DNA from: Paracoccaceae bacterium
GTDB lineage: Bacteria; Pseudomonadota; Alphaproteobacteria; Rhodobacterales; Rhodobacteraceae
NCBI GenBank assembly: GCA_026710155.1
Contig: JAPORQ010000018.1
Coordinates: 1-39,452 of the forward strand
DNA length: 39,452 nucleotides
Reading direction: 5' to 3'
A program made the position numbers and the translations under genes. Numbering within the stretch: the stretch's first letter is position 1; every line of letters begins with the position of its first letter. Below the pieces are notes generated by a model that was given only the letters and a program-made list of their open reading frames with translations, searched no databases and was not told where the DNA came from. This document shows positions 1-39,452 of this stretch, one piece after another.

Positions 1-140
1 CTGTCCGGCGATGTGGTCATCCTCCCCCGTCATTGCCATTGGGGCTTCATTCAACCTAGTTCCTGTCTGGACATGCGCGGCATCCACAGGTTCCATCAGG
101 TGGGATTGTTCGGACCGGGAGGAAAATCGAACATCCGCCA
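1..140 (-). pseudogene. Degenerate 5' end of a type I restriction specificity subunit gene (hsdS-like), runs off the left edge
   Basis: Read on the minus strand, this stretch encodes a start of the form MEPVDAAHVQTGTRLNEA followed by MAMTGEDD. It lines up residue for residue with the two hsdS-like starts at the right end of the window (minus strand near 39160, and plus strand from 39369, MKLGDVADIRIGTQLNKTS). The match continues some 35 bases upstream of the ATG at the DNA level, so these are copies of one element rather than just one protein family. In type I S subunits this N-terminal segment opens a target recognition domain, usually continuing into YPVxNGG. That motif is eroded here and the rest lies outside the window. 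Assignment rests on the motif and on comparison among the three copies. Confidence 0.5.
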
Positions 141-367
141 ACCCATCTTTATAAGCCCCATAATTTTTGATAGTATGTCAGAAGTACGTAATTGGGAAAC
201 TTGTACCAGGCAATGATAACTATTTAAACTGAAAATAGTATGTGTTATTATCAATATTATGATTCCTACTAAAAAAGGACGAAGCCCCAAGGAAAGATCA
301 ATAGACGAAAACAACCTCAAAACCCCTTGCGATGTATCAGTGAATTATCTCATTGAAAGACTACTGT

Positions 368-1495
368 TTATCGTACTATCTCTTTATAGGTTTTGTAGAT
401 AAACTTTTCGGTCATGCCAGCAATATAATCACAAATGATTCGAATCTTTGCCTCCTGACCTGCATTTATCCTTTTTTGCCAACTATCAGGAAGTACATTG
501 GTTTTGGTCATGAAATATTCAAAAACATTCGTGATAATTTTTTCAGGATTGTCCTCTTCAGACAAATGAACTTGTTTTTCATACATGTTGGTCAAAAGAA
601 AACTGTTTAGTGATTTGAGATGTTCCTTTGCTTCATCAGAAAATGTGATGATGCCGCTTTGGAAGTTTCTTACTTCTTCAAGTGACTTTAACCCTGCACC
701 ATCCAATGCTTTTTTCGATGTACAATTCAAATCAGATACAAAATAACCAAAGATTTTACGTATTATCGACAAACTAAGATGGGTTTCACTGATGCCGTTA
801 TGAGTAGCTGAAATTTTGTCCCGATAAAATTCCACAAGGGGAATGGAGGAAATATCATATAGTGAAAATAACTTTGCTCTCAATCCATCCTGAAGGTCGT
901 GACAATTATAGGCAATATCATCGGCAAGTGAAGCAATTTGGGCTTCACAACTTGGATAGGTATTCAAAAGCAGATCATGTTTGGAATTATATTCGTGTAC
1001 ATATGCAGTTATATCAGTTTTGAATGGCCCGTTATGCTTGATAATTCCTTCAAGGCAAAACCATGATAAATTTAGTCCGATAAAATCCGGGTATGGATTT
1101 TCCAGAAGGGTGACAACCCTCAAGGCCTGAACATTGTGATTAAATCCTCCATAGTCTGATAATATTCCATCAAGAATATTTTCGCCAATATGTCCATAGG
1201 GTGGATGTCCCATATCATGTACAAGTGCTATTGCTTCAGCCAACCCAGGGTTCAATCCCAGCATTGCGGCAATTTGACGTGAAGCTCGTGAAACTTCAAT
1301 TGTATGTGTCAATCGGTTTCTGACATGATCACTTTGAGGTTTGATAAAAACCTGTGTCTTGCCGATAAGCCTCCTGAAGGCAGAAGCATGTATTATCCTG
1401 TCACCATCCCTATTGAATGGTGATCTTTGTGGATAATCTTTTTCCGGAAACAACCGTTGGGGATCAACATCAGGTTTTACTGCACAATCAATCAA
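368..1495 (-). CDS. dgt: Deoxyguanosinetriphosphate triphosphohydrolase-like protein
   Basis: HD-superfamily dNTP triphosphohydrolase of the dGTPase type, which removes tripolyphosphate from deoxynucleotides and so affects dNTP pools. The 375-residue product shows the metal-binding HD signature: His64 in NRLTHTIEV, His93-Asp94 in VHDMGHPPYGH, and a later Asp near 192-193 in LADDIAYNCHDL. An arginine-rich FRRLIGKTQVF segment (about residues 40-50), typical of this family, precedes it. The start taken is TTG, because no in-frame ATG was found just upstream; an AGGA lies about 12 nt before it. The gene is divergent from erpA, with about 120 bp between them that must hold both promoters. No clear terminator is seen below position 368. 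Family identity is secure; the exact substrate is inferred. Confidence 0.93.
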   Translation of the reverse strand: MIDCAVKPDVDPQRLFPEKDYPQRSPFNRDGDRIIHASAFRRLIGKTQVFIKPQSDHVRNRLTHTIEVSRASRQIAAMLGLNPGLAEAIALVHDMGHPPYGHIGENILDGILSDYGGFNHNVQALRVVTLLENPYPDFIGLNLSWFCLEGIIKHNGPFKTDITAYVHEYNSKHDLLLNTYPSCEAQIASLADDIAYNCHDLQDGLRAKLFSLYDISSIPLVEFYRDKISATHNGISETHLSLSIIRKIFGYFVSDLNCTSKKALDGAGLKSLEEVRNFQSGIITFSDEAKEHLKSLNSFLLTNMYEKQVHLSEEDNPEKIITNVFEYFMTKTNVLPDSWQKRINAGQEAKIRIICDYIAGMTEKFIYKTYKEIVR

Positions 1496-1617
1496 AATGT
1501 CACTATTCCTAACTTTGGTTTATCACTGTTCTTGGTTTTTCCTGTCCAATCGGCTATGTTAACTATATCCAAATTATCCGGGATTAAACATAGTAAATTA
1601 TATCATCAGTCAAGATC

Positions 1618-1944
1618 ATGCTTATTCCACCAAAGGTATCAGACAGGGCCTACAGGAAATTGGCCGAAGTTAACTCGGAAAGCGGTGAAAAAATGTGCCT
1701 CCGTGTGGCGGTCAAGGGTGGTGGGTGTTCAGGATTTCAGTATGAAATCCTGCTGGACAGACCGCAAGATGATGATTTGATACTGGCCAAGAATGGTCAG
1801 GCAGTTCTGATTGATGAAATCTCTCTACCATTTCTCCAAGACGCGCTCATCGACTATACGGAAGAATTGATAGGATCAAGATTCACTATTGTCAATCCCA
1901 ATGCCAAATCGACCTGTGGATGCTCATTGAGTTTTTCATTATAG
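1618..1944 (+). CDS. erpA: Iron-sulfur cluster insertion protein, HesB/IscA/ErpA family
   Basis: A-type carrier that accepts Fe-S clusters and hands them to apo-enzymes in the cytoplasm. The 108-residue protein has the three invariant cysteines of the family: Cys37 in GGGCSGFQY and the C-terminal pair Cys100/Cys102 in STCGCSLSF. Length is typical. It starts at ATG 1618; the ribosome binding site is weak. It is divergent from dgt and followed 10 nt later by xthA, so the two plus-strand genes are probably co-transcribed. ErpA is the usual name for the stand-alone alphaproteobacterial form; a plain IscA label is the alternative. Confidence 0.92.
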   Translation: MLIPPKVSDRAYRKLAEVNSESGEKMCLRVAVKGGGCSGFQYEILLDRPQDDDLILAKNGQAVLIDEISLPFLQDALIDYTEELIGSRFTIVNPNAKSTCGCSLSFSL

Positions 1945-1954
1945 TGTTTTGCCA

Positions 1955-2737
1955 ATGAAAATCGCCACCTATAACATCAATGGTGTCAGAGTCCGGTTAC
2001 CAAGAATTATCGACTGGATAAAACAGTCCAAACCCGATGTGGCCATGCTTCAGGAAATAAAATGTGAAGATGACAAGTTTCCTGAAAACGACTTCAGTGA
2101 TCTTGGATTTAATGTCGCCATACATGGCCAGAAAGGCTATAATGGTGTAGCCATATTGTCAAAATACCCGCTTGACGATGTCACCAGGGGATTGCCAGGT
2201 GATGATTCAGATACACAATCAAGATGGATAGAGGCCGTAATCCAAGGGAACAATAATATTGTCAGGGTTGGTTGTCTTTACCTTCCCAACGGTAACCCGG
2301 TGCCTGGTGAGAAATTTGATTACAAACTTGCCTGGATGAAGCGGCTTCAAAGAAGGGCAGCGCAATTACTTGAATTTGAGGAGCCCTTGATCTTGGCCGG
2401 CGACTATAACGTTATTCCTCATATTGAGGATGCCAAAAATCCAGAAAAATGGATTGATGATGCCCTCTTTCGTCTGGAAACAAGAACCGAATGGAGAAAG
2501 TTGGTAAATCTGGGGTTTCAGGATGCCTTTCGCCTGATGAACACTCAGGAGGAACAGTTTACCTTTTGGGATTTTCAGGGCAATGCATGGAACAAAAATG
2601 ATGGTATCAGAATAGATCATCTATTGCTTTCCCCACAATGTACGGATTTGTTATTGGATTGTAAAATCGACCGGGAAGTCAGGGGTTGGGAGAAACCATC
2701 CGATCATGTCCCTATCTGGGTAAAGCTTGATTGCTGA
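1955..2737 (+). CDS. xthA: Exodeoxyribonuclease III
   Basis: Class II AP endonuclease and 3'-5' exonuclease of base excision repair. From ATG 1955 the product is 260 residues and carries the exonuclease III active-site set: Asn7 in ATYNING, Glu34 in LQEIKC, Asp150/Asn152 in AGDYNV, Asp221 in RIDHLL and the terminal Asp250-His251 in PSDHVP. A TTG two codons upstream (1949) is in frame, but ATG-Lys-Ile-Ala-Thr-Tyr-Asn is the standard family start, so I prefer 1955. It lies 10 nt downstream of the erpA stop, consistent with one transcript. No terminator hairpin was recognised after the stop. Confidence 0.95.
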   Translation: MKIATYNINGVRVRLPRIIDWIKQSKPDVAMLQEIKCEDDKFPENDFSDLGFNVAIHGQKGYNGVAILSKYPLDDVTRGLPGDDSDTQSRWIEAVIQGNNNIVRVGCLYLPNGNPVPGEKFDYKLAWMKRLQRRAAQLLEFEEPLILAGDYNVIPHIEDAKNPEKWIDDALFRLETRTEWRKLVNLGFQDAFRLMNTQEEQFTFWDFQGNAWNKNDGIRIDHLLLSPQCTDLLLDCKIDREVRGWEKPSDHVPIWVKLDC

Positions 2738-3143
2738 ACTATTATCAAAAATTATGGGAATTATGATGCCTAACGTTGAACGGTGAAACTTCATAAGACT
2801 GGTATGTCCCAATAGATAACAACAATTATAAAAAATTGTAGAGCACCCCAATTTAATAAGGTGAATCCAAATCCATAACATTGAATTTTCCCAACCCAGT
2901 GTCGGCAAGGAATGAATTCTTTCCTTGCCCGTAGGGTCTCTGACACTATCTTCAACGAAAATTCGGGGATGTGGCAAATTTGATTAATTGCGACTTGAAG
3001 ACAATAAATAGAGGTTCCCTTAAGTCAAATAACATAGAATATTCTCCAAAATGTAGGACAGAATAATCTATCTTTGTACAAATAAAATAATGGTCTAAAT
3101 ATGCAACAAATTGATTATAATTGTCATATTTTGTGACTTATGA
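2738..3143. other. Gene-free stretch between xthA and the transposase remnant
   Basis: About 400 bp of AT-rich sequence with no reading frame that looks coding on either strand and no convincing hairpin terminator. It marks the left boundary of the accessory island. The missing 5' half of the transposase should lie at its right end, but no readable remnant of it was found. Confidence 0.5.
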
Positions 3144-3667
3144 TTCAAGTTTAAAGGAATTGTTGAAGTTGATGAAACTTACATGGGCGGTCAGGAAAGC
3201 AATAAACACGAATCAAAGAAGCTAAAGGCAGGTCAGGAAACAGTAGGAAAAACTGCTATTGCTGGAATGAGAGAACGTAGGAGCGAGAAGGTTATTGCTC
3301 AAGTTATCGAAGATACCAAAAAGGAAACCCTACAAGGATTGGTTAAGAATAATACAGAAGAAGGAACAGAAATACATACCGATGAAAATCAACCATATCA
3401 GGGTTTTCATAACCATAAAACGGTTAATCACAGTATTGGGGAATATGTATGGGCTAATGTCCACACAAATGGAATCGAATGTGGGCAATGTTCAAGAGAG
3501 GTCACAGGGGAACCTACCACAAGATGTCCCTGAAGCACCTGCACAGGTATGAAGCAGAATTTGTTTGAAGGCACAACAACAGGAAATCGGATACCATAAA
3601 ACAAATGGCTGAATTGGTTCTGGGTATGAACAACAAGCAATTGACTTGTAAAGAATTGATTAATTAA
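3144..3667 (+). pseudogene. IS1595-family (ISXO2-like) transposase remnant, N-truncated, frameshifted, with internal stop
   Basis: The reading frame carries the DDE catalytic core of IS1595-type transposases: VEVDETYMGG just before and at 3183, then HESKKLKAG, TVGKTAIAGM, IHTDENQPYQG and HTNGIE near 3460-3479. At about 3479 the frame shifts: the next frame reads [17 protein letters not shown] and then [12 protein letters not shown], the expected continuation. Read this way, a 4-base deletion between GIE and MW explains the shift. A TGA at 3566 then interrupts it, and beyond the stop the frame resumes as RHNNRKSDTIKQMAEL and ends in KELIN at 3667. The N-terminal third is absent, and an in-frame stop lies at 3141. 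The element is therefore dead. It sits 11 bp before the methyltransferase start and may have helped bring in the island. Confidence 0.85.
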
Positions 3668-3678
3668 AAGAGGAATTA

Positions 3679-4488
3679 ATGAATGAAAGGTTAGATCAGT
3701 TTTATACAAAACCCGAGATAGCCAAAAAATGTATTGAAACTGTTTTAGAAAGATTTTCGGATTTAAATAAAAATTCAATACTATTCGTTGAACCTTCGGC
3801 AGGTTCAGGAGCGTTTTACTATCCTTTGGTTAAGCAAGGGTGTGCGGTAAGGGCAATAGATATAGACCCAAAGGCAAAAGAGATACAGAAAGGAGATTTT
3901 TTCAAAAGTTCCAAACTATTCAATGGCGATTATGAATACAGAATTGTAATCGGCAATCCACCCTTTGGTAAGAACTCTTCAAATGCAGTGAAATTCTTTA
4001 ATTTCGCTTCAAAGTATGCAGATGAAATTGCCTTTATAGTTCCCAAAACATTCAGAAAGTTAAGCGTACAGAAAAGATTACATAAACACTTCCATCTTGA
4101 ACTAGATGAAAATGTTGAAACCGATTCGTTTATCTTCGAGGACAGACCCTACGATGTACCCTGCACTTGGCAGATTTGGAAGAAACTTGACTATGAAAGA
4201 GAGATACCCAGCAACACTTCTGTAGATCACTTGCTGACTTATACTGATCAGCATGAAGCGGATTTTGCCATTAGGAGAGTAGGTTTCTATGCTGGTAGGG
4301 TTATTAAAAACGGTATTAATGAACTGTCTCCAACAACTCATTATTTTGTCAGGGAGAATAGAAAAGGTGTTATGGATATTATCAGTGATACCGAATGGAC
4401 AAGTTTAACAGAACAAACAGCCGGTTCCAGATCATTAGCCAAATCTGAGATTTCCAAAGTACTGGAGCAAGAATACAATGGCTGGTAA
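3679..4488 (+). CDS. SAM-dependent DNA adenine-type methyltransferase of a type II-like restriction-modification system
   Basis: A 269-residue class I methyltransferase. Residues 37-45 (VEPSAGSGAF) form the SAM-binding motif I, DIDPKA (about 61-66) is the motif II acidic turn, and NPPFGK (93-98) is the N6-adenine/N4-cytosine catalytic motif IV, of the NPPF form usual for N6-adenine enzymes. A good ribosome binding site (AGAGGA) precedes ATG 3679. Its last 11 bases overlap the start of the next gene, which looks like the cognate nuclease, so the two were translationally coupled. The enzyme looks intact while its partner is broken, so it probably now acts as an orphan methylase. Recognition sequence cannot be read from the protein. 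Its AT-rich composition suggests acquisition. Confidence 0.85.
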   Translation: MNERLDQFYTKPEIAKKCIETVLERFSDLNKNSILFVEPSAGSGAFYYPLVKQGCAVRAIDIDPKAKEIQKGDFFKSSKLFNGDYEYRIVIGNPPFGKNSSNAVKFFNFASKYADEIAFIVPKTFRKLSVQKRLHKHFHLELDENVETDSFIFEDRPYDVPCTWQIWKKLDYEREIPSNTSVDHLLTYTDQHEADFAIRRVGFYAGRVIKNGINELSPTTHYFVRENRKGVMDIISDTEWTSLTEQTAGSRSLAKSEISKVLEQEYNGW

Positions 4489-5114
4489 ATCTAAAAATCA
4501 AATGCACGGAAAGGCATTTGAAAACCACATAAAGGCAGCAAACGGAATATTTTCTTATGCTGCTGCCGATAGGAAAAGAAGCTCCGGCGAAAAATTTGAT
4601 ATAAGCGGTACAGACGATACCGTTCGAGGTATTCCAACTTCAATCAAATCCTCCAATGGAGATAGTATAGCCCTTTCCGATGCTAGGAAGTTTTGATTAT
4701 GTTCCCTACTGCATCCTTGTTGGTATCTATCTTCAAAGAGAAAATGAAAAAGAATTTAGGGAGATTCACGAGATAATTATTCGAGGGGATTATAGGAGTG
4801 ATCTTTTAGGCACTGTAACATTGGAACAGGTTACAGTTTTTCATAATGTTTTGCTTGGGCTTGGATTGGGCAGGCATGAAGAGGCACGAGGATGGGCTGA
4901 TGGAAGATATGAGGAATTAAGAGAAAATCTGGGTAAAGTTGCTCTTAATAGGAAGATTGACAGTAAAAAGCAAAGAAGATTGCAATGTAGTGTAGGTTTA
5001 TCAGATTTAATTAAAGTCTTTAACAGAAGTGATTACACACTTCATAATTTAGAATTTGGTAATCTTATTTTACCGCTTCGTATAAAAAGCGGTTCAAGAA
5101 AATTCAATGTATAG
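4478..5114 (+). pseudogene. Frameshifted restriction endonuclease partner of the methyltransferase
   Basis: Two adjoining frames make one protein. The first, from ATG 4478, reads MAGKSKNQMHGKAFENHIK and on through AAADRKRSSGEKFDI to IALSDARKF, ending in TGA at 4695. The second takes over at about 4684 with SFDYVPYCILVG and runs to KFNV at 5114, including EIHEIIIRG, VTLEQVTVFH and KIDSKKQRRLQCSV. The first part resembles restriction-like proteins I recall that carry a GKxFE...AADxxRS...DARRFW pattern; the family recall is from memory. An 8-base deletion between two AGTTTTG repeats would turn an ancestral DARKFW-SFDY junction into what is seen. The total of about 210 residues fits a type II nuclease. 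Because the frames overlap, the lesion could also be a programmed or sequencing frameshift. Confidence 0.7.
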
Positions 5115-5504
5115 AGACCAAGGCATGAAACAGAAAAACAATAAAAAATAAAACTTCCAAGCAATACTTACCAACCAAGTGTTAAAGAATTAAGGGAAGA
5201 AGTACACATAGCATTAAGCCCTGATGAGCTGGCTGATTTGGTTGTTGAGGACTACGATATTGAACATGAAAAATTAAGGGAAAATGTTGCTCATGTATAT
5301 AATTCCCTAAATAATCTATGCATAAATCTTAATTGAGTTTGACTCATGAATTAGCCTGCAATCAAACTCAACAATTCCCACCATACTTCTTCAATACTGA
5401 TAGCTTTAACCGGAGGGTTACTTTGTTCTATAATTTTCTTTAGCTCGAATTATTCTAACAAAACTTGCCGGCAAGTTAAGGAGATGATTAACGGTTTATG
5501 GCAA
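5115..5504. other. Gene-poor stretch with a possible broken small ORF and a palindrome
   Basis: A short ATG frame at 5125 stops after eight codons inside an A-rich run. A different frame, open from 5145 to 5310 without a normal start, reads TYQPSVKELREEVHIALS followed by PDELADLVVEDYDIEHE, which is protein-like. A single indel in the A-rich run would join the two into a roughly 60-residue protein. I do not recognise it, and it may be a third, decayed gene of the island. The rest of the stretch holds only the palindrome listed separately. Confidence 0.3.
5462..5477 (-). terminator. Perfect 16-bp palindrome, possible terminator of the monooxygenase gene
   Basis: AACTTGCCGGCAAGTT is a perfect palindrome 27 nt beyond the monooxygenase stop on the minus strand. 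As RNA it can form a 6-bp stem with a CCGG loop, followed on the minus strand by only a short T-rich run (TTG). It is therefore a weak terminator candidate or a protein-binding palindrome. Confidence 0.35.
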
Positions 5505-6674
5505 TCAAATTTCCTTGTAAATCCATGAATACCTGTTGGCAATCAAATTTGGAAATGTTCTGTTGGCAAGGGTCATAGTCGTGTTTCTGAGTTGATACAT
5601 AAGACCGCTCTTCAGATGATTGATCCAGGCCTGTGAATTGGTGTACCTCACCATTCTTTCCAACCTTTGCTGCCTCTTGAACTTGAACAAATTCAGGGCA
5701 TCGGTGAGATTCGAGTTGTTGACAAGCGAGGAAGCAAGAACCCATCCATCCTCTATGGCCATATTACCACCTTGGGCCAGGAATGGGGGCATGGGATGTA
5801 GGGCATCCCCACAAAGGCAGACCCTTCCGGCAAACCATTGTGGTTGGACTTTGCCCATGAAGAGAAGATTTTTTCTTGTTTCTGTTGCATTGGCAAACAA
5901 ACTTTCCAAAAATTGAAAGTTGTGAAACCCGTCCTTGATCGTTGCAAATTCCATTTCAGGGTCAACCATATGATCAAATGGCCTGATTGCAACGACATTC
6001 AGTAACTTACCCATGTCAATCCCATAGGTAACCAAATGCTGGGCAGGATACATATATATATTGACATCATTGGGAAATTTCAGTCCACTCAACTTTTCAG
6101 TGGGTACAAGTCCTCGCAAGGCAACAAAGTCAGGTTTTTGTTTTTCACCAACCATATTGAGTGTTTCACTGATTTGCGAACCATAACCGTCGGCACCAAT
6201 CAAAAGGGAGGCATGGAATTCCTCACCTTCATCTGAGCTGAATTCAACACCATGTGGTGAAAAACCCTCCGGAGTTATTTTCTTGCCAAAACAAAACCTT
6301 ACCCTTAAATCCATGGCCTTGTCACAGAGTATTCTGATCAGTTTGCCACGATGGCAGGTAAAATATCCCAGATCATCACCTTTGCCAAACTGGTTCAAAT
6401 CCAATGAAAAGAGTCTTTTTGATGTCAATCCATCAAGAGCGTTTACACTTTCCATCTTGCTGGAAATTTCTCTCAGAGGCTCTTCAACACCCAGCCTTGA
6501 AAGGATGCTGGAACCATTGGGGGTTATCTGAATTCCCATTCCACCCAAATTACCCTTGTTTTCCTTTTCGTAAATGGTGGAAACAACACCTTTTTGTGCT
6601 AGCCTGATTGCCAGTGTCAATCCTGCCAGACCACACCCTATGATTGCAATATTGTCAAGGTGGTTTTCAAACAT
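5505..6674 (-). CDS. FAD-dependent aromatic-ring-type monooxygenase (salicylate hydroxylase/UbiH-like)
   Basis: Single-component flavoprotein hydroxylase that would use NAD(P)H and O2 to hydroxylate a small aromatic or similar substrate. The 389 residues show the three class A motifs: GxGxxG (GCGLAG, 13-18) for FAD ADP binding, the DG motif in IGADGYGS (162-163), and the GD motif in CLCGDALHPMPPF followed by LAQGGNMAIEDG (289-310) for the FAD ribityl chain. Length is typical of the salicylate or 3-hydroxybenzoate hydroxylase group. Start is ATG 6674. It stands alone, with no ring-cleavage or transport genes nearby, so the substrate cannot be inferred. A 14-bp direct repeat (TGGCAATCAAATTT) at the 3' end spans the stop codon region, with its second copy about 40 bp away. 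Confidence 0.88.
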   Translation of the reverse strand: MFENHLDNIAIIGCGLAGLTLAIRLAQKGVVSTIYEKENKGNLGGMGIQITPNGSSILSRLGVEEPLREISSKMESVNALDGLTSKRLFSLDLNQFGKGDDLGYFTCHRGKLIRILCDKAMDLRVRFCFGKKITPEGFSPHGVEFSSDEGEEFHASLLIGADGYGSQISETLNMVGEKQKPDFVALRGLVPTEKLSGLKFPNDVNIYMYPAQHLVTYGIDMGKLLNVVAIRPFDHMVDPEMEFATIKDGFHNFQFLESLFANATETRKNLLFMGKVQPQWFAGRVCLCGDALHPMPPFLAQGGNMAIEDGWVLASSLVNNSNLTDALNLFKFKRQQRLERMVRYTNSQAWINHLKSGLMYQLRNTTMTLANRTFPNLIANRYSWIYKEI

Positions 6675-7312
6675 TAATTTTTTCTGAATTAATTCCCGTC
6701 AACAACCAATACTTTGGATTACTACTTTAAGAGACTGAATCATAATTCACAAATGCAATTACAACCAGCCTGACTGCCCTAAATTTTAGAAATAATCTGG
6801 ATCCTAAAATGGTTTTCTGTCTGTAATTGTTTTGAATTTCCTGGATTTTCAAGCTCATGGAACAGGTTCCTATATATAGTTTCCCAATCGCAGGGTACAA
6901 CAATTTAACCAGAGAAAACCCTTTCCGGACTGGCAACTGTCTCTAGATATATGGCGTTTATTGGTGATGGCCTATCTTGAATCTAGTATCTCACCATCAT
7001 TGTATTGGCGTGTCATGCATTCACGGACAGAAAATCTGTTCGAAACCGAATACTGGCAAAACCCGGTTTTGGGCAGGAAGAATCCAAAGAAGGCATGAAT
7101 GTTTCGAACAGCCATGACATGGTGGAAGGAACGAATGGGCCTCGGGTCATGGGAATGCCGGAATTGGGCCGGCAATCTGATGAAGCAACCGCAGGAAAAA
7201 AGAAAGTGATTTGAGGATCGATGGGGTGCTGTATGGTCATTAATGTGATATCCCTGTGAGACCTATCATGTCAGGACAAGCCACTTCCGGAGCGTGGAGT
7301 GATCTGGTTCCT

Positions 7313-7343
7313 AGGGCGGTTTTCACCGCCTTTTTTCCTTTTT
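7313..7343 (+). terminator. Strong Rho-independent terminator
   Basis: A GGCGGT stem (7315-7320), TTTC loop and ACCGCC stem (7325-7330), flanked by a possible extra G-T and A-T pair, are followed at once by six T, two C and seven T. This is a textbook intrinsic terminator on the plus strand. A smaller hairpin (CCAC/GTGG with a 9-nt loop) lies about 20 nt upstream. No intact plus-strand gene ends nearby, so the transcript it ends is unknown. Confidence 0.8.
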
Positions 7344-7412
7344 TTGTTGAATTGTACAAATTTCCATGCTGGATATTCCGCATTCAAACAAATTCTAGAG
7401 GAGAACAAATAC

Positions 7413-7555
7413 ATGAAACGATTGTTGAATACCCCCCCCCATTTTTAGTATCCTGGCCACGGCTTTGCTGGTTGTGACTTTCACCTGACCGGCACGGGCG
7501 CAGCAGGGTGACTGCCTCACGGGTTATGTCGAGACACAAGTTCCTATGCGAGTTC
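7413..7555 (+). pseudogene. Broken start of a secreted protein, signal peptide interrupted by a C9 tract
   Basis: A good ribosome binding site (AGGAGA, about 7398-7403) precedes ATG 7413, which opens MKRLLNT. This is followed by nine consecutive C (7432-7440). The frame after the tract reads IFSILATALLVVTFT, then a TGA, then PARAQQGDCLTGYVETQVP. Together they make a convincing Sec signal peptide with an ARA-type cleavage site followed by QQGDC. With nine C the frame from the ATG terminates a few codons later; eight or eleven would restore it. The TGA inside the signal region and a further stop at about 7550 show that the gene is dead in any case. I do not recognise the mature protein. Confidence 0.45.
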
Positions 7556-7870
7556 CCTTGGCCTGACCGTTTGGTCTTCCATGGCTTCTGCTAGTCCAAG
7601 AACCTAGACCACAAAGAGGTTGAACATCATCCGCCCCTCGGAGGTGTTGGTGTCAATATTGCCACCCTGCCCCTCAAGCATCATGAGGCCAACATCCCTT
7701 TTGTAAAGGTCATTATAATTATAATCCCAACTTGATGTTGGAGACTGCGTAACTGCCAGAACCGATCGGGGATCTGCTTTGGTTGTCTCGCTAACAAGGA
7801 GAGACGAAAGTGCTCGGCACATTCACTACATTGTTGGCGCCTCTGGTTCTTAGCACAACTCTCTTCCATG
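7480..7870 (-). pseudogene. Decayed serine recombinase (resolvase/invertase family)
   Basis: On the minus strand, fragments in different frames match the catalytic and linker regions of small serine recombinases. IPDRFWQLRSLQHQVGIII resembles the usual LDRxGRSLxHLxxIxNDL segment. After a frameshift, NDLYKRDVGLMMLEGQG continues as GGNIDTNTSEGRMMFNLFVV, matching the LxGQGxxIDTTTxxGRxxFxIFxxLAEFER block. Past a stop and another shift, GRSHGRPNGQAKG resembles the GRxGGRPK junction before the DNA-binding domain. The N-terminal Ser region and the helix-turn-helix are not readable. The recombinase is non-functional but marks past site-specific recombination here. Confidence 0.7.
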
Positions 7871-7897
7871 CGCAAACCTCTTAAAAAGGAAAAGCAT

Positions 7898-7919
7898 GAG
7901 GCGTGAAACTTCACGCCTC
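7898..7919. repeat. Near-perfect 22-bp palindrome upstream of the recombinase remnant
   Basis: GAGGCGTGAA, a 2-base spacer (AC) and TTCACGCCTC form 10-bp perfect arms. It lies just outside the 5' end of the minus-strand recombinase remnant, where such genes often carry their recombination or operator sites. The dyad with a 2-bp centre resembles the layout of serine-recombinase crossover sites. It could alternatively be a hairpin: on the minus strand a loose T-rich run follows. Confidence 0.45.
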
Positions 7920-8095
7920 TGTGCCTGAAAAATGGCCGCCAAATTAAGTATATGATTCCCATTTTTTGTTTAAAAAATGGTTATATATACAGAAATTTCG
8001 AGTGTTTTTAATTAATTGAACTTAAGGAACAGGTTCTAGGTATTTTAGTTTTTTACTCTATCCTTCAATTGATGAATCCCGCATTCAAGTGAAGA

Positions 8096-8308
8096 ATGGG
8101 TAATCATTCTCAGTTAATTTTTTTTTGCAATAGGATAAAATCGTTGTTAGTGATATTAGGAACCCTTTTAGGAGTATGTTGGGGATATTTCCTGGCTCAT
8201 AAAAAAAGGGGATCCCGTCTGGATAAACTCCATTATGTTATATCCTTTGCAATTGCCTTTGGTTTACTGTCGTGGATCTTGACACTCTTGATCAGCTATT
8301 GGATTTGA
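8096..8308 (+). CDS. Small two-helix membrane protein, unknown function
   Basis: I do not recognise this 70-residue protein. It has two hydrophobic helices: LLVILGTLLGVCWGYFLA (about 17-34) and YVISFAIAFGLLSWI continuing into LTLLISYWI (about 47-69). They are joined by a basic loop, HKKRGSRLDKLH, that would lie in the cytoplasm. The start is uncertain: ATG 8096 gives 70 residues, but a TTG near 8141 preceded by AGGA would give a tighter protein beginning at the first helix. It ends 4 nt before the ureohydrolase start, so it is very probably the first gene of that operon. Confidence 0.55.
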   Translation: MGNHSQLIFFCNRIKSLLVILGTLLGVCWGYFLAHKKRGSRLDKLHYVISFAIAFGLLSWILTLLISYWI

Positions 8309-8312
8309 CCTG

Positions 8313-9242
8313 ATGGCAGAAAGCAAAAGTCTCCTCGGAAATTTCGGATATTCGGCAACTCCAAGCTTTTCCGGACTGCCTACCTTTTTTGGTCAACCAT
8401 ATACCCAGGATTTGCAAAATGTTGATATTGCAGTATCGGGTGTGCCTTTCGATTGTGCCACAAGCAACCGTCCCGGTACAAGGTTCGGACCGAGGGGAAT
8501 CAGGGAAGCATCCCTGTTGCAAATCCACGAACCTCCCTATGGATGGGATGTTGATGCCTTTTCCGATTACAAGATCATTGATTATGGAGATGTCCAGATC
8601 GATTACGGGGATGTTCGGGGATTTCCACAAAGACTTCAAAATCATGTGAGCAGGATTCTCGATCAAAATGTAACCTCCCTTGTTCTTGGTGGGGATCACT
8701 ATATTACCTATCCACTCCTGCAGGCACATGCAGAAATTCATGGAAGAATGTCACTTTTGCAGTTTGATGCCCATTCCGATACCTGGCAGGCCAACGAACC
8801 CACTGACATAGATCATGGAACCATGCTTTATCACGCCATCAACGAAGGATTGATTGATCCAGGGAGTTCCGTACAGGTCGGGATTAGAACTACCAATCAG
8901 GAACCCATCGGAATGAATATCATTGACTCATTCGAAGTTCATGAAAAGGGTGCACAATTTGTTGCCAACAGGATCAGGGAAATTCTGGGCAACAATCCAA
9001 CCTATCTGACCTTTGATATAGATGCGCTTGATCCGGCCTATGCGCCCGGAACTGGAACTCCGGTCTGGGGAGGTTTGACTCCCATTCAGGTTGCCGTAAT
9101 CCTAAGAAAAATCATGGGTATCAATGTGATCGGTATGGATGTTGTTGAAGTTTCACCACCTTACGATTCTTCGGGAATAACTTCATTGGCTGGAGCCCAT
9201 GTTGCGGTTGATCTTGTTTGCCTTTGGGCTTCGGGAAAATAA
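8313..9242 (+). CDS. Ureohydrolase (agmatinase/arginase family)
   Basis: Binuclear manganese hydrolase that cleaves a guanidino compound to urea and an amine. The 309 residues contain all three metal-binding signatures: GGDHY (126-130), DAHSD (152-156) and FDIDALDP (234-241), giving His129, Asp152, His154, Asp156, Asp235 and Asp237. The family includes agmatinase, guanidinobutyrase and related enzymes. The closest general pattern is agmatinase (SpeB-like), but the side-chain-binding residues cannot be assigned by eye. Its neighbours are not polyamine genes: an alcohol dehydrogenase, an enolase-superfamily dehydratase and a deoxygalactonate kinase follow. This hints at a catabolic role on an unusual guanidino or related substrate. 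ATG 8313 lies 4 nt after the upstream stop. Confidence 0.9.
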   Translation: MAESKSLLGNFGYSATPSFSGLPTFFGQPYTQDLQNVDIAVSGVPFDCATSNRPGTRFGPRGIREASLLQIHEPPYGWDVDAFSDYKIIDYGDVQIDYGDVRGFPQRLQNHVSRILDQNVTSLVLGGDHYITYPLLQAHAEIHGRMSLLQFDAHSDTWQANEPTDIDHGTMLYHAINEGLIDPGSSVQVGIRTTNQEPIGMNIIDSFEVHEKGAQFVANRIREILGNNPTYLTFDIDALDPAYAPGTGTPVWGGLTPIQVAVILRKIMGINVIGMDVVEVSPPYDSSGITSLAGAHVAVDLVCLWASGK

Positions 9243-9268
9243 ATTTGGATTTAAATTATGGAGGGGCT

Positions 9269-10345
9269 ATGAAAGCAGCTGTTTGTCGAGAATTCGGCGG
9301 GCCTCTGACCATAGAGGAGGTTTCACTCAGGGAAACCCAAAAAGACGAGGTGTTGGTCAAAATTCTGGCTTGTGCCGTCTGCCATTCGGATATTTCCTTT
9401 ATGGAAGGTGCTTGGGGAGGTTCCCTGCCTGCCGTTTATGGACATGAGGCCTCAGGAGAAATTCTGGAAGTAGGAGAAGGAGTCGAGGATTACAGTGTTG
9501 GGGACAGGGTACTGGTGACCCTTATCCGGGCCTGTTCAGAATGCATTTCCTGCAAGAAGATGGCCCCTGTTATCTGTGAAGAACCCTATGATCGAATGGC
9601 GCAGAGTCCTATCACGGGTCATGATGGTCCATTTGAACATGGTTTGAGTACAGGGGCATTTGCTGAAATGGCTCTGGTTCACCACTCACAAATTCAAAAA
9701 ATACCTCCATACCTCTCTCCTGATGTGGCAGCTCTCCTGTCCTGTGGTGTCATTACCGGTTTTGGAGCTGTACAAAATACTGCCCAAATTGAAAAGGGAA
9801 GTATCGTGGCTGTGGTTGGAGTTGGTGGAGTGGGCTTGAATAGCATTCAGGGTGCCAGAATATGTGGGGCAGAACGAATTATCGCCGTTGATATTGATGA
9901 TAGCAGGCTTGAGCAAGCCCAGGAATTTGGAGCAACCGATGTCGTTCTGGCCGATAAGACTTCACACAGGACCATACGGAAATTGACCGGAGGAAGGGGT
10001 GTTGATTATACCTTCATAACTGTTGGTGCCGGTATTGCATACAATACTGCCTTCAAGTATCTTGCCCCAAAGGGTGAAGTCATTGCTGTCGGAATGCCAC
10101 CCTCAGATGTAGTTGCCAATTGGGTTCCGGTTAATCTTGCCTATATGGGTCAATCCATTCGGGGTTCCAAAATGGGAGATGTTGTTCTCTCAAAAGATAT
10201 ACCCTTCCTGATTGACCTTTACGAAAAGGGGGAATTGCTTCTGGATGAATTGATAACCGGTACATTCCCGCTTGAACAGATCAATGAGGCGATTGAGGAA
10301 GTTAAATTGGGCAAGGTTCGTCGCAATGTGATTGTATTTGATTGA
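9269..10345 (+). CDS. Zinc-dependent medium-chain alcohol dehydrogenase
   Basis: NAD(P)-dependent MDR-family dehydrogenase oxidising an alcohol to an aldehyde or ketone. From ATG 9269, with a GGAGGGG-type ribosome binding site just upstream, the product is 358 residues. Catalytic zinc ligands are visible as Cys38 (AVCHSD), His59-Glu60 (YGHEASGE) and probably Cys160. The structural zinc loop has Cys89, 92, 95 and 103 (CSECISC and then VIC), lacking the usual glycines. The Rossmann motif GVGGVG is at 184-189. The overall pattern resembles the class III/aryl-alcohol group. Earlier in-frame TTG and similar codons would overlap the ureohydrolase and are not credible. It is the third gene of the operon, 26 nt after the ureohydrolase and 5 nt before the dehydratase. 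Confidence 0.9.
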   Translation: MKAAVCREFGGPLTIEEVSLRETQKDEVLVKILACAVCHSDISFMEGAWGGSLPAVYGHEASGEILEVGEGVEDYSVGDRVLVTLIRACSECISCKKMAPVICEEPYDRMAQSPITGHDGPFEHGLSTGAFAEMALVHHSQIQKIPPYLSPDVAALLSCGVITGFGAVQNTAQIEKGSIVAVVGVGGVGLNSIQGARICGAERIIAVDIDDSRLEQAQEFGATDVVLADKTSHRTIRKLTGGRGVDYTFITVGAGIAYNTAFKYLAPKGEVIAVGMPPSDVVANWVPVNLAYMGQSIRGSKMGDVVLSKDIPFLIDLYEKGELLLDELITGTFPLEQINEAIEEVKLGKVRRNVIVFD

Positions 10346-10350
10346 TTGTC

Positions 10351-11586
10351 ATGAAACTCGAAAATCTAGAGGTCCTCGTTGTCGAAAATCAACCTCCAGG
10401 CTGGGGAGGAAGGTATTTCATCTTCGTCAAGTTGGTTACCTCTTGTGGAATTGCCGGATATGGTGAAGTCTATTCCGCTTCCGTAGGCCCGGAAGCAATG
10501 AAGGCAGTCATTCAGGATGTTTTTGAAAGGCATTTGCTGGGGCACAACCCAGGTGACATAGAACTCATGTTTCGCCGGGCCTATTCATCTGGCTTTACCC
10601 AAAGACCCGATCTAACCGTTATCGGTGCGTTTTCAGGTCTGGAAATCGCCTGTTGGGATATCATGGGCAAAGCCCATGACCTTCCCATTTATTCCTTTCT
10701 GGGAGGTTTGGTCAATCCCAGAATCCGAACCTACAGTTACATCTATCCCCTGCCGGAACATGATTTGATGGAATTTTGGTCAAGCCCCGAGATGAATGCA
10801 GAATCTGCATTGAAAATGGTTGAGGCAGGGTTCACTGCCGTCAAGTTTGACCCGGCTGGACCCTACACGATTTATGGTGGCCATCAACCCTCCATGCGGG
10901 ACATTGAACAATCCGCTGCTTTCTGCCGTATACTTCGTGAGGTAATTGGTGATAAAGCAGACCTGCTTGTTGGCACGCATGGTCAGTTTACCACTTCGGG
11001 TGCCATCAGACTTGGCAAGAAACTGGAGGAGTTTTCCCCTCTCTGGTTTGAAGAACCGATTCCTCCTGACAACCTTGATGAGTTTTCAAAGGTGTCAAAT
11101 GCCTGCAGCATACCAATTGCCACTGGGGAAAGACTATCTACCAAGACCGAATTTGCAGCCGTATTGAAGAACGGCGGTGCATCAATACTCCAACCGGCTC
11201 TCGGCAGGTCCGGCGGCATTCTGGAGACCAAGAAAATTGCAGCCATAGCCGAGGTATTCAACGCATCCATCGCCCCACATTTATATGCTGGACCAATCGA
11301 ATGGGCAGCCAATATCCAGTTGGCAGCCTGCATACCGAATTTCCTGATTCTTGAAACCATTGGTACCGGTGGTGACTTCCATCGTCAACTGATCGGTGAT
11401 ATTCCAGTCTGGGATAATGGATATGTCATACCTCCGAAAGAACCGGGATTGGGAATTGATTTCAATGAGGAATTGGCAAGATCGCTGCCTTACAAGGGTA
11501 ATGAGCTGCATCTTGAGATGCAGAATGAACCCTGCAATTACGACAAGCCAAACTTCTTTGCTGGTGGTGCACCTCCCAAAACCTGA
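10351..11586 (+). CDS. Enolase-superfamily (mandelate racemase/muconate lactonizing) sugar-acid dehydratase or cycloisomerase
   Basis: From ATG 10351 this is a 411-residue member of the MR/MLE group, which abstracts a proton next to a carboxylate with Mg2+ help. Visible landmarks are the N-terminal capping segment (GYGEVYSASVGPEA), CWDIMGKAHDLPIYSFLGG (101-119), the barrel's KFDPAGPY (165-172), the metal-ligand Glu in WFEEPIPPDN (about 234), Glu260 in ATGERL, and His310 in APHLYAGPIEWAAN. The usual QPD-x-GG segment reads QPALGRSGG (281-289), so the Asp of the common His-Asp dyad is Ala. I recall this as a feature of a galactonate-dehydratase-like subgroup, but I cannot confirm it. The neighbouring deoxygalactonate kinase supports a hexonate dehydratase role. 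A TTG at 10342 overlaps the upstream stop and is less likely as the start. Confidence 0.85.
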   Translation: MKLENLEVLVVENQPPGWGGRYFIFVKLVTSCGIAGYGEVYSASVGPEAMKAVIQDVFERHLLGHNPGDIELMFRRAYSSGFTQRPDLTVIGAFSGLEIACWDIMGKAHDLPIYSFLGGLVNPRIRTYSYIYPLPEHDLMEFWSSPEMNAESALKMVEAGFTAVKFDPAGPYTIYGGHQPSMRDIEQSAAFCRILREVIGDKADLLVGTHGQFTTSGAIRLGKKLEEFSPLWFEEPIPPDNLDEFSKVSNACSIPIATGERLSTKTEFAAVLKNGGASILQPALGRSGGILETKKIAAIAEVFNASIAPHLYAGPIEWAANIQLAACIPNFLILETIGTGGDFHRQLIGDIPVWDNGYVIPPKEPGLGIDFNEELARSLPYKGNELHLEMQNEPCNYDKPNFFAGGAPPKT

Positions 11587-11680
11587 CTGGAACCTAAATC
11601 CAGCTTTTTTACAGAATTTTTAAAGCAGTCCAAAAACAATGAATAATGGTTAGGAATATTTCAGGATTGGAGTAATTTTC

Positions 11681-12574
11681 ATGAATTGGGTAGCCATTGA
11701 TTGGGGCACAACGAATGTCCGTTTCTGGTTGATATCAGGCAGGGGAGAATTGCTGTCCTCAAAAAATTCTCCCATGGGCATGAATCTAATCCCGCGGGAT
11801 CAGTACGAAAACCATACCATTAAAATGGTTGGGAAATGGTTTCAACCATCGAAACCGATTGAGGTCATTGCCTGTGGCATGGTGGGGGCCGCAAATGGAT
11901 GGGTAGAGGCAAAGTACCAATCAACCCCATGCCTTCCGGTATCCACTGAAAAGATAACAAAGGTTACAACGAAATCTCCAAATTTGGCGGTCAGGATTAT
12001 TCCGGGTATTGCCAGTTATACGCCCAACCATGATGTCATGCGTGGTGAAGAAACCCAGATCTGCGGTTTTCTTGGGGATAACCCTACCTTTGAGGGTGTC
12101 TTATGTTTGCCTGGTACTCATACCAAATGGGTAGAAATTAAATCAGGACGGGTGATAGGATTCACAACATTCATGACAGGCGAACTTTATGATGTGCTTA
12201 GTAAGTCCACAATTCTGCGCCATTCTGTGGATACAGACTCTTGGGACGAAAATGAATTCGTCTCTTCGGTGGAAACTTCACTTAATCATCCGGAAGAAAT
12301 TACAACAAGGCTGTTTTCAATCAGGTCAGAATCCCTGCTCGATGATTTGCAACCAGCAAATGCGACTTCCAGATTGGCTGGATTTCTTATTGGCCTTGAA
12401 CTGGCAGGCTCAAAAAAATACTGGGAAAGAAATAACATTGCCATAATCGGGTCCAAAACATTGGCACAAAATTACTTGAAAGCATTGGAACTAAATGGAA
12501 CTGACTCCAGAATAGTTGACTCAGATACATGTACCATAAAGGGTTTGGATAGAACCAGGCAACTACTGATTTGA
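11681..12574 (+). CDS. dgoK: 2-dehydro-3-deoxygalactonokinase
   Basis: Sugar-acid kinase that phosphorylates 2-keto-3-deoxygalactonate in the De Ley-Doudoroff galactonate pathway. The 297-residue protein opens with the family's phosphate-binding loop AIDWGTTNVRFWLI (5-18). It has the ACGMVGAANGWVEA block (about 64-77), RGEETQICGFLG (about 120-131), and the signature LCLPGTHTKWVEI (about 140-152) followed by FTTFMTGELYDVL. Start ATG 11681. It lies 94 nt after the dehydratase, longer than other gaps in the operon, so a secondary promoter is possible. A matching aldolase (DgoA) is not in the window and must be elsewhere. Confidence 0.92.
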   Translation: MNWVAIDWGTTNVRFWLISGRGELLSSKNSPMGMNLIPRDQYENHTIKMVGKWFQPSKPIEVIACGMVGAANGWVEAKYQSTPCLPVSTEKITKVTTKSPNLAVRIIPGIASYTPNHDVMRGEETQICGFLGDNPTFEGVLCLPGTHTKWVEIKSGRVIGFTTFMTGELYDVLSKSTILRHSVDTDSWDENEFVSSVETSLNHPEEITTRLFSIRSESLLDDLQPANATSRLAGFLIGLELAGSKKYWERNNIAIIGSKTLAQNYLKALELNGTDSRIVDSDTCTIKGLDRTRQLLI

Positions 12575-12850
12575 ATATCAAAAATACACTACGAACTAAT
12601 CATGTTGATAGATCAACACTCATCCAATTTGATTCGAAAATTTCCGTTGCATTTTTTCTTGTACAAAAATTAGCAATTTGAGATTGCGAAGGGATTATAA
12701 GAGAACCTTCAAACTTGATTTTATTCTCATCCTATTTCTGGTAGAATAAGTCCATCAAGCCATATTTTGGTTATTGCTTTACCGCTCCCATTTTTCAAAT
12801 AAAACTTTTTAAAAATCACCTCACTTATCCTCCCGCAGTAGAATGCAAGA
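12575..12850. other. Intergenic stretch after dgoK with a short palindrome
   Basis: No gene. TGTTGAT-AG-ATCAACA (about 12603-12618) is a perfect-armed palindrome starting 28 nt after the dgoK stop. It lacks a T-run, so it is a weak terminator candidate or a binding site. The rest is AT-rich and featureless up to the vapB promoter. Confidence 0.4.
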
Positions 12851-12894
12851 TTGAAATTTTTCAATTTTCCTCCTATAATATAAAATGGAGGAAA
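12851..12894 (+). promoter_or_regulatory. vapBC promoter with overlapping operator palindrome
   Basis: A -35 box TTGAAA (12851-12856), a 17-nt spacer and a consensus -10 box TATAAT (12874-12879) precede vapB. The -10 box sits in the loop of an inverted repeat: TTTCCTCC (12866-12873) and GGAGGAAA (12887-12894). The right arm is also the vapB ribosome binding site. Binding of the antitoxin or VapBC complex to this dyad would cover the -10 box, which is the usual autoregulation of such operons. The RNA could also sequester the ribosome binding site if transcription began upstream of the left arm. Confidence 0.75.
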
Positions 12895-12900
12895 TTCATC

Positions 12901-13155
12901 ATGCCATTGAATATTAAAGACGATTATACTCATGAACTTGCCCGAGAGCTTGCTTCCCTAACTGGCGAAACTCTGACTAAAGCTGTGAAGCATGCTTTGC
13001 AAGATAGGTTAAGGCTCGAAAAACAAAAACAGAGTGCTAATGGATTGGCCGATGAGTTAGATCAAATTGCCCTACAATGTGCGGCACTTCCTCAAAAAAA
13101 TCATGGCAACAGCGATGATATTATAGGTTACGATAAGTATGGATTGCCTCAATGA
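12901..13155 (+). CDS. vapB: Type II antitoxin, VapB family
   Basis: An 84-residue antitoxin. The N-terminus (PLNIKDDYTHELARELASLTG) matches the ribbon-helix-helix-like Rv0623/PSK-type VapB pattern, with the helix GETLTKAVKHALQDRL (about 27-42) following. The C-terminal half, ending DDIIGYDKYGLPQ, is the part that wraps the toxin; the IGYDxxGLP tail is typical. A strong ribosome binding site (GGAGGAAA) lies 6 nt before ATG 12901. The stop overlaps the vapC start in an ATGA arrangement. Confidence 0.92.
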   Translation: MPLNIKDDYTHELARELASLTGETLTKAVKHALQDRLRLEKQKQSANGLADELDQIALQCAALPQKNHGNSDDIIGYDKYGLPQ

Positions 13156-13550
13156 TTGTCATCGATACTTCTGCCCTTGTTGCAATTTTAGGCAACGAAA
13201 CTGAAAGACGGTTATTTAATGAAATTATCGAAGAGGCTGGATCAATAACCATCAGTGCTGCAAATTTATTGGAAGCACGTATTGTTCTGTATTCACAATC
13301 AGGAGATAATGCAATATTGGCGCTGGATTCATTCATGCTTAAAAGTAAAATGGTTGTTGCTAAGATCACCGAAGCATTAGGTGATCTTGCCTTTCAATCC
13401 TATCGCCGCTATGGAAAGGTAACAGGTCATCCAGCAGCTTTGAATTATGGTGATTGTTTCTCTTATGCTTTGGCAAAATCACTTAATGTCCCCTTGTTAT
13501 ACAAGGGCAATGATTTCATCCACACCGATGTAATTTCAGCATACGATTAA
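13152..13550 (+). CDS. vapC: Type II toxin, VapC-family PIN ribonuclease
   Basis: A 132-residue PIN-domain endoribonuclease. The acidic metal-binding residues are visible: Asp5 in MIVIDTSALVAIL, Glu41 in ANLLEARIVL, Asp101 in NYGDCFSYALAKS and Asp121 in YKGNDFIHTD. All are present, so the toxin looks intact. It begins inside the vapB stop (4-nt overlap), giving translational coupling. VapC toxins cut initiator tRNA or other structured RNAs; the target here is unknown. Confidence 0.93.
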   Translation: MIVIDTSALVAILGNETERRLFNEIIEEAGSITISAANLLEARIVLYSQSGDNAILALDSFMLKSKMVVAKITEALGDLAFQSYRRYGKVTGHPAALNYGDCFSYALAKSLNVPLLYKGNDFIHTDVISAYD

Positions 13551-14357
13551 CAACATTGATAAAATCGGTTATCAGCAATAAAAAGTAGCATCGTTTATCA
13601 CTCGAATATCAATGCGACGAAAGTTCCTGGATCTGGATATAACCAGATATTTCCATGAAATTGAATGAGTGGCATTGATCCATTCAATCAACTCAGGGGC
13701 ATATGATCATGACTTTCTGAATCCTGGTAGATTGATGATAATCTAGAATATGACTCATCAATTCGTTTTCTTTGTTGACCAAGCTTATTTTCCATGCCAG
13801 TTGACAACTCATCGATTGACCGACATTTCCAGTAATGGTTTTTTCTCGAATAGTTGCCATTGTGGATTCGGAAAACTTCACTCAGAATCTTGAGATCATG
13901 GGGTATATGGACGGCCAAACGATTAACCTATTTCACCACTTTCTGGATCGTAATCATGCCAATTTCCTTTCTGCATCAATTATATAAATCCTACTCAAAA
14001 CAACTTGTTTTACGACTTTCCTGTTTAATTTGTGGGGCGAGGTCGAATATTCCTTTTTTGGGTCTTACCCTGTTTTGGTAGGTTGGATTTGTATTGATAT
14101 GACTGAATTGACGCCAAGGATGATGATGAAACTGAAATGCAACCGGCTAATTTGTCATGCTTCAAATCCTTTGGCCTAAAGACACATTGTAATGAATGAA
14201 AGATTTTATGGGCTGCTTTGCAAAAGATCATCAACTACCTTGTTTACTGCGCATTGAAGGGCTTTGGGAGGTGGAATGATTTGATGACTTGTTATTTACC
14301 CAGCATAATTTGGTGAAGAACCCCTTTTTTATATAACTGACTTGTCTGGAAATAAGG
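13551..14357. other. 800-bp gene-poor region between vapC and soxG
   Basis: No convincing gene on either strand. Two short overlapping minus-strand frames at 13688-13918 read like pieces of one eroded protein (AVHIPHDLKILSEVFRIHNG; ENKLGQQRKRIDESYS), but I cannot place them. There is no clear terminator for vapC, nor one for the converging sox operon. It is probably a graveyard of a lost gene. Confidence 0.45.
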
Positions 14358-14903
14358 TTAGAATATTGATGGAATTTCACTAGGTATGGATGAAACTTCA
14401 AAAAGCCGTTGGGCATATTCTGACTCGGACCTCCGACAGATCATAAACCACTTGGTTTCAGACTCAAACCAAAAAGCAACAGCAATCTGTCCAAATCTGG
14501 TTCGCCGAAATGTCCCCTTTCTCATTTTATCCCTGTTCAGATCAATTGGAGTGTTCTTGGCCAGAACCTCCCTGATAAAATTTCCTTCTATTTCAAAAAC
14601 CGAACGCAAATCACTGATATCCCATATGAGGGTATCTTCTTCACCCATTTTTTGATTCAGGTCTTCGATCAGTTCTCCTACCCGTTCAAGAGGTACAAAC
14701 AACAGCAATTCGTCTGGTGACATCCAGGCTAGTGATGTTTGATCCTCGGTGCTGATTTTTCCCCGGGCTGGTACCTTTACCCCGTTTACCTCAACAATTG
14801 CATTTTGCAGCGTTTTTGACTTGAGATCACCACGAAACAGTATCATCCCAATATCATCGAGCATGTTTAGTTTTGGTGTATTTCCAACAGTTGATTTAGC
14901 CAT
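14358..14903 (-). CDS. soxG: Sarcosine oxidase, gamma subunit
   Basis: A 181-residue last gene of the sox operon. The gamma subunit folds like part of a GcvT-type domain and caps the heterotetramer at the folate-binding end. Recognisable parts are LDDIGMILFRGD (about 15-26), SLAWMSPDELLLFVP (about 57-71), the WDISDLRSVFEIEGNF block (about 94-109) and TFRRTRFGQIAVAFW with the tail YAQRLFEVSS. It starts 11 nt after the soxA stop. Weakly conserved as a family, so the assignment leans on position as well as sequence. Confidence 0.9.
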   Translation of the reverse strand: MAKSTVGNTPKLNMLDDIGMILFRGDLKSKTLQNAIVEVNGVKVPARGKISTEDQTSLAWMSPDELLLFVPLERVGELIEDLNQKMGEEDTLIWDISDLRSVFEIEGNFIREVLAKNTPIDLNRDKMRKGTFRRTRFGQIAVAFWFESETKWFMICRRSESEYAQRLFEVSSIPSEIPSIF

Positions 14904-14914
14904 ATGTATTTTAC

Positions 14915-17908
14915 CTAATCCGTATTATAGGCAATGTGGCTGACAATTTTGGCCTTGATCATTTTATCGCCACAATTGAATTTAATTACTTCCCCCATTC
15001 TTTCAGTTCCCCGTTCAACCAGACCCATCGCTATTGGACGTTTCAGGATAGGTGAATAGTAGGTGGAAGTTACCCTGCCTTCCATTCTGGGATGATCGAA
15101 TTCACTTTTGGTTTCACATTGTGCATAAACGCCATGGGGTAATGGCTCATCATTATCCAGGACTTCCAGGCCCACCAGCTTCCAGCGGTTGGGATCGGCA
15201 AGATATGATCTTTGCTGCCCCCGCTTGCCAAGGAAATCGTCCTTTTTTCTGGAAATGGCCCAGTCCAGACCTAAATCCTGGGGTATTATGGTTCCATCGG
15301 TTTCATCACCGATCATGATGAATCCCTTCTCTGCCCTGAGGACATGTAAAGCCTCGGTACCATAGGGCTCGATGGAAAACTCCTGACCGGCTTCATGAAT
15401 CTTCTCCCATAGCTCAAGACCTTCCGAGGCCCTCAAGGAAATTTCAAACGAAAGCTCACCGGAAAAAGAAATCCTGTAAACCTGAACCTCATGCCCTCCA
15501 AGAATTCCCTTCTTCCATGACATGAAGGGCAATGTCTCATCACCAAGATCCATTCCTCCGATTTTGTCCAAAACGTTTCTGGCTTCCGGTCCTGCGATTC
15601 CGATCTGAACGTATTGATCGGTAATGTTGGCAGTATAAACCCGCCAATCCCACCATTCACACTGGAGCCAATCTTCTAGCCAACCGTGAATATGATCTGC
15701 CCCGCCGGTCGTTGTATGGCACAAGAAAGTTGTTTCATCCAATCGAGCCACAACCCCATCATCCATCAGGAAGCCATTTTCATCGCACATCAATCCATAT
15801 CTGCATCGACCGGGCTTGAGGGTACTTATGGCATTGGTATAAATCAGATCAAGAAACTTGGCTGCATCTTTTCCCTTGACCAGTATTTTTCCCAATGTGG
15901 TTGCATCCAGCATGCCCACCGTTGTCCTTACCCTGAGAGTTTCGCGATTGACTGCATTTTCAACCGATTCCCCTTCAAGCAGGTAACAATATGGGCGCCG
16001 CCAATCCGAAACCGGTTCCCAATGGGCATTTTGTGATACATGCCAGGCATCAATGGGGGTTTTTCTGATGGGTTTGAACAGCTTCTTGCCTGCAGAACCC
16101 GCTATCGCACCAAGGGGAATGGGTGAGTATGGTGGGCGAAAAGTCGTGGTACCCACCTTGTCCATAGGTATTCCAAGGTTATGGGAAACCAGTGCGATGC
16201 CGTTGACATTGGAAGTTTTACCCTGATCAGTGGCCATTCCGAGGGTCGTATATCGCTTGGAATGTTCAATACTTTCAAATCCCTCCAGGACCGCCAGATC
16301 AATATCCGATACCTTGACGTCATTCTGGTAATCCACCCAGGCCTTCATCTTCTTTCTGGGCTTCATGCTGTACGGGATCAACCAGGTACCATAACATCTG
16401 TCCTCTGTAATCTCCTGGGCATGGGGAAGTTGTATTTCAGGAAGGTCCTTGTCGAATTCCCGGGCAACCTGCCTGACGATTTGCTCAACCTGGCAAGTAA
16501 TCTCATGCAGTTGCAGGTATCCGTTGGCTGAACCAACAGGAAAAATATTCTGATTGCCATTGCTGTCTATGGGTGGATGCGTCCAATCGGGAACAAACAT
16601 GACCTTCGTCTCATCCCATTTAAGCTTGCCGTTGCAATGAGACCACAAGTGAACGGTTGGAGACCATCCCCCGGATACGGCAATTGATTCACAACCAATT
16701 TTTTCAAGGGATGTCCCTTCCCCTACCTGGGAACACATTTCCAGACCCGATACGGCTTTCTTGCCCAAAACTTCACTGATACCCCGGGCGGGTTGAATCC
16801 TTAACCCTAGGTTTTTGGCCTTGGTTGGCAAGGTTCCCCTGATTTCCATCCGAGTATCAAGTATCAAGGGAACTGACAACCCTGATTCTGCTAGGGCTAT
16901 GGCAGTCCTGTAGGCATCATCATTATTGGTAATTATGGCTGTTCGATCCCCAGGTGATACGCCATAATTGATCAGATAGTCTCTGACGCCGGAAGCCAAT
17001 CTTACACCGGGAATGTCATTTCCGGCAAAACAAAGGGGTCTTTCAATGGCGCCGGCAGCTAACACAATTCGTTTGGCCCTGATCTTCCACAACCTTCTTT
17101 TCAGGTAACCTTTCTTTCCAGTTGTATTTGGAAGCCTTTCATCAGCTATGACAAAGCCATGGTCATAAATACCGGCAACGGAGGTGCGTGACCTCATGGT
17201 TACATTTTTGCTTGAAGAAAGCTCCTGTAGTGTTGAATTCACCCAATCCTGTGAAGTACCTTCACCAAAATCGGCATGGTCCTGAACCAATCTTCCTCCA
17301 AAATTCGGCGATTGTTCCAGAAGAAGAATCCTCAATCCTGTTTCAGCCAGCAGACTGGTTGCAAGCAACCCGGCCACTCCCCCACCAACGACAAGTATAT
17401 CGGTGTGCAAATAAAGGTGCTCATAGTGATCGACATCCCATTCCGTTGGGGGTTGCCCCAAACCTGCCGATTGTCTTATGGCCGGTTCGAAAAGATATTT
17501 CCATGCCTGTCTTGGAGCCATGAATGTCTTGTAATAAAATCCGGCCGGAATAAGGTTGGAACCAAGGTTTGCAACACTTCCTACATCAGTCTCCAAGGTC
17601 GGCCAATGGTTTTGGCTTTTTACTTCCAGACCCTCTGCAAGTTCTGTTGTTGTTCCAATCTGGTTGGGTTCGCGTTCTCCATCCTTGCCAATGGTAAACA
17701 AGGCATTTGGTTCTTCTGGTCCACTGGCGAAAATTCCTCTTGGTCGGTGGTATTTGAAACTTCTACCCACCACTTTTTGATCGTTGGCCATCAAGGCCGA
17801 GGCAACCGTATCTCCCTCAAAACCCTTGAGTTTCCTGCCGTTGAATCTGAAATTCAATACTTTAGTTCGATTGACAAGTCTGCCACCGTTGGGGAGTCGT
17901 GTACTCAT
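14915..17908 (-). CDS. soxA: Sarcosine oxidase, alpha subunit
   Basis: A 997-residue large subunit of heterotetrameric sarcosine oxidase, which demethylates sarcosine to glycine, passing the methyl group to tetrahydrofolate and electrons to O2. N-terminus: a ferredoxin-like 2Fe-2S-type fold region (FRFNGRKLKGFEGDTVASAL, and the RPRGIFASGPEEPNAL block). The NAD-binding Rossmann motif GGGVAG follows at 175-180, then a second nucleotide-binding domain. The last third (about 620-990) is a GcvT-like aminomethyltransferase domain for folate (MLDATTLGKILVKGKD, VQIGIAGPEAR, SFSGELSFEI, LHVLRAEKGFIMIGDETDG). Full length. Its ATG overlaps the soxD stop (ATGA). Confidence 0.96.
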   Translation of the reverse strand: MSTRLPNGGRLVNRTKVLNFRFNGRKLKGFEGDTVASALMANDQKVVGRSFKYHRPRGIFASGPEEPNALFTIGKDGEREPNQIGTTTELAEGLEVKSQNHWPTLETDVGSVANLGSNLIPAGFYYKTFMAPRQAWKYLFEPAIRQSAGLGQPPTEWDVDHYEHLYLHTDILVVGGGVAGLLATSLLAETGLRILLLEQSPNFGGRLVQDHADFGEGTSQDWVNSTLQELSSSKNVTMRSRTSVAGIYDHGFVIADERLPNTTGKKGYLKRRLWKIRAKRIVLAAGAIERPLCFAGNDIPGVRLASGVRDYLINYGVSPGDRTAIITNNDDAYRTAIALAESGLSVPLILDTRMEIRGTLPTKAKNLGLRIQPARGISEVLGKKAVSGLEMCSQVGEGTSLEKIGCESIAVSGGWSPTVHLWSHCNGKLKWDETKVMFVPDWTHPPIDSNGNQNIFPVGSANGYLQLHEITCQVEQIVRQVAREFDKDLPEIQLPHAQEITEDRCYGTWLIPYSMKPRKKMKAWVDYQNDVKVSDIDLAVLEGFESIEHSKRYTTLGMATDQGKTSNVNGIALVSHNLGIPMDKVGTTTFRPPYSPIPLGAIAGSAGKKLFKPIRKTPIDAWHVSQNAHWEPVSDWRRPYCYLLEGESVENAVNRETLRVRTTVGMLDATTLGKILVKGKDAAKFLDLIYTNAISTLKPGRCRYGLMCDENGFLMDDGVVARLDETTFLCHTTTGGADHIHGWLEDWLQCEWWDWRVYTANITDQYVQIGIAGPEARNVLDKIGGMDLGDETLPFMSWKKGILGGHEVQVYRISFSGELSFEISLRASEGLELWEKIHEAGQEFSIEPYGTEALHVLRAEKGFIMIGDETDGTIIPQDLGLDWAISRKKDDFLGKRGQQRSYLADPNRWKLVGLEVLDNDEPLPHGVYAQCETKSEFDHPRMEGRVTSTYYSPILKRPIAMGLVERGTERMGEVIKFNCGDKMIKAKIVSHIAYNTD

Positions 17909-18255
17909 GAAAACTTCTCCGCCTTATCCGAATTCAAACCATTTACCTGTCCGGCTCTTCTGCTTTTGATTTCCTCCATTATTCTGGAGGGTGGCTTGTG
18001 GGTTTGGGCCGGATAGGTGCCGAAAACCTCCTGGGTAACCGTACACCGGGCAACATGAAACCACTTTCCACATCCCATCGCATGACGCCACCGTTCAAAA
18101 ATAATTCCCTTGGGATTATTCCGCAAAAAAAGATAGCCCTCAAAATCATCATCGGTAGAAGCCGGTCCTTCCCGTTTCAAATGCGCTTCACCACCCGATA
18201 TCAATTCGGTTTCGTCCGCTTCAATTCCACAATAGGGACAAACAAGTTTTAACAT
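17905..18255 (-). CDS. soxD: Sarcosine oxidase, delta subunit
   Basis: Small zinc-binding subunit that plugs into the heterotetramer. I take the start at 18255 (MLKLVCPYCG), giving 116 residues, because SoxD proteins begin close to the CPYC pair; an upstream in-frame Met at 18294 would add 13 unconserved residues. Candidate zinc ligands are Cys6, Cys9, His59 and Cys62 (RHAMGCGKWF). The GYLFLRNNPKG and ERWRHAMGCGKWF blocks are characteristic. An AGG lies about 7 nt before the chosen start. It sits between soxB and soxA, in the canonical order B-D-A-G. Confidence 0.94.
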   Translation of the reverse strand: MLKLVCPYCGIEADETELISGGEAHLKREGPASTDDDFEGYLFLRNNPKGIIFERWRHAMGCGKWFHVARCTVTQEVFGTYPAQTHKPPSRIMEEIKSRRAGQVNGLNSDKAEKFS

Positions 18256-18305
18256 CCTTGACCTACTTTCATTGCGGGAAAACCACCTCGCCATTCTTCA
18301 TCGTA

Positions 18306-19565
18306 CTAGTGAGCAACTCCGGCGGCAACACTTTCATCGATAAATCTGCCTTCCTTGAACCTGTCCAGACTGAAGGGGCTTGCCAAAACACCCGGTTCAC
18401 CCTTGGCCATCAGCTCGGCCATGGCCCAGCCCGAACCAGGAATCGATTTGAAACCTCCCGTGCCCCATCCGCAGTTGATGAAAACATTGTCAACAGGAGT
18501 TTTTGAAATTATTGGAGACCTGTCACCAGTCATGTCAACAATGCCACCCCATTGCCTCAGCATCTTCAAGCGTGAAATAATCGGAAACATCTCCACCAGG
18601 GCCCTGACCGTATTCTCGATGTGAATAAAGGACCCCCTTTGTGAATAGTTGTTGTATTGGTCGGCACCGCCGCCGATTACCATCTCCCCCTTATCCGACT
18701 GGCTGATGTAACCATGCACCGTATTGGCCATCACAACCACATCAAGGCAAGGCTTGACCGGTTCGGAAACAAGCGCCTGCAAGGCAACCGATTCAATCGG
18801 CAACCGAAAACCGGCCTTTTGTGCAAGAACGCCGGAATGTCCGGCAACAACCATCCCCAACTTCTGACATCTGATCTTTCCCCTGGATGTTTGCAATTCC
18901 ACTGCTCCATTGGCATGAGGATTGATACCGGTGACCTCGCACTTCTGGATTATATCCATACCAATATCCGAACAGGCACGGGCATATCCCCATGCTACGG
19001 CATCATGTCTTGCCGTACCACCGCGTGGCTGCCACAAGGCTCCGAGAATGGGATATCTGGGGCAGTCAATATTGATGATCTTGCACAATTCCTTAATGCG
19101 TTCGGGCAGAATATATTCGGTCTTTATCCCTTGAATGACATTGGCTGAATTTATCCTCTGATAACCTCTGGCCTCATGGTGGGTCTGGGCCAGCATTATG
19201 ACGCCCCTGGGGCTGAACATGATATTGTAGTTCAGGTCCTGGCTTAAAGTTTCATACAGGCTTCGGGACTTTTCATAGATTGCCGCTGACGCATCCTGCA
19301 GGTAATTTGATCTGATGATGGTTGTATTCCTGCCTGTATTTCCGCCACCCAACCATCCTTTTTCCAGTATGGCGACATTGTTAATACCATGGTTTTTGCC
19401 GAGGTAATAGGCTGTTGCCAAGCCATGCCCACCCGCTCCTACAATTACGACATCATAACTTTCCTTGGGTTCGGGCGATTTCCAGGCCCTTTCCCAACCG
19501 GTATGGTAATTAAGGGATTGTCTGACGAGGGAGAAAAGCGAGTACTTTTTCAAAACTGAGCCCAA
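18306..19565 (-). CDS. soxB: Sarcosine oxidase, beta subunit
   Basis: A 419-residue catalytic flavoprotein subunit that oxidises sarcosine. It has the FAD motif GAGGHG (43-48) in DVVIVGAGGHGLATAYYL, the ELEKGWLGGGNTGRNTTII-type signature (about 67-84), and GGTARHDAVAWGY (182-194). The His at about 187 in that last block corresponds to the residue I recall as the covalent FMN attachment site in characterised heterotetrameric enzymes. The C-terminal CGWGTGGFKSIPGSG loop is also typical. First gene of the operon; its promoter must lie within 19566-20017. Confidence 0.96.
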   Translation of the reverse strand: MGSVLKKYSLFSLVRQSLNYHTGWERAWKSPEPKESYDVVIVGAGGHGLATAYYLGKNHGINNVAILEKGWLGGGNTGRNTTIIRSNYLQDASAAIYEKSRSLYETLSQDLNYNIMFSPRGVIMLAQTHHEARGYQRINSANVIQGIKTEYILPERIKELCKIINIDCPRYPILGALWQPRGGTARHDAVAWGYARACSDIGMDIIQKCEVTGINPHANGAVELQTSRGKIRCQKLGMVVAGHSGVLAQKAGFRLPIESVALQALVSEPVKPCLDVVVMANTVHGYISQSDKGEMVIGGGADQYNNYSQRGSFIHIENTVRALVEMFPIISRLKMLRQWGGIVDMTGDRSPIISKTPVDNVFINCGWGTGGFKSIPGSGWAMAELMAKGEPGVLASPFSLDRFKEGRFIDESVAAGVAH

Positions 19566-20017
19566 GATACAAATTAACAGAAATTAAAATGGTTACTTAT
19601 TCTTAATGAAGCACTATTTCCAGATAAATCCTTTAAAGTATTTGTGGGTAAATCATACATGCTTGATTATTGCAATGGTTCAATATGAATGCCCCCAACT
19701 TCTTGAATCTGTAAACATCCCCTTGAATATTCTTCCAATTCACAATTTTCGGATTTATTTCTCAATTCATTTACACCTTACTTATACCATTTCCAGAAAG
19801 TAATGACTCATGGCAGATTATAAAAAACCTTCGAGGCATCCACCTCAAAAACAACACCTTAGGTCGCTAACAAAGATATGGAGATACTGTAGAATCCAAG
19901 CAAGTTGGAAGAATGATTTGGAGATGCCGATTGATGGTTACTTTCTGGAAATGGTATTACAGGGACAGAGATAATTTCATCGGTTGAATAGCAACGATAA
20001 AATCTCAAATCTAATGA
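19566..20017. other. Divergent intergenic region with a possible 54-residue ORF
   Basis: This region holds the sox promoter on one side and the ccmI promoter on the other. A plus-strand ORF at 19810-19974 (ATG to TAA) encodes 54 residues with a protein-like composition (for example TKIWRYCRIQASWKNDLEMP followed by IDGYFLEM). I do not recognise it, its ribosome binding site is poor, and it may be a remnant or a real small gene. Confidence 0.4.
19810..19974 (+). CDS. Possible small protein of unknown function
   Basis: A 54-residue frame with a basic N-terminal half (MADYKKPSRHPPQKQHLRSL) and a tryptophan- and aromatic-rich second half. The amino-acid pattern looks coding and the frame is clean between ATG and TAA. 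No family was recognised and no good Shine-Dalgarno is visible; AGAAAG lies about 15 nt upstream. It lies 43 nt before ccmI. Confidence 0.3.
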   Translation: MADYKKPSRHPPQKQHLRSLTKIWRYCRIQASWKNDLEMPIDGYFLEMVLQGQR

Positions 20018-20944
20018 ATGGAAATTTGGCTCCCAGGAATAATTATATCAGCAATTGCATCAGGCATAATTGTCTTGATACTCTTCAAGCAAAGGACTGG
20101 AAAGGCAGAAGGCAACCTTGAACTCCAGGTGTATGCCCGACAGCTTGAGGAGTTGGAGAAAATGCACCGTGAAGAACTCCTTCCCTCAAATGAATTATCC
20201 CAAGCCAAAAGTGAACTGGGCAGGAAAATATTAAATTCGGATAGGCAATTTCAAAACACCCGTGTCGCTGATTTAAAGCCTGTTAACATTCCAACAATTT
20301 TGCTTTCAACCATAATGTTTTTTTCCTTGATAATAGGCTCTCAGCTTATCCATAATTTTCTGGGAAATCCCGGTTATGGAGACCAACCCATCAATAAGCG
20401 AATTGAAGCATCTCAGTTCCTTAAGGATAACAGGTTAAGTCAATCGGACTACATAAAAACCCTCGGTCATTTTGAAGATGGGGAACGTGAATTTATTGAT
20501 ACGATCAAGCAGTTGAATCAGGCCGGGGCCCAGAACGAAAAGGATTATCTAGATTTAATTCGAAATTTCATTCAAACCAGTTTGGCCGATGGCAAGGTCC
20601 ACTTGGCTTCTCTACTCTACAACCAACTGATTTCACACATGGGAGCAGAAGTCTCACTTGATGACCTCGTTACCCAGGTTGAACTCATGATTTACTCATC
20701 CCAGCTTTATGTTTCACCTGAGGCTGAACTTGCCATTTTGTCAATACTTGAACGTGACCCAACGAATGTTGATGCAAGATTTTATTTGGGATTGATGTAC
20801 CAACAGGTTGCAAGACCTGATCTGACTTTCGAGATCTGGAATGATATATTGGCTGCCAATACCGATAATGACAATCCATTGATTGATTATATTAAATCGC
20901 ATATAGGTGAAGTTGCTCAAATGGCCGGCATAAATCTATTTTGA
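20018..20944 (+). CDS. ccmI: Cytochrome c maturation protein CcmI (CycH-like)
   Basis: Membrane-anchored chaperone of system I cytochrome c maturation that delivers apocytochrome c to the CcmF/H heme lyase. The 308-residue protein has a first membrane helix (about 5-23, GIIISAIASGIIVLILF), and then a cytoplasmic coiled segment with the family pattern VYARQLEELEKMHREELLP (about 38-56). A second helix follows (about 94-113), and then a periplasmic TPR-like domain. That domain includes DPTNVDARFYLGLMYQQVARP, followed by DLTFEIW. ATG 20018 is preferred; ATG 20014 is out of frame. The rest of the ccm cluster is not in the window. The next gene starts 31 nt later. Confidence 0.85.
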   Translation: MEIWLPGIIISAIASGIIVLILFKQRTGKAEGNLELQVYARQLEELEKMHREELLPSNELSQAKSELGRKILNSDRQFQNTRVADLKPVNIPTILLSTIMFFSLIIGSQLIHNFLGNPGYGDQPINKRIEASQFLKDNRLSQSDYIKTLGHFEDGEREFIDTIKQLNQAGAQNEKDYLDLIRNFIQTSLADGKVHLASLLYNQLISHMGAEVSLDDLVTQVELMIYSSQLYVSPEAELAILSILERDPTNVDARFYLGLMYQQVARPDLTFEIWNDILAANTDNDNPLIDYIKSHIGEVAQMAGINLF

Positions 20945-20975
20945 CAGGCATGAACTAATACCCAGGATAATATTG

Positions 20976-21497
20976 ATGATTGCTTCTGACAAAAATTTAA
21001 ATGTATCGGGTGTGTCAATAAATTCTCCCTATGCTTCAACTGTTGAATTTGTTAATGCCCTCATGCCTGGTAAACCCATTGCCGCTTTGGATGTCGGAAC
21101 AAAAACGATAGGATTGGCCATTTCCGATACAAACTTGATGATTGCAACTCCTCTTGAAACACTGCAACGTACAAAATTCAAGAATGATATGGATAAATTG
21201 CTATCACTCGAATCATACTGGGATTTGGCGGGCTATGTCATTGGGTTGCCCATGAACATGGATGGTTCGGAAGGTCCCAGGTGCCAATCTGTCAGGGCAT
21301 TTGCAAGAAACATGTGCCAGTATATCTCTTTGCCAATAACTTTCTGGGATGAACGACTTTCGACAGTATCGGCTGAAAAATATCTTCTGGAAACTGGAGC
21401 TTCACGTAAAAAAAGGGCTGCCAAGAAGGATAATTTTGCTTCCTCGATCATCCTCCAGACAGCTCTGGAATATTTTCAAAACAAAAAGGTGCTTTGA
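20976..21497 (+). CDS. ruvX: Putative pre-16S rRNA nuclease / Holliday junction resolvase-like YqgF
   Basis: RNase H-fold protein of the YqgF/RuvX family. From ATG 20976 (AGGA about 9 nt upstream) the product is 173 residues. Catalytic Asp39 lies in AALDVGTKTIGLAISD; YVIGLPMNMDGSEGPRC, WDERLSTVSAEKYL (catalytic Glu) and KKDNFASSIILQ (catalytic Asp) follow. The first 30 residues are an unusual extension. An in-frame TTG at 20973 gives only one more residue. The stop overlaps the DUF1289 start (TGATG). RuvX is near-universal in bacteria. Confidence 0.92.
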   Translation: MIASDKNLNVSGVSINSPYASTVEFVNALMPGKPIAALDVGTKTIGLAISDTNLMIATPLETLQRTKFKNDMDKLLSLESYWDLAGYVIGLPMNMDGSEGPRCQSVRAFARNMCQYISLPITFWDERLSTVSAEKYLLETGASRKKRAAKKDNFASSIILQTALEYFQNKKVL

Positions 21498-21751
21498 TGA
21501 CCAAGGACAAGGTTTGGAAAAGAAACGAACCAGACAGCCCTTGTCAACAAGTCTGCCTTATACATCCGGATGCGAAAATATGCATCGGCTGTTTCAGGAC
21601 CCCGGAAGAAATCAGTAACTGGGCTTTGTTTTCGCCTGCAGAAAGACAATCCCTTCTCAATGAGCTTCCCCAAAGAAGGGGAAAGGTAAAATTGCGAAGG
21701 GGAAAGCGACAAAGAAACCGCTTCAAAAGGTCACCAGGAACATCTTATTAA
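21497..21751 (+). CDS. DUF1289 family protein
   Basis: An 84-residue protein with the DUF1289 cysteine pattern: SPCQQVCLIHPDAKICIGC (two CxxxC-like pairs, about 14-32), then FRTPEEISNWALFSPAERQ. The cysteines suggest metal or Fe-S binding, but the function of the family is unknown. The C-terminus is a very basic tail (GKVKLRRGKRQRNRFKRS) that could bind nucleic acid. Start is ATG 21497, overlapping the ruvX stop by one base, so the two are co-translated. Confidence 0.88.
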   Translation: MTKDKVWKRNEPDSPCQQVCLIHPDAKICIGCFRTPEEISNWALFSPAERQSLLNELPQRRGKVKLRRGKRQRNRFKRSPGTSY

Positions 21752-21906
21752 GCATCCCTTTGTTTGCATGAAAATTCACTGTAGATTGGTTCGAAAATTA
21801 CCCGATTGTATAAAGAAGGAGTTTGGATCAAATTTCCTTGCTTTGGCCTGACAGGATGATTATATTTTTCTCAAGAAGAAAATAATATCAGTAAAGCAGG
21901 CAAAAG

Positions 21907-22257
21907 ATGTCAGGGCAAAATGGTCTCGTGAAATTGGACCAGCAGGTAGCTGTACTGGAGGAACGCATGAACACGATTACCGAGAGTAATGACCGGGGTT
22001 GGAAACTCATTGAAGCCAAAATGGGGGAAGCAACCGCCGGCATGAGGGAGGATAATGCCAAACTTGAAGCCAAAATTGGGGAAGCAACCGCCGGCATGAG
22101 GGAGGATAATGCCAGGCGGGATACCGAATTTGCCAAACTTCGTGAAGACAACGCCAAGCGGGACAGGAACATTGCTATCCAGATTTATGCTGTGGGATTT
22201 GGAATTTTGATCGTGATCATTGGAATCGGCGGAACGATCATCAGCCTGTTGATCTGA
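21907..22257 (+). CDS. Coiled-coil protein with tandem 18-residue repeats and C-terminal membrane anchor
   Basis: A 116-residue protein. Residues 8-90 are a charged heptad-like coiled coil (KLDQQVAVLEERMNTI and on), with an 18-residue unit EAKMGEATAGMREDNAKL repeated almost exactly. The underlying 54-bp DNA is duplicated in tandem at about 22014-22121. The last 25 residues (YAVGFGILIVIIGIGGTIIS and on) form one membrane helix, with the coiled coil presumably in the cytoplasm. Start ATG 21907 with an AGGC-type ribosome binding site. Function unknown; similar short coiled-coil tail-anchored proteins are common and poorly characterised. Confidence 0.7.
   Translation: MSGQNGLVKLDQQVAVLEERMNTITESNDRGWKLIEAKMGEATAGMREDNAKLEAKIGEATAGMREDNARRDTEFAKLREDNAKRDRNIAIQIYAVGFGILIVIIGIGGTIISLLI
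22014..22121 (+). repeat. Two tandem copies of a 54-bp unit inside the coiled-coil gene
   Basis: The two 54-base units starting at GAAGCCAAAATGGGG and GAAGCCAAAATTGGG differ at only a few positions, mostly near their ends. They encode EAKMGEATAGMREDNAKL and EAKIGEATAGMREDNARR. A partial third unit follows. Such arrays change copy number by slippage. Confidence 0.85.
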
Positions 22258-22308
22258 ATCCTCCAATCTTCAACAATTACTAGATTTGTTTGGACCTGTC
22301 CTGATTGC

Positions 22309-22515
22309 AGGCTATGGTCCCGGATGAAAGTTTGGAAAAGATGAATGAACATTGCGACAAGCGCTGGAAACTCCTTGAAACCAAATTGTTGGAAAGATAC
22401 CTCCTCTTTGCGTGAGGATATTGCCAAACCCGAAAACGCCAACAACCGCTTGTTGATAAGGATAATTTCTGCAGCAATGGCGAGTGTCATTGTTGTTGTA
22501 TTGTCAATTTCCTGA
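22309..22515 (+). pseudogene. Frameshifted paralogue of the coiled-coil membrane protein
   Basis: Directly downstream of the intact gene, a frame reads QAMVPDESLEKMNEHCDKRW and then KLLETKLLER, matching QVAVLEERMNTITESNDRGW and KLIEAKM of the neighbour. After a frameshift near 22400 it continues SSLREDIAKPENANNRLL and ends with a membrane helix (ASVIVVVLSIS) before TGA at 22515. It is an old tandem duplicate, now broken, and it lacks the tandem repeat expansion. Confidence 0.7.
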
Positions 22516-22600
22516 ACAATCACCCTATCCATTAGGGGGCATGGTATTTCCGGGTATTGAAAGGGGTTGGAGGATCATCATTCATCAATTGATTCCGGTA

Positions 22601-23608
22601 CTACATGTTCTCGAAAAATAATCTATTTCTTTGGGGAACTAATTTTTCCAGCGTTTCCCTCAATCCATGTATACCAGCATTATCCATATATTGGGGCGAA
22701 GATAATCTCCTTCGCCAGGTTCGGGCGCCGTTAATACCAGAAAACAAACCCAACATATGTCGGGTAATCCTTCTGATCGGAACCCCATTTTCTAGTTCAC
22801 GCTCAACATAACGAATCAGGTTGTCCATAATAAGGCCAATATCATTTTCTAGTGGTGAATGAAATATCCTTTGATCCACTTCCACGAGCATTGCTAAGGG
22901 TGTATGGTAAGCCGACCGACCGACCATTACTCCATCCAATCCTCTTTGCAGGAGTTCCTGCGATTGCTCTATGGAATTGATTCCACCGTTGATACACAGG
23001 GTCAAATCCGGAAACCAATTTTTACATTTGACAACCAAATCGTAATCCAATGGGGGTATGGTCCGATTTTCCTTTGGGCTTAGCCCCTGCAGTATAGCCT
23101 TTCTGGCATGGATTATCACTCTTCTGATTTCCAGTGAACTGAACAAATTCAATAATTCAGGTAACATTTCATAAGGGTTTGCATCATCAACTGCTATTCG
23201 GCATTTAATGGTTATTTCAGTGCCTTCCGATGCATCCTGCATGGCCTTGATGCAATCCTTGGACACTTCAGGCAAGGTCATCAATTTTGCTCCAAAGCAA
23301 CCTTGTGAAACTCGATCCGAAGGACAGCCCATATTCAGATTGATCTCATCATATCCAAATTTGATTCCCAACTTTGTAGCAAAAGCCAACTCCTCGGGCT
23401 TGGATCCTCCCAATTGCAAGGCAACCGGATGCTCTTCCTGATTGAATTCCAATAATTTCTCACTATTCCCATGTACAAGTGCGGGTGCGGTAATCATTTC
23501 TGTGTATAAAAGGGAATGCTTGGTAATTTGACGAAACATGAACCTGCAATGACGATCGGTATAATCCATCATTGGAGCAACGGAAAAAGTATACGAGGGA
23601 ACCTTCAT
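22601..23608 (-). CDS. dusA: tRNA-dihydrouridine synthase A
   Basis: FMN-dependent, NADPH-using enzyme that reduces uridine to dihydrouridine in the tRNA D-loop. The 335-residue protein has the family start SVAPMMDYTDRHCR (9-22), the catalytic cysteine Cys104 in GCPSDRVSQGCFGAKLM (94-110), IIHARKAILQGLSPKENR, CINGGI and GVMVGRSAYHTP (FMN phosphate binding). The HARKA...LSPKENR block is specific to the DusA subgroup. Full length. Divergent from the PcfJ-like gene, with 117 bp between. Confidence 0.96.
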   Translation of the reverse strand: MKVPSYTFSVAPMMDYTDRHCRFMFRQITKHSLLYTEMITAPALVHGNSEKLLEFNQEEHPVALQLGGSKPEELAFATKLGIKFGYDEINLNMGCPSDRVSQGCFGAKLMTLPEVSKDCIKAMQDASEGTEITIKCRIAVDDANPYEMLPELLNLFSSLEIRRVIIHARKAILQGLSPKENRTIPPLDYDLVVKCKNWFPDLTLCINGGINSIEQSQELLQRGLDGVMVGRSAYHTPLAMLVEVDQRIFHSPLENDIGLIMDNLIRYVERELENGVPIRRITRHMLGLFSGINGARTWRRRLSSPQYMDNAGIHGLRETLEKLVPQRNRLFFENM

Positions 23609-23725
23609 TTCCTGAATCCTGAAATTGGTTCAAGTTTGAATTACTTCGAAAAAGAATATTATCAGATTTTATCATTGGTAATAATTGGGTTTCAGGAAAA
23701 ATGAAATATTTGACAGGTCTATAAA

Positions 23726-25852
23726 TTGATATTGATATCCAAATCAGAATCAAAGGGATCAACACTACGTTATTTCTGTTTTATTCAACCCGATGACGTT
23801 GATGAAGACCCAAGGTATGACTTTATATCACTTTCTCTCAATACAGAGGATTTTTCTTTGGATGGTACTCTTCACATTGATATTGGGATACCTGTATTGC
23901 AACCTCAAGCCCTCAAAATTTCACTATCCCCTCATCTGTCGGTTGAATATAACTCACCAAGCAGGATTTTGAACCTTCTGGAGCTCATTGCCATAGGTGG
24001 TCTATCAATGGGTACGAACCTACCCATCAAAATCGAAAATGAATCTGGTACCAGTCATTCTGACCCAACCGATGATATTGGTCTGAACCTTAATGAAATT
24101 CTGGGAATTGACAATGATCAAGAGGAATTCCTGCCGATTTCGAAACACATTGCCGAACATGGTTTGGCAGCACACATTTTGCATGATGCAGGTTCGAATT
24201 TTGCCATTGCAGAAAATATCGAGATTCTGATGGGAGAACTCGACAGTGCATTTGAATCCATTGGAATCCTGAGAGAATGCAACAAAAAATTTAGCATTAA
24301 CTTGCCAAGCGGCTTTGACAAGCTGGATTTAAAACTGGTATCGGAAGTGTTGAAATTGATTCCCAATCCCACTGCACAGACCATATGGTTTTATGGTAAT
24401 GCAGATCATCCGAACCAAAAATATCGAATACAGGCAGCGCAATCCTACCCACTACTTGCCGAATATCTCATTAAAATAGAAAAAGCTGTCGAAGCAATCG
24501 ATTCTGGTGAGCCCATTCAACCCATCATAGCCGAAGCCACCGGTTTGAACAGGGGGAAACTCAAGCGGTTAACCAAAATGGAGAGCCCAGACTCAGATGA
24601 TGAATTGGAGGATTCTCGATATGTTGATAACCACCCAATTGAGATACAACGAACCAGAAGGTTTGCATTGACCAATACCCTGAGGATAGAAACCATACTC
24701 AAGGCACTTGACAAGGTTGATACCAGTATACTTCCAAATTCATTCACCGACTGGGACAGGTTTCTTCAAATCGCCTCCGGCTGTGCTCTGACACTGGAAA
24801 ACCGATTGGGAATTTCACTCCCTGAATTGTTGAACTCCTCAAAAGGAAATTGGGAAAGATTTCATCAATCCCTTGCCCAGAATGCCAATATACCAGTCGA
24901 AGGTTTCCACCTTGACCACATTACCTTTGCTGCTTCGGATGCCCTGGAGGCCATTGATGATTTTACCCGAACCATTTTCCTTCCAAGAATCCTACTTCAT
25001 ATCCAGGCAATGGGTAAGCCCCTCCCCCAGCCAACCACATCAGATCTGCTTCAGGCCAATATCACCAGTTTCAACCTGCTGAGAGGAGAAACCACCAACC
25101 TCTTGGGTTATCTCTTCAATCTGGGATGCCGGTGGTCAAATCGTTATCCACAACTTCTTCAAATAGTAAACCCGGTGAAGGAGAAGATACCTGTCAACAA
25201 GGACTTTGAAGAAAAAAGAAGGAATAATTCCTGGCCAAAACTCACCAATGACTTTATTACCAACAATGATCTGGTCGTACACAATTTAACAACCATGGCA
25301 TCATTGAAGGAAGAATCCGATCGGCTTGATCATTGTGTTGGAAACCTGTACGTGAACTCTGCCAAGAAGGGTCGATGTCATATTTTTTCTGTCCGGAGTC
25401 CAGATGGAACCACAAGCTTTTCAACATTCGAGGTTCGCCCCCCAAGCACCAAGGATCCAATTCTGGAGTTGAACCGGGTGACCGTCTGTCAACACAAGGG
25501 TAAGAAAAACAGGGTGCCACCGAAAAAGAGCATGGAAGCGCTTTCCCAATGGGTAAATGAGATCAAATCAGGACATCTTGAATTAAATCTCGAGGAAGTA
25601 ATTGACTGGAAAATTGAAGTCAACAAGAGAAGGGATCATGACAAGTTTCATAGGTCAGGTCTACTTACCCCCAGGTTTGCCTGGCAAAGGATACTTGGTG
25701 AGAATTGGGACAAACCCGATATTAACATGCAACTCTGGCGTGAATGGCAAAAACATCTCCTAAGTGGGAAAATCTCAAAAAGCGGTGGTTCTGAAATCCT
25801 TTTGAAAAGTCCGATCTCTCAAAATTTTCTCGCAACATTTACACCCAAATAA
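23726..25852 (+). CDS. PcfJ-domain protein, function unknown
   Basis: A 708-residue protein. The only recognised part is near the C-terminus: SLKEESDRLDHCVGNLYV (about 527-543, with Cys537) followed by CHIFSVRSPDG, SFSTFEVRP and VTVCQHKGKKNR. This is the core of the PcfJ family, named after a gene on an enterococcal conjugative plasmid and found on mobile and some chromosomal loci. The middle (AQSYPLLAEYLIKIEKAVEA, IAEATGLNRGKLKRL) also resembles alphaproteobacterial members. An acidic patch MESPDSDDELEDS lies near 290. No ATG is available early in the frame: the start used is TTG 23726 and is uncertain. No mobile-element genes adjoin it, so it appears chromosomal. Confidence 0.7.
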   Translation: MILISKSESKGSTLRYFCFIQPDDVDEDPRYDFISLSLNTEDFSLDGTLHIDIGIPVLQPQALKISLSPHLSVEYNSPSRILNLLELIAIGGLSMGTNLPIKIENESGTSHSDPTDDIGLNLNEILGIDNDQEEFLPISKHIAEHGLAAHILHDAGSNFAIAENIEILMGELDSAFESIGILRECNKKFSINLPSGFDKLDLKLVSEVLKLIPNPTAQTIWFYGNADHPNQKYRIQAAQSYPLLAEYLIKIEKAVEAIDSGEPIQPIIAEATGLNRGKLKRLTKMESPDSDDELEDSRYVDNHPIEIQRTRRFALTNTLRIETILKALDKVDTSILPNSFTDWDRFLQIASGCALTLENRLGISLPELLNSSKGNWERFHQSLAQNANIPVEGFHLDHITFAASDALEAIDDFTRTIFLPRILLHIQAMGKPLPQPTTSDLLQANITSFNLLRGETTNLLGYLFNLGCRWSNRYPQLLQIVNPVKEKIPVNKDFEEKRRNNSWPKLTNDFITNNDLVVHNLTTMASLKEESDRLDHCVGNLYVNSAKKGRCHIFSVRSPDGTTSFSTFEVRPPSTKDPILELNRVTVCQHKGKKNRVPPKKSMEALSQWVNEIKSGHLELNLEEVIDWKIEVNKRRDHDKFHRSGLLTPRFAWQRILGENWDKPDINMQLWREWQKHLLSGKISKSGGSEILLKSPISQNFLATFTPK

Positions 25853-25988
25853 CCTGAATGTACGAATTTAACCCTCAACGCAAACCATATCCATCGTTTT
25901 AAATTACTCTTTCGGTTTTTTTTGCAGATTAAATTTTTCCTTTGCAATTATCCTAAATACCTCTATTCGGATTATTGGCAGTTAATCT

Positions 25989-26015
25989 CGACTGTTATAA
26001 CAATAAAAACAGTCG
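25989..26015. promoter_or_regulatory. Inverted repeat upstream of the autotransporter
   Basis: CGACTGTT (25989-25996) and AACAGTCG (26008-26015) are perfect 8-bp arms with an 11-nt AT-rich spacer. They lie immediately before the first possible start codon (26022). This could be an operator or a 5'-UTR hairpin controlling translation; no T-run follows, so it is not a terminator. Confidence 0.5.
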
Positions 26016-26021
26016 GAATTA

Positions 26022-28622
26022 ATGCACTGCTCTTCTACCCATGAATTCTACCATTGTGTCATGTTTGTTTTCAAACCTTGCATGAGAATACTTCCATTTC
26101 TAGTCGTACCTTTTCTTGTCCCTGCAAATTATTCCGGAGCCCAGATTACCTGTGACAATGATCCAAAGGTTATTGATGCTTCTTCTGACACCAGCAACGG
26201 AATTGAATGTTCAGATAATGACGACGCTGAAATAATCCTTGAAAATGGAGTGGGGATAGAACCGACCACCAACCCCGGAATATCGATTTCGAATAGTGAG
26301 GATTTTACCGTCACCGCCAAAGGTGATGCCTTGATAAAAACAGCAGGTGATTCTCAGCATGGTGTTGTTGGCAATGCAACAAAAGGATTGACCCTTGTAT
26401 TGGATGATATTGAATTGGAGGGGAAAGGGGTTAATGGCATTTGGGTTCAATTCGATCCTTCAGCCCCCGGTAGTTTGATTGCAATCGAGGTTGATAGCAT
26501 CACCTTATCCAACATTGACCAATTTAATTCAATAGATGATTTTGCAGGCATTCAGGTACGATCATCAGGTCGGGTTGATATAACCTCGACAGGGAAAATT
26601 TCTACCAAGGCCAATTTTGTAGATGGCATCCTGATTCAAAATTCGGGTGATTCCAATGGGGGTAACATTGATATTTCCGTAAAGGATATTGAAACACAAG
26701 GGAATGAAGCCGACGGTATTCGCATTTCTTCAATAGGTTATGAACAATCCTTGGAAAAGGAAATCGACATTACTGTCAACGGAACAATCAGGACTGAAGG
26801 TATGTCTGCTCATGGTATCATTGTGGAAATTGCCGATTCAAACATCAAGGTTGACATAAATCCTGGAGGGGAAGTAATTGCCGAAAACACCGATACCAAT
26901 ACTTATGCACTGGTACTTGCAGGCACACAACATGGTGGCAGTATTATTGAAAACAAGACCGCTGTAGTTCAAAACATGGGACTGGTCAATGGCAACATCC
27001 TGATGGAGGGTTGTGCGCAGTTCAACAACCATGGCACAACTATTTCACAGGGTTCGATAGAAATTTCATCGACAAACTGTGATACACTTGGAATGGAGTC
27101 AGGCTTCTTTAATTTCGGCACTTTGGATGTTGGTGGGAAAAATGAATTCAAAACGACAAAATTTGCAGGGTCCTATATCCAGACAAGTAAAGGCAAACTG
27201 AAAATTGATGTTGATTGGTCCGAGGATAATATAGACCTCCTTTCTATTGATGGAAATGCAAATCTGGATGGGAATCTGATTGTAAACTCCTTTGGCTTTC
27301 CCGATTTATCCCAATATAACTTTATTAGAGGAGTTGATTTTTCTGGTCAGGAAATCAAGTCGTTGGTTTTCATTGATACAAGACCAAATGGCTCCAAAAC
27401 TGGTGATATTAATGGAACCTTTGAAAACATTACCCGCACCTCAGTACTTCTTTCAACCAAAATAACGAAGTCAGATGATAATTCTGAATTAGAGTTGGTC
27501 CTTGAATTTGGTGATGGGCTAGGGCGGCTCAACAGAAATCAAACCAATGTCTTTTGGGGTTTGAACGACTCTAGGTCACTTAGCAGTGATATTGATGAAG
27601 TGTTTTTGGATTTATTCGAGGAAGTTAAATTATCCAATTTGCAAAAAACCTTGGACTCCTTTGGTAATGAAATCGCTGGAGCAATCGTGCGTTCTGAATT
27701 CCGGAATTTGGACCGTCTGTCCCTTCCCAATGATTACTGTGAAAACAAACCAACTGGGCAAGCAGATGAATTCAACACCCTCCCAGCAAAGGAATGCAAA
27801 TTCTTCACAGCAAGCATACTTCGTGGGTCCCATTCAGGTAATTTTGAACAAAGGGATCATGATGTCAATTTGCTTGAAGGTACCTTCAGATTACCACTTC
27901 TTGAAAATTGGTCAGATGGGCAAATCCAGCTATTGGGGAAAATCAATAAAACTCGCATTGAACTTTCTGATTTTGCCAAATCCGATGGGCATTTCGGAAC
28001 TTTGGGATTGGGTTATTACCAAGAGGGGAAATACGGCAAACTATCATTGCTTGCCCATTTGGGAAAGGGATCCCACAAGATTTCAAGAAGTTTTACGGCC
28101 GTAGACAACTCTTTAACTTCCAAAGGAACCCTGGATACCCGTTCAGCTGGAATTTCGGCAGAAATTTCCAACTCCTTTGAAATTTGGAATGGTACTTTAA
28201 ACTGGTACGCGCGGGCTGGTTATTCTGGTGTTAAAAGTAAATCCTATTCTGAGACCGGTGGTGAGGATTTTTCCCTGATTGTGGACAAAACCTCAACAAA
28301 ATCCCTTGTCATTAATCCAAGGTTTCAATTTGTTGGCCAAAACAGGAATTTCCAAACCTTGGATATCCAACCGGTGATTGGGGGTGGTATAGTGCATAGA
28401 ACAAAACCCGAAATTGAATTCAACTCAAAATTTGAAGCTGGTGGAGATAAAATATTGTCCACAACAGTATTGCCCAAAACCGAATTCAACTATTTCCTTG
28501 GTTTCAAACTCTCCAGACCGGACAGTAACCTCAAAGGTGAGATGGGATATTCCGGGTATTTCTCCAATAACGAATCTCTTTCCGGAGATAGTTTATCAGC
28601 CAAATTGACCGCGCATTTCTAA
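26022..28622 (+). CDS. Autotransporter (type Va secretion) with beta-barrel C-terminus
   Basis: An 866-residue open frame. The real start is probably one of the internal Mets: 26061 (MFVFKPC) or 26082 (MRILPFLVVPFLVPANYSGA), the latter beginning a standard Sec signal peptide cut near SGA-QITCD. The passenger (to about residue 560) is rich in GDxLIKTAGDSQHG, GINGIWVQ- and ADGIRISS-type beta-helix turns, with few cysteines. The C-terminal 280 residues (from about 590, KECKFFTASILRGSHSGNF onward) form the barrel, ending in the aromatic SAKLTAHF signature with terminal Phe recognised by the BAM complex. The passenger would be displayed on or released from the outer membrane; no protease triad was seen. 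It has its own promoter region with an inverted repeat. Confidence 0.85.
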   Translation: MHCSSTHEFYHCVMFVFKPCMRILPFLVVPFLVPANYSGAQITCDNDPKVIDASSDTSNGIECSDNDDAEIILENGVGIEPTTNPGISISNSEDFTVTAKGDALIKTAGDSQHGVVGNATKGLTLVLDDIELEGKGVNGIWVQFDPSAPGSLIAIEVDSITLSNIDQFNSIDDFAGIQVRSSGRVDITSTGKISTKANFVDGILIQNSGDSNGGNIDISVKDIETQGNEADGIRISSIGYEQSLEKEIDITVNGTIRTEGMSAHGIIVEIADSNIKVDINPGGEVIAENTDTNTYALVLAGTQHGGSIIENKTAVVQNMGLVNGNILMEGCAQFNNHGTTISQGSIEISSTNCDTLGMESGFFNFGTLDVGGKNEFKTTKFAGSYIQTSKGKLKIDVDWSEDNIDLLSIDGNANLDGNLIVNSFGFPDLSQYNFIRGVDFSGQEIKSLVFIDTRPNGSKTGDINGTFENITRTSVLLSTKITKSDDNSELELVLEFGDGLGRLNRNQTNVFWGLNDSRSLSSDIDEVFLDLFEEVKLSNLQKTLDSFGNEIAGAIVRSEFRNLDRLSLPNDYCENKPTGQADEFNTLPAKECKFFTASILRGSHSGNFEQRDHDVNLLEGTFRLPLLENWSDGQIQLLGKINKTRIELSDFAKSDGHFGTLGLGYYQEGKYGKLSLLAHLGKGSHKISRSFTAVDNSLTSKGTLDTRSAGISAEISNSFEIWNGTLNWYARAGYSGVKSKSYSETGGEDFSLIVDKTSTKSLVINPRFQFVGQNRNFQTLDIQPVIGGGIVHRTKPEIEFNSKFEAGGDKILSTTVLPKTEFNYFLGFKLSRPDSNLKGEMGYSGYFSNNESLSGDSLSAKLTAHF

Positions 28623-29099
28623 TTTATTTTGAGATATAACACCAATTCTGAAAACCTAACCAGATACAGGCTTCAGTTCACCATGACAAAAACCGGTAGG
28701 GTTTGCACATGACATTTAAGCAATACTTCCTTTTGAAGTTACGTTCTTTACCTACGGTATCAAAGAAATCAAGAATGTTTCCATGATGCGATGGCACTTT
28801 GGCTTCTCTATGTATTTACACAGTTGGTCAAACCAGTAATTGTAATCTTCATAATAACTTCCAAATAACATCCAGTTTATAATTAAACAGCAGTGTTGAT
28901 TATGCTAAAGAACCGTTTCGCAGGAGCAAACTATTCTTTGGGGACATTTCTTTCGCATATTTTTGCCGGATTTAATTCCGTGATCGCCTACTGTTTTCAA
29001 TACCGATATATTCTGACCATGGTTTAATGGTCTAACTCAACGGAAGAAATTCTGTTCAGGTGTTTGGCTCTTTAGGAATCGTGACAGGACGGAATCTTG
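28623..29099. other. Gene-poor stretch with a possible eroded minus-strand protein
   Basis: On the minus strand, one frame reads NWMLFGSYYEDYNYWFDQLC and then KYIEKPKCHRIMETF. The next frame carries on LDFFDTVGKERNFKRKYCLN and VMCKPYRFLSW. Together this reads like one protein broken by a frameshift (about 28690-28885). I do not recognise it. No other structure stands out. Confidence 0.3.
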
Positions 29100-29580
29100 T
29101 CACTCAGTACGGTTCTTCATTGTAACCCATATCGCAAATGCCGTTCTATGCTTACTTTCCAATTGTTGAAACTTTTTAATTGCAACTTCGGCTATGGCAA
29201 TGGTACTGAGAACCTCGTGATGCCTGAATTTTTTATCTGGATCATAATCAGCTGTATGGCGTTGTTTCTGAAAATCCACATAATTACGAGCAAAATCCTG
29301 AATGTCTATGGGGAAATCCCTCGATCTCTCTTTTGTCACATTGCTTACTGGCCAAACCATGTTCGACGGCACGATAAGCCTGTTTCCAGACACGTTGACG
29401 CGGCCTCGAGTCTTACCAACTAGACAATCAGCACCATTCCGGCAAATAGTATTGAACATCGCATAATAGGCCGTACTCACAGCCTGCTTGAGATCGGCTT
29501 GGTGTGGTTTACCCTTTCAACCTTTTCCTACCAATCGTTGGGCAATGGAAATGAGATTGCAGGGTTGCGAAATCAGCTTG
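29100..29580 (-). pseudogene. HEPN-domain protein gene with in-frame stop and paired frameshifts
   Basis: The 3' frame encodes the HEPN-like motif VSTAYYAMFNTICRNGADCL and ends AIKKFQQLESKHRTAFAIWV and on to NRTE, with DFQKQRHTADYDP between. In proteins I recall of this family the middle reads WRQAYRAVEHGFA...; here that segment (WKQAYRAVEHGLASKQCDK, about 29310-29388) is found only in another frame, so two compensating indels flank it. Upstream, in frame, KGKPHQADLKQA precedes the GTG at 29480, then TGA at 29517-29519, then LISIAQRLVGKG. The N-terminus is therefore cut by a nonsense codon. HEPN proteins are often ribonuclease toxins. The open 126-codon frame from 29480 exists but would make a scrambled protein. 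Confidence 0.65.
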
Positions 29581-29835
29581 TTCAGGGATAATGTATGAAA
29601 ACAGAGGGTAATGGGATGCATACAAATCTGCGAATGATTGACGTAACAATCTGGGTAGGCTGACGGCTTTTTCTGGATCGATCCGGTCGTTTTCGGCCTT
29701 GTAAACTACCCAGATTCGCAGGATGGGATTGCCATCAATATCCTCGTCTTCTTCGGTTTTTAATTGAACCATCTCTGCTGGAGCCAAGTGCTGTTGTACA
29801 AATACTTTTAAAGTATCATCTATGTTTTTCTGCAC
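29509..29835 (-). CDS. Conserved-looking small protein paired with the HEPN gene
   Basis: A 108-residue acidic protein with no motif I can name. It reads like a family I have seen next to HEPN genes of this type (pattern TEDEDxDGxPILRIxVVY followed by LDPEKAVSLPRLLR), but that is recall, not a search. It could be a toxin-neutralising partner or a nucleotidyltransferase-like remnant. It precedes the HEPN frame on the same strand and overlaps its 5' end, as expected for a two-gene toxin-antitoxin-like unit. The extreme C-terminus (CPTIGRKRLKG) lies in the overlap and may differ from the ancestral end. Confidence 0.55.
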   Translation of the reverse strand: MQKNIDDTLKVFVQQHLAPAEMVQLKTEEDEDIDGNPILRIWVVYKAENDRIDPEKAVSLPRLLRQSFADLYASHYPLFSYIIPEQADFATLQSHFHCPTIGRKRLKG

Positions 29836-30262
29836 GGTCAGTCCACTTTACTCACTAAATATAGTTTTCAAAACATTTCAAGCCAGGCAAAAGATCTTTA
29901 AATACCAATTCGACAAGATAAAGAATCATGGCACTGAACCAACCAATGGCTAAGTTTGCAGCCCCAGAACCATCACATATATGACCTTGATCAGGCGTAA
30001 TCGGTGTTATTCCTCTTGATATACAAATTCTATATATTTTGGATTGGCCTATAGGTTATGATTTAGTTGAAATGGTATAAGTTGCTTCTTCGGCTTCTTC
30101 AAAATGTAAATCAACAATTTTAATACCTGAATAGTTACGAAAATATTTTGATTTTTAATATCGGTTTCATACTTAATAACAATGGTACCTTTCTTGATTA
30201 TTGTATGGATAACTACAAATTGGGTAATCTAGATTGTCAACTCCTAGAACAATTACGAATTA
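29836..30262. other. Intergenic stretch containing the left inverted repeat
   Basis: AT-rich, no coding frame of note. Positions 30051-30080 hold one arm of the 30-bp inverted repeat described separately. The promoter of the amidotransferase-like gene should lie at its right end, but no clear consensus was picked out. Confidence 0.45.
30051..30080 (-). repeat. Left arm of a 30-bp inverted repeat
   Basis: Reverse-complemented, this begins TATACCATTT-like and ends ATAACCTATAG. It matches 31115-31144 in 28 of 30 positions, in opposite orientation. The pair flanks the class I amidotransferase gene at a distance of about 1.1 kb. It may be two copies of a small dispersed element or the ends of a non-autonomous transposon; no target-site duplication was evident. 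Confidence 0.65.
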
Positions 30263-31060
30263 ATGATAGAATCAGAAATAATGACCCGGCCAGTAGTTGG
30301 GATAACAGGTAATTTCTATTACCTCGAAGGTGATTACCCCGTACAATCAACAGGAACTATGAATACCAAGGCGATTTCACGTGTCGCCAATGCGATTCCT
30401 CTCATAATCCCTTCCGACCCTACACATTTCACCACAGAAGAACTGATGGATAATTTTGATGGTTTCCTGTTTACGGGAGGTAAGCCCAACATTCACCCAG
30501 AAGAATACGGTGAGGAACCAACTCCAGCACATGGTGATTTTGATCGAAACAGGGATCGTGTCACCCTGCCCCTGATTCGGGAATGTGTAAAAAGAGGCCA
30601 ACCGATTCTGGGGGTATGCAGAGGCTTTCAGGAATTTAATGTGGCATTTGGTGGCACCCTTCACCCCGAGATCAGGGACTTGCCCGGGATCATGAACCAT
30701 CGCATGCCTCCCGAAGGTTCTGTGGATGAGAAATTTGCCCTTCGCCATTCGGTTGAATTCAATGAAGGAAGTATTTTCAAAAAAATAATGCCATCTGGAA
30801 CAGTCCAGGTAAATTCTTTGCATGGACAGGGAATCAAAACATGTGGTCCAAGGGTAATTATCGAAGGATACGCTCCAGATGGAACACCGGAAGCCATTTC
30901 AATCAAGGACAATATTGGCTTTTCACTCGCCGTTCAATGGCACCCGGAATATAATTCCACTAGAGATCCTGTTTCATTGGGGTTATTCAAGGCCTTTGGG
31001 GAAGCCTTGCTTGAATGGAAGAAAATGAAACAAAATTCACCTAAAAGGATGGTAGCCTGA
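30263..31060 (+). CDS. Class I glutamine amidotransferase-like hydrolase (peptidase C26, PuuD-like)
   Basis: A 265-residue hydrolase of the gamma-glutamyl-GABA hydrolase type, which splits gamma-glutamyl amides such as those of polyamine breakdown. The nucleophile elbow is Cys119 in GVCRGFQEFN, and the catalytic His227-Glu229 lies in VQWHPEY. Other family landmarks are FTGGKPNIHPEEYG (oxyanion region), NSLHGQGIK and AYPDGTPEAI-like YAPDGTPEAI. Start ATG 30263; a second Met at 30281 is possible. It is isolated from polyamine genes, so the substrate is open. The gene lies between two inverted 30-bp repeats. Confidence 0.88.
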   Translation: MIESEIMTRPVVGITGNFYYLEGDYPVQSTGTMNTKAISRVANAIPLIIPSDPTHFTTEELMDNFDGFLFTGGKPNIHPEEYGEEPTPAHGDFDRNRDRVTLPLIRECVKRGQPILGVCRGFQEFNVAFGGTLHPEIRDLPGIMNHRMPPEGSVDEKFALRHSVEFNEGSIFKKIMPSGTVQVNSLHGQGIKTCGPRVIIEGYAPDGTPEAISIKDNIGFSLAVQWHPEYNSTRDPVSLGLFKAFGEALLEWKKMKQNSPKRMVA

Positions 31061-31114
31061 TAATTTAGATACCTTGCTTTGTTGCATTCTCATTCATTTA
31101 TGATCCGTGTACTA

Positions 31115-31144
31115 ATACCATTTTAACTAAATAATAACCTATAG
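31115..31144 (+). repeat. Right arm of a 30-bp inverted repeat
   Basis: Reads ATACCATTT, then AACTAAAT and ATAACCTATAG with single variable bases between. It is the inverted partner of 30051-30080 (28 of 30 identical). It lies 55 bp after the amidotransferase stop. Confidence 0.65.
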
Positions 31145-31343
31145 AAGGTCCTCCTAGACAAGCCGAAAAACGATTTTACTTATCACTATGAGTACTTATT
31201 TGTGAAGGTTTCGGGGATCTAAATATAATTGTGAGTTGGCTCAAGGCTATGGATCATTAATTTGATGAATTGGTATGATCTGATCGTTGCTAGCAATCAA
31301 GTAAGTGAATATTTAGGCATAAAATTTAGGATTTTATTTTCTG

Positions 31344-32825
31344 ATGGAAACAAAACTAAGAGAACCAGAATCCAGGATTATAGTTGGTACCAAAGATAAT
31401 TGGGAAATGGTTATAGGATTGGAAGTCCATGCACAAGTTGTATCGAATGCCAAGCTTTTTTCTTCCTCTTCGACTACTTTTGGCACATCACCCAACAGCA
31501 ATGTGGATTTTGTAGATGCAGCAATGCCAGGCATGTTACCTGTTCTGAATGAGTTTTGTGTTGAACAGGCGATAAAAACCGGGTTGGGCCTCAAGGCCGA
31601 GATTAATACCTATTCCGTATTTGACCGCAAGAATTATTTCTATCCCGACCTTCCACAGGGATACCAGATTTCTCAGCTCTATCATCCTTTGGTAGGGGAA
31701 GGTGAAGTGTTTATCGAGATCGAACCGGGAGTTGTCAGAAGAGTTCGAATAGAACACATCCATCTTGAACAGGATGCAGGCAAATCCATGCATGATGTCC
31801 ATCCAAGTTTTTCCTATGTTGATCTGAACCGAACGGGTATTGCCCTCATGGAAATAGTTTCCCATCCGGACTTGAGAAGCCCTGAAGAAGCAGCAGCATA
31901 TATTCTTAAGTTGCGCCAGATCATGAGATATTTGGGAACCTGTGATGGCAACATGCAAAATGGTAATCTGCGTGCCGACGTAAATGTTTCCGTAAGACCA
32001 CACGGAAGCGATGAATTATACACCCGATGCGAAATCAAAAACATGAATTCAACCAGGTTCATTCAGCTGGCAATTGACTTTGAAGCCAATCGCCAGGTTG
32101 GTATCTGGGAGGATGGCGGTACTGTATTGCAGGAAACCAGATTATATGATCCGGGAACGGGTAAAACCAGATCCATGAGGTCCAAGGAAGAAGCACATGA
32201 TTACAGGTATTTTCCATGTCCAGACCTTCTTCCACTGGTAATCGAACCGGAATGGATCGAAAGAATCAGGAGTGATATTCCGGAACTTCCTGATGAATTG
32301 AAGAAACGTTTAATCAGTCAGTATGGTATTTCCAATTATGATGCCGATGTCCTGGTATCCGAAAAGGGGAATGCCGAGTTCTTTGAACAGGTTGTGACCA
32401 ATCGAAACGGTAAACTGGCGGCCAACTGGGTAATCAACGAGCTGTTTGGAAGTTTGAACAAGGAAGGTCTCACGATAAAGGAATCCCCTATTTCACCGGA
32501 ACAGTTGGGATCGATACTTGATTTGATAGAAAATGGTGAAATTTCTGGCAAAATCGCCAAGAATTTGTTTGAAATCATTTGGTCTGAAGGTGGGGACCCC
32601 CTGAAAATCGTGGATGAGCGCCAGATGAGACAAGTGTCTGACACCGGCTCCATTGAAGCCATAATCAGGGAGGTTCTGGCGGAAAACCCGTCCCAGGTGG
32701 AAAAGTACAGGAAGAATCCAAAATTGGCTGGTTTTTTTGTAGGTCAGGTAATGAAGAAAACTGCCGGCAAGGCCAACCCTAAAATCGTTAATGAGATTCT
32801 GGGGGAAATTCTGGCGGAAATCTAA
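31344..32825 (+). CDS. gatB: Aspartyl/glutamyl-tRNA(Asn/Gln) amidotransferase subunit B
   Basis: Subunit of GatCAB, which converts Glu-tRNA(Gln) and Asp-tRNA(Asn) to the amide forms. The 493-residue protein has the family start [13 protein letters not shown] (about 20-32), [16 protein letters not shown] (about 93-108), the AGKSMHD motif and [20 protein letters not shown], and [10 protein letters not shown]; the C-terminal YqeY-like tail binds tRNA. Its first 20 residues are an extra N-terminal stretch. gatA and gatC are not in this window. It ends tail to tail with bolA: the two stops overlap by 4 nt. Confidence 0.96.
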
Positions 32826-33112
32826 TCACCCACTGTCCTGCCCATGCACTCTTTTAATGGCAGGATTTCAATTGAAAGTGCATGAATACGAGACATGAGT
32901 TCCGGCGTGACCGCCGTGTGCACCAACCTGTGTCGTTTTATCCTGCTGAGATTTTCGAACTTCGGGGAGGATATTCTGACATGAAAATGTGTTTCTCCGG
33001 TTTCGTTCCACCCTACATGCCCCTTGTGCAAGTGGCTTTGGTTTTCCACCTCAAGAATCTCCGGTTGAAAAAAAGTGGATAGTTTGCTATGAATTTGTTT
33101 TTTTATTTTCAT
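32822..33112 (-). CDS. bolA: BolA-family protein
   Basis: A small stress/Fe-S-linked regulator that pairs with monothiol glutaredoxins. From ATG 33112 ([15 protein letters not shown]) it is 96 residues. Family marks are [15 protein letters not shown] (the conserved His ligands), [14 protein letters not shown] and [23 protein letters not shown]. An upstream in-frame Met at 33172 adds 20 residues that do not fit the family. It is divergent from the J-domain gene and convergent with gatB. Confidence 0.95.
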
Positions 33113-33192
33113 TTGTTTTATCCTTTCATTCGGAAAAATATCACCGATTATACAATTTAGTTGAATTTGCAATTACTGAAGACTTTCTGGAA

Positions 33193-33798
33193 ATGACGGA
33201 AATGAAAAAAGATTACTTGGATTTCGATATTTCAGTCTCTGCTGCAAAGAAAAAAAAGAACATTTCAAGAAAGAGTTTTCCCGGTGAAGAAGATACGCAA
33301 AGACCTTGTCATGTTGCCGGATGCAACCGCATGGGAAAATACAAGGCTCCGGCATCACCCGATAATCTCAATGAATTCATTTGGTTCTGCAAAAAACACA
33401 TAGCAACCTACAACACCCAATGGAATTACTATGAGCAGAAAACAAAAAGCACAAACAATGATTTTGTCTTGGATGGCAAAAGTGGGCACAGTCAATTTCA
33501 ATGGTCCAACTTCAAGGTCAATGACCCTTTTGATTTAGTTGAAGAGGACAACACGAATCATCATTCCATTCATGCCAGCAAAACCATAAGGTTGAGTAAA
33601 ACGGAACAAAGGGCAAGTGAAATTCTTGATCTGGAGGGAAATTTCAGCAAATCGGATGCCAGAAAACGTTATCGGATACTGGTCAAGGATCTGCATCCCG
33701 ACATGAACAATGGCAACCGTTCAGATGAGGATCGATTGAAAGAGGTTGTCTGGGCCTGGGATCAAATCAAGCGAAGTCGCAAGATTCCCGATCCTTGA
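33193..33798 (+). CDS. J-domain (DnaJ-like) protein next to cobS
   Basis: From ATG 33193 this is 201 residues. A cysteine-rich segment with CHVAGC (39-44) and FCKKHI (65-70) could bind zinc. A C-terminal J domain follows (about 138-195), with the invariant HPD in VKDLHPDMNNG (168-170) and KEVVWAWDQIK helix IV. J proteins stimulate Hsp70 ATPase. Its position between bolA and cobS-cobT follows an arrangement I recall from alphaproteobacteria, so it may help cobaltochelatase assembly. A long upstream in-frame extension (from 32989) would run into bolA and is rejected. Confidence 0.88.
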   Translation: MTEMKKDYLDFDISVSAAKKKKNISRKSFPGEEDTQRPCHVAGCNRMGKYKAPASPDNLNEFIWFCKKHIATYNTQWNYYEQKTKSTNNDFVLDGKSGHSQFQWSNFKVNDPFDLVEEDNTNHHSIHASKTIRLSKTEQRASEILDLEGNFSKSDARKRYRILVKDLHPDMNNGNRSDEDRLKEVVWAWDQIKRSRKIPDP

Positions 33799-33918
33799 TC
33801 AAAGGTTTCCAAACTTCAACCCATTTTGTGGTTGATAAATTCAATTTCCTTGCCAAATATTGACTTCTTTCTCCCATCGCAAGATATTGTGAATTATCAG
33901 GTTATCAAAACAGGAATA

Positions 33919-34890
33919 ATGATGTCAACAGAACCAGCCAAAAGAATTTCAGTCCGGGAAACCTTTGGAATTGATCTGGATATGGAAATATTAGGGTTTG
34001 AAAAACCTTCGGAAAGAGTTCCTGACATCGATTCCACCTATAAATTCGTACCCGATACAACCTTGGCCATTCTGGCCGGGTTTTCACACAATCGAAGGGT
34101 CATGATTCAAGGTTATCATGGAACAGGCAAATCCACCCACATCGAACAGGTTGCAGCCCGTCTCAACTGGCCCTGTGTTCGGATCAACCTTGACAGCCAT
34201 ATTTCCAGAATAGACCTGATAGGCAAGGATGCCATCAAACTCAAGGATGGCAAACAGGTCACCGAGTTTCAGGAAGGCATCCTTCCCTGGGCATTGCGCA
34301 ACAGGGTTGCCTTGGTCTTCGATGAATATGATGCCGGCAGACCGGATGTCATGTTCGTCATCCAAAGGGTACTCGAAGCCGAGGGCAAATTAACCCTGCT
34401 GGATCAGAATGAAATCATCTACCCACACAGGCATTTCAGGATTTTTGCCACAACCAATACCGTTGGTTTGGGTGATACAACAGGCTTGTATCATGGTACC
34501 CAACAAATCAACCAGGGACAAATGGACCGCTGGTCACTGGTGGCAACGCTGAATTATCTCTCCCATGATGCAGAAACCCAAATCGTGCTCTCCAAGGCAC
34601 CACATTACAATACCGAAAAGGGACGAGAGATAATTTCCAAAATGGTTTCCGTGGCCGACCTGACCCGGTCAGCCTTCATGAATGGTGACCTTTCTACCGT
34701 CATGAGCCCCCGCACCGTAATGGCATGGGCCGACAATGCCGAAATTTTCCGTAATGTCGGCTATTCCTTTCAGGTCAGTTTCATGAACAAGTGTGACGAG
34801 TTGGAAAGGCCGACCGTCGCAGAATTCTACCAGAGGTGTTTTGGAGAAGAACTGCCCGAAACAACCGTGAATTCCAGTGTTCACTGGTAG
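33919..34890 (+). CDS. cobS: Cobaltochelatase subunit CobS
   Basis: AAA+ ATPase of the aerobic (CobN-CobS-CobT) cobalt chelatase in B12 synthesis. From ATG 33919 (AGGA 4 nt upstream; a second ATG follows at once) the protein is 323 residues. Walker [10 protein letters not shown] (65-73) and a Walker B-like LVFDEYDAG are clear. RDVMFVIQ-type sensor segments ([18 protein letters not shown]) and [18 protein letters not shown] complete the AAA+ fold. An in-frame start at 33826 adds an unconserved 31-residue leader. cobT follows after 37 nt. Confidence 0.95.
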
Positions 34891-34927
34891 TATCATGCTG
34901 ATGGATCAATATTGGTGATTCCTCTTT

Positions 34928-36799
34928 ATGGCGGCCATTGATAAAAATCACCTAGATTCCTTCAAGAAGGCATTAACAGAAACGACACGTTCCATTGCCG
35001 GGACAGATGAGCTTACGATCAGGTTTTCAGCAGACCCACCCGGATTGAATGGGGATGTTGTCAGACTTCCCAATCTGGGGGTGAAATCATCCAAAAATGC
35101 CTTTGCAATTGCCCGTGGTCTGGCTGATGGTTTTGCCTTGCAGACAAAATATCAGAATTCCGATATCTTTCAGAAATACCTACCAAACGGTAATATCGCA
35201 AGGGAACTTTATTCAGCCATGGAAAATGCCCGTTGCGAAGCGCTGGGTTCCCGGAAAATGGAGGGAGTTGCACAAAATATAACGGCCAGGATCAAAAATG
35301 ATGCCCAAAAAAAGAATCATGGCGAAATCACGCAGGCTTATCAGGCCACACTTGCTGATGCCCTGGCCTATTATATTCACGAAAGGGTAACAGGAAAGCC
35401 CCTTCCGCCAGAGGCAAAGAATGTTCTCAATCTCTATTCAGAAGAAATCAATTCAAAGGGTAACAATACACTCAAGGGATTTGATGACGCATTGAATAAT
35501 CAGGTGGATTTTGCCCGATTGGTTCGCCAACTGATTGGTGATTTTGGTTATGGTGATCAACTTGGGAATGATCCTGATGATTCTGAACCGGAGAGCAATG
35601 AAGAGCCCCCCGATCCAGACGAGGATAGGCCAGATGTCGAAAATGAAGATAAACAGGAGCCTGAGGATTCCGATGGTTTTGACGAACAATCGTTTGATGA
35701 AAGTCAGGAAGGGGAACCGTCCGAGGAAATTGATGCCGATAATCTGGAATTGGGTGAGACTGAAGAAGTATCAGGTGACGAGCAGGATATCGAAATCAAC
35801 AGAACCTCATACTCGGAAGCTGATCCCGAATATAATGTATTCACCAATAAGCATGATGAAATCATCAAAGCAGAGGATCTTGCCGAAATGGAAGAGCTGG
35901 AGAGACTCAGGACGAACCTTGATCAGCAGCTTGAACCCTATAAGGGAGCGGCAGGAAGATTGGCCAACAAGCTCCAAAGAAAATTGATGGCCAAACAAAA
36001 CCGGGTCTGGGAATTTGATTGTGAGGAAGGAATTCTTGATGCGGGAAGACTCGCCAGGGTTGTTGCCAATCCCACCACACCTCTGTCATTCAAGGTAGAA
36101 AAGGACACGGAATTCAAGGATACCATTGTAACACTGTTGTTGGATAATTCAGGGTCCATGCGAGGTAGACCCATTTCACTGGCCGCCATGTGTGCCGATA
36201 TACTTGCCCGTACACTGGAAAGGTGTCAGGTCAAGGTGGAGATACTCGGTTTTACCACCAAATTGTGGAAAGGTGGTAACAGCAGAATTGAATGGGCCAA
36301 TGGAACACGTAATCCAAGCCCTGGCCGATTGAACGATATAAGACACATAATTTACAAGAATGGTGATACTCCCTGGAGGAGAGCAAGGACTAACCTTGGT
36401 TTGATGATGAAAGAAGGCCTGCTCAAGGAAAACATAGATGGCGAGGCTCTGGAGTGGGCACATGGCCGAATGGTCAATCGATTCGAAAGTAGAAAGATTC
36501 TAATGGTCATCTCCGATGGTGCTCCGGTTGACGATTCAACCCTCAGTGTCAATTCTTCCAATTATCTTGAGGCCCACCTGAGAAAGGTCATAGCCATGAT
36601 AGCTAGAAAAAGGCAGGTCGAACTGATTGCCATTGGTATAGGTCATGATGTAACAAGCTATTATCAAAGGGCAGTAACGATTTCAGAAGTGGACCAGTTG
36701 GCCGGCGTCATGACACAACAGCTTGCAGAACTGTTTGAAGCCAATCCATTGCCACAAAAAAGATTCCGGCAAGACCACCAGTTTACATTTACAGGGTAA
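34928..36799 (+). CDS. cobT: Cobaltochelatase subunit CobT
   Basis: Partner of CobS in the chelatase. At 623 residues, it has an N-terminal domain (to about 210), a long acidic linker (about 215-300, rich in Asp/Glu/Ser) and a C-terminal von Willebrand factor A domain with the MIDAS motif [13 protein letters not shown] near residue 408. A further metal-site segment, [12 protein letters not shown], follows. The acidic linker is typical of CobT. The stop TAA overlaps the next ATG (TAATG), coupling translation to aminopeptidase P. Confidence 0.95.
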
Positions 36800-38592
36800 T
36801 GCCCCAAACCTTTGCTGCAAAACCAAACCATCTTTTTGAAGGTTGGAAATTGAACAATCTTCAACTGGAAATAAAGACAAGAAACCTTGATGCCTTTCTT
36901 GTTCCCAAAGTGGATATCTATCGTGGTGAAACACTGGCTGATTGTGATGAGCGATTAGCCTGGTTGACTGGATTTACGGGTTCAACAGGATTATTGGCCA
37001 TAAGTTTGGACAAGGCAGTACTTTTTGTAGATGGCCGTTATGCGCTGGAAGCCCGAACAACCTTACCCGGTTTGTTCGAAGTGTGCTCTTTCACGAACAA
37101 AAGGATTGTCAAATGGTTGACTAAAAATTTACCTGATGGTGGACAGGTTGGGTATTGCGGTCTATTTCATTCGGTTTCCGAAGTCAAATACCTGAAAAAT
37201 AAACTGAAGAAAGTTGGAATTAACCTGGTTTCAACAAATAATCTTGTTGATGATATCTGGAAGGAAAAACCACCACCTCCGGTTTCTGAGATATATTACT
37301 ACCCTGAAGATTTGGCCGGTGAAACCGATCAGAACAAACGGCTCCGCATATCCCGGGAAATCAAGTCATCAGGTGCTTCAGCCCTCTTGATTACAAATCC
37401 TGGTTCAATCGGATGGCTATTGAATATAAGGGGCAATGATATTCCATATACTCCCATTGTTCATGCCCTGGCTATCCTCTATTCCAGCGGGGATGTTGAC
37501 CTCTTTGTGGATCCCGGGAAATTGCCCCGAAATCAAAATATTGAAATTGATCGTGGCATAAGGGTTATTCCACACAGGGAATTTGAAACGTCTTTGGGCC
37601 GGGTTGAAGGAACAATTCAAATTGATCCAGAGACAACTCCACAAAGATACCATGATATACTTCGAAATTCCTGCAAAGTCAAACTTCATGCCGACCCATG
37701 CCTTGCAGCAAGGGCACACAAGAACACTACCCAGATCATGCACTGCAAAGATGTACAAACTCGTGATGCGGTAGCCTTTGTCGAATTCCTGTCATGGTTT
37801 TTCAATCATCCAAGACAAACCGATTTGACAGAAATTGATCTGTCCTTGAAGTTATGGGAATTTAGACAAAAACAACCGGGTATCATGAGTCCCAGTTTTG
37901 AAGCGATCGTCGGTTCCGGTCCCAATGGCGCAATCGTCCATTACCGGGTCAAGGAAAATACCAATCGCAGATTGAACAATGGTGATCTGATACTCATCGA
38001 TTCAGGTGCCCAGTATATTGAGGGAACTACTGACCTCACCCGAACTATTTGCATCGGCACTCCTACTCGCAAGCAACAGATGGATTTCACTCTTGTTCTC
38101 AAAAGCCTGATATCTGTATCGGAAGCAAAATGGGAAGTTGGCTCATCGGGGAAATTCATTGATAAATTTGCAAGAATTGCGCTCAAGAAAGTTGACGAGG
38201 ACTACAATCACGGAACTGGGCATGGCGTCGGACAGTTTCTTGAAGTTCATGAAGGTCCCTTCAGACTCTCCAAAAAAAGCACCAAACCAATTCATGACAA
38301 CATTATTCTCTCCCTTGAACCTGGTTTGTACCGTGAGGGAGAATATGGTATTCGAATTGAAAATCTTGCTGTGACCACTAGTGTATCCAACACCAACAAT
38401 GATAATCAACAATACTGTTTCGAGACACTGACACATGTTCCCATTGATTTATCGATGATATTGCCTGAAAAATTGACCCACGAGGAAATTAACTGGTTTA
38501 ACCGCTATCACGATGAAACGTATTCAAGACTTTATCCTCTGCTCAGTACCGAAGCTCAAGCCTGGATAATGAAGGCCTGCCAACCACTTTAA
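36799..38592 (+). CDS. Xaa-Pro aminopeptidase (M24B family)
   Basis: Metallo-aminopeptidase that releases N-terminal residues before proline. At 597 residues it is the long three-domain form. Two creatinase-like N-terminal domains (LTGFTGSTGLLAI; ITNPGSIGWLLNIRGND) precede the pita-bread catalytic domain. The five metal ligands are visible: Asp in LIDSGAQY, Asp in GTTDLTRT, His in HGTGHGVGQFLEVHEGP, Glu in SLEPGLYREG, Glu in GIRIEN. ATG 36799 overlaps the cobT stop by one base. The function is unrelated to B12, so it is probably a passenger in the transcript. Confidence 0.94.
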   Translation: MPQTFAAKPNHLFEGWKLNNLQLEIKTRNLDAFLVPKVDIYRGETLADCDERLAWLTGFTGSTGLLAISLDKAVLFVDGRYALEARTTLPGLFEVCSFTNKRIVKWLTKNLPDGGQVGYCGLFHSVSEVKYLKNKLKKVGINLVSTNNLVDDIWKEKPPPPVSEIYYYPEDLAGETDQNKRLRISREIKSSGASALLITNPGSIGWLLNIRGNDIPYTPIVHALAILYSSGDVDLFVDPGKLPRNQNIEIDRGIRVIPHREFETSLGRVEGTIQIDPETTPQRYHDILRNSCKVKLHADPCLAARAHKNTTQIMHCKDVQTRDAVAFVEFLSWFFNHPRQTDLTEIDLSLKLWEFRQKQPGIMSPSFEAIVGSGPNGAIVHYRVKENTNRRLNNGDLILIDSGAQYIEGTTDLTRTICIGTPTRKQQMDFTLVLKSLISVSEAKWEVGSSGKFIDKFARIALKKVDEDYNHGTGHGVGQFLEVHEGPFRLSKKSTKPIHDNIILSLEPGLYREGEYGIRIENLAVTTSVSNTNNDNQQYCFETLTHVPIDLSMILPEKLTHEEINWFNRYHDETYSRLYPLLSTEAQAWIMKACQPL

Positions 38593-38866
38593 CAACTCGC
38601 GAAGTTACAGGAAATGACAACAGGAAAAGTAATAGACAATATCTTGTGTTTCATGAAGGATTTTTTTCAAAAAAGCAAAAGCAATAACCCGCTATCGAAT
38701 GATAGTGAAAAAACTTCGTTACTGTTTGCAAAGTAAATGATCATGTTTTACCGAATAGCGACAATGCCTGCCAAGGCACGGCATAGTGGGCTCCTGATAT
38801 AGCCTTCCAAAAAAACTTCATATGTAGGCACAATTGAAACTTGTAATTTTCTGATATGCATGGAAT
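38593..38866. other. Intergenic stretch with a possible 40-residue ORF
   Basis: A small ORF from ATG 38614 to TAA 38736 (40 residues, MTTGKVIDNILCFMKDFFQK onward) starts 22 nt after the aminopeptidase stop. An ACAGGA sequence lies just ahead of it. It is lysine- and serine-rich with no recognisable motif; coding status is doubtful. No terminator was recognised after it. Confidence 0.35.
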
Positions 38867-39215
38867 TTACACATCATGCTCCCGTAGTACCATCACCACG
38901 AATAAAGCCTGGGCGCCGGCCGCCTGTGCAGCATAAGACACAGACACCCGTCGGGGACAGTGGGCGTTTTCGACGTTGCGGCAAGACAATGTACACCGCC
39001 CCGGCCGAGGGCAGTGGAACCCGTTTCGGCATTGGATTGACTGTGGCAGCCGGATGGCTTGATAGCCCGTCCATGAACGGGTGTTTCCCCACCATTGCCA
39101 TTTGGGTTTCATGCAACCGGGTTCCGGTCCGGATGTTGGCAGCATCCCCAGATTCCATCAGGTAGAATTGTTCAAACCGGGAGGTGAATTGCAAATCCGC
39201 ATGGTCAGGTATTTA
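38867..39215 (-). pseudogene. Degenerate type I restriction specificity subunit (hsdS-like), 5' half
   Basis: On the minus strand the frame reads LQFTSRFEQFYLMESGDAAN, IRTGTRLHETQMAMVGKHPF and MDGL. This matches the plus-strand copy at 39369 and the left-end copy at 1-140. Further on, TVNPMPKRVPLPSAG keeps the spacing of the N-TITISEGG segment of S subunits. A neighbouring frame supplies ENAHCPRRVSVSYAA and FVVMVLREHDV, resembling the (F/W)SxxHCY...YLFFVLK region. The protein is therefore present but broken by a frameshift and many substitutions. Base composition is visibly GC-richer than nearby genes. Confidence 0.6.
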
Positions 39216-39368
39216 ATACCCTGATTTTGTCCAATTTAATTGCAGACAGAATAGATTGGGGATTATATATTTGAATAGATTTGGCAATTCATTGTTTGAT
39301 CATATATCTCTTGGATGAAGCGTTTCATCCTTTGCAATTTTCCTTCCGATCCGGATAATCCCACCTGA
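39216..39368. other. Short AT-rich spacer between head-to-head hsdS-like copies
   Basis: This is a spacer of about 150 bp. Its right end (39340-39368) is the element-specific upstream sequence (TTTTCCTTCCG then AATCCCACCTG) shared with the two minus-strand copies. Its left part shows no gene or clear promoter motif. Confidence 0.5.
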
Positions 39369-39452
39369 TGAAACTTGGAGATGTCGCAGATATCCGGATT
39401 GGAACCCAGTTGAATAAAACCTCCATGGTCATGACAGGGGAGTATCCTGTCA
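39369..39452 (+). CDS. Type I restriction specificity subunit (hsdS-like), partial at the right edge
   Basis: ATG 39369 opens MKLGDVADIRIGTQLNKTSM followed by VMTGEYPV and is still open at the window end. KLGDVxxIxxGxxLxK...GEYPV is the usual start of the first target recognition domain of type I S subunits, where NGG normally comes next. Unlike the other two copies it shows no lesion in the visible part. It faces the degenerate copy at 38867-39215. An hsdM or hsdR gene, if present, lies beyond the window. The protein could also be a shorter S-like fragment. Confidence 0.6.

Follow-up and report, generated by a model that had tools for sequence, protein, structure and literature searches.

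Dispersed hsdS-like gene starts in a Paracoccaceae genome as probable IS1595-type mobile cassettes

We analysed a 39,452-nucleotide stretch of DNA (the window), which is the entire contig C44 of a draft genome (G000; 3,134,940 bases in 83 contigs, 98.01% complete) and holds three hsdS-like gene starts. Most probably (about 0.9 by our estimate), these starts belong to non-autonomous IS1595-type mobile cassettes, that is, mobile insertion cassettes grading into MITEs, which carry an orphan hsdS as passenger and would be moved in trans. The copies show terminal inverted repeats and 8-bp target duplications; the best copy, on contig C70, is free of transposase and encodes the one intact HsdS; resident IS1595 elements have near-identical ends; and broken copies occur as insertions of their own. 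The original prediction had named a dispersed repeat family using an hsdS start as one of its readings, and this proved right: copies elsewhere in the genome are separate insertions, several with 8-bp duplications of their own.

Three hsdS-like starts at the ends of one contig

All three predicted gene starts are real, with revised boundaries: 1–159 (minus strand), 38914–39221 (minus) and 39258–39452 (plus). They sit at the ends of C44, and several further contigs also stop inside copies of the repeat. Positions 19–127 and 39337–39445 are 76% complementary over 109 nt, the right-hand minus copy and the plus copy are 68.9% alike over 122 nt, and the right-hand minus copy matches the intact C70 element at 72% over ~228 nt. 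The ~35 bp of common upstream DNA noticed earlier belongs to a longer shared unit that starts at the terminal inverted repeat. A genome search of the kind originally proposed, run with a 593-bp query (window 38860–39452), returned at least 51 own-genome matches at E ≤ 0.001 on many contigs, far beyond chance, with 40 of 77 first-look candidates scored.

The left copy (1–159, minus) is the 5′ part of an hsdS element. It carries what we call a type B end, GGGGCTTATAAAGATGGGTTG, at 139–159 and an hsdS-like ATG at 96, from which 32 codons stay open until the contig end cuts the copy. The right-hand minus copy (38914–39221) is a decayed hsdS element, whose degenerate terminal repeat, beginning GGGTATTAAATACCTGACC, starts at 39221. 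Its ATG lies at 39158 and its frame is open for 94 codons; by our reading of the alignment, it departs from the HsdS frame after ~31 codons. Homology to the copy on C82 extends to 38914, and no 3′ end of this copy was found.

The plus copy is represented by its first 195 bp (39258–39452), and its interior is unassembled. Contig C76 stops at the same point, with 193 bp in common at 100%. The outer end of the element is the terminal inverted repeat GGGGATTATATATTTGA (39258–39274, plus; 0 mismatches in the pattern search), preceded by an 8-bp target duplication, AATAGATT, at 39250–39257 (plus). Because contig C12 begins with a 3′ end flanked by the same 8-mer, we read the 39258 copy as a probable insertion whose opposite end is the start of that contig. 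A promoter-like TTGCAA-16-GATAAT (39332–39359, plus; spacing counted from the sequence) ends 8 nt before the start codon. The hsdS ORF (39368–39452, plus) runs off the contig after 28 codons, which are the first 28 of the 355-aa C70 HsdS (C44:39368–39451, 100%). A gene start had been predicted at 39369; it is present, and the ORF begins at 39368. The two right-hand copies do face each other as claimed; measured from the element ends (39221 and 39258), the gap between them is 36 bp, and their start codons are ~210 bp apart. The most likely reading of this head-to-head arrangement is a pair of insertions separated by 36 bp.

Elsewhere in the window, a short ORF contains two tandem 54-bp repeats (22010–22117, 94% alike), and a third, less similar copy (63%) lies at 22376.

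The intact C70 element and its family of copies

The best copy of the repeat, C70:54511–55677, is a 1167-bp unit with terminal inverted repeats and an 8-bp target duplication. It is bounded by GGGGATTATATACTTGACTACGCA and, inverted, CGGGATTACATACTTGATTAAGCA, and AAAAATTC flanks it on both sides. The sole ORF of at least 110 aa listed between these ends is hsdS (355 aa), and there is no transposase inside. By eye, it lies between what looks like a sugar transporter cluster and argB/ysxC/yidC-like genes. A Pfam Methylase_S search of the genome gave seven matches, among them one intact two-domain gene (C70:54574–55593) and the hsdS belonging to a regular type I operon on C51. Whether the likeness to S subunits continues past the first 30 residues had been set as a test of the plus copy; because that frame stops at the contig end, we applied the test to the C70 sister copy, which is a full HsdS with two Methylase_S domains. 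Among proteins of solved structure, the EcoR124II specificity protein (7bst) is its best relative, with E 2.1e-28. When compared with the genome, the 355-aa protein matched 34 places at E ≤ 0.01, of which only C70 itself covers the whole protein; the others are partial, several with stops. Whereas C70 HsdS carries two Methylase_S stretches (target-recognition domains, TRDs), the remaining copies hold one TRD or fragments, and copies with differing target-recognition segments have the same start.

The shared upstream stretch of C70 also contains a promoter-like TTGCAA-16-TATAAT that ends 8 nt before the ATG; a transcript from it would be almost leaderless. A promoter scan of a 301-bp C70 stretch found three promoter-like sites against a shuffle mean of 0.9 (sd 1.1), a statistically weak excess. 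As a separate observation, the copies differ in the length of a C-rich stretch before their conserved region, a difference that might point to phase variation.

A profile of the 5′ ends, applied to the part of the genome examined (~0.48 Mb), detected at least 34 hsdS-like 5′ ends on many different contigs; 4 of the 34 score just 28–34 bits. For 20 of the 34, a candidate 3′ end lies within 1.7 kb. Perfect (8/8) duplications flank five of these 20 paired elements (C23, C25, C48, C65 and C70), one (C20) has 7/8, and 14 score 6/8 or lower, which is expected for old or rearranged copies and is also compatible with wrong ends. Sizes range from the full-length C70 element (1167 bp) through long partial copies (C27, 867 bp; C25, 833 bp), copies of about half size (559–691 bp; C10, two on C20, C23, C32, C48 and C59) and short copies (344–369 bp; C43 and C65) to six MITE-size remnants of 207–233 bp. 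Low duplication scores (5/8 and 1/8, respectively) cast doubt on two further candidates, C41 (1263 bp) and C76:278 (635 bp). The majority of the 20 paired copies are half-genes, broken genes or 207–369-bp remnants. An independent scan for terminal inverted repeats and target duplications, from which weak pairs (7/8 duplications or poor repeats) were left out, set the same boundaries for C70, C23, C48 and the minus copy on C20.

Copies split between contigs supplied further duplications. Pairing 13 5′ ends with 11 3′ ends, mostly at contig ends, gave a common 8-mer flank in 6 of 143 pairings (one base of slack per side; 3′ ends of C60, C42 and C36 left out). In a control with flanks shifted outward (400 runs), the mean was 0.03 matching pairs and the maximum 1; the tested flank pairs had first been noticed by eye, and C59 was entered for that reason. 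The pairs are C7–C45 (ATTCGTTT), C44–C12 (AATAGATT), C46–C31 (AAAAGTTT), C56–C23 (CTTTTTTA), C62–C37 (AAATTTTA) and C59–C3 (AGTGATTT). The flank at the 3′ end of C59 itself differs from its 5′ flank, which pairs with C3, indicating that contig C59 is recombined or chimeric.

Some of the paired copies carry a dead version of the gene. In the element on C46, C56 and C62 (0–4 differences in 143 bp), the frame consists of an ATG, six more codons and an in-frame TAG. A TAG after seven codons is also found in the C8 copy, making four places in all; an indel shifts the register between C8 and the other three, and the stop codon alone was used for this comparison. C7 equals C62 across 70 assembled bp and ends before the stop. 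The corresponding 3′ ends, on C45, C77, C23, C31 and C37, show at most one difference in 80 bp. As dead-frame copies have matched duplications at three of the four places (C46, C56 and C62), movement does not need an intact HsdS.

Resident IS1595 elements, shared ends and other cargo

IS1595-family elements produce 8-bp target duplications and are known to carry passenger genes. The IS1595 (ISXO2-like) transposase family PF12762 has 16 matches in the genome. Of two patterns made for the terminal inverted repeats, pattern A, for what we call the type A end, matched 242 times (17 in the reversed control) and pattern B, for the type B end, 37 times (1 in the reversed control). Transposase-bearing IS1595 elements with 8/8 duplications were found on C51, C64, C13, C11, C10 and C21, and several resident IS1595 elements carry DNA methyltransferases. 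The hsdS elements thus have what is typical of non-autonomous IS1595-type units: ends in common with the family IS, an 8-bp duplication, and a transposase elsewhere and not inside.

The best candidate source of transposase would be an IS that spans the contig ends C73/C36. Its ends match the left end of C70 (C70L) at 22/24 positions and the right end (C70R) at 21/24. C73 and C36 overlap by 26 nt inside the open transposase frame, the product of which has an ISXO2-like transposase domain, and the flank AAATAATA recurs on both sides. The partner transposase is not certain, since the ends of C51R match C70L equally well (22/24); the C51 transposase is split in two overlapping frames. In the same in-register comparison, C41L scored 21/24 and C10R 22/24. 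No transposase with a type B end was found.

Together, these data are consistent with a model in which IS1595/ISXO2-like transposases made elsewhere in the genome would cut and insert the elements in trans, each insertion duplicating 8 bp. We saw no transposase inside the elements, and the hsdS passenger would have the promoter-like sequence as its own. One target-recognition domain may be lost through recombination between the two conserved HsdS repeats, and copies would then decay to MITE-size remnants.

Several observations concern other IS1595-derived DNA, the load of which is heavy for a 3.1-Mb genome. In the window, outside the hsdS elements, an IS1595 (ISXO2-like) transposase gene remnant lies at 3153–3577 (plus; PF12762 at C44:3153–3479 and 3470–3577). 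It falls in an apparent decayed IS1595 element (2753–5307) in which transposase pieces are followed by a 269-aa ORF (3679–4488), DNA methyltransferase-like by eye and with no Pfam match. An inverted 31-nt stretch is shared at 84% between 151–181, the outer flank of the left hsdS element, and 2734–2764, the flank of the decayed IS1595 element; within it, ATCAAAAATTAT directly adjoins both element ends. On C51:22135–23917 (L047 2136–3918), an IS1595 element whose transposase is split between two overlapping frames and which has the duplication TAAATTAT immediately precedes the only type I operon seen (hsdR-hsdS-AAA gene-hsdM). Pairs of GGGAATTATATACTTGA ends ~181 bp apart on C29, C51, C54, C55, C70, C78 and C82 are probably MITEs.

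Other cargo was seen between similar ends. A unit on C82:24100–25493 (L196 1101–2494) is transposase-less and has type A ends, the duplication AAAAATTA, an SDH/ClpP-like protease gene and a small ORF. On C55:20303–22859 (L028 5304–7860), a DNA methyltransferase and a SocA-like gene lie between type A ends with the duplication GTTTGATT, and no transposase was recognised. As both lack a recognised transposase, this genome contains several cargo-only units, the hsdS cassette among them. The T5orf172-tailed DNA methyltransferase found between type A ends on C55 recurs, by eye, inside a type B end on C49 (L205 1–523); like hsdS, cargo thus seems to be found with either family of ends.

HsdM partner, distribution and significance

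Searching for the HsdM family PF02384, we obtained no match on C44, and the only strong match in the genome was that of C51. This HsdM shares 35–44% identity with the HsdMs near relatives of C70 HsdS (n = 71). For comparison, 270 aa of the HsdM encoded next to L070, the closest named relative, are 49–100% identical to them (median 66%; n = 70, itself included). By sequence, therefore, the C51 HsdM falls in a different group from the HsdMs found with relatives of C70 HsdS. According to PMC12707154, type I families are defined via subunit exchange, which depends on compatible interaction surfaces. Since exchange needs such surfaces and the C51 HsdM is of another group, the resident HsdM probably cannot use C70 HsdS. 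No hsdM or hsdR was recognised beside C70 and no cognate hsdM anywhere in the 98.01% complete assembly (hsdR was sought beside C70 only), and the intact C70 copy looks like an orphan at present.

The cassette might nevertheless be kept as a mobile specificity module: an intact HsdS would confer new target specificity on type I HsdM/HsdR of the same cell or, once transferred, of recipients, and half-S forms may work as dimers. The intact two-domain, EcoR124II-like C70 copy with its promoter-like sequence, and the different TRDs behind the same start, would fit this. To this can be added a codon-position comparison of the first TRD in eight copies, in which third-position fractions of 0.33–0.45 lean weakly to the third position. 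No copy reached p < 0.05, however (the two lowest were 0.051 and 0.054; in the alignment, the C39 row does not include the start, and the alignment of the C41 row is poor towards its end), which gives no clear sign that most copies are kept as genes and leaves room for past selection on the source gene. The movement of dead-frame copies and the other-group C51 HsdM also speak against the module, and we consider it unlikely. The same holds for its wider form, which we would not favour either: a transposon family whose working cargo is the type I specificity subunit alone, a mobile 'address label' that moves from site to site and from cell to cell, directs any compatible HsdM/HsdR to new targets and varies its recognition domains via half-genes and recombination between copies at different places.

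hsdS is a classic substrate of inversion shufflons, and the original prediction had also raised a phase-variable type I locus, in which inverted silent hsdS pieces recombine with an expressed hsdS and change specificity. The two facing copies, with start codons ~210 bp apart, and the different target-recognition segments behind one start would agree with such a locus. However, C44 lacks a PF02384 match, and the inverted copies in the window are just 69–76% alike over ~110–120 bp and are not near-identical repeats. The 34 5′ ends are dispersed over many contigs, several with target duplications, and the whole protein is covered only by the C70 copy. By eye, no site-specific recombinase was recognised in the window's ORF list. 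We regard a silent-cassette inversion locus as very improbable.

The element was also sought in related genomes. A DNA match to the element was found in only two of nine genomes of the genus, G000 and, weakly (E 2.5e-5), G198. In a family sample of 394 genomes (two candidates scored per genome), nine matched, G000 and eight others, over short stretches at 66–84% identity. At the protein level, 14 of 198 family genomes matched, G000 included. The G167 protein match, the only one outside G000 examined closely, was rejected as the same element: by look it is an ordinary hsdS remnant, with no terminal repeats. The search for HsdS relatives retained 80 named ones, and 71 of these had a detectable hsdM in the DNA examined around them; hsdM and hsdR were sought with one C51 query set, which may miss distant ones. 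When seven relatives without detected hsdM or hsdR (L103, L108, L117, L125, L135, L146 and L149) were scanned for terminal repeats and target duplications, none was transposon-like (0/7); the scan recovered both positive controls, C70 and C48. That the copies come from foreign contigs binned into the genome is scarcely credible: the draft is in 83 contigs, several ending in the repeat, and few genus genomes match, but contamination is estimated at 0.61%, copies lie inside many contigs, several of them tens of kb long, and matching duplications tie contigs together.

Among known systems, a mobile insertion cassette consists of IS ends and a passenger gene, MIC231/IS231 being an example. The elements described here resemble MIC231 as transposase-less, IS-related units, but the IS is of IS1595 type, the passenger is a lone type I specificity subunit, and the copies grade from full gene through half gene to 207-bp remnants. 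According to PMC3129680, MICs and MITEs are IS-related objects without a transposase of their own that can be activated by the cognate transposase of a related intact IS. C70 HsdS is like the EcoR124 (type IC) HsdS in its two Methylase_S stretches and in having 7bst as best solved relative; in contrast to most relatives of this type, which have an hsdM nearby, the C70 gene stands alone in a transposon between unrelated genes. 'Transporter IS' of the IS1595 family with passenger genes have reportedly been described by Siguier et al. in 2009; the same transposase family is abundant here, several members with a DNA methyltransferase passenger, whereas the hsdS elements lack transposase and carry the specificity subunit only. 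In lactococci, solitary hsdS genes occur on plasmids and the chromosome supplies HsdM/HsdR. Both are mobile lone specificity genes, but the one described here is in a multicopy transposon with no obvious cognate HsdM. A literature search, with most subscription journals outside its reach, found no description of a transposase-less element with hsdS alone. Three features are unusual: a lone type I specificity subunit as passenger, the number of copies, and their gradual decay, within one genome, from gene through half gene to MITE.

Overall, besides plasmids and shufflons, these elements would add a transposon route by which a type I specificity gene travels alone. They also carry a warning, as 'orphan hsdS' calls in draft genomes and contigs that end in hsdS starts may be transposon copies. 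Finally, the series from cassette to MITE in a single genome illustrates concretely how captured genes may give rise to MITEs.
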